A model generated the notes under the pieces. That model was not told the origin of the DNA. It made no database searches and worked only from the letters and a program-made list of their open reading frames with translations. Both the position numbers and the translations under genes were made by a program. 64,000 nucleotides of DNA from Comamonadaceae bacterium PBBC2 (GTDB lineage Bacteria > Pseudomonadota > Gammaproteobacteria > Burkholderiales > Burkholderiaceae_C): positions 20,154 to 84,153 of the forward strand of contig NKIO01000007.1 of NCBI GenBank assembly GCA_002255935.1, written 5' to 3'. Each line of letters starts with the position of its first letter. The first letter of the stretch is position 1. Below, piece after piece: positions 1 through 64,000 of the stretch.

Positions 1-1359
1 GTCCGAATCACAGCGCACCAGTGCCAGGAATGAGGTGGCGTCGTTGTAGTCCGCCAGCCAGCCATTGCGCCCGATCTCGAATGCGCCGTCGTGACGCCGT
101 TTGGCCAAAACCTTGAACTCCATGGCCTCAGTTTCCAGGATGATGCCGAGCTTGGTCTTCCATTCTGACGCCGCAAAAATGGCCATCTTCTTGTGGTAAT
201 CACTGACGTTGTATGCAAAGGTGTATTTGGTACCCGGCTTCACACCGGCCTCTGCCAACAGCTTCTTGGCCTCAGCAATGCGCTTGTCCATCGGCCAGGT
301 AGCCCATTCATAGGGAGTGGGATCTGCCCCGGCAACGCCCGCCACGATCAGGCTGTATGCTGGCGCTTGTCCATCGGCGGTAACGCGCTTGGACAAAATG
401 TCACGATCCAAAACCATCGAAAGTGCCTTGCGCACGCGCACATCCTTGAAGGTCGTCTTGGTCTGGAAATCGTAGTAGCGCAGGCCAATCACAGCCTGGT
501 TCTTCAGCTCCTTGGGGTACTGGGCTTTGTACTTGTCAAACACGCCTGGGGGCATTTGGTAGACGTAATCCGTCTCACCCGATTCCCACAGCTTGATATC
601 GGCAAACTGGTCTTCAATCGGCAAGTAGGTTACCTTGGTAAGGCGCACATTGGCAGCATCCCAGTACTGTGGATTCTTCTCAATGACGATGCGGTTGTTG
701 ACCTGCCAATCCTTCAGGATGTAGGCGCCATTACCCACCGTGTTGCCAGGCTTGACCCAGTCTTTGCCAAATTTTTCGACCGTAGCCTTGTGCACCGGGC
801 CCAGTTGTGTGTTGGCTACCAGTTCCGGCAAAAAAGAAATCGGGTCTACCGTTTTGATCTCCAGCGTGTACTTGTCCAGGGCCTTCACACCCACTTCGCT
901 GGTGGGCTTTTTGCCCATTGCCACTTCCAGGCCATTGAGCAGAAAGACGCCGAATGTGGAGGCATAGGGCGACGCAGTCTTGGGGTCCACAAAGCGGCGA
1001 ATGCCGTACACAAAGTCTTCGGCGGTGATATTGACGCCATTGGAGAACTTGGCGTTTGTGCGCAGCTTGAAGACCCAGGTCGTTGGATTGGTTTGCTTCC
1101 AGCTTTCTGCCACGCCGGGTACGGTTTTGCCCGTGGTGTCGGTCGCCGTCAGGCCCTCAAACAAGTCCCGCAAAATCTGATTGGCGGGCACGGTTTCCGC
1201 AACGGCGGGGTCCATGCTTTCAGGCTCAGATCCGTTGGACCGGACCATGGTCTGCGTGGCGTGAAACTGGGTCCCGGCAGGGATGTCGGTCGCCATACTT
1301 GGGCCAGCCAGCGCTAGGCACAGCGCCATGCAGGTAGAAAGTTTGAACGGTGAAAGCAT
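1..1359 (-). CDS. ABC transporter substrate-binding protein, family 5 (oligopeptide/dipeptide type), C-terminus truncated by window edge
   Basis: Reverse-strand reading from the ATG at 1359: MLSPFKLSTCMALCLALAGPSMATDIPAGTQFHATQTMVRSNGSEPESMDPAVAETVPANQILRDLFEGLTATDTTGKTVPGVAESW..., a signal peptide plus OppA-like N-terminus. Open through position 1, so absent from the ORF track. Confidence 0.85.
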   Translation of the reverse strand, partial: MLSPFKLSTCMALCLALAGPSMATDIPAGTQFHATQTMVRSNGSEPESMDPAVAETVPANQILRDLFEGLTATDTTGKTVPGVAESWKQTNPTTWVFKLRTNAKFSNGVNITAEDFVYGIRRFVDPKTASPYASTFGVFLLNGLEVAMGKKPTSEVGVKALDKYTLEIKTVDPISFLPELVANTQLGPVHKATVEKFGKDWVKPGNTVGNGAYILKDWQVNNRIVIEKNPQYWDAANVRLTKVTYLPIEDQFADIKLWESGETDYVYQMPPGVFDKYKAQYPKELKNQAVIGLRYYDFQTKTTFKDVRVRKALSMVLDRDILSKRVTADGQAPAYSLIVAGVAGADPTPYEWATWPMDKRIAEAKKLLAEAGVKPGTKYTFAYNVSDYHKKMAIFAASEWKTKLGIILETEAMEFKVLAKRRHDGAFEIGRNGWLADYNDATSFLALVRCDSD

Positions 1360-1480
1360 GAAGATTCCTAATCAAAAGAGGGCCAGCTGGGTTCGTTGTG
1401 CGAACCACCACCAGCCCTGCAAGGTTGCAGATAAGCGCTTTAAGGAAAGCGCGGATTGTAGAGGGAAGCGCGAATGCTGC

Positions 1481-3311
1481 TTATTCTTTGGGCAGCTTGC
1501 TGGTATCGATATCGACATACTTCCAGAAGCCACGGGCGATGGAACGGCGCACATAACCTTCAAACCAGGGGTGCGACATATCGGTCATGGTGCGGTGTGA
1601 CACCACCTTGACCGGCATATACGCCACCATCAGCTTCACGGCCTGCTGCATCAAGGCCAGGCGCTCGGGGCCATCGGGCAAGAGCTGTTGCTGCATATAC
1701 AGTTTGTTGAAGGCGGGCAGGTCGAAACCTGACAAGTTGGATTGCCCTTTGGCCGGGCCGAAACCCAATTGCAGCGCACCATCGCCATCCGGCGCGCTGG
1801 CGCTGTAGGCCAAGCCCCACATCATCAACTTGTCAGAGCGCGCCATCTTCAGGTTTTCAGGCCACTTGGAAGACTTGAACACCATCTTGATGCCAATCGC
1901 GTCCATGCACTTCTTCCAGATCTCAATGCGTTCGCGGGAGAAGCCGTCGGGCTGGGTTGCGTATTCGATCACCAGGGGCTTGCCATCGGGCAGGTCGCGC
2001 CAGCCGTCGCCGTTTTTGTCGGTATAGCCATACAGGTCCAGCAGGGCCATGGCCTTGGCCGGGCTGTACTCACTCATTTCCGACTTGAACTTCTCATCGT
2101 AACCATAGGTCAGCGGCTGAATCGGGCCCTGTGCCATCGTGGCCTGGTTGCGGAAGGGCAGGCGTATCTCTTCGTCGCCGTTAAAGCCCAGTGCAATCGC
2201 GCGGCGCAGCGCCACCTTGTCTGGCGTATAGCCGCCCACAATCGGGTTGGCCATGGAGAAATAGGAAATGGTGATGTCCGGCGCCGCCGTGCGCGTCATG
2301 GTGATGCCCTGCTTCACCAGATTAGGGGCCAGCTTGTTGTTGGGGATCGCTTGGTAGGCAAAGGTGGCATTCATTCGCTCATAGAAATCATGCTCCTTGC
2401 CCAAAAAGGCCAGGTAGCGCGGCTGCTCTTCTTCGATGATGGACACCTCGATGCGGTCCAGCATCGGCATGCGCCGACCCTTCATCAACTTTTCAACTGC
2501 TGCGGCTTCGGGGTCGTTCGGGCCGGCCTTCTCGTCGTAGTAGACCTCGCGGTAGTTGGGGTTTTTGACAAAGCTCATGCTGGAGGAGCGTGTCCACTTG
2601 TCCAGCTTGTAGGGCCCGGTGCCCACCGGGTGCTCCATGGTTTTGTCGCCGTATTTCTCAATCACCTCGCGGGCTACTGCGCCATACACGCTGGAGTCCG
2701 CCAGTTGGTAGATGAAACGTGGCCGCGTTTCGGCTAACTTGAACTGAATGGTGTAGCGGTCTAGTGCGCGCAAGCCCTCGACTTCGGTGTCGTAATCAAA
2801 CTTGGCCCCAGGCTTCTCGGCGGCTTTGCGCAGGGTGTCCATACCCAAAACGCGCAACTCTTCCAGGTCGCTGAACACCGGGCTCTTGTTCTTGGGGTCG
2901 TAAAGCCGCTTGTAGCTGTAGACAAAGTCCTGCGCGGTCAATTCACGCTTCTTGCAGTTCTGGCCATTGGCATCGCAGAAGGCCGGGTCATCGGCAAACA
3001 GAATGCCGGGCTTGATCTTGACGGTGTAGGTTCTGAAATCACTGCTGGCCACGGGCATGCCATCAGCTACCAGGGGCCTAACGACCGCAGGACGTGCTAA
3101 AAAATCGTAGCCGTACAGGCCTTCAAAAATAGCCTCGGTCACGGTGCGGGAGTAAATGTCGGAAACCTTGGCGGGGTCGAACCCGGTTTCAGCCACGCGA
3201 AACGCGTAGCGCATCACCTTCTCAGCGGTGGCCGGCTTGTCGGCTGCACCAACGCTTGCAGCGGCCACCGTTAGCGCCACTAATGTGGCATAAATCTTGT
3301 TAACCTTCATT
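1481..3311 (-). CDS. ABC transporter substrate-binding protein, family 5 (extracellular solute-binding)
   Basis: ORF 1481..3355; likely start MKVNKIYATLVALTVAAASVGAADK (signal peptide); MRYAFRVAETGFDPAKVSDIYSRTVTEAIFEGLYGYD and HPVGTGPYKLDKW motifs. Confidence 0.88.
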
Positions 3312-3426
3312 TTCTTCCTCTGGAATACACCAATGCCTTCACTGGACGGGTGCAAGCATAATTCGCGCCTTGCGCCAGTTACATAGGCGTTTCACCCTAG
3401 CTCGAACCTCGCGAATCGGTAATTTT

Positions 3427-4365
3427 ATGTTCTCCTACATCGTCAGACGCGTGTTGCAGATGATCCCCACCTTGATCGGTGTGGTGCTGCTGATCTTCTT
3501 TTTATTCAAGTGGTTCGGGGGCGACCCGGCCGAAATCATGGCGGGTCAATCGGCCACGGCCGCCCAGATCGCCTCCATCCGGGCGCAGTTGGGTTTGGAC
3601 CAGCCGGTGACCACACAACTGTGGATTTTCTTCAAGCAAATCTTTACGTTTGAATGGGGCAAGAGCTGGACGACCAATGAGTCCATCTCCAGCATCTTTG
3701 CCACTCGCCTGCCTGCCACGCTGACCATCATGTTGCCCATTTTGGTGCTGGAAATTGGCTTGGCCATCGTCGCCGGTATGGCCGTGGCCTATGTGCGCGG
3801 CAGTTTGACAGACCGGGTCATCATGATGATTACCACCGTGGCACTGTCCATCAGTTTGTTGGTCTACATCGTGGTGGGCCAGTATGTGTTTGGCTTCCTG
3901 CTGGGCTGGTTCCCGGTGCAGGGCTGGTCCAACGACTTGTGGAAGAACTTGGTGACTTATGCACCATTGCCCATCCTGCTTTACGTGTTGGTGAGCCTGG
4001 CGCCCCAAACCCGGCTGTACCGCAGCTTCTTTTTGGACGAAATGGGGCACGACTATGTGCGCACGGCGCGTGCCAAAGGCGTGGCCGAGAAAACCATCCT
4101 GTTCAAGCATGTACTGCGCAACGCGATGATCCCGATCTTGACCAATGTGGCAACCCAGTTACCGGGCATTTTCATCGGCTCTTTCCTGATTGAGCATTTC
4201 TTTTCGATTCCCGGTTTGGGGCGGGAGGTCATTGTGGCCATCAGCCGCAGCGACTATCCCGTCATCCAGGCGGCCACGGTCTACCTAGCCGCACTCACCA
4301 TGGTCACCAATCTGGTGACCGATGTGCTTTATAAATTTGTTGATCCAAGGGTGGTGCTGAAATGA
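3427..4365 (+). CDS. ABC transporter permease, DppB/OppB/YejB type
   Basis: MFSYIVRRVLQMIPTLIGVVLLIFFLFKWFGGDPAEIMAGQSAT; EAA loop DYVRTARAKGVAEKTILFKHVLRNAMIPILT. Confidence 0.92.
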   Translation: MFSYIVRRVLQMIPTLIGVVLLIFFLFKWFGGDPAEIMAGQSATAAQIASIRAQLGLDQPVTTQLWIFFKQIFTFEWGKSWTTNESISSIFATRLPATLTIMLPILVLEIGLAIVAGMAVAYVRGSLTDRVIMMITTVALSISLLVYIVVGQYVFGFLLGWFPVQGWSNDLWKNLVTYAPLPILLYVLVSLAPQTRLYRSFFLDEMGHDYVRTARAKGVAEKTILFKHVLRNAMIPILTNVATQLPGIFIGSFLIEHFFSIPGLGREVIVAISRSDYPVIQAATVYLAALTMVTNLVTDVLYKFVDPRVVLK

Positions 4366-5420
4366 GCGCAACGCTAGTACAAGAGCTGCCCCATTCGCCG
4401 GGCGTGTGGGCCGCAGCCTGGAAACGTTTGAAGAACGACCGTGTCGGCATGGTGGCTTTGGGCATTACCTTGCTATTTATTTTGATGGTGGTGCTGGCAC
4501 AAGTAGGTGTTATAGCCAAGGATTGGCAAAAGGAAGTGGGCACCGCCTTTGCGCCACCGCATGTGGTGGGCAAGATTGTGGATGGCTCCACCACGGCTGT
4601 GGTGGAAGGCACGGCCGGTGCCAACGTCGACCTGAGCGATGTGGACCCGCTGGCCCCGCGCTACAAGGAATGGTTTGAGGCCGCCGCCAAGGTCAAGACG
4701 GCTACGGTCGTGAAGGCAGACACCCTGATTTTTGGCGGTGATCAACTGGGCCGCGATGTGCTGAGCAAAGTGGTCAAGGGCGCGCAGGTGTCTATTACCG
4801 TGGGCCTGATTGCGGCGGTGCTGGCTACCGTCATCGGCACGGTGCTGGGTGCCATTGGCGGCTACTTTGGCGGTAAAGCGGGCGATTTTCTGGAGTGGGT
4901 CTACAACGTCTTCACGTCCATCCCCTACATCTTGCTGATGTTCTCGGTGGCAGCGGTGCTCAAGTCTGGCCCCCTGGCCAACGTGCTGGGCAGCGGTGTC
5001 TGGACGGTCATCATTATTTTGAGCGTGGTGGGCTGGACCGGCATCTACCGCCTGGTGCGGGCTGAATACATCAAGCACCGCTCGCGCGAATATGTGCGCG
5101 CTGCCGAAGCCATTGGCGCCAGCCATGCCGCGCGCATGTTCGTGCACATCTTGCCCAATATCAGCCACGTGGTGCTGGTGCAATTGAGCCTGCATGTGGT
5201 GAGCTTCATCAAGGCCGAAGTGATCTTGTCCTTCTTGGGGCTGGGCGTGCCCATTGATATGGTGAGCTGGGGCACGATGTTGTCTGAAGCCCAAAACGAG
5301 TTGGTGCAAGGCAAGTGGTGGCAGTTGGCCGCTGCGACTGCTTTCATGGCCACCTTCGTTACCGCCTTTGCGCTGCTGACCGATGCGCTGCGCGATGCGC
5401 TGGACCCAAAACTTAGGTAG
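4362..5420 (+). CDS. ABC transporter permease, DppC/OppC/YejE type
   Basis: ATGA overlap with the upstream permease; EAA loop REYVRAAEAIGASHAARMFVHILPNI; long periplasmic insertion. Confidence 0.92.
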   Translation: MSATLVQELPHSPGVWAAAWKRLKNDRVGMVALGITLLFILMVVLAQVGVIAKDWQKEVGTAFAPPHVVGKIVDGSTTAVVEGTAGANVDLSDVDPLAPRYKEWFEAAAKVKTATVVKADTLIFGGDQLGRDVLSKVVKGAQVSITVGLIAAVLATVIGTVLGAIGGYFGGKAGDFLEWVYNVFTSIPYILLMFSVAAVLKSGPLANVLGSGVWTVIIILSVVGWTGIYRLVRAEYIKHRSREYVRAAEAIGASHAARMFVHILPNISHVVLVQLSLHVVSFIKAEVILSFLGLGVPIDMVSWGTMLSEAQNELVQGKWWQLAAATAFMATFVTAFALLTDALRDALDPKLR

Positions 5421-5429
5421 GCGCTTGAA

Positions 5430-7121
5430 ATGAAATCTATGACCAATCTAATCAGCGTACAAGACCTGCGGGTGTCCTTCCGCATGAGCAAAACCTACAC
5501 GGCCGAGGCGGTGAAGGGTGTGAGCTTTGATATTCCCGCCAACAGCACGGTGGCCCTGGTGGGCGAGTCCGGCAGCGGCAAGAGCGTGACCGCCATGAGC
5601 ATCATGCGGCTGTTGCCCGAGAACGCCATCGTTGGCGCGGGCAGCAAAGTCATCTATGGGGGGCGCGACTTGCTCACCGCCCCAATTGAAGATTTGCGCG
5701 CCTTGCGCGGAAAAGATATCTCCGTGGTGTTCCAAGACCCCATGAGTTCCTTGAACCCGGTATTCACCGTAGGCGAGCAGATTGCCGAAGTGCTGCGCAT
5801 CCACATGGGGATGAATCCGCGCCAGGCGCTGGACCGGGCGCTGGAGCTGATGACCGAAGTCGGCATCCCCAACCCCAAGCAGCGCTTGAACGCCTACCCG
5901 CATGAGCTGTCAGGCGGCCAGCAGCAGCGCGTGATGATCGCCATCGCCATTGCCTGCGAACCCAAGCTCTTGATTGCCGACGAGCCCACCACCGCGCTGG
6001 ATGTGACCGTGCAGCGCCAGATCACCGACCTGATCGCCAAGCTGCAAGAAAAGCACCACATGAGCGTGCTATTCATCAGCCATGACTTGGGCCTTGTGGG
6101 CGAAATCTCGGACCAGGTGATCGTGATGCGCCACGGCCAGGTGCGCGAGACGGGGGATGTGCACACCATCTTCAACAATGCCAAAGACAGTTACACCCAG
6201 GCCCTGATTGCCTGCCGCCCCAAGCTGGACGACCGGCCCAAGCGCCTGCCGGTGATTGACGACTTTGTGAATGGCCGCCCGATTGAAACCGAGCAGCGCG
6301 TGAGCCTGCCTGCTGTAGGTGCGCCACTGGTCAAAGTGGATGGCCTGCGCAAAGACTACAAGCTGAAGAAGGGGCTGTTTGGCCACACCATTTTTCAGGC
6401 CGTCAAGAACGCGGATTTCACACTGCACAAGGGCCGCACGCTGGGCGTGGTGGGCGAGTCGGGTTCTGGCAAAACCACGGTTGGCATGATGCTCACGCGC
6501 CTGACCGACGCGACCAGCGGCAGCATCATGTTTGAGGGCAAAGACCTGACGAATCTGAATGCCGACCAGATGCGCCCTTACCGCAGCCGCATCCAAATCA
6601 TTTTCCAGAACCCCTACGCCAGCCTAAACCCGCGCTTCACGATTGCGCAAATTTTGATGGAGCCTATGCGCATCCACAAGATTGGCAAAGACGAAGACGA
6701 GCGCGCCCGCATGGCGCTGACGCTGCTGGAAAAAGTGGGCCTGCCGCGTGAAGCCTTTGGCAAATACCCGCACGAGTTCTCAGGTGGTCAGCGTCAGCGC
6801 ATTGCGATTGCGCGCTGCCTGTCCATGAAGCCCGAGATCATCGTCTGCGACGAGAGCGTGAGTGCGCTGGACGTGAGCGTGCAGGCCACCGTGCTGAACC
6901 TGCTGCTAGACCTGCAGCAAGAGTTTGGCCTGTCTTATGTCTTCATCAGCCACGACCTGGCCGTGGTGAAGTACATGGCCGACGACATCCTGGTGATGAG
7001 CCAGGGTGAAGTGGTGGAGCGCGGCTTGGCCGAAGACATCTACCGCAACCCGCAGCACGCCTACACCAAGCAGTTGTTGGCCGCTATTCCTAAAGGGTTG
7101 GCCGGGCGGGTGGAAGCCTAA
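5430..7121 (+). CDS. Fused double ATP-binding subunit (DppD-DppF / YejF-like)
   Basis: Two Walker A motifs (GESGSGKSVTAMS, GESGSGKTTVGMM) and two ABC signatures (ELSGGQQQRVMIA, EFSGGQRQRIAIA) in one 563-aa ORF. Confidence 0.95.
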   Translation: MKSMTNLISVQDLRVSFRMSKTYTAEAVKGVSFDIPANSTVALVGESGSGKSVTAMSIMRLLPENAIVGAGSKVIYGGRDLLTAPIEDLRALRGKDISVVFQDPMSSLNPVFTVGEQIAEVLRIHMGMNPRQALDRALELMTEVGIPNPKQRLNAYPHELSGGQQQRVMIAIAIACEPKLLIADEPTTALDVTVQRQITDLIAKLQEKHHMSVLFISHDLGLVGEISDQVIVMRHGQVRETGDVHTIFNNAKDSYTQALIACRPKLDDRPKRLPVIDDFVNGRPIETEQRVSLPAVGAPLVKVDGLRKDYKLKKGLFGHTIFQAVKNADFTLHKGRTLGVVGESGSGKTTVGMMLTRLTDATSGSIMFEGKDLTNLNADQMRPYRSRIQIIFQNPYASLNPRFTIAQILMEPMRIHKIGKDEDERARMALTLLEKVGLPREAFGKYPHEFSGGQRQRIAIARCLSMKPEIIVCDESVSALDVSVQATVLNLLLDLQQEFGLSYVFISHDLAVVKYMADDILVMSQGEVVERGLAEDIYRNPQHAYTKQLLAAIPKGLAGRVEA

Positions 7122-7138
7122 GCGGTTTTGTAGGAGTA

Positions 7139-7200
7139 GTTTGCTATTGATTTAGTAGCTGCTCCCGCACTATCCACGGTCTGAATTGCCGATTTGGCTT
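7139..7200 (+). repeat. Dispersed ~60-bp repeat, copy 1
   Basis: tttgctattgatttagtagctgctcccgcactatccacggtctgaattgccgatttggctt; shares core AGCTGCTCCCGCACTATCCACGG with 9 other copies. Confidence 0.9.
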
Positions 7201-7209
7201 GGATTCTTG

Positions 7210-7641
7210 TTACAGAGTAACTAAGTGCTCTGCGGTGGCACCATGCACCGCACTCAGTGGAATGCGTTGGTCAAAACTCACCAACCGTCCGCCGTTTTTG
7301 ACCGCCAGCGCCAGCAGATACAGATCAGTGAGTTGGCTGTGGCTGTGAATGTGCGCGTGGTGAAAGTGCTGGGCATCGAGCAAACTAATGTCGTCTGGCC
7401 ACATCTGGTGAATGACTGAGGCCGTCGAGCTTTGCAGCATAGACACCAAAGTTGCCAGGGGCTGTGGGCTGCTGTAACCCGGCTGACTCATGATGCGCAG
7501 GCAGCCGTTTTGGGTGAGCGGGCAGCTGGCCCAACCGTGGGCCACATGGGCCTCAAACCAAAGCGCGGCACGTTGGTGGTGGACATGGTCCCGGTCGTGC
7601 AGGGCAATCAGCACGTTGATGTCGAGCAAGGCCCGCATCAA
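7210..7641 (-). CDS. PIN-domain toxin, VapC-like
   Basis: MRALLDINVLIALHDRDHVHHQRAALWFEAH...; DINVLIAL acidic start, small size, overlap with upstream antitoxin. Confidence 0.85.
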   Translation of the reverse strand: MMRALLDINVLIALHDRDHVHHQRAALWFEAHVAHGWASCPLTQNGCLRIMSQPGYSSPQPLATLVSMLQSSTASVIHQMWPDDISLLDAQHFHHAHIHSHSQLTDLYLLALAVKNGGRLVSFDQRIPLSAVHGATAEHLVTL

Positions 7642-7925
7642 ATGCCTTCCGCATCGCGCAAGCGGTCAATCAACTCGTTGCTGACCACGCCGCCCCGGGC
7701 TGGCAACGGGTGAATGCCGTAACTGGCCAAGCGCTCGGAAACCTGGGGTTGAGCCTCACCCACCGCGCGATGCAGGCCAGCACCCGAATTCTGGGCCGCC
7801 GCTTGTGCAAAGGCGCTGCGTGCCAGCTCGCTGATGATTTGGCCCACCGGCTTCTTCTCATGGCGGGCTATTTCCTTGGCGGCAAACAGCACGTCGTCGG
7901 CAATATCCAGAGTGGTGCGCATCAT
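7638..7925 (-). CDS. VapB/FitA-like antitoxin of the PIN toxin
   Basis: MRTTLDIADDVLFAAKEIARHEKKPVGQIISELARSAF, RHH-type N-terminus; 4-bp overlap with the toxin. Confidence 0.8.
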   Translation of the reverse strand: MMRTTLDIADDVLFAAKEIARHEKKPVGQIISELARSAFAQAAAQNSGAGLHRAVGEAQPQVSERLASYGIHPLPARGGVVSNELIDRLRDAEGI

Positions 7926-7940
7926 CGCTCCTTGTGACTG

Positions 7941-7984
7941 ATGTTTGATGATATAGCATCAAACATCACGGTGCTCGTGATGTT
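7941..7984. promoter_or_regulatory. Two overlapping inverted repeats upstream of the VapBC-like operon (candidate autoregulatory operator)
   Basis: ATGTTTGATG-atatag-CATCAAACAT (7941-7966) and AACATCACG-gtgct-CGTGATGTT (7962-7984), both perfect. Confidence 0.6.
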
Positions 7985-8094
7985 CACTGCAGGCTAAGGG
8001 GTGCTCGCATCCCGCTTGTGCCCGGCCGCGCCAAACACTTGCAGCATCGCAGTCCCTCATAATGAACAGTCGCCACAAGCACCAGGAGATTGCC

Positions 8095-8661
8095 ATGGGT
8101 CTACCCGCCAAAACCCCCCAGTTCAGCGCCGCGGACTATCTGGCCTGGGAACGCACGCAGCTGGACCGCCATGAGTTTGTGGATGGCGATGTGTTTGCGA
8201 TGGCTGGGGCCGAGGACCGGCATGTGACTGTGGCTGGCAATATGTATATGGCTCTGCGCCAGCACCTGAGCGGCAGCCCGTGCCGCACGTACATGAGCGA
8301 CATGCGCCTGCAGGTGGCCGCTGCAAATAGTTACTTTTACCCCGATGTGCTGGTCACCTGCAGTGCGCAGGATTTGGCCAGCCCGCTGGTAAAAACCGAA
8401 CCCAGACTGATCGTCGAGGTGCTCTCCCCCAGCACCGCCGCGTTTGATCGGGGCCTGAAGTTCAGCCACTACCGCAGCCTGGCCAGTTTGGAGGAGTACG
8501 CGCTGATCGACTTGGACACCCGCACCACCGACTGCTACCGCAAAGGCCCGGATGGACTGTGGGTGCTGCACCCGTTTGCGCGGGGGGACGAACTCGCGCT
8601 GGCCAGCGTCGGGCTGGTGTTGCCTGCGGCGCAGTTGTTTGCCGAAGTGCCGGAGCAGTAG
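8095..8661 (+). CDS. Uma2 family (DUF820) putative endonuclease
   Basis: FSAADYLAWERTQLDRHEFVDGDVFAMAGAEDRHVTVAGNMYMALRQHL...YPDVLVTC...LIVEVLSPSTAAFDRGLKFSHYRSLASLEEYALID. Confidence 0.9.
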   Translation: MGLPAKTPQFSAADYLAWERTQLDRHEFVDGDVFAMAGAEDRHVTVAGNMYMALRQHLSGSPCRTYMSDMRLQVAAANSYFYPDVLVTCSAQDLASPLVKTEPRLIVEVLSPSTAAFDRGLKFSHYRSLASLEEYALIDLDTRTTDCYRKGPDGLWVLHPFARGDELALASVGLVLPAAQLFAEVPEQ

Positions 8662-8688
8662 CCCGCCCAGCACCCTAGCCTCCGACGG

Positions 8689-9789
8689 CTAGCGACCCAC
8701 CAACGGCAGCACCCGCTCCTTGAGCACCTGCCACTGCGCCGCCACGGTGGGCGCATTGGGGTCGTGGCCCGCCAGGGGCACCAGCACCAGGGCCTTGGTG
8801 GGGGCCTGAATGCTGTCAAAGTAAGGCTGGGTCACGCTCAAGGGGGTTAGCAAATCCTCCGTGCCTTGCACCAAAAACACCGGCAACGCAAAGCGGGTGC
8901 CCAGCGCGGGCAGGTCGATGGTGGCGGCCATGCCGTTGTTCTTCAGGCCTACAAACTGCAGCCACGAATAGTCTTCTCCGGCTTCTGTCTCGGCCAGCGC
9001 TTGCGGCGTGGCGTAGGCGGGTGCCGGACGCCACCAGTGGGCGGGTGGCGCGGTGGTGCGGGCGGCTTCGAGCGCCCGGCTGGCGCGGCGCACGATGCCA
9101 AAGGCACGCGGATTTTGCCACGGTGGCGCGCCGAGGGCGGTGAGCGCGGCCACGGTTTTGTCGTCTGCCGCAGCACCGGCCAACGCTAGCGTTTTGGCAT
9201 AAAACGCCGCCAGATTGGCGCGTTGGCTCACCAGTTGGGCGGTGCCCACGTAGGCATGAAACAGGTCTGGGCGGCGCTGGGCCATGTGCACGCCGAGCGC
9301 AGATCCCCAAGAGCCTCCCATCAAAATGACCTTTTTCTGGCCCAAGCGCTTGGCCACGTACTCGGCAATCGCCAGGCCGTCGTTTGTCATCAGGTCCATG
9401 GTCAGCACGCTATCGGCGGTGCCGGGGTTGCGGCCAAAGGTCTTGCCCGCACCGCGCTGGTCCCACTGCACCAGCGTGAAGTCTTTGGCCCAGGCACCGT
9501 AGACCGCGTCGGCATAGGGCGTGTTGGGGTTGCCGGGGCCGCCGTGCAAAAACAAGACTACTGGGTTGGCCGCGTTCTCGCCATGGATGGTGACCCAATG
9601 TTCAATACCGTTGGCCTGTACAAAGCCCTCTTCATGCACGGCAACTGCCGCGGGCCGGGCGGCGGGCACATTGGCGGGTGCAGTGGCGGGCGCTGCGGCC
9701 AAGCTGGCCGTGGTGGCAAAAAGCAGACCCATCAGACTGAGTAAGGCAGCGCCAGCGGCACGGCGTGTTGGCTTGAACAAGGAGAACAT
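8689..9789 (-). CDS. Alpha/beta hydrolase (proline iminopeptidase-like), exported
   Basis: VVLFLHGGPGNPNTPYADAVYGAWAKDFTLVQWDQRGAGKTFG; nucleophile elbow GGSWGSALG; N-terminal signal. Confidence 0.88.
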   Translation of the reverse strand: MFSLFKPTRRAAGAALLSLMGLLFATTASLAAAPATAPANVPAARPAAVAVHEEGFVQANGIEHWVTIHGENAANPVVLFLHGGPGNPNTPYADAVYGAWAKDFTLVQWDQRGAGKTFGRNPGTADSVLTMDLMTNDGLAIAEYVAKRLGQKKVILMGGSWGSALGVHMAQRRPDLFHAYVGTAQLVSQRANLAAFYAKTLALAGAAADDKTVAALTALGAPPWQNPRAFGIVRRASRALEAARTTAPPAHWWRPAPAYATPQALAETEAGEDYSWLQFVGLKNNGMAATIDLPALGTRFALPVFLVQGTEDLLTPLSVTQPYFDSIQAPTKALVLVPLAGHDPNAPTVAAQWQVLKERVLPLVGR

Positions 9790-9965
9790 AGTGCCTTCCG
9801 ATGCCCCCAAAGGTCAGTGGCGGGTGCCAGTGATAGATGCCAGTGGGGCTGAATCTGGGGGAAGTGTCGGCTTGGGGGCTGTTTTTAGCGCCCCAAATGA
9901 TGATTTGGGCCGTAGGACTCGCCTGAAAGCGACTCAAAAGGCGCTAAGTAGGGGCTAAACAAGGG

Positions 9966-11186
9966 CTAAGTGGACGATGAACTGGACGACGCGTGGGGGG
10001 ATTCGTGGGCAAATGCGGCCCGGTATTCCGTCGGCGTTTGCCCGGTGTGTTTCTTGAAAACCCGGTTCAAGGAGCTTTTGCTATTGAAGCCCGCCGCCAG
10101 CGCCAGCTCCAAAACCGTGGCGTTTTGCTGGGCAGGGTCGCGCAGCGCGGCCTGCAAGGCGGTGACCCGGTAACCATTCAGATAGTCCGACAAATTCATG
10201 CCAAAGGACTGGTTGATCAGTTGTGACAGCTCATGCGGGGTCAGCGCCAGGCGCTGGGCGAGCTGCTCCAGGCTCAGCTCGCCATCGCGGTAGGCGTGGT
10301 CTTGCTCCATGCTGGTGCTTAGGCTGCTTAAAAAACGGGCAGTGTCTTGCGCGCTCAGCAGGCTCACACCCGGCTCGGCCTGGCGTCCGCCGGGCTCCAG
10401 CACGGCAGGGCGGTAACCCAGCGGCAGGCGCATGGCATAAAAAGCCACGCCATACACAAAGCCGGTTAACACCACCGCCCCGCCCAAGTCAGACGACACC
10501 GGCGGCACGCTGCCAAAGGCTTCCATTGCAAACAGCAGCGCGGTAAGCCCCAAGCCCATGCCCAGGAACAGCGTCAAACGCCGCAGGCTGTGCACCAGGG
10601 GGTTTCCGGGGTTTTGGCGTTGACTTTGACCTTGACTTTGAGAATTCGCTTGGGCAATCAGCCGCCAGCACAGCAACAAATACACCCCCAAGTGCAGCGC
10701 CTTGAGCGCACCAAACGCCCCCAGCGCCCAGGGCAGGCGGCTGGGTTCAGGCACAGCGGCCACATGCGGCGCTGGCCCCAGCAAAAGATACGGCGCCCAC
10801 GCCAGCAGCGCCAGCGCAAAGGGTCCCAGGTGCGCCCAGGCCCAGCGCGGGATGCCGCCCGGGTGCAGCACCGCGCGCAAATACAGCCACAGCAGCGGCC
10901 CTATCAACAAAGGCAGGGGCGCAATCGCCCATACGAGCCGAGGAAAACGACCAAACCCGCCATCCAGCCCCAGCCAAGCGTGGCCGATGATCAGCACCAA
11001 GACCAGCACCAAACCTGCCAACAAACGGTTGGCCAAGGCCAAGCTGCTCTGCGGTTTGACCAGCAGCGCCCCGGCTAGAAACAGGCCTTGGCCGATGGCC
11101 AGCAGCAGGAGTAGGGGAATGAGCGCGGGGGGCACGGTAGATGTCAGAGCCAAGAGGAGTGGAAGAGGGAAGCGTGACGCATCCAT
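9966..11186 (-). CDS. AraC-family transcriptional regulator with multi-TM N-terminus
   Basis: C-terminal SLEQLAQRLALTPHELSQLINQSFGMNLSDYLNGYRVTALQ...ATVLELALAAGFNSKSSLNRVFKKHTGQTPTEYR; hydrophobic N-terminal half. Confidence 0.9.
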   Translation of the reverse strand: MDASRFPLPLLLALTSTVPPALIPLLLLLAIGQGLFLAGALLVKPQSSLALANRLLAGLVLVLVLIIGHAWLGLDGGFGRFPRLVWAIAPLPLLIGPLLWLYLRAVLHPGGIPRWAWAHLGPFALALLAWAPYLLLGPAPHVAAVPEPSRLPWALGAFGALKALHLGVYLLLCWRLIAQANSQSQGQSQRQNPGNPLVHSLRRLTLFLGMGLGLTALLFAMEAFGSVPPVSSDLGGAVVLTGFVYGVAFYAMRLPLGYRPAVLEPGGRQAEPGVSLLSAQDTARFLSSLSTSMEQDHAYRDGELSLEQLAQRLALTPHELSQLINQSFGMNLSDYLNGYRVTALQAALRDPAQQNATVLELALAAGFNSKSSLNRVFKKHTGQTPTEYRAAFAHESPHASSSSSST

Positions 11187-11218
11187 GCAGAAGCGAGCTT
11201 GGAATTGGTTTAGCAGTG

Positions 11219-11280
11219 GTTGCTATAAAAAAAGAAGCTGCTCCCGCACTATCCACGGTCTAACCGGCACATTTGGCACT
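11219..11280 (+). repeat. Dispersed ~60-bp repeat, copy 2
   Basis: ttgctataaaaaaagaagctgctcccgcactatccacggtctaaccggcacatttggcact. Confidence 0.9.
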
Positions 11281-11777
11281 TATTTCGGCAGGCCATCATG
11301 CGGCCCCAGCGCGTGCTGGGGCACGTCATCCCACCAGTTGGCAGGCTCCATATCCAAGCGTCGCGATGGGTTCACAGGGTAATAGATGCGGCTGCCCAGC
11401 CTTTGCGCCTCGCCCCCCACCAGCAACACCACCTCGTGGTCCGAGTTGTTGATAAAGCAGTGTGAGATTCCGGTGCCCACCGGAAAGGCCGCCAGGTCTC
11501 CGGCCTGCATGGGGTGCAGATGGCCGTCAATCCAGGCGTCGACGGTACCGCTGATCACGTAAACAAACTCTTCCTCGTTTTCTTCCGCGTGCGGCCAAGA
11601 GGATCGGGTGCCTGGCGGCAGGCGCTGGATGTTGATACCTATGCGCTCCAGCCCTGCGGCTTTGCCCAAGCGCCGCATCGGCCCCATGGCTTCGGTGCTT
11701 TGCGGGTACACATGGCTGGACTCGGCCACCTCGTGGGTCGAGAGGATGAAGGGCGGGCGCGTTGTGGTGGATGGCAT
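11280..11777 (-). CDS. Cupin-domain protein
   Basis: RLPPGTRSSWPHAEENEEEFVYVISGTVDAWIDGHLHPMQAGDLAAFPVGTGISHCFINNSD: cupin motifs 1 and 2. Confidence 0.85.
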   Translation of the reverse strand: MPSTTTRPPFILSTHEVAESSHVYPQSTEAMGPMRRLGKAAGLERIGINIQRLPPGTRSSWPHAEENEEEFVYVISGTVDAWIDGHLHPMQAGDLAAFPVGTGISHCFINNSDHEVVLLVGGEAQRLGSRIYYPVNPSRRLDMEPANWWDDVPQHALGPHDGLPK

Positions 11778-11923
11778 GGCCGGAACTATAGGCCACCAGC
11801 CCACGCATTTGCGCAGTTTGTAAAGTAACCAATCAACACACTTCATTTACCATTTTGAAACACATAGGGCGTAAATTGAACTTCTCGGCAGTGGGTCCCT
11901 CTCACCAGCAACAGGAGTGAAAA

Positions 11924-12424
11924 ATGCCAACTCAAGATCCCCATGTTTCAAACCCCGAAAACGCCTCGCCTGAAGCGGCCAACGCGCCCTTTCGCATCGA
12001 TGTTTTGGTCAAGCAAGTCTACGATTCGTCTCCCCCCAAAACAAAGAGCCGCATGCTCAATCTGCTGGTGGGGCGCGCCTATGCCGCCTCGCCGCCCACT
12101 GTGAGAAAGTCGCTTTTAGAGCAGCTCATACGCTCGGTCGGTGTCTTGGGGCTGGTCACCGTGGCCGGGGGTGTTTTTGCCAAGATTCGCTTGCGCGGCG
12201 GGTGGCCCGATATTGCGGTGGGTTTGGATGATTTGAAGGACATCCAAACCTCGGATGTAGTGGCCCTGGTGGACTATGTGCAGCAAGTCAGCACCGTCGC
12301 GCTGGCGGATGCTGTGCAGCTGATGGCGAGCAACCCTGCCCTGACCAGCTCAGGCGCGATGGCCGTGCTGATGAGCATCATGCTGCAGCGGGCACCTGAC
12401 CGCAGGCGCATTCCGCGCGACTAA
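11924..12424 (+). CDS. Hypothetical protein (166 aa)
   Basis: Preceded by aacaggagtga RBS-like sequence; coherent ORF, no family recognised. Confidence 0.6.
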   Translation: MPTQDPHVSNPENASPEAANAPFRIDVLVKQVYDSSPPKTKSRMLNLLVGRAYAASPPTVRKSLLEQLIRSVGVLGLVTVAGGVFAKIRLRGGWPDIAVGLDDLKDIQTSDVVALVDYVQQVSTVALADAVQLMASNPALTSSGAMAVLMSIMLQRAPDRRRIPRD

Positions 12425-12475
12425 AACCCATGGAGGAATTGGCCCGCGTTACGTGGCCTAGGTTCGCGTTCAGCC

Positions 12476-12904
12476 TTATGGCTGGCTCAGCGCCTTCTTC
12501 ATGAAGAAGCGCGAGAAGCCTTGGGGGTAATGATGCAGCTCACCAAAACAAACGTAGCCTATGCGCTCATAAAACCCGCGCGCCTGAAACTCAAACGTAT
12601 CCAGCCACGCACCGTGGCAACCGCGCTGCAAGGCTTCGTGTTCGGCCAGCCGCATCACTTCAGTCCCCACGCCTTGCCCGCGCAGACTTGCGGGCACCAC
12701 CAGAAGTTGGGTGAACAGCCAGTCGTAGCCCGTGTGCCCCCATAGCCCGCCCACCACGGCGTCGTCACTGTCTTTCACCAAAACGATGACCGGCCGATTT
12801 TGGCTCGGCCCGGCCTGGCTGGTGTTGTATTCCACTAGCGGCGCTACGATAGCCTTGCGCAAATCTTCGTCTGCGATGTCGGTTAGTTCTAGGGTGTAGG
12901 TCAT
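12476..12904 (-). CDS. GNAT family N-acetyltransferase
   Basis: LLVVPASLRGQGVGTEVMRLAEHEALQRGCHGAWLDTFEFQARGFYERIGYVCFGEL. Confidence 0.9.
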   Translation of the reverse strand: MTYTLELTDIADEDLRKAIVAPLVEYNTSQAGPSQNRPVIVLVKDSDDAVVGGLWGHTGYDWLFTQLLVVPASLRGQGVGTEVMRLAEHEALQRGCHGAWLDTFEFQARGFYERIGYVCFGELHHYPQGFSRFFMKKALSQP

Positions 12905-12924
12905 GCGTAGGAATAGGCCACGGC

Positions 12925-13545
12925 CTACCGTGAAAGGGGTTCGACCGCCACGATGTCACAAGCATCGCGCACTACGATGATGAACCGGCTGTTGGGTGTG
13001 CGCAGGTGGGGCGGAACGAGTGATACCGCGACAGACTCCACGAGACGCCGCGCGAGATGGGCTCCAGCGGGCACATTGTCCAGGCGCAGCTGAAGAAACG
13101 CCGAACTACGAAGACCCACCACAGTAACCGGGATACGCAGGTCGGCATGGTCATCGTCGTGCGTCTGGGTCGGCAGCTCAATCTCTTGAAGCCACCGCGC
13201 AATTTGCCCGTTCGCAAACTCCGCTCCATCGTCATCTCGCACCGCGCCACCGGTGATCAGCGCCATTGTTGCCGCTATATAAGCACACGCTGCAAAGCTG
13301 GCGTAGGAGGAACGCGCCTCAAAATGCAGAATGCGCAGATTCGACCCCACTGGCGTTGCTTCAGAGGTGAACTCAAACGCGGCCTGTTGCTGATTCAAGA
13401 GGCATGGAATGAGGCCACTGCTCTGAAAGGAATCAAAGCCCGCTGGAAAAATCAATTCGGCTCCGAGTTCGGCCGCTCGCTCAATGAGGTCTGCAGCAGA
13501 GAATCGGTGGCCCATCGGAATGGTGGCGGATACAAGCGTAGACAT
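12925..13545 (-). CDS. Hypothetical protein
   Basis: Coherent ORF MSTLVSATIPMGHRFSAADLIERAAELGAELIFPAGFDSFQ...; family not recognised. Confidence 0.55.
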   Translation of the reverse strand: MSTLVSATIPMGHRFSAADLIERAAELGAELIFPAGFDSFQSSGLIPCLLNQQQAAFEFTSEATPVGSNLRILHFEARSSYASFAACAYIAATMALITGGAVRDDDGAEFANGQIARWLQEIELPTQTHDDDHADLRIPVTVVGLRSSAFLQLRLDNVPAGAHLARRLVESVAVSLVPPHLRTPNSRFIIVVRDACDIVAVEPLSR

Positions 13546-13647
13546 AGGTTTTTGAGGTCTGTAGGACGGCAAAGTTAGCGTTGAGCCGCAGCGCGTTTAG
13601 TCGTTTAGTGAATGAGGCCAAAGCAATCCCGTAGAGCATTCGCACCC

Positions 13648-14121
13648 CTACGCCGACCCACCCTCACCAAACTTCACCGCCTGCGTGGTCCCTGCCTTTT
13701 TGCGCACCACCACCGTGCCCGCCATCTTGTCGTGCCAGCCTTGCTTGCGCGGGTCAAACGCTACCCAGATCAAGCCGAGCAACAGGGGGACGGTGGACAC
13801 GTAGTAGCCGACGTAGCGAATGAGCAGTTGCTGTGTGCTGGGCTTGCCGCCGGTCTTGGCATCCACGATTTGCGCGCCCACGGCGATCTTGCCGGGAGTG
13901 GCTTGCCGGTAGACCCAAAACAGCACGATGGCAACCGCTGGGGCCACCCAAGACAACAAGAAATCAACGGGGCCTTGGACCAAGCTGCTGCTCTCCCAGT
14001 AGGCAAAACCGTACACCGCCGTCAATACGGGGTAGATGATGAGAATCACCAAAAAGGAGTCAATGACGCTGGCCCAGACGCGTATCCAAAAGCCGGCGTA
14101 TTCAAGTTCGGTGGTGTCCAT
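13648..14121 (-). CDS. RDD family membrane protein
   Basis: YAGFWIRVWASVIDSFLVILIIYPVL...QATPGKIAVGAQIVDAKTGGKPS...LIRYVGYYVSTVPLLLGLIWVAFDPRKQGWHDKMAGTVVV. Confidence 0.92.
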   Translation of the reverse strand: MDTTELEYAGFWIRVWASVIDSFLVILIIYPVLTAVYGFAYWESSSLVQGPVDFLLSWVAPAVAIVLFWVYRQATPGKIAVGAQIVDAKTGGKPSTQQLLIRYVGYYVSTVPLLLGLIWVAFDPRKQGWHDKMAGTVVVRKKAGTTQAVKFGEGGSA

Positions 14122-14234
14122 GGGGGTTCCCTGGTCAGAGTTGTGCGCAATTGCGCTGGCAAGCCTAACGCAGTTTGGGAATGCGGCACACCAGCGCGCG
14201 ATTTGTGTGTGCCGCTAACCCGCGCCACAAGTCG

Positions 14235-14295
14235 TTTGCTATCAAAAAAGAAGCTGCTCCCGCACTATCTACGGCCTGAACGGCTCATTTAGCTT
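14235..14295 (+). repeat. Dispersed ~60-bp repeat, copy 3
   Basis: tttgctatcaaaaaagaagctgctcccgcactatctacggcctgaacggctcatttagctt. Confidence 0.9.
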
Positions 14296-14315
14296 GTAAT
14301 CGCCAGCTGGCACCC

Positions 14316-15989
14316 CTAGGGGCGTTTGGCGTCTGCCCCTGGGCTTGGTGCAGACAGGAAAGGCGCAAAGGGCGCGCCTGGCAGGCGCTTCAGCCCCTCC
14401 ACCACTTGCGCGGCATTGAAGGCGGCACCCTCCTGGTTGGTGTGGGTGCGTTGGTCAGAAAAGAATGTGTTGACCTTGTCTTCACCGATCAATCGGTAGG
14501 CATCGCTGATCAGCATCGTTAGGTCGATGAATTGCGCCCCACCGGCCAGGGCGGCTTGCTGGCCCCAGGAGGCAAAGGTCTCAAAATCGCGGCCGCGATC
14601 GGATTGCCAGCGGTCTTTGTGCGGCACGGGGGAGAGGATGACCACGCTGGCTCCCTTGGCCCGCGCATCGGCTATGTAGCGGGCCAGGTACCAGCCAAAG
14701 GTGTGCACGGCTTCGCGGCTGCCGTCGGCTTTGGTGTCTTCTACCGTCTCGGGGCCGATGCCGGGGCCAGAGGCGCGCCCCTTCATCGCCGGGTCGCCAA
14801 TGCGGCCGCCGTCGTTGTGGCCAAACTGGATCAGCACGAAATCACCCGCGCGCAACTGCGATAGCACGGTGTCCCAGCGGCCTTCGGTCAAAAAGGTGCG
14901 GCTGCTGCGGCCGCCTATGGCGTGGTTGACGAGGTTGATGCGCTGCGGATCCAAGTAAGGTGCCAAGCGCTCGCCCCAGCCATAGGCACCGTTCTGGCCA
15001 CCACTGCGCACGGTGGAGTCGCCCACGACGAACAGCGCAGGCAGCTTGGCATCGCGCGGCGCTTCTTTGGCCACGCGGGATGCGTCCACCACCGGGCGCT
15101 CATCTTGCCGTGCATAAAACTCTGCAGGCAAAGCCGCCAAGGCCTTCAGCCCGGCAATCACCGTGCGCGCGTTCAAGGATGCACCGGCCCAGTTGGTGTG
15201 CACCGATTCATCCGGCGTGACTTGGGGGAAGAGCTTCATCACCGCGTCGCGGCCCAGCGCGTCGTACTGTTCGGCCACGCGGGCATTCAGGTCGATGAAG
15301 CCCACCTTTTCTTGCCGTGCTACTTCGGCAGCCCAGCCGGCGTAGTTGTCTGTCGCGCGTACGGTGCGGCCCTCGGCATCCCAGCGCTTGCGCGGGATGG
15401 GCGAGCAAATGATGGGGGTGGCCCCCAGCGCGCGAATCTCGGCCACATAGCGGCGCAGGTAAGCACCGTAGCTGTAAACCGTTTCCTTTTGTTGCGTCAG
15501 CAGGTTGTCAATGTCCTGGCTCTCGGGGCCTATGCCTTTGATCGTGCCGCGGGCGCGACTGTTGTCGTTGATGGCGCTGCTGTCGTTGTGGCCAAACTGA
15601 ATGAGGACGGTATCGCCGCGCTGGATGAGTGCTGCGGTGCGCGCCCAATGCCCGCCAGTCAGGTAGGTGCGGCTGCTGAGCCCGCCAATGGCGCGGTTGA
15701 CGACGTTGACGCGGCTGCGGTCCAAGTGGGCCGCAATCGGGTTGCCCCAACCCCACTGGCCTTCCTCGCCTTTGCCCTGGCCATCGTCGTCACGACCATT
15801 GCGCACCGTCGAGTCACCAATGAAAAAGATAGACGGCAGCTTGGCGTTGGCGGGCACCGGCAGCACGATGGTCTGCGTGCCCATGGGGTCGGTGTTGACA
15901 GCGGCAGGCAAGGGCGACTGGGCCAGCGCAGGCAGGCAGACCAGCGCGCTGAAGGCTGCGCTGAGCATGCGACAGAGGGGCTTGAACAT
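14316..15989 (-). CDS. Two-domain rhamnogalacturonan acetylesterase-like SGNH hydrolase (CE12-like), exported
   Basis: Two copies of the SGNH core: PSIFFIGDSTVRNG...GGLSSRTY...IQFGHNDSS and PALFVVGDSTVRSG...GGRSSRTF...IQFGHNDGG; N-terminal signal. Confidence 0.88.
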   Translation of the reverse strand: MFKPLCRMLSAAFSALVCLPALAQSPLPAAVNTDPMGTQTIVLPVPANAKLPSIFFIGDSTVRNGRDDDGQGKGEEGQWGWGNPIAAHLDRSRVNVVNRAIGGLSSRTYLTGGHWARTAALIQRGDTVLIQFGHNDSSAINDNSRARGTIKGIGPESQDIDNLLTQQKETVYSYGAYLRRYVAEIRALGATPIICSPIPRKRWDAEGRTVRATDNYAGWAAEVARQEKVGFIDLNARVAEQYDALGRDAVMKLFPQVTPDESVHTNWAGASLNARTVIAGLKALAALPAEFYARQDERPVVDASRVAKEAPRDAKLPALFVVGDSTVRSGGQNGAYGWGERLAPYLDPQRINLVNHAIGGRSSRTFLTEGRWDTVLSQLRAGDFVLIQFGHNDGGRIGDPAMKGRASGPGIGPETVEDTKADGSREAVHTFGWYLARYIADARAKGASVVILSPVPHKDRWQSDRGRDFETFASWGQQAALAGGAQFIDLTMLISDAYRLIGEDKVNTFFSDQRTHTNQEGAAFNAAQVVEGLKRLPGAPFAPFLSAPSPGADAKRP

Positions 15990-16185
15990 AGGCTTTTAGG
16001 GCAGAGAGGGTGTCATTTGATGCTAGCCCCATTCCACGCTGTGCACTGCGGGTTGGGCAAAAGCGCAACTTTGTGATCGCTTGGTGCGCGCGCCTTGTAA
16101 GCGCCCCACCGGGCAGTGCACACGGCTACAGTGGCCCGGCCCTTCACGGGATCACGCCCTCCACCCACCGTCTACCTCACCTGCC

Positions 16186-17580
16186 ATGAACTCTAAAACT
16201 TCTGTGTTTGCCAGCGCGCTGCTCTGCGCCCTGCTGTGCCTAAGCCACGATGCGGCTGGCCAAATCGGCCAGCGCTTTCCATCCGAGCGCAAGGTGGTGG
16301 TGGACCCGGTGACGGGCACGCCGCTGACCTTTTTGACCAGCCAACCCAAGGGCGATTCCAAGATTTACCCCACCCACCCGCAGTGGACGGCGGATGGCCA
16401 GTGGCTGGTGTTTCGCTCGAATCGCGTGGCGGGCGAAGCCCTGGCGGTGAACGAAGCCACGGGTGACATGGTGCAGGTGACCGAAGGCGGCTACGCGGGC
16501 ATGCTGAACCTAGGGCAGCGCACCAACACCTTGTACTTCTTGCGCCCCGTGCCCGGCGACTTACCTGCAGGCAACAAAGCCCTTGCCGCTGTGGCTGCCA
16601 AAGCTGCGCGTGCCATGCAGGCCGTAGTGGTGGATCTGAATGCCGTGTTTGCCGACAGCATGGCCGGTCGATTGAAACCCGCAGCGCACTACCAGCGCGT
16701 GATTGCCGAGCTGCCCGCCAGCTATGAGGCCCTGGGCGATTCGGCGCTGGATGCGGATGAGCAGTGGTTGTACTTTCGCGTGGGTGCTTTGCAATCAGGC
16801 CCGCATTTACCGCCCGGCACCAAAGTAGAAGCGCCCTTTGGCCCACGCGGTATGGGCGCAGGGCCCACTGGTATTGCCAAGCTCAATACCCAAACGGGAG
16901 CCATCCAGCATGTGGTGTCGGTGCCGTTTCAGATCGGGCATATCCACGCCAACACTTGGAACACTGGCGAGCTGATTTTTAGTTGGGAAACCGGTGGCAA
17001 ATCACCCCAGCGCACCTGGACTGTGCAGGGCGATGGCACGGGCCTGCGCCCGCTCTACCCCGAGGCCAGCTACGAGTGGGTGACGCACGAAGCAGTCATC
17101 TCCAAAGACGAGGTGGCCATGGCCATCATGGGGCACCGCGCGGTGCCCAGTGCACCTGCTGCAGACGCTCCTAAGGGCACCGATGTAGGCGGTGCCAACC
17201 CTGGCCAGGAAGCCGCTTGGGGCAATGCTGGCACGCGCGAAAAGCCCAGTGGTCTGGCCATCGTCAACCTGCGCACGCGTGAGATGAGCATCGTCGGGCA
17301 AACGCCCTCAGGCAGTGGCTTGTGGCATGTGCATGGCTCGCCGGACGGGCGTTGGGCCGTGGGCGATGACTTCAGCCGCAGCCTGTATTTGATAGACCGC
17401 AAGACCCGCGAAATGCTGCTGCTGAGCACCGGGCACAAGACCACGGCAGCAGACCATCCGCACCCCACGTTCAGCCCGGATGGCAAAAAGATTCAGATCC
17501 AGTCCGCCATGCTGTCAGACGATGGCCGGTCTATGAACATCTGCATCGTGCCGGTGCCGGTGCTGTGGTTAAAGCGCTGA
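16186..17580 (+). CDS. Oligogalacturonate lyase-like (PL22/beta-propeller, PD40-containing) protein, exported
   Basis: MNSKTSVFASALLCALLCLSHDAAGQ signal; QRFPSERKVVVDPVTGTPLTFLTSQPKGDSKIYPTHPQWTADGQWLVFRSNR; PHPTFSPDGKKI. Confidence 0.6.
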   Translation: MNSKTSVFASALLCALLCLSHDAAGQIGQRFPSERKVVVDPVTGTPLTFLTSQPKGDSKIYPTHPQWTADGQWLVFRSNRVAGEALAVNEATGDMVQVTEGGYAGMLNLGQRTNTLYFLRPVPGDLPAGNKALAAVAAKAARAMQAVVVDLNAVFADSMAGRLKPAAHYQRVIAELPASYEALGDSALDADEQWLYFRVGALQSGPHLPPGTKVEAPFGPRGMGAGPTGIAKLNTQTGAIQHVVSVPFQIGHIHANTWNTGELIFSWETGGKSPQRTWTVQGDGTGLRPLYPEASYEWVTHEAVISKDEVAMAIMGHRAVPSAPAADAPKGTDVGGANPGQEAAWGNAGTREKPSGLAIVNLRTREMSIVGQTPSGSGLWHVHGSPDGRWAVGDDFSRSLYLIDRKTREMLLLSTGHKTTAADHPHPTFSPDGKKIQIQSAMLSDDGRSMNICIVPVPVLWLKR

Positions 17581-17751
17581 AAAAAGGGCCGCATGGCCCT
17601 GGTCATAGGGTTTTCTCTAGGGGTCTTTGATCATGAATTTGATTCTTTCGCGCAGCGTAGTTTCAGCGCATGAATCACCCCTAGACTTTACGCAAGAGGG
17701 TGAAAGACGAAGAGCTAATCCCTTTGATTGACAACAAAGCTGGAGACAAAA

Positions 17752-20700
17752 ATGGACAAACACACACGCCGAATCACCCCGGCAAGCCTGCTGAAAAGCG
17801 GGACCGCACTGGCCGTGGCGGCCCTCTTCGCCAACGGCGCTGTCATGGCGCAAAACGCAGCCACAGCGCAGCCCAAAGCCACCGACGCCAAGCTCGATTC
17901 GGTGCAGGTCGTCGGCACCCGTGCCTCGATTGCATCGGCCATCAGCCGCAAAAGCAATGCAGGCACCGTCAGCGATTCCATCGTGGCGGAAGACATTGAC
18001 CAGTTCCCGGATAAGAACGTGGGTGAAGCGCTCTCCCGCGTCACTGGCGTGCAGCTCACACGCGATTTTGGCGAGGGCAGCCAGGTGTCGATTCGCGGTG
18101 TGGAGCCCGATCTAAACCGCATTGAAATCAATGGTGCATCGGTGCTGGGAAGCAACGGCGGCGCGGGGCGTGGTGCTGAGCTGCGCGAGCTGGCATCTGA
18201 GTTGATTGCCTCCATTGACGTCATCAAAGGCTCTACCGCCGACCTGACCGAAGGCGGCATTGGCGGCACGGTGCAAATCACCACGCGCAAGCCCTTTGAT
18301 TTCAAGAAGCCCACCTTCGCCGCCACCGTGTCGGCTGAAAACGCCAGCAGCCGCGAAGGCGTGCAACCCCGTGGCAGCTTCTTGCTGGCGGACACCTTCC
18401 TGGATGGCCGTCTGGGTTTGATGGGCAACTTTGTTTACGACAACGTGCTGACCCGCAATGACTACACCCGCAACACGGCGTGGACCTTGCTGCGCGACTG
18501 GGACTTTTCTGCCGACAAAACCAATAGCAGCCTGGACCCGGCGATTGCCGCAGTCTCAGCACCCACACGTTGCGCCACCTCGGGCTTGACCGTAGCCCAA
18601 GTGGCCGACTGCAATCGCCAATGGTTTGACTACGCTCCGCGTAATTCGCGCTACGGCATCTGGACCCGAGACCACCAGCGCAGCTCTGCCGAGCTGACGG
18701 CGCAGTTCAAAGTCAATTCAGACCTCATCTTGTTTGGCAGCTACCAGGGCAACAAGCAGGCGCAACGCTTGAATGACCGAAACTTTGGCACCGATCTGGT
18801 GGCTATCACCCGCATGTCTAACAGCGGCAATGCGCCGGTGTACAACGCAGCCACCGGCATACCTTCTACTGCCGGAACCTGTATCGCCACCAGCGCGACG
18901 GCAACGCCCGCCGGTATGGTGGTGGCCAATCACCATGTCAGTGAATATGTGGTGGGCAGTTGTATCAATGCGGCGGGTGTGGGCGGCCAGGGCGCGTTTT
19001 CCACATCAGCGCGTGATTTCGCTTTGGACATCAACTCCAAATACGCGACAGGCGGTTTCAATTTCAAGCGCGATGGTTTGAGCGTGGATGGCCTGGTTGT
19101 TAGCTCCAACTCGTCTTACTACAGCGACAGCAACAATGTCGTACTGACACAAAACGCGCCAGGTTTGAAGGTGACGTTGGACGCACAGGGCCTGCCACGT
19201 TTCGCGTTTCCCACTGCTTATGACCCAGAGAAAAGTAGCTCGTATGTGCAGGCGCAACTGCAGTACCGGCCCAGTGAAACCGAGAACACTGAGAAGCAAG
19301 GCAAGCTGGATTTCAAACTCGATTTGAATGCGGGTATGTTGAACAAGCTGTGGTTTGGTGTGCAGACGCGCCAGGCTTCGTCCACCCAGTACAACGGTGG
19401 CGGCTACCTGGCCAGTGCCGGTGCCAACACTCTGCCCACATTCACAGCGGATGACATCAACGTCATTGGTGCCAACATCAATCAGACTCTGGTGTACGAC
19501 CCTTTGTACAAAGGCACGTCCCAGCGCGCGCCGGATGCCCAGTCCTTCATCAACACGAATTTCTCAACCCGGTATATCAGCGCTGCCGATATGGCGGCAT
19601 TGATTGAGGCGGTGCGCGAACGCTCGCCGGGTACGTTTTTCCAGGGCTACGGCGGCGTCAGCAATTTGCCGACCAACTGGATCACGCCCAACTACGTCAA
19701 AGCGGCAGAGTTCTTTGACACCTCCAACTTCAACCATGGCAACGTCATCATGGCCAAGGGCAGTGATGGCTTGATGTATCCGCAGTTGCCTGCCTTCCAG
19801 GTGCAAGAAAAAATCGATGCGATGTATACGCGCCTGGACTTTGATACCGAACTATTTGGCGCAGAGATTGTGGGTAACTTTGGCGTGCGACACACACGCA
19901 CCAAGCACAGCTCTGCAGGTGCCTACCAGTACCGCATCCGGACTGAGAGCTCGCCCGGTTCGTCTACCTTTACCGATCGCATCATTGCCAACTCGGTGGT
20001 GGGGGTGGATAGCTCCTATTCCGACACCTTGCCCAGTTTGAACGCGGCCACGTGGTTATTGCCGAACAAGCTGGTGGCCCGCGTGGGTTGGGCCAAGGTG
20101 ATGGCACGCCCGGCGGTCAATCTGCTGGCACCCAATGCGACCTGCACCATTGGCAGCGGCTTGGCCCAGTTTGGTGGCGATGGGGTTGATGACTGCACGG
20201 CTGGCAACCCGGCACTGGAGCCCTACCGCTCCACCAAGACCGACTTCAGCCTGGAGTACTACCCCGGCAAAGACAGCCAGCTGAGCATGGCCGTGTTTCA
20301 AAACGATATCGATACCTATGTGCTGACGGGTATTCGTCGCTCGGGTGTCAATTTCTTCGGCGATGGCAATTTGTTTGACGTGACCCAGGCCGTCAATGGC
20401 CGGGGTGCCAAGACCAAGGGCTTGGAGCTGACGGCCCGTACCGCTTTCACCTTCTTGCCTGGTTTCTTGAGTGGCTTTGGTGGCGAGGTGAACTACACCC
20501 GCATGACCTATGAATACGCGCCAGGCAATTCGCTGGTGAACCCCATGGACGGCACCGAGCTGCCTTACCCTGGCTTGTCTAAAAACAGCTACAACATTGC
20601 GCTGTGGTACGACGCCGGCCCGCTCAATGGCCGCATCGCCTACAACTACCGTGACGCCTTTTATACCGGCACCAATGACGTGAGCGGCAACCCGAACTTC

Positions 20701-20886
20701 ACGGACAAAACCGGCTATTTGGATGCCAAGATTCAGTACCGCTTCAACAAGAACCTGAGTGTCTCGGTAGAGGCCAAGAACCTGACCGACCAGTCCCAGA
20801 CCACCTACTCGGGTGACCTGTACCGCGTCAATGAGTTGGCGTTCTCCGGACGGCGCTACTTCGTCAGCGCGTCTTACAAGTACTGA
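17752..20886 (+). CDS. TonB-dependent receptor, large carbohydrate-type
   Basis: LDSVQVVGTRASIASAISRKSNAGTVSDSIVAEDIDQFPDKNVGEALSRVTGVQLTRDFGEGSQVSIRGVEPDLNRIEING plug; C-terminal SGRRYFVSASYKY. Confidence 0.93.
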   Translation: MDKHTRRITPASLLKSGTALAVAALFANGAVMAQNAATAQPKATDAKLDSVQVVGTRASIASAISRKSNAGTVSDSIVAEDIDQFPDKNVGEALSRVTGVQLTRDFGEGSQVSIRGVEPDLNRIEINGASVLGSNGGAGRGAELRELASELIASIDVIKGSTADLTEGGIGGTVQITTRKPFDFKKPTFAATVSAENASSREGVQPRGSFLLADTFLDGRLGLMGNFVYDNVLTRNDYTRNTAWTLLRDWDFSADKTNSSLDPAIAAVSAPTRCATSGLTVAQVADCNRQWFDYAPRNSRYGIWTRDHQRSSAELTAQFKVNSDLILFGSYQGNKQAQRLNDRNFGTDLVAITRMSNSGNAPVYNAATGIPSTAGTCIATSATATPAGMVVANHHVSEYVVGSCINAAGVGGQGAFSTSARDFALDINSKYATGGFNFKRDGLSVDGLVVSSNSSYYSDSNNVVLTQNAPGLKVTLDAQGLPRFAFPTAYDPEKSSSYVQAQLQYRPSETENTEKQGKLDFKLDLNAGMLNKLWFGVQTRQASSTQYNGGGYLASAGANTLPTFTADDINVIGANINQTLVYDPLYKGTSQRAPDAQSFINTNFSTRYISAADMAALIEAVRERSPGTFFQGYGGVSNLPTNWITPNYVKAAEFFDTSNFNHGNVIMAKGSDGLMYPQLPAFQVQEKIDAMYTRLDFDTELFGAEIVGNFGVRHTRTKHSSAGAYQYRIRTESSPGSSTFTDRIIANSVVGVDSSYSDTLPSLNAATWLLPNKLVARVGWAKVMARPAVNLLAPNATCTIGSGLAQFGGDGVDDCTAGNPALEPYRSTKTDFSLEYYPGKDSQLSMAVFQNDIDTYVLTGIRRSGVNFFGDGNLFDVTQAVNGRGAKTKGLELTARTAFTFLPGFLSGFGGEVNYTRMTYEYAPGNSLVNPMDGTELPYPGLSKNSYNIALWYDAGPLNGRIAYNYRDAFYTGTNDVSGNPNFTDKTGYLDAKIQYRFNKNLSVSVEAKNLTDQSQTTYSGDLYRVNELAFSGRRYFVSASYKY

Positions 20887-20891
20887 GCCGC

Positions 20892-22790
20892 TTGAAAACC
20901 GCAATAGGCCGATGCGCACGGAGCTTGTCTCTGCTGCTCATCGGCCCATTTTTTTGCATGCAGGGTTTGCAAGCCGAGCCCTCATCGCCGTCCCCATCGG
21001 TAACGCACCGTGGCAAACAAGTCGAACGCTTGGGTCGCGGTTTGGTTGCATTACCGACTCCGCAGGGCGTGTTCCTCAGTTGGCGTCTGCTGGGTAGCGA
21101 TGCGCCAGACGTGCTGTTCAATCTGTACCGCGGTGCCACGCGGCTCAATGCCGAGCCATTGGCTTTGACCAATTTTGTGGATGCCAAGGGCAGTGCCGAT
21201 AGCGTCTACTCCCTGCGCGCTGTGCTGGCGGGTCAGGAAGAGGCAGCCCAAGCTAGCCAATCCGCTGAGTGGTTGGCCACGGGCACCCAGCCATTCAAGA
21301 CCGTGCCATTGCGCAAGCCTGCCGATGGCGTCACCCCCGATGGCAAGGCCTATACCTATGCCATGAATGACGGGTCGGCGGCGGATCTGGATGGCGATGG
21401 CAACTACGAGCTGATCGTCAAATGGCAGCCATCCAACGCCAAAGACAACTCGCAAGCGGGATACACCGGCCCCACCTACCTGGACGCCTACAAACTGGAC
21501 GGCACCCGGTTGTGGCGTCTGGACCTGGGGCCGAACATCCGCGCCGGCGCGCACTACACGTCCTTCCTGGCCTATGACTTTGATGGCGATGGCAAAGCCG
21601 AAGTGATGCTGAAGACGGCCGACGGCAGCATCGACGGCCAAGGCAAAGTGATAGGTGACGCCAAAGCCGACTACCGCAATGCGGCGGGCTATGTGTTGGC
21701 CGGGCCGGAGTACCTGACCGTGTTCAATGGACTGACAGGTGCCGCCATGGCCAGCACCGACTACCTGCCCGCGCGCGGCGAGGTGGCGGCCTGGGGCGAT
21801 GCCTATGGCAACCGCGTGGATCGCTTTTTGGCGGGCGTGGCCTACCTGGATGGCAGCCGCCCCAGCGCCGTGTTCTCACGCGGCTACTACACCCGAGCCG
21901 TGCTGGTGGCCTGGGATTGGCGTGACGGCCGCTTGAGCCGCCGCTGGACGTTTGACAGCGATATCGAGGGCGGCGAGGTTAGGGGCCAAGGTGCGCATTG
22001 GTTCTCAGTGGCCGATGTGGATGGCGATGGGCGCGACGACATCGTCTACGGCGCGGCCACCATTGGCAGCGACGGCAAGATGCTCTACAGCACCGGCCTG
22101 TGCCATGGCGATGCGCTGCACGTGGGCCACCTGGACCCGGCCCGTGCGGGGCAGCAGATTTTCATGGTGCACGAGACGCCCCGTTGCTATGGCGAGCATG
22201 GCCTGGAAATGCACGACGCCGCCACTGGCAAGATTCTCTGGAGCATGCCAGGCCAGGGCACGGATGTGGGCCGTGGTGTGTGTATGGACATTGACCCCAA
22301 GTACCCCGGTGAAGAGTGTTGGGGCTCTGTGGGCGGCCTGATGAGCGCGGGCGGCGTGTTGATCAGTGAGCAGCATCCCAAGAAGTTCAACTTTGCACTG
22401 TGGTGGGATGGTGACCTGCTGCGCGAATCACTGGACGGTGTGAACATCGACAAATGGAATCCGGCCTCTTTCAGTTTTGAGCGCGTGCTGAGTGGCGCTG
22501 ACTTCGGTGCAGCGTCCAACAACGGCACCAAGGCCACCCCAGTGTTGTCTGCCGACCTGTTGGGTGATTGGCGTGAAGAAGTGGTTTGGGCCAATGCCGA
22601 CAGTACGGCGCTGCTGGTCTTCAGCACCACGGCCCCGACTGTGCACCGTCTGCGCACGCTGATGCATGACCCGCAGTACCGCGTGCAGGTGGCAGCCCAG
22701 AACGCGGGCTACAACCAGCCACCGCATCCCAGCTTTCATTTGGGGGTGGGCATGGCATCGCCCAAGTTTCAAGCTATCAACTGGCCCTGA
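20892..22790 (+). CDS. Rhamnogalacturonan lyase, PL11 family
   Basis: Likely TTG start; VERLGRGLVALPTPQGVFLSWRLLGSDAPDVLFNLYRG; DGSAADLDGDGNYELIVKWQPSNAKDNSQAGYTGPTYLDAYKLDGTRLWRLDLGPNIRAGAHYTSFLAYDFDGDGKAEVMLKTADG. Confidence 0.93.
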   Translation: MKTAIGRCARSLSLLLIGPFFCMQGLQAEPSSPSPSVTHRGKQVERLGRGLVALPTPQGVFLSWRLLGSDAPDVLFNLYRGATRLNAEPLALTNFVDAKGSADSVYSLRAVLAGQEEAAQASQSAEWLATGTQPFKTVPLRKPADGVTPDGKAYTYAMNDGSAADLDGDGNYELIVKWQPSNAKDNSQAGYTGPTYLDAYKLDGTRLWRLDLGPNIRAGAHYTSFLAYDFDGDGKAEVMLKTADGSIDGQGKVIGDAKADYRNAAGYVLAGPEYLTVFNGLTGAAMASTDYLPARGEVAAWGDAYGNRVDRFLAGVAYLDGSRPSAVFSRGYYTRAVLVAWDWRDGRLSRRWTFDSDIEGGEVRGQGAHWFSVADVDGDGRDDIVYGAATIGSDGKMLYSTGLCHGDALHVGHLDPARAGQQIFMVHETPRCYGEHGLEMHDAATGKILWSMPGQGTDVGRGVCMDIDPKYPGEECWGSVGGLMSAGGVLISEQHPKKFNFALWWDGDLLRESLDGVNIDKWNPASFSFERVLSGADFGAASNNGTKATPVLSADLLGDWREEVVWANADSTALLVFSTTAPTVHRLRTLMHDPQYRVQVAAQNAGYNQPPHPSFHLGVGMASPKFQAINWP

Positions 22791-23022
22791 CTGGGCAGAC
22801 TGTTCACAAAAAGTAGACTGGATGAATTCGGGGCTGCAGTGCGTGGCGAGGTCTGAAAAAAGTGACTTTCTACTTGATTTGCACACATCAATCAGCGCGG
22901 CATCACTATCTAGAACAGCAAAGAATTGTCCAGTTACAACCTGTTGCTGCATTTGCAAGTTCCATTCGAACCTGAAGCACCTCGTGACGAGTCACTGCCT
23001 AAGCATTCCATCCCAAGCACAC

Positions 23023-24036
23023 TCATTGAAATCCCTCAATCATCTGAATGAGGGATGAGCTTGGAACTCCATAACTCACTATCCTCACGTCTAAATCTTC
23101 ATGCACAGCCATTTGGAGCGCATTGCGGATAGCCAGATCAATCCAGGAATCGTCGTTTCCAAAAGCGCCACCACCAAGCCGAGTCAGAAACACTACGTTC
23201 GACACGCCCCGCTTCGCGTTGAGGACTCCCGCCCACATCGTGGCTTCGTAGGCAGCTTGCAAGACTAGACTTGCAAACGAATTCCATTCTTTCGTGGGAA
23301 TTTGACAGTAGGCTACTGGCAAAGCCGAACAGAACGCCTGTGATACTTTCGACCGTATCGGTACATCGGCATCGGTTACTTCAACATCACTGTGCAATCC
23401 AATACGCAACTTCCCACCCAAAGAACTCATTTGCACAGGAGAAAGCGAATCGAGATACGCGGTGATGTTACGAAGAGCAACTTTGTTGCATATGGCATAG
23501 CCATTTCGCATGTTCCAGAGGTCGGAGCTTGAGCATCCTATGGCCTCACTTACAGCGTTGCCTATGTCCGTTAGACCATTTAACTGACGCTCTTTCGTCT
23601 GTCCTTCGACGCCCTCAACCTCTGTAAAGTAGTTGCGATAAATCGTAGCTGCTCCAGCCGCAATGGCGCAAGCCGGTCCCTGTGTAGGGTCTCCTTCGTA
23701 TCGACCGACACCATGCTCTGGCGTTATTGAAGGAGCAACCATTTCAAGCAGATTGAACTGCGAGGCAACTTGGAACAGTGCACCGGCGTTCTCGGGCAAC
23801 TGGTGAATTTTTCGTACATCACCACGTACCAGACGAAGTTTGAGTTGACCAGGCACACCACCAAATTGATTAACCCTGTCCCGCAATGTTTTGAGCTGGA
23901 CCAATTCGAGTGTCCCAATCTCGTAGCTCTTGCCATTCACAAGGGATTGGAGTTGAGATCCATCAACTCGCAACTTACTTTTCGTCTCGCTGTAGTCGGT
24001 CTCGGAAAACCCCGTCAATTTTTCAAACCAATTCAC
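23023..24036 (-). CDS. Uncharacterised protein with macro-domain-like C-terminal segment
   Basis: FQVASQFNLLEMVAPSITPEHGVGRYEGDPTQGPACAIAAGAATIYRNYF ... VVFLTRLGGGAFGNDDSWIDLAIRNALQMAVHEDLDVRIVSYG; resembles the macro-domain phosphate-binding loop (inference). Confidence 0.5.
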   Translation of the reverse strand: MNWFEKLTGFSETDYSETKSKLRVDGSQLQSLVNGKSYEIGTLELVQLKTLRDRVNQFGGVPGQLKLRLVRGDVRKIHQLPENAGALFQVASQFNLLEMVAPSITPEHGVGRYEGDPTQGPACAIAAGAATIYRNYFTEVEGVEGQTKERQLNGLTDIGNAVSEAIGCSSSDLWNMRNGYAICNKVALRNITAYLDSLSPVQMSSLGGKLRIGLHSDVEVTDADVPIRSKVSQAFCSALPVAYCQIPTKEWNSFASLVLQAAYEATMWAGVLNAKRGVSNVVFLTRLGGGAFGNDDSWIDLAIRNALQMAVHEDLDVRIVSYGVPSSSLIQMIEGFQ

Positions 24037-24214
24037 TCTTACTTCCTTTCGGATATGAAACGCAAATCCGTAGGTTGATGAAAACCGTACTTGCTTCTGT
24101 TGGACGGCGTTGAAGACCCGTCGAACTGCTGAACCGATCTTAGGAACTTTCCATGTTCAGCCCCATGTATGTGTTCGCTATGGGGCGAGTATTGATAAGG
24201 GTAATGTTGCGTGG

Positions 24215-24535
24215 TCAGTCGTCATCGAAGGGGGGGAGGTCTGAGGCATCCTCCGTCATCCAGCGAAAGAGTTCTGCCTGGACTGTCCATGCAAATTCCT
24301 CGATAGCCTCTCGCTCATCTGGCACAGGTTTTCCCGACGCTAGCCAGGCCTCGTAACTCCAGACCCAGCCCATCCAGCCAATTCGCAGTTTGATACTGCC
24401 GTTAGGATGTCGCCAAAAATCGGCAACCGAGGTACTAGTGAGTTGGATACTGACGCCAGGGACCACACACCTTCGCAAGCCCCTGGCGTCAAACCGGGGC
24501 ACACCCTTGTAGAGATAGGGACTTGCGGCCGCCAT
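24215..24535 (-). CDS. Small hypothetical protein with acidic C-terminus
   Basis: Start MAAASPYLYKGVPRFDARGLRRCVVPGVSIQL...; 2 bp after the upstream gene's stop codon; ends DLPPFDDD. Confidence 0.5.
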   Translation of the reverse strand: MAAASPYLYKGVPRFDARGLRRCVVPGVSIQLTSTSVADFWRHPNGSIKLRIGWMGWVWSYEAWLASGKPVPDEREAIEEFAWTVQAELFRWMTEDASDLPPFDDD

Positions 24536-24537
24536 AG

Positions 24538-25077
24538 CTATCCCGCCAGCACTTTCCCAAAGACGGCGCTGCCGTCGGTTACCAGTTCTCCGAACTGGTG
24601 GGTATCCCGATTGAGCACTCGGAACCCAGTTACATGTTTCTTCTTTATGTTCCACTGATAGAGTAAGACGTTGCAGGCGTGGTAATGGTCTGCCACTTCT
24701 TCCATGCGGGCGATGTCCTCGGCGGTCGGCATTGGTGCGCTACCTCCTTTCACCTGTATCCACATGATGTCGAATAGGTCTAAGTGCTTGAGGTTTTTGA
24801 ACTCTCCTTGCGCAGGTACATCCCATTTCTTTCGGATGGCCAGGATGTCAACAATGCCAGCGGACTCTCTGCCATTTGGACCCAAAAATTCAACCCATTG
24901 CCATCGCCCCTTGTGTTTGTTGGACTCACGCTTCAGGTGTGCCTTCGCCAGTGTCGTTGCTGATTTCGCAGTTTTGATGGCATCTCCGGCGGCAACTTGC
25001 ATCTTCGTTGGTTCTGTCTTTTCCATCTTTCTGTTCCCCTTCTGAGTGTTGATTGGGTTTGATGTTTTCGTGGTCAT
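24538..25077 (-). CDS. Hypothetical protein with possible PD-(D/E)XK nuclease-like core
   Basis: WVEFLGPNGRESAGIVDILAIRKKW...FDIMWIQVKGG gives an E...D...QVK arrangement; start may be the internal MEKTEPTK. Confidence 0.5.
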   Translation of the reverse strand: MTTKTSNPINTQKGNRKMEKTEPTKMQVAAGDAIKTAKSATTLAKAHLKRESNKHKGRWQWVEFLGPNGRESAGIVDILAIRKKWDVPAQGEFKNLKHLDLFDIMWIQVKGGSAPMPTAEDIARMEEVADHYHACNVLLYQWNIKKKHVTGFRVLNRDTHQFGELVTDGSAVFGKVLAG

Positions 25078-25092
25078 TCTGGACGCGTTTGC

Positions 25093-26034
25093 TCAACTCG
25101 AACTTGCGGTGCTCACAAAATTCCTTGGGTTGAGAACTTCCTCGCCACTCCAACGATAGGCAACCAATGGCCCGCCTTTGCCGGCGCTGTAGTCCACACA
25201 CGCCATGCGTTCAGCCTGCAATGCTGGTTCACCCTGCATCCAATAGTGACCAAAGAACACTGGCTTCTTCTGGTCATAGCTGGGTTTGGAATACATCACA
25301 TGCATGTCAGGCAACTTCGCCCTGTCCACGTCGGGCATCAATGCCAGGTCACGGTAGCTTGATGCCAGTTCATCCCACCATCGAACGCGGACATTGCGCC
25401 TCTCATGGCCGTCCTTATCATGGAACGTATACCCAGATGGCAAAGCTACCTCCAGCCCTTTGGTAAGTCCTTCTACAGCCCTGAAGACCAAGTCATTGCT
25501 GCGACTTGCTCTAACCATCAGTTCAGGCGTCAGTGTGCGACCCTGTCCAAGCAGCGGCTCCAAATCCGTCATGTACCCATCGTGCCAACAGGCATGCACC
25601 ACCCGCAGCCCTGGTAGGTCCAGCCACAACGGAAGCGTAAGGAACCAGTCGATGATTTCCGCGTGCAGGGGCGTCCCTTCGACTTCGGCAAGAAATGCAC
25701 TGTGCTGATGACGATTCTTGCTTCCTAACTCGCCGTGTCGGGGGCGCAGGAAATGGCCACTATCTCCGCCAGCGGAGTCCGGCAGATGCCAGGCGATCGC
25801 ATTGAACTCATGATTACCGAGGATGGCCATCGCACTGTCGGCTTCGACCATGCCTCGTGCCAACCGGTAAACGTCGATTTGCCGAGGTCCCCGGTCAACG
25901 AAGTCACCGACAAAGATAGCCTTGCGGGTTGGATGCCGGTAGGCACCTAACATGTTGCGGTAGCCCATCGCCTGTAGCAGAGCCTCCAGCTTGTCTGCCT
26001 GCCCATGAACGTCACCAATAATGTCGTATTCCAT
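25093..26034 (-). CDS. Metallophosphoesterase (PPP/PrpE-ApaH-like)
   Basis: MEYDIIGDVHGQADKLEALL, IFVGDFVDRGPRQIDVY, ILGNHEFNA, VVHACWHDGYM, PVFFGHYW. Confidence 0.9.
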   Translation of the reverse strand: MEYDIIGDVHGQADKLEALLQAMGYRNMLGAYRHPTRKAIFVGDFVDRGPRQIDVYRLARGMVEADSAMAILGNHEFNAIAWHLPDSAGGDSGHFLRPRHGELGSKNRHQHSAFLAEVEGTPLHAEIIDWFLTLPLWLDLPGLRVVHACWHDGYMTDLEPLLGQGRTLTPELMVRASRSNDLVFRAVEGLTKGLEVALPSGYTFHDKDGHERRNVRVRWWDELASSYRDLALMPDVDRAKLPDMHVMYSKPSYDQKKPVFFGHYWMQGEPALQAERMACVDYSAGKGGPLVAYRWSGEEVLNPRNFVSTASSS

Positions 26035-26047
26035 TTTTCACCTACCT

Positions 26048-26097
26048 TAGTTGCATAATGACACTATTATAAACTAGTTAGTGGCAAAGTGCAACTA
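26048..26097. promoter_or_regulatory. 50-bp dyad-symmetric candidate operator in the divergent intergenic region
   Basis: TAGTTGCA (26048-26055)/TGCAACTA (26090-26097) and CACTA (26062-26066)/TAGTG (26079-26083), plus TG/CA at 26059-60/26085-86, all centred at 26072.5. Confidence 0.6.
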
Positions 26098-26756
26098 TGG
26101 ACGCAATTCGCAAGCTCTATCCCCTGGTGGGCGTTGACATCGCGTTATTTAGCGTGGACGACGAACGACTGCAAGTTTTGCTGGTTAAACGGGTTCAGGA
26201 ACCTGCTGCCAAGCAGTGGGCATTGCCCGGGGGAATGCTGAAACCAGATCAAGATACCTCTTTGGAGGCAGCGGCCCGGCGGGTACTGGCGCACAAGGTC
26301 AGCGTTGAGCTGCCATTGGTCGAGGAGGTCTCCACATTCAGCGGACCGGACCGAGACCCGCGCGGCTGGTCTGTGTCGGTGCTGTTTTATGCGTTGCTGC
26401 CCAAAGACAAGGTCGACGCATTGGTCCGTAATAAGGTCGAAGCGCTTGAGTGGGCTGATGCCTCCGCGCCTGGTCACAGGATGGCATTTGACCACTCCAA
26501 ACAACTTGCGGCGGCCGTACACAAATTGCGGGCCAAGGTGAAGTCGGGCAAGCTGCCGTTGCATCTCTTGCCTGAAAGATTCACGTTGTCCCAACTTCAG
26601 CGGAGTGTGGAGGTCATCCTAGGTCAGCCGCTTGATAAAAGTTCGTTTCGTCGACAGCTTAAAAGCTCTGCGGACCTTGTCCAGCTTGACGAATACGAAC
26701 GCGGTGCACAGCGACCCGCTCAGCTTTTCAAGCCTAGTGAGGAATTTAGTTTCTGA
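26097..26756 (+). CDS. Nudix-related transcriptional regulator, NrtR-like (degenerate Nudix + C-terminal wHTH)
   Basis: YPLVGVDIALFSVDDERLQVLLVKRVQEPAAKQWALPGGMLKPDQDTSLEAAARRVLAHKVSVELPLVEEVSTFSGPDRDPRGW; C-terminal LPERFTLSQLQRSVEVILGQPLDKSSFRRQL; catalytic glutamates of the REUXEE motif absent. Confidence 0.8.
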   Translation: MDAIRKLYPLVGVDIALFSVDDERLQVLLVKRVQEPAAKQWALPGGMLKPDQDTSLEAAARRVLAHKVSVELPLVEEVSTFSGPDRDPRGWSVSVLFYALLPKDKVDALVRNKVEALEWADASAPGHRMAFDHSKQLAAAVHKLRAKVKSGKLPLHLLPERFTLSQLQRSVEVILGQPLDKSSFRRQLKSSADLVQLDEYERGAQRPAQLFKPSEEFSF

Positions 26757-26922
26757 GTTCAGTCGCAATGAAGAGGACGGTGTAGTTGTACGCGGCTCTA
26801 CAGGAATGTTCGCAAAAGATGGGGCGGTCTAGTAGCCGCATCGGCACCATCTTATTTGATAGTGTTCCGCTTTGGGTCGTTTCCGACCAGAGTTGCCTGG
26901 TCAACACTTGCCGGAATGGCTA

Positions 26923-27756
26923 TCAGTAATTTCCAGAATATGCAGCGGTACAGCCCAGCACCATGAAGTCGCGTATTTGAAAGCGACCCGTCATCGTGCG
27001 CAGCGCAAACCAACCCTTCAGGTAGGGCTGTGGGTCCGCATAGGCGAACACCAGCGTGTCATTGGCCCACCATTGCAACGTGGTGGGGTCGCCCGCCGTG
27101 GCTTTGCGCGAAACGATACGAACCTGCACGGCCTTATGGGCATGCAGGCGCGTAGCATCGGTGAGCGCACCTGCGCGATCCTCGGCGCTGGCCGTGGCGG
27201 GGGTTGCATAGCCGCTGATCTGCGTGCGCGCGTCACTGCCGTCGTAGCGGCGCAGGCGGGTGCTGGTATTGCTGTTGGCCCCAAAGCCCACGTAGTACAA
27301 GCGTAGTGGGTTGTAAGACGCGAGCGCCGCATCACGCTGGGTCATGGTCGGATTGCCATCGGGCACGGTGCTGTCTTGCGCGTTCCAGAACATATTCAGG
27401 TCCGACACCCGCTGTGTGAAGCCTCCCGCGTTGATCGGTAAGGGCGTCGCCTGAAAGCGAACCTCGTAGTCACCGCGCAGCGGTGTGCGAAACCACAGCG
27501 TGGCTCCCAAGGGCTGTTCAAACTCCATCACGCCGTCTTGTGCCGTAACGCGGCCCTTGGGGTCTTGCTGCTCGATCTGCCACTGCGCCAGGCCGTGCTG
27601 AAAGCCGTCGCCTGCGATGCGTTGCGGGGCAGCACCGTTGGCACAGTGCAATGCTGGCGCAATGCCCGCAGCCAAAACCTGGCAGCCAGGTACCAAGCAC
27701 ACAGCTAACAAGCACCGCCCAAAAAAAGTAGTCCATGCCTGCATCGGGGGCCTCAC
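26923..27756 (-). CDS. DUF6250-like exported protein
   Basis: DGFQHGLAQWQIEQQDPKGRVTAQDGVMEFEQPLGATLWFRTPLRGDYEVRFQATPLPINAGGFTQRVSDLNMFWNAQD; flanked by pectin genes. Confidence 0.65.
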   Translation of the reverse strand: MRPPMQAWTTFFGRCLLAVCLVPGCQVLAAGIAPALHCANGAAPQRIAGDGFQHGLAQWQIEQQDPKGRVTAQDGVMEFEQPLGATLWFRTPLRGDYEVRFQATPLPINAGGFTQRVSDLNMFWNAQDSTVPDGNPTMTQRDAALASYNPLRLYYVGFGANSNTSTRLRRYDGSDARTQISGYATPATASAEDRAGALTDATRLHAHKAVQVRIVSRKATAGDPTTLQWWANDTLVFAYADPQPYLKGWFALRTMTGRFQIRDFMVLGCTAAYSGNY

Positions 27757-28592
27757 GGGTTTGCTGTGGCCAAACGCCGCGCTATCCAGTCCAGAGCCAG
27801 CGTGGGCCAGGCCTGCTGCGAGCCTCCCAGCTCGCGCAGCGCAAAGCCGTGGGGTGCATCGTTGAAGATATGGGCATCGAGTTGCAGCCCCGCGTCACGC
27901 GCAGACCGAATGAAGTTCAGCGCATGCTCGATGGGGACGATGGCGTCATGCAGGGCATAGGCCAGAAAGATGGGCATGGTGGGCAGGCCCTGTGGCTCGG
28001 CTGCCAAGCCAATAGGCCACGCGTTATAGAAGGCCTGTTTCTCCGGCGGCGGGAAATCAGGTTTGCCAACGGGTGCCTTGTAGTCGCGGTGGTTGGCATT
28101 GACTGGTGCGTACGCGATCAGCACGCCGCAGCCCTGTACCGCATGGTGTTGGCAACTCATCACACCGGCCAGGTGCCCACCCGAAGAGAGCCCCACATGC
28201 AGCAGCGGCAGTGGGGGCAGGGTGGCCAGATGGTCCAGCGCGCGCAGGCCGTCTTGCAGGGCAATGTCGAAGGGCCATGCGCTGCTGGGATCGTTGCCCT
28301 GCCCATTGCGCTGCCCCGGCAGCCGGTGCAGCAGCACATACGCATCGATGCCCTGGCTGTTGAGCCAACGTGCAATCTCCACGCCCTCTTTGTCATGCAC
28401 CAGTTGTAGGTAACCACCTCCCGCATAGACCAGGGCGCGGCCACGGGCTGTTGCAGATATTGGCATCGGCGCACGGTAGACATGCAACTCAGCCCGCGTG
28501 GGCTGTCGGCAAACGCGGTCGGGCCATGTGCCGTCGAGGCAGTTTGCTGCCCCCGCGCTCAGGGCAATGATTTCATCGGATTCAAAAATCAT
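27753..28592 (-). CDS. Alpha/beta hydrolase (acetylesterase/lipase-like)
   Basis: HVGLSSGGHLAGVMS nucleophile elbow (GxSxG); FLAYALHDAIVPIEHALNF; start overlaps the GH2 stop codon. Confidence 0.75.
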   Translation of the reverse strand: MIFESDEIIALSAGAANCLDGTWPDRVCRQPTRAELHVYRAPMPISATARGRALVYAGGGYLQLVHDKEGVEIARWLNSQGIDAYVLLHRLPGQRNGQGNDPSSAWPFDIALQDGLRALDHLATLPPLPLLHVGLSSGGHLAGVMSCQHHAVQGCGVLIAYAPVNANHRDYKAPVGKPDFPPPEKQAFYNAWPIGLAAEPQGLPTMPIFLAYALHDAIVPIEHALNFIRSARDAGLQLDAHIFNDAPHGFALRELGGSQQAWPTLALDWIARRLATANP

Positions 28593-30486
28593 CGTATGAC
28601 TTCTTGTTGGCTGTGAGTTCACGGTAGTGCCGGGCCAGCACGTCGAAAGCCAGCTTGCGCTGACCGGTTTCCGACAGCAGGCCCTTGCGGTTCCAGCCGT
28701 TCTGGAACACCGGGTGTTCACGGCGTGGGGAGCGAAAGTCCTTCAGCACCCAGGGCGACAGGCCGCGCAGGTTGGGTATTGTTTCCAACATGGCCAGCGT
28801 CGCTCGGTAGTAGTCGGCCTGAAATTCTTCGGACCATTTGCGCGGTGTGCCGCTTGCATCGTGGTGCCCAGCCAGCGCATCGGCACCAAACTCGGAGGCG
28901 ATCAAGGGTTTGTCGGTGGGCAGATCCCAGCGCAGTCCGGCCAGGTCTTTCAGTGTGTCATCGCCATACCAACCGGCATAGCTGTTGATGGCCATCACGT
29001 CCAGATACGGCAGCAGCGGGTCGGCGATGCGAATCGTGTTGCCTTCGCGCTTAACCAGCAGCGCAGCGCTGATCAGGCGGCCAGGGTCCAGCGCGCGCAA
29101 ATCGGCTGCCAGTGCCGCATGGAAACGGGTGCGGTTCTCGGCCACCGGGGTCTCGTTGCCCACACTCCACAGCACCAGTGCCGCACGGTTTCGGTCGCGG
29201 TATACGGTCTCGGCCTGCATGCGCCGGGCTTTGTCTCGCACGGCGGGGTTGTCCCAGTCCACCGTCCAGTAGACGGGGATCTCGCTCCATACCAGCAGGC
29301 CCAGTTCGTCTGCCGCACGCAGCATGGTTTCGCTGTGCGGGTAATGCGAAAGACGCACGTAGTTGCCGCCCAAACCTTGTTTGACCTCGGTCAGCAGCGC
29401 GCGTGCGGCCGCCGCGTCGATGCGGCGGGCCGGGTTGGCACCCAACTCTTCTTCGTGCAGCGAGACGCCGCGTAGAAAAACGGGTTTGCCGTTGAGCAGA
29501 ATCTCGTTGCCACGGACCGCGATGGTGCGAAAACCGATGCGGTCGTGCAGGTGATCCTGCGCACTGGCGAAATCAACCTGGTACAGCGTCGGCGCATCCG
29601 GCGACCAGCGCTTCAGGGCGTCGGGTGCGGGCAGGTCAAAGCGGGCCTCGCCCTGTGCATCGGTGTGCGCCGCAATCTGCAGGCCCAGGCTTGCGATGTG
29701 CAGCCGCACCGGCTGGTTGGCCGCTTGTGGACCATTGAGTTGCAGGCTGCCTTGCAAGCGGCCCGTCTGGGTCAGTTGCAGCGTTGCGTCGTCGATGAAG
29801 GTGGCGGGAGTGTGGATCAATCGCACGGGGCGGGTGATGCCGCCGTACAAATCCCAGTCGGTGATTTCGCCAGGAATGGTTTGCGCATCGTGTTTGGAAT
29901 CAACACCGACGACCAGGCGGTTGTCGCTGGCGCGCAGTTGCTCGGTTACCTCCAGCACAAAGGGCGTGAAGCCGCCCTCGTGCTGGCCAATCTTGTGCCC
30001 GTTGAGGTAAACGTAGGCGCGGTAGTTAACCGCCTCAAAACGCAAAAAGCTGCGCTGACCAGCCTTGGGTGCGGCATCGAAGCGGCGTTGTAACCAGATC
30101 AGGCCGTCGTAGTAACGCAGCTCGGATGCTGCGGCGTTCCACGCGCCGGGAATCTCCATGGTCGGGCCACGGTCCAGGTCGAATTCGAAAAAGTCGGTGC
30201 CACCCTGGGCCTCGGCTGTGGCGATATCGACATCGCGATAGCGCTGCATGCGCGACTTGGCAACCCAGCCATTGATGTCGTTCAGGCCGGTGCGGTACAG
30301 GTCTTTGGAGTAGGTCCAGCGGCCAGACAGATCGATGCTCTGTTCGCGGTTGGCCGCACCGGTTAACAGCAGCGCAGGGCGCAACTGCGGTTGTGACGGT
30401 GACGTTGGCGGCTCGGCCGTGTGAGCTGACCCTACTGAGAGAATTAGCGCAAGCGCCAGTACATATCGCGTTACGCAGCGCATCAT
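28582..30486 (-). CDS. Glycoside hydrolase family 2 (beta-glucuronidase/beta-galactosidase-like), exported
   Basis: MMRCVTRYVLALALILSVGSAHTAEP signal; FFEFDLDRGPTMEIPGAWN; YVRLSHYPHSETMLRAADELGLLVWSEIPVYW; LWSVGNETPV; LIASEFGADA. Confidence 0.92.
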   Translation of the reverse strand: MMRCVTRYVLALALILSVGSAHTAEPPTSPSQPQLRPALLLTGAANREQSIDLSGRWTYSKDLYRTGLNDINGWVAKSRMQRYRDVDIATAEAQGGTDFFEFDLDRGPTMEIPGAWNAAASELRYYDGLIWLQRRFDAAPKAGQRSFLRFEAVNYRAYVYLNGHKIGQHEGGFTPFVLEVTEQLRASDNRLVVGVDSKHDAQTIPGEITDWDLYGGITRPVRLIHTPATFIDDATLQLTQTGRLQGSLQLNGPQAANQPVRLHIASLGLQIAAHTDAQGEARFDLPAPDALKRWSPDAPTLYQVDFASAQDHLHDRIGFRTIAVRGNEILLNGKPVFLRGVSLHEEELGANPARRIDAAAARALLTEVKQGLGGNYVRLSHYPHSETMLRAADELGLLVWSEIPVYWTVDWDNPAVRDKARRMQAETVYRDRNRAALVLWSVGNETPVAENRTRFHAALAADLRALDPGRLISAALLVKREGNTIRIADPLLPYLDVMAINSYAGWYGDDTLKDLAGLRWDLPTDKPLIASEFGADALAGHHDASGTPRKWSEEFQADYYRATLAMLETIPNLRGLSPWVLKDFRSPRREHPVFQNGWNRKGLLSETGQRKLAFDVLARHYRELTANKKSYDDF

Positions 30487-30497
30487 GGCTGTTCTCT

Positions 30498-30836
30498 TCA
30501 GTCGAAATGGAACATGGGCTGGAGCGTCCATTGCCGGGGCTTGTTGTCGGGCTCGACCTCCATCAGGTCGGCCATGTAGTCCCACCAGCGCCGCATCACC
30601 GGCTGCAGGGGCAGGGCGGTAAAACCAGCGTCATGGTCGGCACCGGGTCGACGTTTGAGCACGGCAAAGAGGCTGAGCGTGTCTTCATCCAAAAAGATGG
30701 AGTAGTCGTAAATGCCAGCGCCGCGCAGTGCCTCGGCCAGATCGGGCCAGAGCGTGTCATGGCGCTTTTTGTACTCCTCCACATGGCCGGGCTTGAGCTG
30801 CATCTTGAAGGCCAGGTTCTCGGCGGGGATGGTCAT
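30498..30836 (-). CDS. rhaM: L-rhamnose mutarotase
   Basis: FKMQLKPGHVEEYKKRHDTLWPDLAEALRGAGIYDYSIFLDEDTLSLFAVLKRR...WWDYMADLMEVEPDNKP...LQPMFHFD. Confidence 0.93.
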   Translation of the reverse strand: MTIPAENLAFKMQLKPGHVEEYKKRHDTLWPDLAEALRGAGIYDYSIFLDEDTLSLFAVLKRRPGADHDAGFTALPLQPVMRRWWDYMADLMEVEPDNKPRQWTLQPMFHFD

Positions 30837-32251
30837 AGTTGGTCCTGTTGTGCAAAGCTGAGTGACGATACATCGCGGCGGGCGCACTGTGCATCCACGC
30901 TAAAACTACCCACTGGCAAACCTTGCACGCTTAAGGGGCCGGGTGCTTCGGGCAGTTGCACCGTCTGGCCCTGTGCCAAAGTCAAGCAGGTGTCAAAAAA
31001 GCGCCAGGCGTGGGCATCGTGAATATGGCCACCCGCGTGCGCTTCGATGTCAATATCCTTGAACGTGAAACGCTCCAGTGGTGCCTCGGGGAAGCCATCC
31101 ACTTCAAACGCAGTGGACGCGCCGGTAGCGCGCAGTGCCGATATCTCTACATCCCGAAAGCGGGCCTTGCCAAGGGCCTCGGGCACCGGGGTTGCCAGCA
31201 CGTGCCAGTGCGCGGGGATCGTGCCCTGGCTATCGCATTCGCCCGGCGGTATGGCGGCATAGCTGTAGCTGGGGTTCCAGTTCATCATCACGCGCAACAC
31301 CACCGGCACGTTCACCATCGTGATGTCGTGCAGCCTAAGCCGCTCTCCAAAACCCCCACGGCTGCGGGCCGACTTGAACAAAATACCCACCGGTACTGGG
31401 TCTAGTACGGTGATGCCATGGACCTCGATATTGCGAAAGCCGCCGGAGGTTTCACTGCCAAAGGTCACACCGGCAGCGCCGTCACGCACGATGCAGTCGC
31501 GCACGATCACATCTTCGGTGCAGCGAGCCACGCGCAGGCCGTCGGCATCGCGCCCGGCCTTGAAGCACAGGGCATCGTCGTTGACGGCAATGTCAGCATG
31601 CTGCACCAGCACGTGTTGCGAGGAATCAATGTCAATGCCGTCGGTGGACGGGCCACGGCCATCTTCGTTGTTGCGGATGGTGACGCGGTCCACGCTCACA
31701 TGCGTCGAGTAGCAAATGTGCAGGGTCCAGAAGCCCGAGCGGCGCAGCAGCAAGCCACCGCCAATGTGTACCCGCGTGGAGTTAAAGACTTGTAGCAAAC
31801 GCGGGCGGCAGGCGTCGTAGTCAGAAGCCCAGCGCAGGCCGCGCGGCTCATAAGTCTGTCGCAGCGCCCAGTAGCTGTCCCAAAAGATTTTGCCGTTGCC
31901 GTCTATCGTGCCTTCGCCCGTGATGGCCACGTCGCTTTGTTCGTAGACATTGACCAAGGCTGCGGGCCAGACCATCTCAATGCCCGCCACGCGGGTGGGT
32001 AGCACGGGATAGTCTTCAATACGCTTTGAGCCCATAAGCGTGACACCAGGATCCATACGCAGCGTGACACCGCTTTTAACAAACAGAGACCCGGTCAAGT
32101 AGGTGCCGGGCGCGAAGACAACGGTGCCGCCATCCGCCAACGCGGCGGCGTCTATGGCGCGCTGGATGGCGGCGGTGTTGAGGGTGGTGCCATCACCTAC
32201 GGCACCGAAATCCCCCGCCTGAAAACTAGAGTCCGGCTCAGACGATTCCAC
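30833..32251 (-). CDS. Glycoside hydrolase family 28 (polygalacturonase/rhamnogalacturonase-like), no obvious signal peptide
   Basis: SFQAGDFGAVGDGTTLNTAAIQRAIDAAALADGGTVVFAPGTYLTGSLFVKSGVTL; NNEDGRGPSTDGIDIDSSQHVLVQHADIAVNDDALCFKAGRD. GTG start at 32251 proposed; the ORF track extends to 32341. Confidence 0.88.
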   Translation of the reverse strand: MESSEPDSSFQAGDFGAVGDGTTLNTAAIQRAIDAAALADGGTVVFAPGTYLTGSLFVKSGVTLRMDPGVTLMGSKRIEDYPVLPTRVAGIEMVWPAALVNVYEQSDVAITGEGTIDGNGKIFWDSYWALRQTYEPRGLRWASDYDACRPRLLQVFNSTRVHIGGGLLLRRSGFWTLHICYSTHVSVDRVTIRNNEDGRGPSTDGIDIDSSQHVLVQHADIAVNDDALCFKAGRDADGLRVARCTEDVIVRDCIVRDGAAGVTFGSETSGGFRNIEVHGITVLDPVPVGILFKSARSRGGFGERLRLHDITMVNVPVVLRVMMNWNPSYSYAAIPPGECDSQGTIPAHWHVLATPVPEALGKARFRDVEISALRATGASTAFEVDGFPEAPLERFTFKDIDIEAHAGGHIHDAHAWRFFDTCLTLAQGQTVQLPEAPGPLSVQGLPVGSFSVDAQCARRDVSSLSFAQQDQL

Positions 32252-33533
32252 TGCCGCTGGCTCCAGCCTTGGCGGGGCGTGCCACGGCGGCTTGGGCGCG
32301 GTAACCCGCAGCGCGGTAGCAGGCCACGGGGTCGGCTGCACCGCCGCTGCGCACGCGTGCCATGGCCAAAATGGCGCTCACGTCGGTGCGATAGGCGCGC
32401 TTCAGTGTTTGGGCGGCTTGCAATACGTCATTGCTTTCTTGGTGGCCCGCCAGCTCCTGGCGATTGACCAGGGCCGATTGCACAAACGCGCGCTGCACTT
32501 CGCTGGCGCTGCTCATCAGGCTTTCAATCGGGTCGGTCACATTGTGCGATTGGTCCAGCATGTACGAGGGCTTGAAGGACGCACCGTCGCGCTGGGCTGC
32601 ATCGGCCAGTTCGTTGAAGACAAGGAACAGCTGGAAGGGGTTGATGCTGCCGGAGTCCAGATCGTCGTCGCCGTACTTGCTGTCATTGAAGTGGAAACCA
32701 CCCAGCTTGCCGAACTGCGCCAGGCGCGCCACGATCATCTCGATATTGGTGTTGGGCGCGTGGTGGCCCAGGTCTACCAGGCACTTGGCTTTGGGGCCGA
32801 GCTCCGTGGCGCAGGCGTAGCTGGTGCCCCAGTCGGCAATGGTGGTGGCGTAAAAGGCAGGCTCAAAGAGCTTGTGCTCAATGAAGACTTGCCAATCGGC
32901 GGGCAGTGCGGCGTAGATGGACTTCATGCTGTCCAAGTAACGCTCTAGCGCACCGCGCAGATTGCTCTGGCCGGGGAAGTTGGCACCGTCGCCCACCCAT
33001 ACGGTCAGGCCCTTGGAGCCCAGCGCCTGGCCGAGTTGGATGCACTCGATGTTGTGCTCTACCGCTTGCGCCCGTGCAGCCGCGCTATTGGCGGTTAGGC
33101 TGCCAAACTTGTAGGTGTGGGCCTGATCGGCCTGGTCCTGAAAGGTATTGGAGTTGACCAGATCGAAGCTCAGGCCCAGTGCGCTAGCTTCTTCGCGCAA
33201 GCCAGCAGCGTCGCTAGGTTGGTCCCAAGGGAAGTGCAACGACACGGTGGGCGTGGCTTGTGTGAGCTGGTTGATCACTGCACAGTCTTGCAGCTTCTCT
33301 TGCACATTGCGCGGCTCACCCAGGCCCGGAAAGCGCGCAAAGCGGGTGCCGCCCGTGCCCACACCCCAGCTGGGCAATGCCACTGCAAAAGTCTGAGCCT
33401 GCTGCGTGATCTGTTCAATATCCAGGCCGCGCCGCTGCAGCATGCCGCCCAGGGCCGCGTAGTCGGCGTCCAGGTTGGCGCGCAATGCGCCGTTGTGTTC
33501 GGCCACCAGGCCGGTGTCGATGGGGTAGTCCAT
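32238..33533 (-). CDS. rhaI: L-rhamnose isomerase (RhaI type)
   Basis: VGTGGTRFARFPGLGEPRNVQEKLQDCAVINQLTQATPTVSLHFPWD; AKCLVDLGHHAPNTNIEMIVARLAQFGKLGGFHFNDSKYGDDDLDSGSINPFQLFLVFNEL. Confidence 0.92.
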   Translation of the reverse strand: MDYPIDTGLVAEHNGALRANLDADYAALGGMLQRRGLDIEQITQQAQTFAVALPSWGVGTGGTRFARFPGLGEPRNVQEKLQDCAVINQLTQATPTVSLHFPWDQPSDAAGLREEASALGLSFDLVNSNTFQDQADQAHTYKFGSLTANSAAARAQAVEHNIECIQLGQALGSKGLTVWVGDGANFPGQSNLRGALERYLDSMKSIYAALPADWQVFIEHKLFEPAFYATTIADWGTSYACATELGPKAKCLVDLGHHAPNTNIEMIVARLAQFGKLGGFHFNDSKYGDDDLDSGSINPFQLFLVFNELADAAQRDGASFKPSYMLDQSHNVTDPIESLMSSASEVQRAFVQSALVNRQELAGHQESNDVLQAAQTLKRAYRTDVSAILAMARVRSGGAADPVACYRAAGYRAQAAVARPAKAGASGSGIV

Positions 33534-33574
33534 TTTTTGTCTCCTAACGCTTTTTGTTATCGGGTTTATCGGAT

Positions 33575-35683
33575 CTATCGCGTAAAGGCGGCAGCATTGC
33601 CCGCGTCAACATTGATGATGTTGCCCGTGCTCTTACCCGCCTTGTCGCTGGCCAGAAAGTACACCGCCTCGGCAATATCCTCAGGCAATACGCTGAGCTT
33701 GAGCATGCTGCGCTGGCGGTAGAAGTCCTCGATGTCGTCCGATTCGATCTTGTTCGATGCGGCACGCTCTTCCTTCCACTTGCCATCCCAAATGCGCGAG
33801 CCACGGATCACCGCATCGGGGTTCACCACATTGACGCGTATGCCATGGGCCGCACCTTCCAGTGCGACACAGCGGGCCAAGTGAATTTCAGCTGCCTTGG
33901 CCGTGCAGTAGGCCGATGCGCCCGCTGAGGCCACCAGACCATTTTTGCTGGCCACAAAGACCATGCTGCCGCCGGTCTTCTGCAGCTTCATGGTGCGGAA
34001 GGCGGCGCGGCTGACCAGGAAGTAGCCGGTCACCAAAATATTCTGGTTGCGGTTCCAGATGTCCAACGAGGTGTCTTCCAGTGGCGCGGCCGAGGCGATG
34101 CCGGCATTGGAGACGAGGATGTCTACGCCACCAAAGCGCAGCGCGGTCGCGCTGAGGATGCCGTCCACGTCGGCTTCCGAGGTGATGTCGGCGCGGCAGA
34201 TGGCGACGTTGTCACGGCTGGAGCTCTTGAGCAGATTGCCTTGTGCGGCTTCGAGCGCGTCGGCGTCAATGTCGGTCAACATCACACACGCGCCTTCATT
34301 GAGCAGTTGGCGTGCTACGGCTTGACCAATGCCACCTGCACCACCCGTAACCAGGGCAACACGTCCGGCCAGGCTCTTGGGCTTGGGCATGCGTTGCAGC
34401 TTGGCTTCTTCCAGTAGCCAGTATTCGATGTTGAAGGCCTCTTGTTCGGCCAGGCCGACATAGGTGTCCACACCATTGGCACCGCGCATTACGTTGATCG
34501 CATTGATATAAAACTCGGCGGCAATGCGCGCCGTAGCCTTGTCCTTGGCAAAGGACAACATGCCAACGCCAGGGATCAAGTAGATGATGGGGTTGGCATC
34601 GCGCACGGCTGGGCTGCTGGGGTTCTTGCAGCGCTCGTGGTAGGCGCGGTAGTCGGCGCGGTAGGCTTCGAGGGCCGTGTCCAGGCCGGCCAAGAGCGCA
34701 TCAAAGTCTGGTGCGGCGGGGTTCAAGTCCAGCACCAGGGGGCGAATCTTGGTGCGCAAGAAATGGTCGGGGCAGGATGTGCCTAACGCGGCCAGGGCTT
34801 GCAGGTCATTGCTACACACAAATTGCAGCACGGCATCGCTGTCATCAAAGTGGCCCAATTTGTACTCGTCCTTGCTGATCTTGCCGCGCAGGATGGGCAT
34901 CAGGCGGGCAGCCATGTCGGCACGCGCTTCAGGTGCCAGCACATTGGACTTAGCACCACCAAAGGCAGGCTGCTTGCTGTTCTCTTGCAGCCAATCTTCG
35001 GCCGTGCGAATCATGGCCAGGGTATTCTCGTAGCAGCTCTTGGCGGTATCGCCCCAAGTAAACAGCCCATGGCCCTCCAGAATGATGCCCTTCAGGTCCG
35101 GCTGCTCTTTGGATACGGCTTCCAGTTTCAAGCCCAGGTCGTAACCTGGGCGCTGCCAAGGCAGCCAGCCGAGTGCGCCACCAAAAATGCTTTGGGTCAG
35201 CGTCTTGCTGTTCGCGCACGCGGCAATCGCGATGATGGCATCCGGGTGCATGTGGTCCACATGGGCCCGGTTGATGTAGGCGTGCAGTGGCGTGTCGATA
35301 CTGGCCGCGCGCGGGTTCAAATTGAAGGTGCAATGGGGCAGGTAGTCCACCATTTCGTCTTCCAGCTCCAGGCCACGGTAGCGGCCTTTCAGGGCCCGCA
35401 GCTTGTCCATGTACAGGGTCGAAAAGCCATCGAGCTTGATGCTGCCCAAATCACCACCCGAGCCCTTGACCCACAGTACTTCCACTTGCTCGCCGGTCAG
35501 GTGATCCTTCATCATGACCTTGGCCGAGGTATTGCCGCCGCCGAAGTTGGTCACGCGCAAATCAGACCCCAGCAGATTGGAGCGGTAGAGCAACAGCTCG
35601 GGCTCACCCATCGTGGCGGCGCGGGCATCGTCCCACAGTGAGTTGATCGGTTCCCGGGTTGGGGCTTGTACAAGTGCAGTCAT
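33575..35683 (-). CDS. Bifunctional rhamnulose-1-phosphate aldolase / short-chain dehydrogenase (RhaEW-like)
   Basis: N-terminal class II aldolase (TNFGGGNTSAKV, GLFTWGDTAKSCYENT) and C-terminal SDR (VALVTGGAGGIGQAVARQLL, ILVSNAGIAS, YCTAKAAEIHLARCVALEGAAHGIRVN). Confidence 0.93.
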   Translation of the reverse strand: MTALVQAPTREPINSLWDDARAATMGEPELLLYRSNLLGSDLRVTNFGGGNTSAKVMMKDHLTGEQVEVLWVKGSGGDLGSIKLDGFSTLYMDKLRALKGRYRGLELEDEMVDYLPHCTFNLNPRAASIDTPLHAYINRAHVDHMHPDAIIAIAACANSKTLTQSIFGGALGWLPWQRPGYDLGLKLEAVSKEQPDLKGIILEGHGLFTWGDTAKSCYENTLAMIRTAEDWLQENSKQPAFGGAKSNVLAPEARADMAARLMPILRGKISKDEYKLGHFDDSDAVLQFVCSNDLQALAALGTSCPDHFLRTKIRPLVLDLNPAAPDFDALLAGLDTALEAYRADYRAYHERCKNPSSPAVRDANPIIYLIPGVGMLSFAKDKATARIAAEFYINAINVMRGANGVDTYVGLAEQEAFNIEYWLLEEAKLQRMPKPKSLAGRVALVTGGAGGIGQAVARQLLNEGACVMLTDIDADALEAAQGNLLKSSSRDNVAICRADITSEADVDGILSATALRFGGVDILVSNAGIASAAPLEDTSLDIWNRNQNILVTGYFLVSRAAFRTMKLQKTGGSMVFVASKNGLVASAGASAYCTAKAAEIHLARCVALEGAAHGIRVNVVNPDAVIRGSRIWDGKWKEERAASNKIESDDIEDFYRQRSMLKLSVLPEDIAEAVYFLASDKAGKSTGNIINVDAGNAAAFTR

Positions 35684-35827
35684 CTTTTCACCTAAGTTGA
35701 ACTCAAAAATTGGGAGGGCACCGTTGCAAATTCCATGCGTTCTGGCGTGGACAAACTGCGTGACCGGCCGCTAGTGTCAGCGCAAATCTGCCTGCGTTGT
35801 TCAGTGCCGCGCTGTTAAATCAAAAGG

Positions 35828-35897
35828 ATGATTGATTGCGGCTGGGCATGGCGATCGAAATCTAAACAATCATTTTCATGACCGGAATTTGATTGAT
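35828..35897. promoter_or_regulatory. Candidate DeoR-type operator region with GATTG/CAATC motifs
   Basis: ATGATTG (35828-35834) inverted against CAATCAT (35867-35873), further GATTGAT at 35891-35897, in the divergent intergenic region. Confidence 0.4.
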
Positions 35898-36013
35898 ATT
35901 GCTGCTGCGTTGCGGTAACGTGCGCTTCGACTGAAGACTTGCGCACAAGCTTGCGCGGTGACGATTGCATCGAAAACCAGGGGTGGTGGCTGGGATTTTG
36001 AAGAGAGACAAAA

Positions 36014-36814
36014 ATGGTGAATCACAAAAGACACAAGCGCCTGCTGAAATTGCTCGACGAGCATGACAGCGCGACCGTCCAGCAGCTGATGGAATGGTTG
36101 TCTGCATCCGCCGCCACGGTGCGGCGCGACATCTGTTGGCTGGCCGCCAAAAGCCAGCTGACACGCACCCGAGGTGGCGCGGAGAAACTGCAGCAAAAGA
36201 GGCGCACGTTTGCGCTGTCCAGCGAAACCTTCCAGAACAATATCCAAAACCGGGCCGCCGAAAAGCGCGCCATTGCCCGCTACGCCAGCACGCTCTGCAA
36301 TGACGGAGAAACCATCATCATCAATGGCGGAACCACCACCTACATGATGGTGGAGTTCTTGGTGGAAAAGCAGCTCAAGATTCTGACCAACTCCTTCCTG
36401 ATGGCCGAGCGGCTGCTATCGACTAGCAATAACGAAATCATCTTGCCCGGTGGCAAGGTCTACCGCGAGCAAAACGTCATTCTCAGCCCATTTGAAAACG
36501 ACATTGCGCAGCACCATTACGCCGCCAAGATGTTCATGGGCGTCTATGGCTTGTCCATCTTGGGTTTGATGGAGGCCGACCCCTTGTTGATTCAGGCCGA
36601 AAAGCGCCTGATCAGCCAGGCCGAAGAGCTGATCGTGCTGGTGGACAGCAGCAAGTTTGCACGCAAGGCGGGCCTTATTTTGTGTGGCCTGAACCGGGTG
36701 TCTTGTGTGGTGACGGATACCGGTGTGACCGATGGCACCGTGCAGCTGTTGGAGCAATACGGCGTGAAGGTGGTCACGGTCGAGCCCGAGGCCGACTTTG
36801 AGGTGGCCCGATGA
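36014..36814 (+). CDS. DeoR/GlpR family transcriptional regulator
   Basis: KRHKRLLKLLDEHDSATVQQLMEWLSASAATVRRDICWLAAKSQLTRTRGGAEKL; DeoR-C ITNS-like LTNSFLMAERL, LPGGKVYREQN, VLVDSSKFARKAG. Confidence 0.93.
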   Translation: MVNHKRHKRLLKLLDEHDSATVQQLMEWLSASAATVRRDICWLAAKSQLTRTRGGAEKLQQKRRTFALSSETFQNNIQNRAAEKRAIARYASTLCNDGETIIINGGTTTYMMVEFLVEKQLKILTNSFLMAERLLSTSNNEIILPGGKVYREQNVILSPFENDIAQHHYAAKMFMGVYGLSILGLMEADPLLIQAEKRLISQAEELIVLVDSSKFARKAGLILCGLNRVSCVVTDTGVTDGTVQLLEQYGVKVVTVEPEADFEVAR

Positions 36815-38205
36815 GTGGCCCGACGAGTGACAGGGCGACGATTGTTCTGGACATAGGCAAAACCAACTGCAAGCTGAGTCTGCTGGATGCGCAGGGGGCC
36901 AGCTTGGCCGAGGAGCGCTGCCCTAACACGATAGACATAAGCGGACCCTACCCGCACCACGACACCGGGCGCATCTGGGCCTGGATGCTGGAGGTGGTGG
37001 GGCGCTTCGCGACGCTGGCCACAGTGGGTGCCATCGTGCCGGTCACCCATGGCGCAACGGCGGCATTGGTCAACCCGGCAGAGCCTGATGGGCTGGTGCT
37101 GCCGGTGCTGGACTATGAGTTCAAGCTGCCCGAGGCCTTTGACCTGCAGTACGCATCTGTTCGCCCCCTTTTCTCTGAAACCTGTTCTCCAGCGTTGCCA
37201 GCGGGGCTCAATCTGGGCCGGCAACTGGCTTGGCTGGCACAGGCGTATCCAGCGGAGTTTGGGCGCGCAACCCAGATATTGATGTACCCGCAGTACTGGG
37301 CCTGGCGCTTGTCTGGGGTGGTGGCCAGTGAGATCACTTCGCTGGGCTGCCACACTGACTTATGGAACCCCGCGAGCCGGGACTATTCGTCTTTGGTGGG
37401 GCAGATGGCGTGGGCACATTTGTTCCCCCCGATGCAGAACGCATGGTCCAGCTTGGGTCCTATCCATCCCCATCTGTCTGCGCGCACCGGCCTACCTGCG
37501 GATTGCCAAATCATCTGCGGCATCCATGACAGCAACGCCTCATTGCTGCGCTATGTGGCCGGTCCGGCTGCAGGCACAGTGCGCACCGTACTGTCTACTG
37601 GCACCTGGCTGATTGCCGCGTCCATTGGCGGCCCCATAGACGCGCTGGATGAACACCAGGACATGCTGACCAATAGCGATGTGTTTGGTGCGCCGGTGGC
37701 CTGCATGCGCTTTATGGGTGGGCGCGAATACGGAGCGCTTGCCGGGTCCCAACCTGCAGACTGTACGCAGGACGATCTGGAACGCTTGATTCGCCAGAAC
37801 ACGTTTGCCTTGCCTTGCTTTGCCGAAAGCGGCGGGCCGTTTGCCGGGCAACCCGGCCGCGTAGTAGGCCCACAGCCCACCAACCCGGCCGAGCGTTCGG
37901 CCCTGGCCACGCTGTATGCGGTGTTGATGACGGACTACTGCCTCAGCGCGCTGGGCTCCAGCAGCCCGGTGGTGGTGGAGGGCAGTTTTACCGGCAACCG
38001 ATTCTTTGGGCCACTGCTGGCGGGGCTGCGGCCGGGGCAGGCAGTGGCGTTGTCCGACGACAGCAGTGGCACCACCTGCGGCGGCTGGATGCTGCACCGC
38101 TGGGGATGCAGTCCCCTGGTGACAGAGTCAGCCGCGCAGGCGCTGTGCCCACTTGGGTGGCTGGCTTACCGCGACCAATGGCTTGTACAGGTTTTGGCGT
38201 TCTAG
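36811..38205 (+). CDS. FGGY-family carbohydrate kinase (rhamnulokinase/fuculokinase-like)
   Basis: IVLDIGKTNCKLSLLD; ATQILMYPQYWAWRLSGVVASEITSLGCHTDLWNP; CGIHDSNASLLRYV; VLSTGTW; overlaps the deoR stop. Confidence 0.88.
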   Translation: MSGPTSDRATIVLDIGKTNCKLSLLDAQGASLAEERCPNTIDISGPYPHHDTGRIWAWMLEVVGRFATLATVGAIVPVTHGATAALVNPAEPDGLVLPVLDYEFKLPEAFDLQYASVRPLFSETCSPALPAGLNLGRQLAWLAQAYPAEFGRATQILMYPQYWAWRLSGVVASEITSLGCHTDLWNPASRDYSSLVGQMAWAHLFPPMQNAWSSLGPIHPHLSARTGLPADCQIICGIHDSNASLLRYVAGPAAGTVRTVLSTGTWLIAASIGGPIDALDEHQDMLTNSDVFGAPVACMRFMGGREYGALAGSQPADCTQDDLERLIRQNTFALPCFAESGGPFAGQPGRVVGPQPTNPAERSALATLYAVLMTDYCLSALGSSSPVVVEGSFTGNRFFGPLLAGLRPGQAVALSDDSSGTTCGGWMLHRWGCSPLVTESAAQALCPLGWLAYRDQWLVQVLAF

Positions 38206-38246
38206 GCCGTGGATAGTGCGGGAGAAGCTATTAAATACGTAGCAAT
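38196..38246 (-). repeat. Dispersed ~60-bp repeat, copy 4 (inverted)
   Basis: Reverse complement: attgctacgtatttaatagcttctcccgcactatccacggcctagaa; overlaps the kinase stop codon. Confidence 0.8.
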
Positions 38247-38285
38247 CACTTCTCAGTGGAGGTGCCGCCCCAAGGTATGAAGAGA

Positions 38286-40595
38286 CTAAAACCGCGTCAC
38301 CCAGCTGGCATTCACGCTGGCGAGCGTACGGCGGTGCGTGCTGCTGCCTGCAGAGAATCCGTCTAGGTCTTCAACGCTGTTGCGGGTGTCACTTTCCGGG
38401 GCCAGCAGGTTGGTAAAGCCAATGCGAAACTGGTGGCTGCGGTCGATCTTCCAGCTGGCGAAGGCGTCCAGGGTTTGCACCGCGCTGCGCTGGTTCAGTT
38501 GCCGGTCGGTTTGCCGCGTGGCGTAGGCCGGTTGCAGCACCAGGCTGGCCCCCACGGTCCAGCCGGTGTTTTTGATGCGCGCATCAAAGCCCATGCTGGC
38601 CAGCCAGGGCGGCTGCGCCTCTAGGCGGTTGTCGGGCCCGTCCACCTGTTCTACATCCGAGCGAAAGAGGTTCCAGTTGCCACGCAGTTGCACACCACTG
38701 TCGTTGTGAAACAGCGCGGGCAGCCATTCCTCCGCCTTTCCCTTGATCTCCAACTCCAGCCCTTGGCTGGTGGCCTGACCCAGGTTCACCGGCCGCGACA
38801 CCCAGCGTGGCTCGGTGGTCACGCCTGGCGCGGGGTTGGCTTCTAGCGCAATGCGCTGGCGTATCAGGTCGGCAATGCGGCGGTAAAACAGGCCCACGCT
38901 GAGTACGCCACCGCCCGCCGGGTAGTGCTCATATGCCAGGTCAAAACCGGTAGATAGCTCGGGTTGCAACTGCGGGTTGCCCGCGCGGTCGGCTGCAATC
39001 GGCGTGTTGGTTACATCGCGCTCATAGTTGCCGTTCAGCACATAGCGCCCCGCCAGGGCAGACAGGTCCGGCAGCTTGAAGCTGCGGGTGATGCTGGCGC
39101 GCACTTGGTCCTTGCCCTTGGGGTCGAAGCGGTAGTTCAGGTGTAGCGTGGGCGCGCTAATGCGCGCCAAGTTGTCAAACTCTTGGCTGCCCACCCCCTG
39201 GTATCCGGGGTCTGCACTACGGCTCCTCACCTGCTCCAAGCGCACGCCCGGTAGCACCGCCCAGCGCTCGCTGATGGCCCATTCATCCTGAAAAAACAGG
39301 GCTGACCGGGTGATGCGGGCGCTGAAGGGAATGCCGGTGGCGCTGTCTAGGCGCTCAACACCAAAATCCCACACCCGGCGCAATTCCTCGCGCTCGCGCA
39401 CCTCCACATCCCAACCCGACAGCAACGAGTGGGCCTGCGCAACGGGCTGATTCCAGCGGCCACCGACGGCGGCGCGGCTTTCCTCGAATTCGGTCCAGGT
39501 CTCTCGCTCCAAGGTGGATAGGTCGGTGCGTTGCCCCTGGTAATCGGACTGGCTATTGCGAACCGTGCTTTGCCAGGAGGATTTCAATTCCAGCTTGCCA
39601 CCCGCCTGGATGCGGTGCTGCCATTGCAGATTGAGTCGCAGCACATCGTTGTGGCTCTGGGTTTGCGACTGGTCGCTCACCAAAGACCAGGGCGTGCCCA
39701 ACAAAGTGCTAGTCATCCGCTCGCTGCCGTTGCGGGCTAACGTGCGCTGTGCAAATGCGCCCAGATTCAGAGTGTCCAGGTCGTTGAGTTTCCATTGCAG
39801 GCGCGGCGCGATTTGCGCACTGTTGTTGCGTGCCACGTCTTGCCCGTCAATCCGCTGGGATTGCACCTCACCGGCGCGCGTGCGCGAGATGCGCGTGGTG
39901 GCGTAGTCGCCCCCCTGGGCCGCATGGGTGAGGTTTATTGGCACCACAAATGAAAGCCCGCCGATGCGGTCCCCCCACTGAAAGCTCGTGTTGCCACCGG
40001 GCTCTACCGCGCGGTAGTTCAGGTTGGCGCGCCACTCGCGCTGCAAGGAGCGCGGTGGTTCACGCAGCACCACATTGATCGTTCCGGCCACGCCACTGAA
40101 CTCCGCCGTAGCGCCCTTGACGATTTCGATGCGCTCCACATCCGCTGGCGAGAGGCTGTCCAGTGAAAACCCCGGTGGCGAGGGCTCGCCGTTGATCAAC
40201 ACCTGGGTGTAACCACCGCCCAAGCCGCGCAGGCGCGGTGCGCCGCCGTCCATAGAGACGCCGGGCAAGCGCTTGAGCACATCGGTCACGTCGATGTCGC
40301 CTTGCCTGTCCAGCTCTTCCCGGCCATAGATGGACTTGGCAATGGACTCGTTGCGGCGGTTGCTGTCGTCGGAGGGCTGCTCGCCGCTGATCTCTACGCG
40401 GGGCAGGGCCAGTAAGGTGTCCGCCGCCGCAGGTGGGGGTGCTGGGCTCAGGGGTACGCCTGGCTGCGCACCCGGTGCCGTTGCAGGCGCTTGTGGCGGC
40501 TTGGTTTGGGCGTGGGCCGTGCCACCCAGCACCAGCGCCGCGCCCAGTAGGGCGCGCAGCACGACTCGCAATGTCAGCGTTTGGCTGCGGGGCAT
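38286..40595 (-). CDS. TonB-dependent receptor
   Basis: LPRVEISGEQPSDDSNRRNESIAKSIYGREELDRQGDIDVTDVLKRLPGVSMDGGAPRLRGLGGGYTQVLINGEPSP plug; C-terminal NASWVTRF. Confidence 0.92.
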   Translation of the reverse strand: MPRSQTLTLRVVLRALLGAALVLGGTAHAQTKPPQAPATAPGAQPGVPLSPAPPPAAADTLLALPRVEISGEQPSDDSNRRNESIAKSIYGREELDRQGDIDVTDVLKRLPGVSMDGGAPRLRGLGGGYTQVLINGEPSPPGFSLDSLSPADVERIEIVKGATAEFSGVAGTINVVLREPPRSLQREWRANLNYRAVEPGGNTSFQWGDRIGGLSFVVPINLTHAAQGGDYATTRISRTRAGEVQSQRIDGQDVARNNSAQIAPRLQWKLNDLDTLNLGAFAQRTLARNGSERMTSTLLGTPWSLVSDQSQTQSHNDVLRLNLQWQHRIQAGGKLELKSSWQSTVRNSQSDYQGQRTDLSTLERETWTEFEESRAAVGGRWNQPVAQAHSLLSGWDVEVREREELRRVWDFGVERLDSATGIPFSARITRSALFFQDEWAISERWAVLPGVRLEQVRSRSADPGYQGVGSQEFDNLARISAPTLHLNYRFDPKGKDQVRASITRSFKLPDLSALAGRYVLNGNYERDVTNTPIAADRAGNPQLQPELSTGFDLAYEHYPAGGGVLSVGLFYRRIADLIRQRIALEANPAPGVTTEPRWVSRPVNLGQATSQGLELEIKGKAEEWLPALFHNDSGVQLRGNWNLFRSDVEQVDGPDNRLEAQPPWLASMGFDARIKNTGWTVGASLVLQPAYATRQTDRQLNQRSAVQTLDAFASWKIDRSHQFRIGFTNLLAPESDTRNSVEDLDGFSAGSSTHRRTLASVNASWVTRF

Positions 40596-40631
40596 AGGGT
40601 GGTGGGGATCCGTAGCATGCGGTAATTTCGG

Positions 40632-43127
40632 TTATTGCACCAACGCTTGGTAGCTCAGCACCTTGACGCGGTGGTTGAGGTTGGAGTTGCCCGCAGGCCG
40701 GTGTTGGGTCATAAACAGCACAATCATCCGCTCCTTGGGGTCCACCACATACTGGGGGAAATAGGCGCTGCCCCAGCCGAAGGCTCCGACCGAGCCGATT
40801 TCGCCAACCACGCCCTGGTCCACATTCACCCAAAAGCCCAGGCCAAAGCCATCCGCATCGCCCCGGTATTTGTCGCCCACCTGGTTGCTGCGCATCAGCT
40901 CGACCGTCTTGGGGCTGAGCAGCCGTTGCCCCTCCAGCTCGCCGCCATTCAGCAGCATTTGCAAAAACCGGGTGTAGTCAGCGGCGGTAGACAGCAGGCC
41001 CGCACCGCCCGACAGGCATTGGCGTGGGCCGTGCACAAAATCGCTAGTGGCGGCGGTCTCTTTCAACTGCAAGCGCCCATTCTCAAACCCATACACATTG
41101 GCCAGACGCGAGATCTTTTCAGGCGGCAAAAAGAAGCTGGTATCCACCATGCCTAGCGGCCGGGTGATACGCGTCTCAATGAACTTATCGAGCGGCATGC
41201 CCGACACCACCTCGACCAAACGGCCCAACACATCCGTCGCATAGCCATACTGGAATTGCTCGCCCGGATGGCCTTGCAGGGGCAGGGCAGCCAGGCGATT
41301 AACCACCTGTTCAATGCTCTCCTTGTGCCCAATCAAATACCAGTCGGTGAACCCGGCCTGCTTGTAGAACTCGGCTGCCGGGCCTGCGCCATAGCTCAGG
41401 CCCGCAGTGTGGCGCAGCAGGTCACGGATGCTGATGGGACGCTTGGCCTTCTCGGTGGTCGCGGGCGTACCGGCGGGTGATCCCGCAGGTGGGGCGATAG
41501 CCACGACGGGATTGGCAAAGGCCGGTATGAACTTGGCGACCGGGTCCTTGAGCAAAAACTTGCCTTCCTCGTACAACATCATCACCGCCACGCTGGTCAG
41601 TGCCTTGCTCATGGAGGCAATACGAAAGATCGCATCCGGCTGCATGGGCCTTTGGTTTTCCATGTCTTGGTGGCCATAGGTTTTGAAGTGCACAGGCTTG
41701 CCATCGCGGGTGATAACCATGATGCCGCCAGCCAGTTGGCCTTGCCTGATTTCGCTCTCAATGGCGTTGTCCAGGCGCTGCAGGCGTTCGCCGGAGAAGC
41801 CCGCCGGGTCTTCGTCACCCAGTGGCCGCTGGTGCGTGAAGTTGGGGCTGGGTGGTAGCTTGAATTGGGCCGGTGCATCTGGCCGTGTTGGGTCCAGGGT
41901 AATGAAGTCATCGGCAATGTGGCTGGCGATGGGCAACTGCGCCTGACGCAAGCCCGCCACGATCAATTTGGCCAGCGCATAGCTGCCGTAGTTGTTGTGG
42001 TGGGTGTTGTCGATCTTGCCGGGTGCAGGCTCGGCAAAGGCGAGTTTGGATGCATCCGGCCCGAGTGCTTCATACAACAGCTTGCTCTGCGCATTCAGGT
42101 CGATGAAAGGCACTTTTAACTCAGCCGCTACCTGGCGCGCGGCATCGGCGTAGTCGATCAGGCTGGGCTTGACCTTGCCCGCATCATCAAAGCCGCGCCG
42201 CTCCATGGGCGAGGCAATCACCGGCACACCACCATAGGCGCGCACCGATTCGACATGGGTTTTGATCTCGGCACGATAAGTATTGACGTCGCCAATACCT
42301 TGCCTGATTTGCTTTTGGTCGTTGTGCCCAAACTGCATCAGCACGGTGTCGCCGGGCTTGAGCACTGAGAGAATTTTGTCCAGCCGCCGCCGTGCAATGG
42401 AGTCACGGTAAGTCTCCCCCGACTCACCATGGTTGGCCACCGCTATGCTGGGCTTGAAGAAGCGGGGCAGCATCTGCCCCCAACTGCTGTACGGCTCTTG
42501 CGACTGGTCGCCCACGGTGGAATCGCCCAGTACAAACAGGGTCGGTACCTCCACAGCAACAATCTCTATGCGTTGGATGACGGGCAGGCTGCCATTGATT
42601 TCCAGCGTCAAGCGGCCATCCCAGGCCCAGGCCTCCTCTACCGTCTCGCGGGGCGCTTTCAGCAGCACGGCACCGGCCGCCAGCTTGGGGCCTGCCTGTA
42701 TACGCGGCGTGCGCACATTCACCGTGAAACTGCGCACGCTGCTGGTGCCAGGCTCAGTGCGTATGCCCTCCAGCATCAGGCGCCGCAGCTCGGCGCGCAC
42801 TGTGGTGTCAGACGCCTGTGCCGTGCCGCCGAAGGTGATGCTGGTGCGGTAGTTGCCCTCGGGCACAGCGACCGAGAAGTAAAAGGGCTTGTTGCTGCTC
42901 AGTGCCTGGCCACCTTGGGCGGGGAGCAAAGTGGTGTGTGCTCCAGCTTCAAAGCCGTAGCCCCGCTCGCGGCTGTAGGCCATATCCGGCTGCACGGCGG
43001 TAAAGCCGGGGGCGACCGGGCCATTGCCAAAGGCAAAGCGGTAGGTCGGGGCCGTGGGGTCCGCAGCGTGGGATAGGGCACTGAGCAGCAGGCCTAGCGC
43101 GAGCAAGAGCGTGTGATGGAGGCGCAT
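40632..43127 (-). CDS. Fusion: rhamnogalacturonan acetylesterase-like SGNH hydrolase + serine beta-lactamase/esterase domain
   Basis: MRLHHTLLLALGLLLSALSHAAD signal; FVLGDSTVGDQSQEPYSSWGQMLPRFF...MQFGHNDQKQ; then GGIMVITRDGKPVHFKTYGHQDMENQRPMQPDAIFRIASMSKALTSVAVMMLYEEGKF (SxxK). Confidence 0.9.
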   Translation of the reverse strand: MRLHHTLLLALGLLLSALSHAADPTAPTYRFAFGNGPVAPGFTAVQPDMAYSRERGYGFEAGAHTTLLPAQGGQALSSNKPFYFSVAVPEGNYRTSITFGGTAQASDTTVRAELRRLMLEGIRTEPGTSSVRSFTVNVRTPRIQAGPKLAAGAVLLKAPRETVEEAWAWDGRLTLEINGSLPVIQRIEIVAVEVPTLFVLGDSTVGDQSQEPYSSWGQMLPRFFKPSIAVANHGESGETYRDSIARRRLDKILSVLKPGDTVLMQFGHNDQKQIRQGIGDVNTYRAEIKTHVESVRAYGGVPVIASPMERRGFDDAGKVKPSLIDYADAARQVAAELKVPFIDLNAQSKLLYEALGPDASKLAFAEPAPGKIDNTHHNNYGSYALAKLIVAGLRQAQLPIASHIADDFITLDPTRPDAPAQFKLPPSPNFTHQRPLGDEDPAGFSGERLQRLDNAIESEIRQGQLAGGIMVITRDGKPVHFKTYGHQDMENQRPMQPDAIFRIASMSKALTSVAVMMLYEEGKFLLKDPVAKFIPAFANPVVAIAPPAGSPAGTPATTEKAKRPISIRDLLRHTAGLSYGAGPAAEFYKQAGFTDWYLIGHKESIEQVVNRLAALPLQGHPGEQFQYGYATDVLGRLVEVVSGMPLDKFIETRITRPLGMVDTSFFLPPEKISRLANVYGFENGRLQLKETAATSDFVHGPRQCLSGGAGLLSTAADYTRFLQMLLNGGELEGQRLLSPKTVELMRSNQVGDKYRGDADGFGLGFWVNVDQGVVGEIGSVGAFGWGSAYFPQYVVDPKERMIVLFMTQHRPAGNSNLNHRVKVLSYQALVQ

Positions 43128-43137
43128 GGCAATCTTC

Positions 43138-46100
43138 CTAGCGTTGTAAGTAGCGGGATTGCGTGACGGCCTCCAACGGAACCCCGCCGCGCACGCTGTG
43201 CAGAGGGACCAGCTTGAACGACTCCAGCGCGTTCTCGGCCTTGCCATCGGTGGTGATGGCCAGGGCAATGGTGTTCTCGCCATTCGGATTCAGAATGCCC
43301 GGCGGGATCACAAACACGCGCTGCGGCCCGACGTGGGCGATGAACTGCCCCATGTTCCAGCCGTTCACAAAAATCAGCGCACGGTTTTCACGGTCCGACC
43401 GTGGCTTGCTCGTATCACCAAAGGCCAGGCCCAGTTGGATGTCGTGGCCCTTGGGCAGGTCCAGCGTGAAGGCTGTGCGCAGCCAGTAGCTGCCGGGCGC
43501 GGGTGGCACTGCTGTGGGTGCGCTGCGCTCCCAGTCGGTCTTGAAATCATGGTCTTTGGCGGCAGGCAAATGCCAGCCCATGCGTTCACCATAGAGGCCG
43601 CCGCTGTTCATCGGGCCGCGCACCAGGTCGGCAATGTCTTCACCGCCCTTGTTGCCCTGAATTTTCCACGCGATGGGTGTGCCAAAGCGCGGGCCGCTGC
43701 GTGACGACAACGAGGCCGATATCAACCCACGTGCCTCCTTGTGGGCATCATCCGCAAACAGGTCCCAGTTGTGGGAGTTGTTGCGCACCAGCACCGACAG
43801 CACATGCTCGCCGGGCGACAGGTTCTGCAGTGTGGTGCGGAAGGTGTCGGTAGTCTCGGGGAAAGGCCTGCCGGTGTCGTGGTCCTGCTGCCCGATGAAA
43901 ACACCGTCGAGCCAGACCTGGACCATGCCACCGCCGCCGCCGCCGAAGAACAACTCCAACCGATTCGTCTTGGGATCGGTAACCGTAAATCGGCCCCGGT
44001 ACCAGACATCGCCATGGTGGAAGCCGTACTCGCTCATGGACAGCACCGGCTGGCCCTTGTCGGATGCGGAATACACCGTGGCGGCCGAGCCTGCGGCATC
44101 CGTCTTGCGCCAGCCACTGTCGTCAAAGCCCGGTTTGGATTCCAGCGAGTCGTAGCGGCGGGTCCAGTCTTGTGCCATCAGGTCGGGCAGCACAAACGCG
44201 TCTGGACCTTTGAGAATTTGTGTGGCCTGCAGGCTGCCGTGGTGGGCACGCACTGTGATGGCCGCACCATTGAAGCCCAGGGTGGCGATGCCTTGGGGTG
44301 CCCAGACGCGGAGCGCACTATTCGCTTCGGTATCACCGCTCAGCATCAGCGCTGCACCGTTGATAGCCGCAGTGCGCAGCAAGGCCGGGCTTTGCGCCAA
44401 CACAGCGCCTTGGGGGGTGTTGAGCTTCCAGAATTGCCAGCCCGTTTTCTCATCGGCGATCAGCAATAGCAGTGGCGCACGGCCGCCGCCGCTGATCTTC
44501 AGCTCAATCAGGCCCTGGTGCTGGTAGTTCAGGCGCAGGTCGCCGCTCTTGGTATCAAACGCAACGCTGGCCTGGCCGGAGAGCACCTCTACCGTTGGCT
44601 TGGACGCAAACCGTAGCACCGTCTCACCCGACTCGCCCGCGCGGCCGTACAGCAGCGCAACATCGCGTTCGCCTTGTTGCAAATGGGTTTGCAGTTCCGA
44701 CGTGGAATACACCAGGTGCTGGCGCTCCATGCGGTAGGTCGCCAGCAGCATCTTGGCGTCCTGGCCTGACAGCTGCAGCTGGCCCGCTTGCGGCACGCGG
44801 TAGCTGCCGTCATTGGTTGTCAGCGGGAACGTGAAGCCCTCGGTGCCGGTGTTGCTGGACGGGTTTTGCACCGCAAACAGCACATGCGTACCCAGGGCCT
44901 TATTGATGTTGTGGTACAGCTTGATCTTGGGGTTGGATGGTGTGATGGGCTCGGCCTTGTCCATCTGCGCGAGCACCGGCGTGGCCGCCTGCACAAAGCT
45001 GCCCATCTGCTTCAGCACATAGGCCTTGTCGCGCAGCACCCGCGCTTCGCTGATGGGCGAGCCGTAGTCGTATGAGGTGTAAACAATCGGCCCTGGCTGC
45101 CAACCCCAACTGGTGCCGCCGTAGGCCATGTAGATGGAATGGATGGTCAGGGAGTTGATCAGGTTGGTGCCATAGAACACCCGCTGGTAGCCCGGCCCCT
45201 GTCGCTGTGCCGTGCACTCGTAGGTGCCGTTGGAACCCCAGTAGTCAAACCAGCCCGCGCCCACCTCGGCCACAAAGCCCGGTGTGTTGGGTGAGGCCAG
45301 GGAGCCAATCTTGGGTCCAGTCGTGGCGTAGATACCCCAGTCTGGCGCGCGGGCCGGTGCGCCCGGTTGCGCATCGACGCTGCACACGCCGCCGGGGTAG
45401 CCGTCAAAGGCATACAGGTCAGTAGGCCCCGGGTTGGCGAATGGCGCGGTGGAATTCTTGGGCGTCCAGTCCGGCAGGCGCGAGGCCGCGTTGTGGAACA
45501 GTGGCACGGTAATGCCATCGGCGCGGGCCTTGTCGGCCAGGTGTTGCATGTGGCGGATGTTCTTGGGTTGCACCGAAAACAGTTCGTTCTCCAGCTGGTA
45601 CGCGATCACCGTACCGCCACCATCGGTGATCTGGTGGCGCGCCAGTATGGCGTTGATCTGCGTCATCCATTCGTCGGCTGCGTCCTGGTAGTCGGCCGCA
45701 TCGGTGCGTGCCTCGGCGCGCTGGCGAAACAGCCAACCGGGGAAGCCGCCACCCGTGAGCTCGGCATTCACATACGGCCCCATGCGGGCGATGACGTAGA
45801 GGCCTTCTTCTTCGGCCATCTGGATGGCGCGCTCGATATTGCGCACACCGCTGAAGTCGTAGTGCCCAGGCTTTGCCGAGTGGTAGCCCCAGCTGAAATA
45901 GAAGGACACCGCGTTCAGGCCCGATGCCTTCATCTTTTGCAGCACATCGCGCCACAGGCTGGGTGAGGGCAGGCGAAACGGATGGAACTCGCCCGCAAAA
46001 ATCATCTCGCGTTTGCCGTCGATGATGAGGGAGTATTTGTCCCAAGCAATCGTCTTGGGCTTGGCTTTGGGTGCCAGCGCTTTGTCGAGTAGTGCCGTCT

Positions 46101-47061
46101 CTTCGGCAATCACCGTGAAGTGCCGCACGCTGCCCGATACGCCGCCCAGCTCCTTCTTGGGCGTCCAGGTCTGGAGCCCATCGAAGCTGTCGGAGTACCA
46201 ATAGCGCTTGGTCATGTAGTCATCAAAGTAGATGCGCCAACCGGGTTGGCCATCTGCACCCTTAATCGGCACCAGGGCCTGACCTTCCGACGGGCCGCCC
46301 CAGCCCGCCCAGTCGCCTTTGCGGATGAAGGTCCAGGGCCCAGCCAGCGCGTCGGCCGTGGCCAGCTCAATCAGCTTGGTGGTCTCATTCTTGGCAAAGG
46401 CAAAGTACTTGCCGTCTTTCAGCACCACAAAGGTATCAATGGTGTTGCCGCCCAGGCCTTGCATGGGTACGGGTGCGGAGAAGCGCGAATAGTTCGCATC
46501 CAGCGCCGCCATGGTGTAGGCCGCAAAGGGGCCGTCGGTACCGCTTTGCGACAGCGACATCACCAGCTTCATGCTGCCATCTTTGTCGCGAAACCACTCG
46601 GGTGCCCAGACATTGGTCAGTCCCGGTAGTGGCACCGTGATATTCGCCACATGGGTCCACTGGCGCAGGTCGGCCGAGCGGGCGATGCCCAAGGTCTGGC
46701 CCGACCAGTTGGTGGTGTAGGCAATGTAGTACTGGCCACCCGCCGCTCGCATGATGGACGGGTCGCGCAGCAGGTCCTTAGGCGGGGTGTAGACCTCGGA
46801 CGCCAGACTGGTGAAGGTGATGCCGTCGTGGGACGTGAACAGACTCAGCGTGTTTTGCGAGGTGGCCATAAAGGCCGACATCAGGTAGGTGTGTTCGCCT
46901 TTTTTAATCGGTGAGGTGTTGGCTTTGACAGAGCTCTGTGTATTGCTCAGCAGTTGCGAGGGCAGATCCTGTGCCGGGGCCACAGTGCCCAGCAAGCCAA
47001 GAGTCAAACCGCTCAGCAGCAGACGCGTCTTGGCGCTGCACAGTTGAAAGAATGTGTGCAT
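43138..47061 (-). CDS. Fusion: GH43-like five-bladed propeller domain + GH35 beta-galactosidase
   Basis: N-term LLRDPSIMRAAGGQYYIAYTTNWSGQTLGIARSADLRQWTHVANI...NVWAPEWFRDKDG...GPSEGQALV; then REMIFAGEFHPFRLPSPSLWRDVLQKMKASGLNAVSFYFSWGYHSAKPGHYDFSGVRNIERAI...AYQLENELF...FVAEVGAGWFDYWG. Confidence 0.9.
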   Translation of the reverse strand: MHTFFQLCSAKTRLLLSGLTLGLLGTVAPAQDLPSQLLSNTQSSVKANTSPIKKGEHTYLMSAFMATSQNTLSLFTSHDGITFTSLASEVYTPPKDLLRDPSIMRAAGGQYYIAYTTNWSGQTLGIARSADLRQWTHVANITVPLPGLTNVWAPEWFRDKDGSMKLVMSLSQSGTDGPFAAYTMAALDANYSRFSAPVPMQGLGGNTIDTFVVLKDGKYFAFAKNETTKLIELATADALAGPWTFIRKGDWAGWGGPSEGQALVPIKGADGQPGWRIYFDDYMTKRYWYSDSFDGLQTWTPKKELGGVSGSVRHFTVIAEETALLDKALAPKAKPKTIAWDKYSLIIDGKREMIFAGEFHPFRLPSPSLWRDVLQKMKASGLNAVSFYFSWGYHSAKPGHYDFSGVRNIERAIQMAEEEGLYVIARMGPYVNAELTGGGFPGWLFRQRAEARTDAADYQDAADEWMTQINAILARHQITDGGGTVIAYQLENELFSVQPKNIRHMQHLADKARADGITVPLFHNAASRLPDWTPKNSTAPFANPGPTDLYAFDGYPGGVCSVDAQPGAPARAPDWGIYATTGPKIGSLASPNTPGFVAEVGAGWFDYWGSNGTYECTAQRQGPGYQRVFYGTNLINSLTIHSIYMAYGGTSWGWQPGPIVYTSYDYGSPISEARVLRDKAYVLKQMGSFVQAATPVLAQMDKAEPITPSNPKIKLYHNINKALGTHVLFAVQNPSSNTGTEGFTFPLTTNDGSYRVPQAGQLQLSGQDAKMLLATYRMERQHLVYSTSELQTHLQQGERDVALLYGRAGESGETVLRFASKPTVEVLSGQASVAFDTKSGDLRLNYQHQGLIELKISGGGRAPLLLLIADEKTGWQFWKLNTPQGAVLAQSPALLRTAAINGAALMLSGDTEANSALRVWAPQGIATLGFNGAAITVRAHHGSLQATQILKGPDAFVLPDLMAQDWTRRYDSLESKPGFDDSGWRKTDAAGSAATVYSASDKGQPVLSMSEYGFHHGDVWYRGRFTVTDPKTNRLELFFGGGGGGMVQVWLDGVFIGQQDHDTGRPFPETTDTFRTTLQNLSPGEHVLSVLVRNNSHNWDLFADDAHKEARGLISASLSSRSGPRFGTPIAWKIQGNKGGEDIADLVRGPMNSGGLYGERMGWHLPAAKDHDFKTDWERSAPTAVPPAPGSYWLRTAFTLDLPKGHDIQLGLAFGDTSKPRSDRENRALIFVNGWNMGQFIAHVGPQRVFVIPPGILNPNGENTIALAITTDGKAENALESFKLVPLHSVRGGVPLEAVTQSRYLQR

Positions 47062-47085
47062 AAGGCGTTTGGGTGTGATGGCCGT

Positions 47086-49854
47086 TCAATCGGGAAGGTA
47101 CTGGCCAATCAGCGCCAGATTCTGTATGGCGGCCAGGCTCCACTGGGCCGCATCATTGGTGCTGATCCACAGGGCCTCATTCACCGGGTTCAGCACCGCA
47201 GGGCCGCTGATGCGCGTGGTCTTGAGCGTCTTGTGGCCGCGTGGGTCGTCGGCCAGGAATTCGCGCCAGGCGCGCTGGGCCAGGGCCTTGTCCTGTTTGC
47301 TGTGGGCTGCGTAGGCGCTCAGACGCGAATGGCCTACGCTCAGCACGTTGCCGCCGCCGTGCGGTGCGCCCAGTACCTTGATCTGCTGCTCCTTGGGCGC
47401 GTTGTACAGCTCACAGTATTGCAGCCAGGCCTGTTTGAACGCGGGCTCGTCAATGAGTTCCACCAGCTCGGCCATCATCTCGACGGCACCGAATACGGCG
47501 CTCAAGTGGCTGGCGCTCAGTTTGTCGCCGCTGACGTTGTGGAAAGCACCTTCGTTCGGCCCCGTAGGCTCATAGCCGCCGCTGCCGGTGAAGAAGCCAT
47601 GGGGCATGGCCGCGATGCCCTGCATGCCACGCAGCAGCTTGTTGCGCCAGCGCTTGTCGCCCGTACGCTCCCACTCGGTCAGCACGTTTGCGACGACGGA
47701 CCCCCAGTCGGTGCCGAAGCCGATACGCGCGGGCCACGGGCCTTTGTCTACGCGGCCGGCGATCTTGCGCACAGGGTCCACCTCGTCCATCTTGGTGTCC
47801 GCGCTCAGCACTTCGTGCATCACGTCGCCAATACGTTCATCGGCACTCAGGTAGTAGTAGAAGCGCCGGTAGGCTGCGGTGCTGATGCGCGCCTGCTTGG
47901 CACTGCAACCCCAGTGCTGCACGTTGTGCCGCGTGCCCAGGCCCTTGAAGTGGCCCAGGTGGTAGATATCGACCTCGCTGGTGTGGCGCACCATGGCCTC
48001 GGCGAAGCGGAAGATGTCGGCCCGGCCGCTGCGCAAAAAGGCGTACCACAGCCACAGGTCGGGCGAAAGTTCGGAGTTGTCCCAGGCATAGCCGCCCACG
48101 TCGTAGCGCCACTCGTGGCGGTCGGCATCGTAGGTGTGGCGGATGTCGCCATAGTCCCAGAAGCCATACCAGTGCCGTTGCTCGGCCTCCTGCTTGTAGA
48201 AGTCGAACAGGAAATCCAGCTTGTCCTCAATGGCCGCCTTTTGCGGGCTGGAGCGGTCGGGCAGGCTCCACAGGCTGCCGAATACGCCGCAGGCCAGGTA
48301 GCGCTCCGGTTGGGCCACCAGTTGGGCGGGTGTTTGCACCGCAGCGGCCATCTGTACCAGGCGTTCGCGGCTGGGTGTCTTGCTGACTGCCCACAGCGTG
48401 ATCTCGCTGCTGCGCGCCACACCGTGCGGCGTGCCATAGCCTTTTTCGTAATCCTCGTAGGTCATCTCCAGGCCTTCGAGCTCCTGGGCATGTGTCTCCA
48501 TGCCCAGGCCATCGTGGTAGAAGCGCATGTCCATCGCAGGTGCGTCGGGCGCGTGCATCCAGGTGGTGACTTCGGCAGCAGTGCCCGCATCGCCGTGGGC
48601 ATTGCGGATGTCCAGCTGGGTGGGGTGGCGTTGCCAGAAATCACGCAGGCCAAACACCACACCGCCGCTGGCACCACCCACATAGCCACTGCCCGGTGCA
48701 CGGTGGCCCCAGGCGGCCGGAATCCAGCCGTGGCCGGCCTTGGTGCGTTTGCGGATTTGGAAGGCATCGGCGCTCAACTGGCTCAACGTGAAGTCGCCCC
48801 AGCAAGGAATGCGGTGCATCAGCTGGCGCACCTGCGTGCCAAAGCTATCCACCGACGGGCAAGCAATACCTGCCACTTGCGCCGCGCGCACTGCCGCACC
48901 GGGGTCACGCCGCAGCCCGGTCAGGTTGCGCACGGCTTCGCCCCACAGACCGCCGTTCTCACCGGCGAAGCGCACATGGCGGTCGTGCGGCTGGTCGCGC
49001 AGCGGCACCTGGAAGCGCAGGCCGATGCCGCGCAAAAAGTCCTTGTGCTCATCGCCATCAAACACAAAGGTGTGCATGATGCGCACCGACTCGGCCCCAG
49101 CATAAAAGTACAGGCGCACGGTGAAGGGTAACCAGCTGCGGCCACGGGCCGTGTGCATGCCTTCGATCTTGACCACCGCCCGCACCGGGCCACGCTGCTC
49201 CACCGTGACGGTGTTGATGCTGCTCTTGAATTCCGTCTGGGTCACCGCGCCCTGGCTGGCATCGGGTCGGTCATCGGCCTGGGCGACCAGGCTGCAGGCT
49301 TGCAGAATGTTCAGCCCACCGCGTTGGATGCTGCTGATCAGTTGCTCGCCGCTGCGTGGCAGCACGGCACGGATCACGCCCGTGTCGATGCTGACGCTGT
49401 CTGCAGTCTCTTGTACCTGCACTTGCAGAGCCGCTGTTGGCGTGACGGGGGCCGATGTGGGAACAATGCGCAGAGTTTCTGGCAAGGGCAAAGCCGCGGG
49501 CAGGGCGTGGGCGGTCCACTTGAGTGAGCCATCGGGCCAGTAGGCCAGGGGCCAGGTTTGCAGCGGCAGCGCCTTGCCTTGGGCATCGTTCAACGCAAAG
49601 CCCTGCTCTTTGCGTACCTGCCCCTTGGGCCAGGGCAAGCCCAGGGTTTGCCCCAAAGACAAGGCGGGTGCACTGCCCTCTAGCCAGCGCAGCGCCAACT
49701 GGTCAACCGCCACAGGTGGGGCTGGGCGGGGCGCTGCGGCTGAACCGGGCGTGGCCTGGGTTTGGGCCTGCGCGGCCCCCGCCAGGCTGCTCAGCGGCAG
49801 GGCGGCAGCCACGCCGCTGGTTTTGAAGAAATGGCGGCGGGTGAGTTCAGTCAT
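47086..49854 (-). CDS. Exo-rhamnogalacturonan lyase-like (PL26/PcRGLX-type), Tat signal
   Basis: MTELTRRHFFKTSGVAAALPLSSLAGAAQA Tat motif; LRWLEGSAPALSLGQTLGLPWPKGQVRKEQGFALNDAQGKALPLQTWPLAYWPDGSLKWTAHALPA N-terminal domain. Confidence 0.75.
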   Translation of the reverse strand: MTELTRRHFFKTSGVAAALPLSSLAGAAQAQTQATPGSAAAPRPAPPVAVDQLALRWLEGSAPALSLGQTLGLPWPKGQVRKEQGFALNDAQGKALPLQTWPLAYWPDGSLKWTAHALPAALPLPETLRIVPTSAPVTPTAALQVQVQETADSVSIDTGVIRAVLPRSGEQLISSIQRGGLNILQACSLVAQADDRPDASQGAVTQTEFKSSINTVTVEQRGPVRAVVKIEGMHTARGRSWLPFTVRLYFYAGAESVRIMHTFVFDGDEHKDFLRGIGLRFQVPLRDQPHDRHVRFAGENGGLWGEAVRNLTGLRRDPGAAVRAAQVAGIACPSVDSFGTQVRQLMHRIPCWGDFTLSQLSADAFQIRKRTKAGHGWIPAAWGHRAPGSGYVGGASGGVVFGLRDFWQRHPTQLDIRNAHGDAGTAAEVTTWMHAPDAPAMDMRFYHDGLGMETHAQELEGLEMTYEDYEKGYGTPHGVARSSEITLWAVSKTPSRERLVQMAAAVQTPAQLVAQPERYLACGVFGSLWSLPDRSSPQKAAIEDKLDFLFDFYKQEAEQRHWYGFWDYGDIRHTYDADRHEWRYDVGGYAWDNSELSPDLWLWYAFLRSGRADIFRFAEAMVRHTSEVDIYHLGHFKGLGTRHNVQHWGCSAKQARISTAAYRRFYYYLSADERIGDVMHEVLSADTKMDEVDPVRKIAGRVDKGPWPARIGFGTDWGSVVANVLTEWERTGDKRWRNKLLRGMQGIAAMPHGFFTGSGGYEPTGPNEGAFHNVSGDKLSASHLSAVFGAVEMMAELVELIDEPAFKQAWLQYCELYNAPKEQQIKVLGAPHGGGNVLSVGHSRLSAYAAHSKQDKALAQRAWREFLADDPRGHKTLKTTRISGPAVLNPVNEALWISTNDAAQWSLAAIQNLALIGQYLPD

Positions 49855-49886
49855 AGGTTCTTTCAAGTGGCACGGGTTGCGCAGGC

Positions 49887-51521
49887 TTAGCGCCCGCGCC
49901 CCCACAGCGTGGCGTAGCGCCAGCCGGTCAGGTCTTCCACAATTTTTCGGTTCTCTTCCGACTCGGCCGTGGTGGCTCCGGCGCGCAGGCGCTCCACCTC
50001 ATGCACCAGCACCGCGTGCGTGCGCGCATTCAGGCGGAATGACCACGACGCCAACAGCCCCAGCAGCATGACGAGGATCGGGCCGCCCACCATCAGCAGA
50101 GTGATGGTCTGAATGGCTTCGGGCGTTTGCTCAATCAGTTGGCCGGGGCGCGATTTAGGCGAGATGTAACCACCCATATCGATGATCCAGCCGGTAGCAA
50201 TGATGGCCAAGGATTGCGCCAGCTTGCGCACCAGCGTCATCACCCCGGCAAAGATGCCTTCGCGGCGCTGGCCCGTCACGGCCTCGTCAATATCGGGCAG
50301 GTAGTTGTAGACCGACCAGGGCACAAAGTTCAGCGTACCCCGGCCCAGACCGGCCAACAAAATCGGTACAAACAACCAGAACACCAGCGCCGGGTTGAAG
50401 CCGGGCGCACTGGGGTTCAGCGCATCAAAAATATTGCCGCCTAGCAGCGTCAGACCCTGCGCAAAGCCCGCCGGGCGCAGCATGAAGAATGTGAGATACA
50501 GCAGCAGCGCTGCGCCAAAAAAGCTGATAGCAATGCGGTAGGCCAGCACCGGCCCGGTGCGGATCACGATGCTGATGGCCAGCATCACCGAGACCAACTG
50601 CGCGATGTACATCGTCGTCATCAACTGCGAGATCACCAGCGTGGCCCCCATCAGCACCGTGGCCACAAAGATTGGGAAGGCGGTGTTGAAAATATCCTGC
50701 GAGATATAGGCCCCCAGGTACAGGCTCAGGTGTTGGCGAAAGGCGCGTATCTTCAGCGTAGAGGCCAGATCGCGGAACATGCGCAGCGGAATCCCCAGCG
50801 CCTCACCCAGCGCAAATGGCTTGGGCTGGATAAGCATCTCATCGGCCGTGTAGGGCCGCTCCCAGCTGGTCAGCACCACAATCAGCACGACCAAAGAGAA
50901 GATGCCGCCAAAGATCGCCGCCATCCAGAAGAAAGTGTCGGGCGAGTCTTTGCCGCCAAAGTTATTGATGATCAGCGTGGGCAGATACGAGGCCAAAATG
51001 GCCGAGCTTTGCGCCACGATCATGCGGGCACCGGCGAACTTGGCCTTGGCTTTGTAGTCCTTGGTCATCTCGGCGGCCAGTGTTTCCCAGGGGATCAGAA
51101 ACATGGTGTACAGCAGCTCAAAGAAGATGAAGCACAGCAGGTAATAGGTGAAGGTGTTGCCGGTGCGAAAGATCAGCGCAAAGCTGGGCAAGAGCGGAAT
51201 GGTGAGCAGCAAAAACAGCTTGCGCCGCCCCACCTTGTGCCCTATCCAGGTGTGGCGCAGGTTGTCAGAGATATAGCCAATCAGCGGGCAGGTAATAGCC
51301 TCCAGCAGGCGCGGCAGGCCCAGAATAAGGCCCGCCTCCACCGCAGTCAGACCACAAAAGGTGGTGAAGAAATAAAACAACCAACCGGTGATAACGGCCT
51401 GCGCACCTGCCCCCAGCATGTCGCCCGAGCCCCAGCCCCAGTAGTTGATCCAGGTCGGCGTTCTTACCGGCGATCCCCTGGGCATTGGGTCGGGCGTACC
51501 CGCTGTCTGTTCAGCAGCCAT
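49887..51521 (-). CDS. MFS/GPH (glycoside-pentoside-hexuronide) family sugar transporter
   Basis: WINYWGWGSGDMLGAGAQAVITGWLFYFFTTFCGLTAVEAGLILGLPRLLEAITCPLIGYISDNLRHTWIGHKVGRRKLFLL. Confidence 0.9.
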   Translation of the reverse strand: MAAEQTAGTPDPMPRGSPVRTPTWINYWGWGSGDMLGAGAQAVITGWLFYFFTTFCGLTAVEAGLILGLPRLLEAITCPLIGYISDNLRHTWIGHKVGRRKLFLLLTIPLLPSFALIFRTGNTFTYYLLCFIFFELLYTMFLIPWETLAAEMTKDYKAKAKFAGARMIVAQSSAILASYLPTLIINNFGGKDSPDTFFWMAAIFGGIFSLVVLIVVLTSWERPYTADEMLIQPKPFALGEALGIPLRMFRDLASTLKIRAFRQHLSLYLGAYISQDIFNTAFPIFVATVLMGATLVISQLMTTMYIAQLVSVMLAISIVIRTGPVLAYRIAISFFGAALLLYLTFFMLRPAGFAQGLTLLGGNIFDALNPSAPGFNPALVFWLFVPILLAGLGRGTLNFVPWSVYNYLPDIDEAVTGQRREGIFAGVMTLVRKLAQSLAIIATGWIIDMGGYISPKSRPGQLIEQTPEAIQTITLLMVGGPILVMLLGLLASWSFRLNARTHAVLVHEVERLRAGATTAESEENRKIVEDLTGWRYATLWGRGR

Positions 51522-51637
51522 GTTGTCTGTTCCTCGTTTTTTTTATCGACCTGACCGCTTAGCGCGGCAGGCTTGTCTCTCAGGCTGCGGCTGTTGTTCG
51601 CCGTCTATGCCTTTGTTTTTTCAGTCGTCAGGCGTGT

Positions 51638-52801
51638 TCAGACAAACCGGTACATGAACTCACCCAGCGCCAGCAGGGCCATGGCCTGGCCAAAGGGCAT
51701 GGAGGTCAGCGGTATGTCTTTGTATTCCTGCAGGGTGTTGAACACCGGTGTGCCAAACGACACCTGGGTCAGCTCACCCGCTTCATTGATGTGGGCGCGC
51801 ACCGCCTTGGCCGCGCGGATGCCCATGGCCTCATACGACTTAGGCAGGTAGCCCTTGCGCACGGCCTTCAGAATGCCGTACGCGAAACCGGCCGACGCGG
51901 CGGCTTCTTCGTACGAGCTGTCGTCATCCAAAATCGTGCGCCACAGGCCCGACGGGGCCTGGTGCTTGGCCAGCGCCTGCACCTGTGCCTCTAGCGTGGA
52001 GATCAAAAACATGCGCAGCGCGTCGTCTTTGGGCAGGTTCAGCAGTTCGATGAACTCAGGAATGACGATGGTGATCCACGAATTGCCCCGCGCCCACAGT
52101 GCATTGGCAAAGTTGTGGCGGCCCTCAAAAGTCCAGCCGTGAAACCACAGGCCGGTCTTCACATCGGCCAGGTATTTGATGTGGACCAGAAACTGGCGCT
52201 TGGCTTCTTCCACATAGTGCGGGCGGTTCAGCAGCAGGCCGATTTTGGCCAGCGGCAACACCGCCATCATCAGCGTGTCGTCCCACAGCTGCTGGTGGTT
52301 GACGCTGTTGTAAACGATGTGCTGAAAGCCACCTTCTTCGGTGCGGGGCAGGCCGTCAAACACCCACTCGCCCCAAGTCTCCAGGTAGGGCAGGTAGGTG
52401 CGGTTGCCAGTGCGCTCGTACAAGTAGGCCAGTGTCAAAAAGGGCGCGACGGTGTTGATGTTGCGCGAAGGCGAGCCCTCGGCAAAGCGGTCTTCAAACC
52501 ACTTCAGCATGATGTCCCAGGCCTGGGTGTCGCCGGTCATCTCCCACATTTTGTACATGCCGTACAGGCCCACGCCGTGGGTCCACTCAAAGCCGTTCCA
52601 GCCCTTGGTATCAATCACCCGGCCATCGGCCAGGCGCAGCAAAAACTTGCCCTCGTCATCCCGAATGTTGACCAGGTTGTGCATCAGGCGCTGGATAGCG
52701 TCCTGGTAATCATCGCGGTCAGCATCCAGCGCGGCCATCTGGTGGGCCAGCAACGGGTGGATGCGAGAGGAGTCGGTGGGCTTGAGGATTTGCTGGCTCA
52801 T
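51638..52801 (-). CDS. GH105 unsaturated rhamnogalacturonyl hydrolase-like, cytoplasmic
   Basis: NGFEWTHGVGLYGMYKMWEMTGDTQAWDIMLKWFEDRFAEGSPSRNINTVAPFLTLAYLYERTG; LWFHGWTFEGRHNFANALWARGNSWITIVIPEFIELL; YEEAAASAGFAYGILKAVRKGYL. Confidence 0.92.
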   Translation of the reverse strand: MSQQILKPTDSSRIHPLLAHQMAALDADRDDYQDAIQRLMHNLVNIRDDEGKFLLRLADGRVIDTKGWNGFEWTHGVGLYGMYKMWEMTGDTQAWDIMLKWFEDRFAEGSPSRNINTVAPFLTLAYLYERTGNRTYLPYLETWGEWVFDGLPRTEEGGFQHIVYNSVNHQQLWDDTLMMAVLPLAKIGLLLNRPHYVEEAKRQFLVHIKYLADVKTGLWFHGWTFEGRHNFANALWARGNSWITIVIPEFIELLNLPKDDALRMFLISTLEAQVQALAKHQAPSGLWRTILDDDSSYEEAAASAGFAYGILKAVRKGYLPKSYEAMGIRAAKAVRAHINEAGELTQVSFGTPVFNTLQEYKDIPLTSMPFGQAMALLALGEFMYRFV

Positions 52802-52958
52802 GGTGTTCTTGTAGAGGCGTCTGCGCCCTAGGTGCCGGGGAATTCTTGCACACTTAATATTTTTGAAACAGTGTCTCAACCCATATCGTCAACTTGTTGA
52901 TTGAAGACGGCTTTGGGGGGCGGTGGGCCGGACGTGGGGTCCTGCCAATTTGAAACAA

Positions 52959-53019
52959 CTTGCTATTGATTTGGGAGCTGCTGCCGCACTATCCACGGCT
53001 TAGAAAGCTGATTTGGCAC
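52959..53019 (+). repeat. Dispersed ~60-bp repeat, copy 5
   Basis: cttgctattgatttgggagctgctgccgcactatccacggcttagaaagctgatttggcac. Confidence 0.85.
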
Positions 53020-53068
53020 CCAAAGAAAAGGGGGCTTCCGAGTCAAGCCAAGTAATCGCCAACACGCA

Positions 53069-53359
53069 TCACTCTTGCCCAGGAAACTCTCGCCGGGTGT
53101 GAATCACATTGACCACTTCAATGCAGGAGGCAGTAACTCTGTAATAGACGATGTAGTTCGGGTGCGCCACGATTTCCCGCATCGCAGGTAGGGTTTGGCT
53201 CTGCCGAAACAGGTAAGGATGCTCAGACACTGGCAACACCGACTCCATCAAAACGTCACGTAGGCGGCGCGCTGCTAGCGGATTGACATTGGCCACATAG
53301 CGGATGATCTTGGCCAAGTCGCTGCGGGCGCTGGCTCGCCAAATAATCGGCAACGTCAT
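53069..53359 (-). CDS. RelE/ParE family toxin
   Basis: LPIIWRASARSDLAKIIRYVANVNPLAARRLRDVLMESVLPVSEHPYLFRQSQTLPAMREIVAHPNYIVYYRVTASCIEVVNVIHTRREFPG. Confidence 0.92.
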   Translation of the reverse strand: MTLPIIWRASARSDLAKIIRYVANVNPLAARRLRDVLMESVLPVSEHPYLFRQSQTLPAMREIVAHPNYIVYYRVTASCIEVVNVIHTRREFPGQE

Positions 53360-53550
53360 TTTTGGGCGTTGTGGCGGTTCTCGGCTTCAACGATGATCGC
53401 TTCCATTTCGGCCATCACCTGATCGTGCGGAATGCCGGGGCGAGTGTCGTCCAGACTCGCCTGTACCTTGGCCTTAACCCATGCCACATGGCTTGTCTCT
53501 TGCGCTTCGGTTTCAAATTCCGAGACCAATGGGGAAAGGATTGCATTCAT
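53356..53550 (-). CDS. Cognate antitoxin (RelB/ParD/stability-determinant type)
   Basis: 64 aa, EFETEAQETSHVAWVKAKVQASLDDTRPGIPHDQVMAEMEAII; 4-bp overlap with the toxin. Confidence 0.85.
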   Translation of the reverse strand: MNAILSPLVSEFETEAQETSHVAWVKAKVQASLDDTRPGIPHDQVMAEMEAIIVEAENRHNAQK

Positions 53551-53750
53551 GTTGGAACCTCAGTGCTTGCTGACAGGGAACAAAGTTTACTCTTTGCACT
53601 GGTCCGGCGTTACTTCCCGTTAAGCATCATTACCCGAGCTATGCGCATTGACGGCTAGGGTGGCGTACCAGCCACAGATGGATGAAAGCTCGTGCTTGCT
53701 GAAATCCATACTGCAAGTGCAACTGCCGGAAGTTGATGTTTTGTCATGGG

Positions 53751-53810
53751 TTTGCTATAAAAAAAGAAGCTGCTCCCGCACTATCCACGGCCTGAACGGC
53801 CTCATTCGCC
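53751..53810 (+). repeat. Dispersed ~60-bp repeat, copy 6
   Basis: tttgctataaaaaaagaagctgctcccgcactatccacggcctgaacggcctcattcgcc; overlaps the stop codon of the PIN-like gene. Confidence 0.9.
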
Positions 53811-54347
53811 AGCTTGCAGCAAAACCGCTTGAATCAACCGATCGCTCAAAAAGTAACCCGCCTGCCGCAATGCCAATAGCAAGGGTTTGATCGCTGCAAT
53901 GCGTCCGGTTTGCTTGGCCAATACCAGCAAGCCAGCCGTTCCCATCGTAGCTACGGCGCAATGCAGTGCGGCCTGCCGCCCGCGGTGGTCGTCTATCAAC
54001 AGCAGCACCGACTTAGCCTGCTCATCTCTCCATTGCTGTGCCAGAACCATGGCGCTGGCTTCGCCCATGTCGATTTGATGCAGGCTCATGAGATCACGGC
54101 AAAGCACGTGCCAAGCGTGTGGGCCCAAGTCGTCCATGGGCACCACAACCAGCCAATCTTGCGCGAAAGCAGCCTGCAATAGCGCTTGGTCTGCAAACGT
54201 GCCGCCCGCCAACACTTCGTCCGCAACAAACGAGGTCACGGTAACTCTGCCAAAAAGCTGCGGCAGTAAATCAAGCTGGCCGATACGCGCCAAGCCAATC
54301 AGAGGACCCGCATCGGCAATGACTACCCCGCTGGCGGCCACGCTCAT
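53802..54347 (-). CDS. DUF3368 PIN-like toxin
   Basis: GVVIADAGPLIGLARIGQLDLLPQLFGRVTVTSFVADEVLAGG...MGEASAMVLAQQW...VLLLIDDHRGRQAA...TMGTAGLLVLAKQTGRI. Confidence 0.88.
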   Translation of the reverse strand: MSVAASGVVIADAGPLIGLARIGQLDLLPQLFGRVTVTSFVADEVLAGGTFADQALLQAAFAQDWLVVVPMDDLGPHAWHVLCRDLMSLHQIDMGEASAMVLAQQWRDEQAKSVLLLIDDHRGRQAALHCAVATMGTAGLLVLAKQTGRIAAIKPLLLALRQAGYFLSDRLIQAVLLQAGE

Positions 54348-54694
54348 GTTTTGGCTTGCAGCCAGGCTGCACCTTGCGCCACCTCGGCGGCCAGGGTGGG
54401 GGCGTCATAGTCTGCCACCGGCACACCCAGTTTGGCCAAGCGCGTCAGCATGTCGCCCAAGGGTTCGTTGGCCAGTTTGGCAGCGCCTGCCACCGTGATC
54501 AAGCGGTCTTTGAACAGACTCACCGCCATCGCTTGGCGCACGTGTATGAAGTCCGCCAAACCGTCGAGCTGCTCAAAACCAATCATGACGGCATCGGGTT
54601 TGTCGCGATTCATGACCACCACCATCTCGGTACGCGCGTCGCGCAGCGCGGTAGATGGGTTGGATTTCAATTGCCGAACATTGATGGTCTGCAT
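54344..54694 (-). CDS. Antitoxin with Phd-like N-terminus and UPF0175-like C-terminus
   Basis: MQTINVRQLKSNPSTALRDARTEMVVVMNRDKPDAVMIGFEQL; LFKDRLITVAGAAKLANEPLGDMLTRLAKLGVPVADYD. Confidence 0.8.
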   Translation of the reverse strand: MQTINVRQLKSNPSTALRDARTEMVVVMNRDKPDAVMIGFEQLDGLADFIHVRQAMAVSLFKDRLITVAGAAKLANEPLGDMLTRLAKLGVPVADYDAPTLAAEVAQGAAWLQAKT

Positions 54695-54782
54695 GATGTT
54701 CTCCTTTAATGTAGGAACATTGGGATTTTAGCATCCGTGTGCCGCTAGCCCTATAGCGTTACTTCAAGTTCAAGTACACCCA

Positions 54783-54844
54783 TTTGCTATTGATTTGTGA
54801 GCTGCTCCCGCACTATCCACGGGCTGAACGGCCTATTTGGCACT
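54783..54844 (+). repeat. Dispersed ~60-bp repeat, copy 7
   Basis: tttgctattgatttgtgagctgctcccgcactatccacgggctgaacggcctatttggcact. Confidence 0.9.
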
Positions 54845-54864
54845 CAACTCTTTAGGCGTGCGCG

Positions 54865-57447
54865 TTAGGGCTTGGCCTGCAACAACCATCCCGACAGCAG
54901 CCCCAACTCCAGCACCGTGTAGTTACTCAGCGGCCCCCAGTAATACAAGTTGGCCGGGCCATGCGCGTTGACGGCCAGGATGTGATCGCCGGGGTAGCGG
55001 CGGTAGCGGTAGCCAGCCAACTCTTGAGAGGCCTGACCGGCGGGGGCAAGTGTCTGCGGATTGGTTTTCTCGCCCCAGGCCAACACCTTGTCGGTGTCGG
55101 CCCAGCGCGCGGCAGAGCTGGTGTCCAGAAAGCCAGCACTGCTGCCGTCCATCACCGGCACTGGCGTGTAAGAAAAGGCTTTGTCTGCGCCGCCTTGGCC
55201 GTAGTAGCGGCCTTGGCCCCAACACTGCGCCGTGCCGTCTGCCAGCAGCGCGCAGCTGTGGGTGGCCCCGGCTGCTACGCTGGTGGCATTGCGAATGGCA
55301 CTGATCGCCAAGGGGCTGGAGCTGACGTTGTAGCGCGTGCCATCGCTCAGTTGCCAGGTACCGTTGTAGCCCCAGCATTGGGTGGTGCCATCGCTTAGCA
55401 GTGTGCAGGTGTGGTCTGCACGGCTAGTCAGCGCCGCTGCGTTGCTGATACCCATCACCGTGACTGGGGTGGTGCTGTAGGTCAGCTTTCCCATAATGGG
55501 GTAATAGCCAATCGGAATGTCGCTGTCCGCGTTGCTGCCAATGCCCAACTGGCCGTAGTAGTTGGTTCCCCAACACTGCACTGCGCCGCTGCTGAGCAAG
55601 GCGCAGGTGTGTGATGTGCCTGCTGAGACGGCAATGGCGGTGCTGATGCCACTGACGGATACCGGGCTGTAGCTCAAAGTGGTAGTGCCATTGCCCAGTT
55701 GGCCCGTGCCATTGCTGCCCCAACACTGCACCGTGCCGCTGCGACGTACCGCGCAGGTGTGCTCAGAGCCCGCAGAGATTGCCACTGCATCGCTGATGCC
55801 AGACACGGCGACCGGTCCACTGCTGATGTTGCCGCCAATGCCCGCGGCCAAGTTGTGGCCGTAGCCCCAGCACTGCACTGAGCCACCCGCCAATACCGCG
55901 CAGTTATGGGCATGGCCCGCAGACAAAGCCACAGCGGTGCTGATGCCCAGTACAGCCACCGGTTGGGTGCTGGCAGTCAAGCTGCCATCACCCAACTGCC
56001 CTTGGCGGTTGTCGCCCCAGCATTGCACGGTGCCGCTGGCCAGCAATGCGCAGGAGTGTGTACCACCCGCGGACACGGCTGCGACATCGCTGATGCCGCT
56101 CACTGTCAAGGGGGTTGTGCTGTCCAGGCTGCCATTGCCCAACTGGCCGTAGGTGTTAGCTCCCCAACACTGCACGGCACCGGTGCGCAGGCGCACACAG
56201 GTATGCACATCGCCTGCCGAAATAGCGCTGGCTTGGCCCATGCCAACAACAGGCAGGGGCACGGCGCTGGTGCCCACGCTGTTGTTGCCCAACTGGCCGT
56301 AATTGCTATTTCCCCAACACTGCACGGGGCCAGTGGACAGTGTTGCACAGGAGTGCGTGCCGCCCACTGCCACTGCGCTAACGTGACCCATGCCAGCCAC
56401 TGTAGCGGGGGTAGCGCTACCGCTGGTGCTGCCATTGCCCAATTGACCGGAAAAGTTGAGACCCCAGCACTGAACCGCACCGCTGCTGAGCGTGACGCAG
56501 GCATTGCCATATTTAGTGGACACCGAAGTTACGTTGCTCAGGCCTTCCACCGGCAATGGGATGGCGCTTACCGTTGTATTGCCCGTACCCAACTTATCGG
56601 AGATTTTGCTACCCCAGCATTGCACCGTACCACTGCCCAACACAGCGCAGCTGCTGTCCGAACCGGCGGAGATCGCAATGGCGTTGCGGACGCCTGCCAC
56701 TGCACCCACAGTGGCGCTGTCGCTGCGGCTTCCGTTGCCTGTCTGGCCATAATAGTTAGAACCCCAGCACTGCACCGCACCGTCGCGTAGCAGGACGCAT
56801 GTGTGATAGCCCCCTGCAGAGACTGCGATCACTCTATTGACAGCTGGCACAGCCACCGGCGTGGTGCTCTCCAGCGCGCTTTGGTTGCCCAGCACCGCCC
56901 CGTACCAGTTTCTCCCCCAGCACTGTAAAGTGCTATCAGCCAGCAGCGCACACGTGTGGTCAGAGCCCGCCGATACCGCCACGGCATTGCTAACACCCGT
57001 TGCCACCACCGGTATAGCGCTGCCTTTGGTGGTGCCATTGCCCAGCGCGGTGAAGTATTTGCCCACTTGGCCCAAGTCATTGACATACATCTCCGCGCGG
57101 TTGGGCAGTCCGCCCCAGCACTGCACCGTGCCGCCGCTTAGCACTACACAGGTATGGGTAGCGCCCGCAGAGATGTGCGTGGCGGTGTTGATGCCCCGCA
57201 CCGCCACAGGAATGGCGCTGTCCCGCTGAGTGCCATTGCCTAGTTGACCCGAATCGTTTGCGCCCCAACACTGCACATCGCCGCCGCTTTGCAAAGCACA
57301 GGTGTGGTAACTGCCCGCAACCACCATGGGCGTGGTTGCCCAACTGGGTGCGCTGAGCGCTGCGCCGAACAATGCGCAGGCCAGTAGTAGCCATGGCCCT
57401 AGGTGCCAGATGGGTACTGGCTTGCGTGTTTTGTGTTGTGTGTGCAT
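54865..57447 (-). CDS. Exported RCC1-repeat protein
   Basis: About 14 repeats of the form VSAGGTHSCALLASGTVQCWGDNRQGQLGDGS; N-terminal signal-like LLLACALFGAALSAPSWA. Confidence 0.93.
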   Translation of the reverse strand: MHTQHKTRKPVPIWHLGPWLLLACALFGAALSAPSWATTPMVVAGSYHTCALQSGGDVQCWGANDSGQLGNGTQRDSAIPVAVRGINTATHISAGATHTCVVLSGGTVQCWGGLPNRAEMYVNDLGQVGKYFTALGNGTTKGSAIPVVATGVSNAVAVSAGSDHTCALLADSTLQCWGRNWYGAVLGNQSALESTTPVAVPAVNRVIAVSAGGYHTCVLLRDGAVQCWGSNYYGQTGNGSRSDSATVGAVAGVRNAIAISAGSDSSCAVLGSGTVQCWGSKISDKLGTGNTTVSAIPLPVEGLSNVTSVSTKYGNACVTLSSGAVQCWGLNFSGQLGNGSTSGSATPATVAGMGHVSAVAVGGTHSCATLSTGPVQCWGNSNYGQLGNNSVGTSAVPLPVVGMGQASAISAGDVHTCVRLRTGAVQCWGANTYGQLGNGSLDSTTPLTVSGISDVAAVSAGGTHSCALLASGTVQCWGDNRQGQLGDGSLTASTQPVAVLGISTAVALSAGHAHNCAVLAGGSVQCWGYGHNLAAGIGGNISSGPVAVSGISDAVAISAGSEHTCAVRRSGTVQCWGSNGTGQLGNGTTTLSYSPVSVSGISTAIAVSAGTSHTCALLSSGAVQCWGTNYYGQLGIGSNADSDIPIGYYPIMGKLTYSTTPVTVMGISNAAALTSRADHTCTLLSDGTTQCWGYNGTWQLSDGTRYNVSSSPLAISAIRNATSVAAGATHSCALLADGTAQCWGQGRYYGQGGADKAFSYTPVPVMDGSSAGFLDTSSAARWADTDKVLAWGEKTNPQTLAPAGQASQELAGYRYRRYPGDHILAVNAHGPANLYYWGPLSNYTVLELGLLSGWLLQAKP

Positions 57448-57531
57448 GGATTCCCCCTGTGCGTGCTGGCTTGGCCTCTTGGGTATTGAGGCTTCTTGTG
57501 CGCAGCGTTTGAATGCTTTGCATAGTAAAGC

Positions 57532-57816
57532 ATGGGCACAGCAAATTCACCCATTTGGGGGATGGACAAACGCGCGGTGGCAATGCCCATCACGACAGCC
57601 GACGACACAGCCGCCGCCGCCATCCTGGCGAATGCCACAGCCCAACTCACCAAGGCAAACGCTATCGCCACAACCGTTGAGCTGTTAGCCGCAGGTGCCG
57701 CACCCGCCCCGGCTGGCGCAGTGTTTGAAGCCCACCCTGCGGATGCAGCGCCAACCACGGCCATTGCGCTTGTGGGCGTCATGGACGTTTCAAACTTCGA
57801 TCTGCTATCAATGTAG
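57532..57816 (+). CDS. Hypothetical small Ala-rich protein
   Basis: MGTANSPIWGMDKRAVAMPITTADDTAAAAILANATAQLTKANAIATTVELLAAGAAPAPAGAVFE...; the ORF ends inside repeat copy 8. Confidence 0.3.
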   Translation: MGTANSPIWGMDKRAVAMPITTADDTAAAAILANATAQLTKANAIATTVELLAAGAAPAPAGAVFEAHPADAAPTTAIALVGVMDVSNFDLLSM

Positions 57817-57861
57817 TAGCTGCTCTCGCACTATCCACGGCCTGAATGGCCAATTGGGCAC
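57801..57861 (+). repeat. Dispersed ~60-bp repeat, copy 8
   Basis: tctgctatcaatgtagtagctgctctcgcactatccacggcctgaatggccaattgggcac. Confidence 0.9.
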
Positions 57862-57951
57862 TGCGCCCGCTTGGGCCCGGCGATAGGCAGAAATGGCCGC
57901 CAGCATGCAAGCGTAGTAGCATCTGCTCCCAGTTGGACTGGAAGCAAAAAA

Positions 57952-59700
57952 ATGGCAGTACTGCTAAAACCCAAACACTGTTTGGTACTCGCGCTATTCC
58001 TCTTTGGCTGCTCCTTGAGCGCGCAAGTGGACGAGCTGCCACGCCATCCTTTGGAAATCAAAGCCCTGACCCAGCCTGACGAGGTGTTGGCAGAGATTCC
58101 GGCGGCGGTGGCGATGTCGCAACAGAATCGTGATGTGCGGACCCTGGCCCTTCTCTATTTGGCACAGGCCAATGCGTGCCGCGTGGTGGCCAACTGGCCC
58201 TGCCAACGCAACGCGGGCAACAGTGCGCGTGAGGCCGCCGTGCTGGCCAAAGACCCCGTGTTGGAAGTACGCGGGCTGATTGCAGACGGCCGTGGCAGCA
58301 TTGCCATGCAAGATTTCTTGCGCGGAGAACGGCTATTGGGCGAGGCTGAATTGCTGTTGGCGAAAGCACCGGTTCCCGCATTGATCGCGGACGTCTTCCT
58401 GGCTTATTCCAGCCTTAGCTTTAACCTCAATAGGTTCGAAGCTTCCGCAAGCTATGCGCAGCGCGGCATGGATGCCTTGCCCCAAGGCAACGCCTTGCCA
58501 ACCCACATACGCCTGCTGCGCAACTTGGGCCGCGCCCAAACCCAAATGCAACAGACGGAGCTTGCAGCCCAGTCGTTGCGAAAGGCGCAAGCCTTCGCGG
58601 TACAGATCAATGATCCCAAGCTGCGCGCAGAGCTGTATCTGGAATCGGCGCGACTGGCGCATTTGATGAAGGATGCGGCCACGCAAACGCAGAGTGGCTT
58701 GGCCGTGTTGCGGCTGGCGGATGAGCTGAAGAATTCTCAATTGAAAGGGCAGGCGCATGAGGCCTTGGGCGTAGCGGCCATGGACCGAGGTGATCTACGC
58801 TACGCAGAACGGGAGTTGCGGTTTGCCCATTCGTCTTTCAATGGGCTCAAGCTAGACCGCGATGAGCTGCGGGTGCTGCGCGCACTCATCAAACTCATCA
58901 CGGACAGCAAAAGCGTCCCGCCTGACTTTGCGGCAACCAGTCGGCGTCAGGTCGATTTGAGTTTGACCATTGAGCGGGAAGACCGAGCCAAGGCTGCCGC
59001 TGACTTTGAAGCGCGACTTCGCTTCCTCACCAGCGAAAGCGAGCTGAAGCAACTGCGCCTGGAAGCGGAAGCGGCCAAGGAGCGCGAGCAACTGCTGTTG
59101 CGCAACACGCGACTCGCGCAGTTGGCGGCACTGCTGGTGGCCATCACCCTTGCGGTCGTCATCTGTTTCCTGGTGCAGCTAAGGCGCAACAAGCGCTTGC
59201 AAGAAAAGTTGGCGCGCATCGACCCGTTGACTGGCATTGCGAATCGGCGGCAGTGGGATGAGCGCTTGTCGTTTGCGCTGGCGCGTAGCAAGCGCCAGCA
59301 ATTGCCCCTGATGCTTTTGGTCTTGGACATTGACAACTTCAAAACCGTGAACGACACCTATGGACACAGTGTGGGTGACGCTGTGATCGTGGAGTTTGCG
59401 CGCCGTATCGGCCTCTGCGTCCGCGAGAGTGATCTGCATGCGCGCTTGGGTGGGGATGAGTTTGTGGTGTTGGTGGAGGACGCCACCAGCCTGGACGAAG
59501 GCATGACCATTGCCAACAAAATGATCAAGAGCATGGAGGAGCCCATGCAGATAGATACGCTGAGCTTGCTGGTCACAACATCTATCGGCGTTGGGTTTCA
59601 GCAGCAAGCCACATCGGCCGAAGACATCTTGGAACTGGCCGACCGCGCGCTCTACGCGGCCAAGCAGGCAGGTCGCAATACGGTGCGGGGTTTGAGTTAG
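57952..59700 (+). CDS. Diguanylate cyclase with N-terminal TPR-like region and TM helix
   Basis: ARIDPLTGIANRRQWDERL; RESDLHARLGGDEFVVLVEDA (GGDEF plus RxxD I-site five residues upstream); LAALLVAITLAVVICFLVQL TM helix. Confidence 0.93.
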   Translation: MAVLLKPKHCLVLALFLFGCSLSAQVDELPRHPLEIKALTQPDEVLAEIPAAVAMSQQNRDVRTLALLYLAQANACRVVANWPCQRNAGNSAREAAVLAKDPVLEVRGLIADGRGSIAMQDFLRGERLLGEAELLLAKAPVPALIADVFLAYSSLSFNLNRFEASASYAQRGMDALPQGNALPTHIRLLRNLGRAQTQMQQTELAAQSLRKAQAFAVQINDPKLRAELYLESARLAHLMKDAATQTQSGLAVLRLADELKNSQLKGQAHEALGVAAMDRGDLRYAERELRFAHSSFNGLKLDRDELRVLRALIKLITDSKSVPPDFAATSRRQVDLSLTIEREDRAKAAADFEARLRFLTSESELKQLRLEAEAAKEREQLLLRNTRLAQLAALLVAITLAVVICFLVQLRRNKRLQEKLARIDPLTGIANRRQWDERLSFALARSKRQQLPLMLLVLDIDNFKTVNDTYGHSVGDAVIVEFARRIGLCVRESDLHARLGGDEFVVLVEDATSLDEGMTIANKMIKSMEEPMQIDTLSLLVTTSIGVGFQQQATSAEDILELADRALYAAKQAGRNTVRGLS

Positions 59701-59760
59701 CTGCTATCAATGTAGTAGCTGCTCCCGCGCTATCCACGGGCTGAGCGGCCGATTGGGCTT
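59700..59760 (+). repeat. Dispersed ~60-bp repeat, copy 9
   Basis: gctgctatcaatgtagtagctgctcccgcgctatccacgggctgagcggccgattgggctt; starts right at the GGDEF stop codon. Confidence 0.9.
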
Positions 59761-59797
59761 GCAAACCTCCACCCGATGCAGCCCGTGTATCCCCCCT

Positions 59798-61978
59798 TTA
59801 AAAATGCGTCGTCAGCGTCAAGCGCAAGCTGCGCGGCTCCACCGGGTGAAAGTGGCGGTCGGCCACGCCCTCGGGCGGCTCACCCTTGAGGCGCGACGCG
59901 TAGTAGTAGTCAATATCGCTGGCCTTGCTGTCAAAGAGGTTGAACACATCCAGCGCCAGCTTGGTTTTGCGGCTGACTTGGTAGCCCAAGCGCAGGTAGG
60001 CCAGTGTGGTGGCTTCAGAGCGCTGGCTGTTGTCTTCGATCAAAGGGCGCGGACCAAAATAACGCAATTGAAACTGGCCGGACCACGGCCCCCGGTCGCT
60101 GATGACCGCACCAACTGACACCACCGTTTCTACCGAACCCGGCACATAGCGCCCGGCGTTGGGCGCGTCACCCTGCGGCGCATCAAACTCTGCGCGTGAG
60201 ACGGCAAGGTCGGCGTCCAGCAGCAGCCACGGCGTGGCGCGGTAGTGGTTGTTGAACTCTAGCCCGAAGCGGCGGCTGGCCCCGCTGGCACCGGTGTCGC
60301 CCGCATCCCCAGAGAACACCAGCTCTGAGCCGATATTCAGCTGCCACAGCGCCAAAGAACTCTGCAGCCCGGTAATGGCCTCGGTGCGCAGGCCCAGCTC
60401 GCCGCCGGTGGTGCGCACCAGTGCGGGGGCCGGGTCGATCGGCGTGCCTTCTTTGGGCGCTATGCGGGCGATCACACCGCGCGCATCGTTGCTATGAAAG
60501 CCGCTGCCCAGGTTCACAAAGTATTCGGTCTTGTTCCACGGCCCCAAGATGAAGGACAGCTTGGGGCTGGCCAGGTCCGCAGTCTGCTGGCCCGCGTTGC
60601 CCGCAATGGAGCTGCGCACATCCACCGCCATGCGGTCATAACGCGCGCCCAGCAGGGTGCGGAAGGTAGGCGTCCAGGCGGTAGAGTTTTCGGCGTACAG
60701 GCCCAGCAGGCTTTGCTGCACCTGGCTCTCTTGCACCGTGGCCACGCGCTGGCCCGCCAGGCCTTGGTACAGGCCCACGGGGTCCAGCCAATCCATGCGC
60801 AGGCTGGTGCCGATGGTGGTGGTGCTGTCATACCCACCAAACGGAGTTGCAAACGATTGGCTGGCAGCGCCGCCCAGCACCCGGCGGCTCTCGGCTTGGA
60901 TGAACTGGTCGGCGTTCAGCGGCTCGGGGTCATCCATATTCGCCGCCGGGCCGCCCCAAGGCGAATTGCACCCCCTTGGGGGGCAGCGCAGTTCGCGAAG
61001 CGACAAGCGTGGGGGCCCAAGGTTATAGGTGAAGTTGGACACCAGGCTCAGCTTGGACGCAATGGCATAGGCATTGGCTTTGAAGAGGCCGGTGTCCGAT
61101 TTGCGTTCGGTTTGAAACGACAGGCTGGTGCGCTCGGTGTGGCCGCCGTCCGTAGGGTCTAGCGCGCCAAAGCGGCCCACCAGGCCCTGGTCTACCGCGC
61201 GCTGTGGAATCTGGTCGGTGGAATGCCAGGCCGCGCTGTAGGCCATGGCGGTGACGCTGGTGCGGCTGCTATCGGTCGCGGTGCTGTAGCGCAGCACGCC
61301 ATTGACGCGGTGAAAGCGCTCAGGATCATCCCACGGGCCGTTGTTGTGCGCGGTCTCTAAGGCGTAGAGCAGCTTGCCGCTTTGCCACGGCACCGATTGG
61401 GTTAGCAGCGCGCGGGCATAGCTGTTGTCACCCAGCGTAAGCGATGCAATGCCCTCGGGCAAGCTATCAAACAGCCCCAGGCGCGCCACCCCGGCCGAGC
61501 TGAAGTCGCCCTCATCGGCAAAGTAGGGCCCCTTTTTGTAGCTGATGCGGTTCACCAGCTCGGGGATCAGCCAGTTCAGGTCGCTATAGCCATGGCCATG
61601 GGCGTGCGTGGGCATGTTCACCGGCATGCCATCCACGTAGGTGGCAAAGTCAGTACCGTGGTCCAAGTTAAAGCCGCGCAGAAAGTACTGGTTGGCTTTG
61701 CCATCGCCACTGTGCTGGGTGACGATGACGCCGGGCACAAACTCCAGCACCTCGGCCGGGCGCAGCGTGGGGCGGTTCTCTATCAACTTGGCGGTGACCA
61801 CACCCTGGCTGGCCGCGTCAGACGTGCGAATGGCGTTGTCATAGGTGCCCTGAATGGTGACCGGGGCGAGCTCTTGCGCGCCTGCTGGCAATAGCGTGCT
61901 GGCCAGGCACAGCAGGCAGGCTCCGGAGATGGCGGTGCGGGTGGGGCGGCGGGGTGGGGCTAAGCAGAGAGTTTTCAC
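59798..61978 (-). CDS. TonB-dependent receptor
   Basis: GVVTAKLIENRPTLRPAEVLEFVPGVIVTQHSGDGKANQYFLRGFNLDHGTDFATYVDGMPVNMPTHAHGHGYSDLNWLIPELVNRISYKKGPYFADEGDFSSAG; probable GTG start at 61978 (ORF track extends to 62029). Confidence 0.9.
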   Translation of the reverse strand: MKTLCLAPPRRPTRTAISGACLLCLASTLLPAGAQELAPVTIQGTYDNAIRTSDAASQGVVTAKLIENRPTLRPAEVLEFVPGVIVTQHSGDGKANQYFLRGFNLDHGTDFATYVDGMPVNMPTHAHGHGYSDLNWLIPELVNRISYKKGPYFADEGDFSSAGVARLGLFDSLPEGIASLTLGDNSYARALLTQSVPWQSGKLLYALETAHNNGPWDDPERFHRVNGVLRYSTATDSSRTSVTAMAYSAAWHSTDQIPQRAVDQGLVGRFGALDPTDGGHTERTSLSFQTERKSDTGLFKANAYAIASKLSLVSNFTYNLGPPRLSLRELRCPPRGCNSPWGGPAANMDDPEPLNADQFIQAESRRVLGGAASQSFATPFGGYDSTTTIGTSLRMDWLDPVGLYQGLAGQRVATVQESQVQQSLLGLYAENSTAWTPTFRTLLGARYDRMAVDVRSSIAGNAGQQTADLASPKLSFILGPWNKTEYFVNLGSGFHSNDARGVIARIAPKEGTPIDPAPALVRTTGGELGLRTEAITGLQSSLALWQLNIGSELVFSGDAGDTGASGASRRFGLEFNNHYRATPWLLLDADLAVSRAEFDAPQGDAPNAGRYVPGSVETVVSVGAVISDRGPWSGQFQLRYFGPRPLIEDNSQRSEATTLAYLRLGYQVSRKTKLALDVFNLFDSKASDIDYYYASRLKGEPPEGVADRHFHPVEPRSLRLTLTTHF
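60961..61020. repeat. GC-rich repeat-like insertion inside the TonB receptor CDS
   Basis: gcgaattgcacccccttggggggcagcgcagttcgcgaagcgacaagcgtgggggcccaa; resembles Burkholderiales intergenic repeats I know (memory), read in-frame as PPRLSLRELRCPPRGCNSPWGG. Confidence 0.6.
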
Positions 61979-62128
61979 AATGGGTTCCTGAATGGTTTTT
62001 GTGGGGGCTGGGGCGCAAAAGCGCGCCAATACGGCTACGCGACCCAGGCAGGCCGCGTGCGGGTTTATCTACAAAGAGGAAAGAGCCCTGACGTGGCGCA
62101 AAGCGCAGCCACGCAAGGCGGGGGCCGC

Positions 62129-62779
62129 TTAGGCCGCGCGGGACGCGTGTGAGAACGCAGGGGGGCGCAGCAGCGGCACCACTTTTCTGGAGGCAAAACG
62201 CACTGCCCCCTGAACCGGCCAAGGCCCATTGCGGGCCGCCATAGCCGCCATGCCGGCCAACGGCTTGCCCTGGCTGGGGGATGCAAACTGGGGCAACAAC
62301 AGGGTTGCCCCCACGCTGCCCGCGTCCGCCGCCTCAGCCGCGCCGTCTAGCGCAATGGCGCTCTGATTCGCGCGCTGATCGCCCAGCGCGTGGTGGTGGC
62401 GCTCTAAGGTGTCGTGGTCGTGGTCGTGGTCGTGGTCATGGCTAGGGGCTGGCTTTGCGCTGGCGGCCCACAGCGTCGGGCCTGCGGATTGGCCCACCCG
62501 CAATTGGCCGTGCCCAAACACCTGCTGCTGCTGCCAACGGCTGAGCCAGTGGCTGGCCAAGCCGGAGGCCACGGCGGAGAAAGTGGAAGTGGAGGTGGAA
62601 TGGGGCATAGCAAGCGCGGTGGGCGAGCCGCGCAACCCCACATCGGCATGCAAGTGCCAAGACCCCAGCGCCTGCTGCCGCGCCACGCTCAGCCCCATCA
62701 ACACCACGGCCAGCACCAGCAGCCAAACCAGGCTGCGCGTGCCGATAGCCTGCGCTGTGTGTCGTTGGGTCATTTCCAC
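62129..62779 (-). CDS. His/Asp-rich putative membrane-anchored protein
   Basis: N-terminal TM RSLVWLLVLAVVLMGLSVA; SHDHDHDHDHDTLERHHHALGDQ tract; upstream of and co-directional with the TonB receptor. Confidence 0.65.
   Translation of the reverse strand: MEMTQRHTAQAIGTRSLVWLLVLAVVLMGLSVARQQALGSWHLHADVGLRGSPTALAMPHSTSTSTFSAVASGLASHWLSRWQQQQVFGHGQLRVGQSAGPTLWAASAKPAPSHDHDHDHDHDTLERHHHALGDQRANQSAIALDGAAEAADAGSVGATLLLPQFASPSQGKPLAGMAAMAARNGPWPVQGAVRFASRKVVPLLRPPAFSHASRAA
62411..62441. repeat. Hexanucleotide microsatellite (gtggtc)n encoding the (His-Asp)n tract
   Basis: gtcgtggtcgtggtcgtggtcgtggtcatgg. Confidence 0.9.
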
Positions 62780-62836
62780 CTATTGGGTACGCAAAGGAAG
62801 CTGCGTTGGATTCACAGTCTAACGCCAGGAAAGCGA

Positions 62837-62898
62837 TTTGCTATCAAAAAAGAAGCTGCTCCCGCACTATCCACGGCTTGAGCGGCCGATTTGGCACA
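62837..62898 (+). repeat. Dispersed ~60-bp repeat, copy 10
   Basis: tttgctatcaaaaaagaagctgctcccgcactatccacggcttgagcggccgatttggcac. Confidence 0.9.
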
Positions 62899-62958
62899 TA
62901 GCGGTCGGGGAGCAATGGCATCATTGCGGACACTTGCACTTTTCATTGGAAGGACGCT

Positions 62959-63909
62959 ATGAGCCGAGGTGTTTTGTTTCTAAGCGCGCTGCTGCTATTG
63001 CCCACCACCCTGTGGGCTGCCAATGACAACGCGGTATTGCGCAGTCTTGCGCAGGCGGACCAGCAGCAACGGCAGCAGAAAAATGTAAATTGGAATGCCA
63101 CGCTGCAACACGACCGTGAGCGCGGTGAAGCCGTCAGAAAGCTGTTGAAGCGTGGCGAGAATCGAACCGCGAACGACTACGCCAATGCTGCAAGCATCTT
63201 GAACCATGGCGCGGGCGCGGCTGACTTCCGTTTGGCAGCTGCGCTGGCGGAAACAGCATTGGCTTTTGATCCTAAGAACAGAGAATTGATCCGAAACCGC
63301 GCCGTGACCTGGGACCGGATGCTGCTGGCCCAAAACCGCCCGCAGTGGTATGGCACCCAATATTCCAGACCGGGCAATGACAAGCCGTACGCACTAGACC
63401 CGGTGGATGACAAAGTATCTGACGCTGAGCGCGCTGAGCTGGGGCTACCCACATTGGTGGAGATGCGCAAGAAGATCGACAAACTGAACCAAGAAGATCC
63501 CCCCGCCAGCAAACCAGCTCCTGTGGCCATGAGTGCAGCAGCTTCTGCGGCCACCTTTTTTTTGGCGAAGGATCAAAACACCATGATTGCCCTCATCGAG
63601 AAGCAACCGGCATTGGGCTTGTTTTCGTTCAAGCTGGCCGAGGCCGGAATCGGTCAAGCGTTGCAAGCCCAATCCAGCGTGAAACTGCAGACCTTTGCGC
63701 AAAGCCGAAACAAAGCAGATGCCTTGGCAGTCGTCAAAGGTGAAAAGCCATTCTTCGAACCCATGAGTAGCAATGACGCCTGCTTCTTTAACTACAACGC
63801 AACCGTAGACGCCAAGCGCCAGTTGGTACTCGATGTGTCCTATGACTGCAGCGTCAAGCCTGGCCCACGCATCTATTGCTCCGGCCCTGAGAAGTCTCAA
63901 GCCGCATAG
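62959..63909 (+). CDS. Exported DUF6624-like protein
   Basis: MSRGVLFLSALLLLPTTLWAAND signal; HDRERGEAVRKLL...ANDYANAASILNHGAGAADFRLAAALAETALAFDPKNRELIRNRAVTWDRMLLAQNRPQWYGTQY. Confidence 0.65.
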   Translation: MSRGVLFLSALLLLPTTLWAANDNAVLRSLAQADQQQRQQKNVNWNATLQHDRERGEAVRKLLKRGENRTANDYANAASILNHGAGAADFRLAAALAETALAFDPKNRELIRNRAVTWDRMLLAQNRPQWYGTQYSRPGNDKPYALDPVDDKVSDAERAELGLPTLVEMRKKIDKLNQEDPPASKPAPVAMSAAASAATFFLAKDQNTMIALIEKQPALGLFSFKLAEAGIGQALQAQSSVKLQTFAQSRNKADALAVVKGEKPFFEPMSSNDACFFNYNATVDAKRQLVLDVSYDCSVKPGPRIYCSGPEKSQAA

Positions 63910-64000
63910 CGAACCCGGCGATCCTGGAAGTAGCCCATAACGCGCTCAGGATTTTGCTCCAGCATCGCCATATGCTCGTTCGCAGCCTCGCGTAATTTGG
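63897..64000 (-). CDS. C-terminal fragment of an unidentified protein, runs off the window
   Basis: Reverse strand ...KLREAANEHMAMLEQNPERVMGYFQDRRVRYAA*; open to the window edge and overlaps the previous gene tail-to-tail. Confidence 0.45.
   Translation of the reverse strand, partial: KLREAANEHMAMLEQNPERVMGYFQDRRVRYAA

Follow-up and report, generated by a model that had tools for sequence, protein, structure and literature searches.

The closest described system to the protein considered here, as judged by structural match, is the bacterial-type PARG (PF10021/TIGR02452), represented by the T. curvata (3sig-3sij) and D. radiodurans (5zda-5zdg) structures and characterised by the catalytic motif GGGx6-8QEE. 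Defence of bacteria against RNA-targeting ADP-ribosyltransferase toxins is a known function of PARG enzymes (PMC11833690), and provides a precedent for the role proposed below. The core fold is common to the MacroD-type proteins (E. coli YmdB, alphavirus nsP3), while the arginine-specific macrodomains MavL/Larg1 (DUF4804) carry neither the PARG nor the MacroD catalytic motifs and catalyse without QEE (PMC10951314). At the level of gene systems, Iyer et al. 2022 (PMC9503650, section 3.8) predicted host systems with ARH at their centre that would reverse viral ADP-ribosylation, and NAD+ salvage is described for phages as NadV-NadM (PMC9503650, section 3.6) and as the NARP pathways (PMC12774641).

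The protein in question, P0001, is encoded in a window of 64,000 nucleotides, the whole stretch of DNA that was analysed, from Comamonadaceae bacterium PBBC2. The 337-aa open reading frame reported in an earlier note on this DNA is indeed present at 23023-24036; its strand, which had gone unstated, is the minus strand (24036 to 23023), with a GTG start at 24036. A good ribosome site, AAAGGAAG, lies just 5' of this GTG, and the start is further supported by the N-termini of homologs, which begin M[NSD]WFEKLTGF where P0001 begins MNWFEKLTGF. The features of the gene are as follows.

23023-24036, minus strand: 337-aa PARG-like macrodomain protein P0001, based on the ORF, the ribosome site, homologs and modelled fold
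23740-23778, minus strand: residues 87-99, LFQVASQFNLLEM, a strand together with the opening stretch of the predicted catalytic loop, corresponding in position to PARG LNFAN (alignment and model)
23674-23685, minus strand: TQGP, residues 118-121, a helix start where PARG has QEE
23317-23340, minus strand: QAFCSALP, residues 233-240, a core strand colinear with PARG SFISCAAP (alignments)
23155-23175, minus strand: GGGAFGN, residues 288-294, diphosphate-binding loop by match to PARG GCGAFGN (hhalign and joint alignments)

AlphaFold2 models of P0001 were obtained from 9 sequences (pLDDT 89.1, pTM 0.91) and from 5 sequences (pLDDT 74.2, pTM 0.81), and in the former the strand before the predicted catalytic loop spans residues 87-91. 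When the better model was compared with the PDB using Foldseek, the first 13 matches were the T. curvata and D. radiodurans PARGs (E 1.3e-6 to 1.5e-5, probability 1.00), with 3sih (E=1.3e-6, probability 1.00), 5zdb/5zdc and 3sig among the top structures, followed by YmdB (target TM 0.65-0.67) and by alphavirus, coronavirus and MAF1 macrodomains. Nearly all matches at E<=0.001 were to a macrodomain or PARG and the poorer model gave an identical ranking; against PARG the model reaches moderate TM-scores, of 0.41-0.46 by query and 0.50-0.59 by target. Two hallmarks of macrodomains are found, namely the alpha/beta core (pLDDT 89, Foldseek probability 1.00) and, after the strand 281-284, a G-rich phosphate loop with an aromatic residue, GGG[AV]F.N, which is present in 41 of 46 distinct full-length homologs. 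The earlier note had proposed a macrodomain-like fold, to be given up if a confident unrelated fold emerged; Foldseek returned macrodomains and PARGs, and the modelled fold of P0001, specifically that of a PARG-like macrodomain, is well supported. In BFVD, full-length matches were found to giant-virus proteins at 32% identity and TMq 0.84-0.88. The Yasminevirus match has an E of 1.6e-30, a TMq of 0.88 and 32% identity; the others are to Bodo saltans virus, one of them bearing a RING-finger protein name. Below these came remoter hits, together with viral proteins labelled 'Microbial-type PARG'.

A profile-profile comparison with seven bacterial PARGs using hhalign, of the kind that the earlier note had suggested, aligned the C-terminal GGGAFGN loop (E=0.0015) and nothing else, at a probability of only 16.6%. 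In joint alignments LGGGAFGND of P0001 falls on PARG WGCGAFGND, in keeping with the original reading of GGGAFGN as a macrodomain phosphate loop, and QAFCSALP falls on SFISCAAP; at the catalytic loop the MAFFT joint alignments are ambiguous, with SQFN placed on PARG NFAN in two of three settings. P0001 and the bacterial PARGs have in common the diphosphate loop G[GC]GAFGN, the strand-helix layout and the colinear SCAAP/CSALP strand, but the P0001 family has SQFNLLEM...TQGP where PARG has GGGx6-8QEE, and P0001 itself has a catalytic loop about 9 residues longer, an N-terminal extension of about 80 residues and no Pfam match. The N-terminal segment previously suspected of being an active site sits at the PARG catalytic-loop position, but the PARG catalytic motif is absent from it: QEE was found in none of the 46 distinct full-length family members, and GGGx4-12QEE in 0/43 members as against 6/7 control PARGs. 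As the structure and diphosphate loop are shared and GGG..QEE is absent, we describe the protein as PARG-like and, by the catalytic motif, not as a PARG. The MacroD-type catalytic loop Nx6GG[VLI] occurs in only one of 43 members, and the MacroD-type proteins, than which P0001 is larger, rank below PARG in Foldseek. Membership of DUF4804/MavL was considered because MavL likewise lacks the canonical motifs, and was rejected, both of its signatures, [VIL]xGxGxGx[FWY] and WDxx[SA]xPGN[DE][FY][FWY], being absent (0/43 for each) and no Pfam match to DUF4804 being found.

No Pfam, NCBIfam or PADLOC family matches P0001, a Pfam search of nine family members at E up to 10 found neither PF10021 nor DUF4804 nor any macrodomain family, and a PDB sequence search with P0001 gave no match. 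Two candidates were set aside: the CRISPR-associated structure 6qzq (Cas DxTHG family), matched marginally by the family profile in the PDB at E=0.046, to which the model fold lends no support, and a PHROGs 'endolysin' family, the sole PHROGs match (one member, E=0.0002), which is incompatible with the fold. The protein is not the orphan it was first taken for, since it has hundreds of homologs, which in the rows inspected are entered as 'hypothetical protein' or carry no annotation. From these, 46 distinct full-length sequences were gathered from bacteria, plasmids, phages and a giant-virus-like contig. The homologs, for the most part 42-60% identical, occur in proteobacterial and Saprospirales MAGs, on IMG/VR contigs and, in PLSDB, on 339 plasmid records (Klebsiella 260, Escherichia 58), of which 288 are conjugative; among 5426 complete E. 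coli genomes a close DNA match was found in six, all plasmid-borne. Gene length had hinted at a second copy next to the one on the E. coli plasmid, a suspicion that was then rejected. By gene content, assessed by eye, one locus (L017/L018) belongs to a T4-like phage, one (L015) to a prophage tail region and one (L020) to a giant virus, and INPHARED phages gave no match. In L020 (7374-9263) the domain is embedded in a protein of about 620 aa with long additional N-terminal sequence. Presence is patchy, with the gene in 5/274 genomes of the window's class and 7/399 of its phylum, and in 7/388 of the class and 28/246 of the family (Saprospiraceae) to which locus L005 belongs.

Across this range the segments singled out from the P0001 sequence are conserved beyond chance, the N-terminal one having been rightly described as strongly constrained. 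SQFNLLEM is intact in 45 of the 46 homologs and TQGP is kept in all 46. The exception, L014 (8001-9008), has its SQFN motif interrupted by an in-frame TAG (S*FN), and is either a decayed copy or a sequencing error. Elsewhere Q89, P106, G109, Y113, D116, R134, N135, Y136, Q146, Q151, N178, G179, Y180, Q233 and Y243 are among the invariant residues, in a set chosen for SQFNLLEM, so that positions 92-99 are invariant by construction; the unfiltered alignment has the same pattern. That these positions are kept in bacteria, in phages and in a giant-virus-like contig alike gives the family an enzyme-like conservation pattern.

We consider the best explanation, and a reasonably likely one, to be that P0001 is a mobile PARG-like macrodomain whose rebuilt active site frees a target from its ADP-ribose. 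P0001 very probably binds an ADP-ribose-type ligand, with the GGGAFGN loop expected to hold the diphosphate of the ADP-ribose part of a conjugate. That it hydrolyses such a conjugate rather than reading it is the likelier possibility, in which case the rebuilt loop SQFNLLEM...D-TQGP would cleave the bond between ADP-ribose and target in place of the PARG QEE glutamates, its candidate catalytic residues being two acids (E98 and D116, both invariant) and two amides (N95 and Q119).

As the canonical catalytic glutamates are gone (QEE is missing from all 46 homologs), P0001 could instead be a reader, a catalytically dead macrodomain that only senses or sequesters ADP-ribose, or one that soaks up soluble ADPr signals (cyclic ADPr isomers, for instance). 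Some macrodomains are sensors, soluble ADPr derivatives may be what phage ADPr domains act on (PMC9503650), and a TIR-domain gene lies about 870 bp downstream of one Klebsiella plasmid copy. We regard this as unlikely, because conservation peaks within the predicted catalytic loop, at polar or acidic residues (E98, D116, Q119, N95, N135), a pattern more typical of enzymes, and because catalysis without QEE is known in other macrodomain classes (MavL/DUF4804, PMC10951314).

For the preferred reading, of an ADP-ribose-removing enzyme, the gene context points to ADP-ribose/NAD+ conflict biology. In the window, P0001 and its neighbours are carried on an AT-rich island that was probably acquired as a unit.

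22800-26900, no strand: AT-rich island carrying P0001 and its neighbours, with a GC content of 52.5%, below that of any other 4.1-kb stretch in the window (for which the mean is 60.4 and the SD 2.3)
24215-24655, minus strand: 146-aa ORF between P0001 and the nuclease-like gene, its true start probably internal, with no Pfam, NCBIfam or PADLOC match
24538-25077, minus strand: 179-aa ORF with VDILAIRK...WIQVKGG, a possible PD-(D/E)XK-type nuclease (pattern by eye), with a weak PADLOC match to PDC-M41B (E=0.005) and no PDB relative
25093-26034, minus strand: calcineurin-like metallophosphatase, on the same strand as P0001 and upstream of it (PF00149, E=2e-11)
26097-26756, plus strand: NrtR/AraR-type Nudix and winged-helix regulator, divergent from the phosphatase (PF21906, E=3.4e-20; PF00293, E=6.3e-12)

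The island is set inside a polysaccharide-utilisation region, and Variovorax megaplasmids carry relatives of the 179-aa ORF next to genes for a WYL protein and a PD-(D/E)XK nuclease. The regulator is 30-32% identical to the NrtR proteins of two NAD operons (L004 and L091), but could instead be an AraR-type sugar regulator, because the flanking genes serve polysaccharide use. Close homologs of the regulator and the phosphatase are missing from most of 25 sampled relatives.

No neighbour common to all loci of the family was found, and most copies, among them most of the Saprospiraceae loci, L003, L007, L056-L058 and the Klebsiella plasmids, are without an NAD/ADPr neighbour. In L004, by contrast, NrtR, ARH, NadM-Nudix, the P0001 homolog, NAMPT, Prs, PARG, NADAR-Macro and Tpt1/KptA follow one another on the same strand, as identified by Pfam and, for the adenylyltransferase half of NadM, by eye. 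This nine-gene operon (L004, 35-8564) brings together four ADP-ribose-removing enzymes (ARH, PARG, NADAR-Macro and the P0001 family), Tpt1 and nicotinamide salvage (Prs, NAMPT, NadM-Nudix) under NrtR, and looks like a closed unit for recycling ADP-ribose to NAD+. L005 retains NadM-Nudix, the P0001 homolog, NAMPT and Prs, and L091 has NrtR, Prs, NADAR, Tpt1, a calcineurin-like phosphatase, a NAMPT sharing 33% identity with its L004 counterpart, and the P0001 homolog. Adjacency to NAMPT within two genes would be expected by chance at about 1 in 1000 per locus, assuming that NAMPT occurs about once per genome. All three loci are from Saprospiraceae but L091 is on a separate tree branch from L004/L005, and therefore the link with NAD+/ADPr genes either arose twice or is old. 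Compared with phage NAD+ salvage and NARP, L004/L005 likewise have NAMPT, NadM-Nudix and Prs, but are bacterial operons, to which L004 adds ARH, PARG, NADAR-Macro and Tpt1.

Elsewhere the homolog occurs with a WYL regulator, an HD hydrolase (phosphatase), a SNF2-type helicase and a PLD-type protein (L055), or is preceded by a DSP phosphatase (L014). On the Klebsiella plasmid pKP100-mcr8 (L121, 3030-6566) a SRAP peptidase, the P0001 homolog, a 107-aa protein and, on the opposite strand, a TIR-domain protein follow in succession. Parts of the kinds predicted for the ARG-centred host systems of Iyer et al. 2022 (PMC9503650), namely an NrtR or WYL regulator, a calcineurin, DSP or HD phosphatase, a nuclease or helicase and an ADPr-removing enzyme, are seen at some loci of this family, with the Nudix regulator in the window, L091 and L004, and WYL with HD in L055. 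Those systems centre on ARH, which among these loci is found only in L004; in the window, L014, L055 and L091 the P0001-family macrodomain would replace it.

The NAMPT/Prs/NadM/Tpt1 operons of L004, L005 and L091 would also suit a housekeeping enzyme of NAD+ salvage, not a conflict gene, that clears ADP-ribose by-products such as ADPr-1''-phosphate from Tpt1 or O-acetyl-ADPr; the carriage of the gene by plasmids and phages, its scarcity (only about 2% of the genomes sampled from two groups, and 11% of those from Saprospiraceae) and its lack of a fixed location make this improbable. That the macrodomain likeness is a modelling artefact and the true fold different, as the lack of any sequence-profile match to a macrodomain family, at E values as high as 10, might suggest, is scarcely credible when two models from different alignments concur, the probability 1.00 matches are specific to PARGs and macrodomains and three motifs are colinear with PARG.

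A role in conflict for the mobile ADP-ribose-removing macrodomain seems a fairly probable one. Plasmids and phages would spread the family as an accessory conflict gene, whose product would reverse ADP-ribosylation, or remove an ADP-ribose-type signal, made by a phage, rival or host. In some genomes the released ADP-ribose may be returned to NAD+, via Nudix to ribose-5-P, Prs to PRPP, NAMPT to NMN and NadM to NAD+, under the control of an ADP-ribose-sensing NrtR.

The P0001 family is an unrecognised branch of the macrodomains, for which an earlier account may exist in a subscription journal or preprint. More tentatively, it may represent a class of ADP-ribosyl hydrolases new among macrodomains, with a chemistry of its own (SQFNLLEM...D-TQGP for QEE), a linkage specificity outside that of known hydrolases, and a function as a counter-measure to NAD+/ADP-ribose immunity on conjugative plasmids of clinical Enterobacteriaceae, in phages and in giant viruses. 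The family's catalytic loop, though strongly conserved, resembles that of no described class; the family would therefore offer a hydrolysis chemistry of a new type or, failing that, a new reader, which is directly testable. It would add to the macrodomain hydrolases a widespread unannotated branch, borne by hundreds of sequenced plasmids, many from clinical Klebsiella, and by giant viruses, and the Saprospiraceae operons suggest a closed loop in which the ADP-ribose removed is turned back into NAD+.
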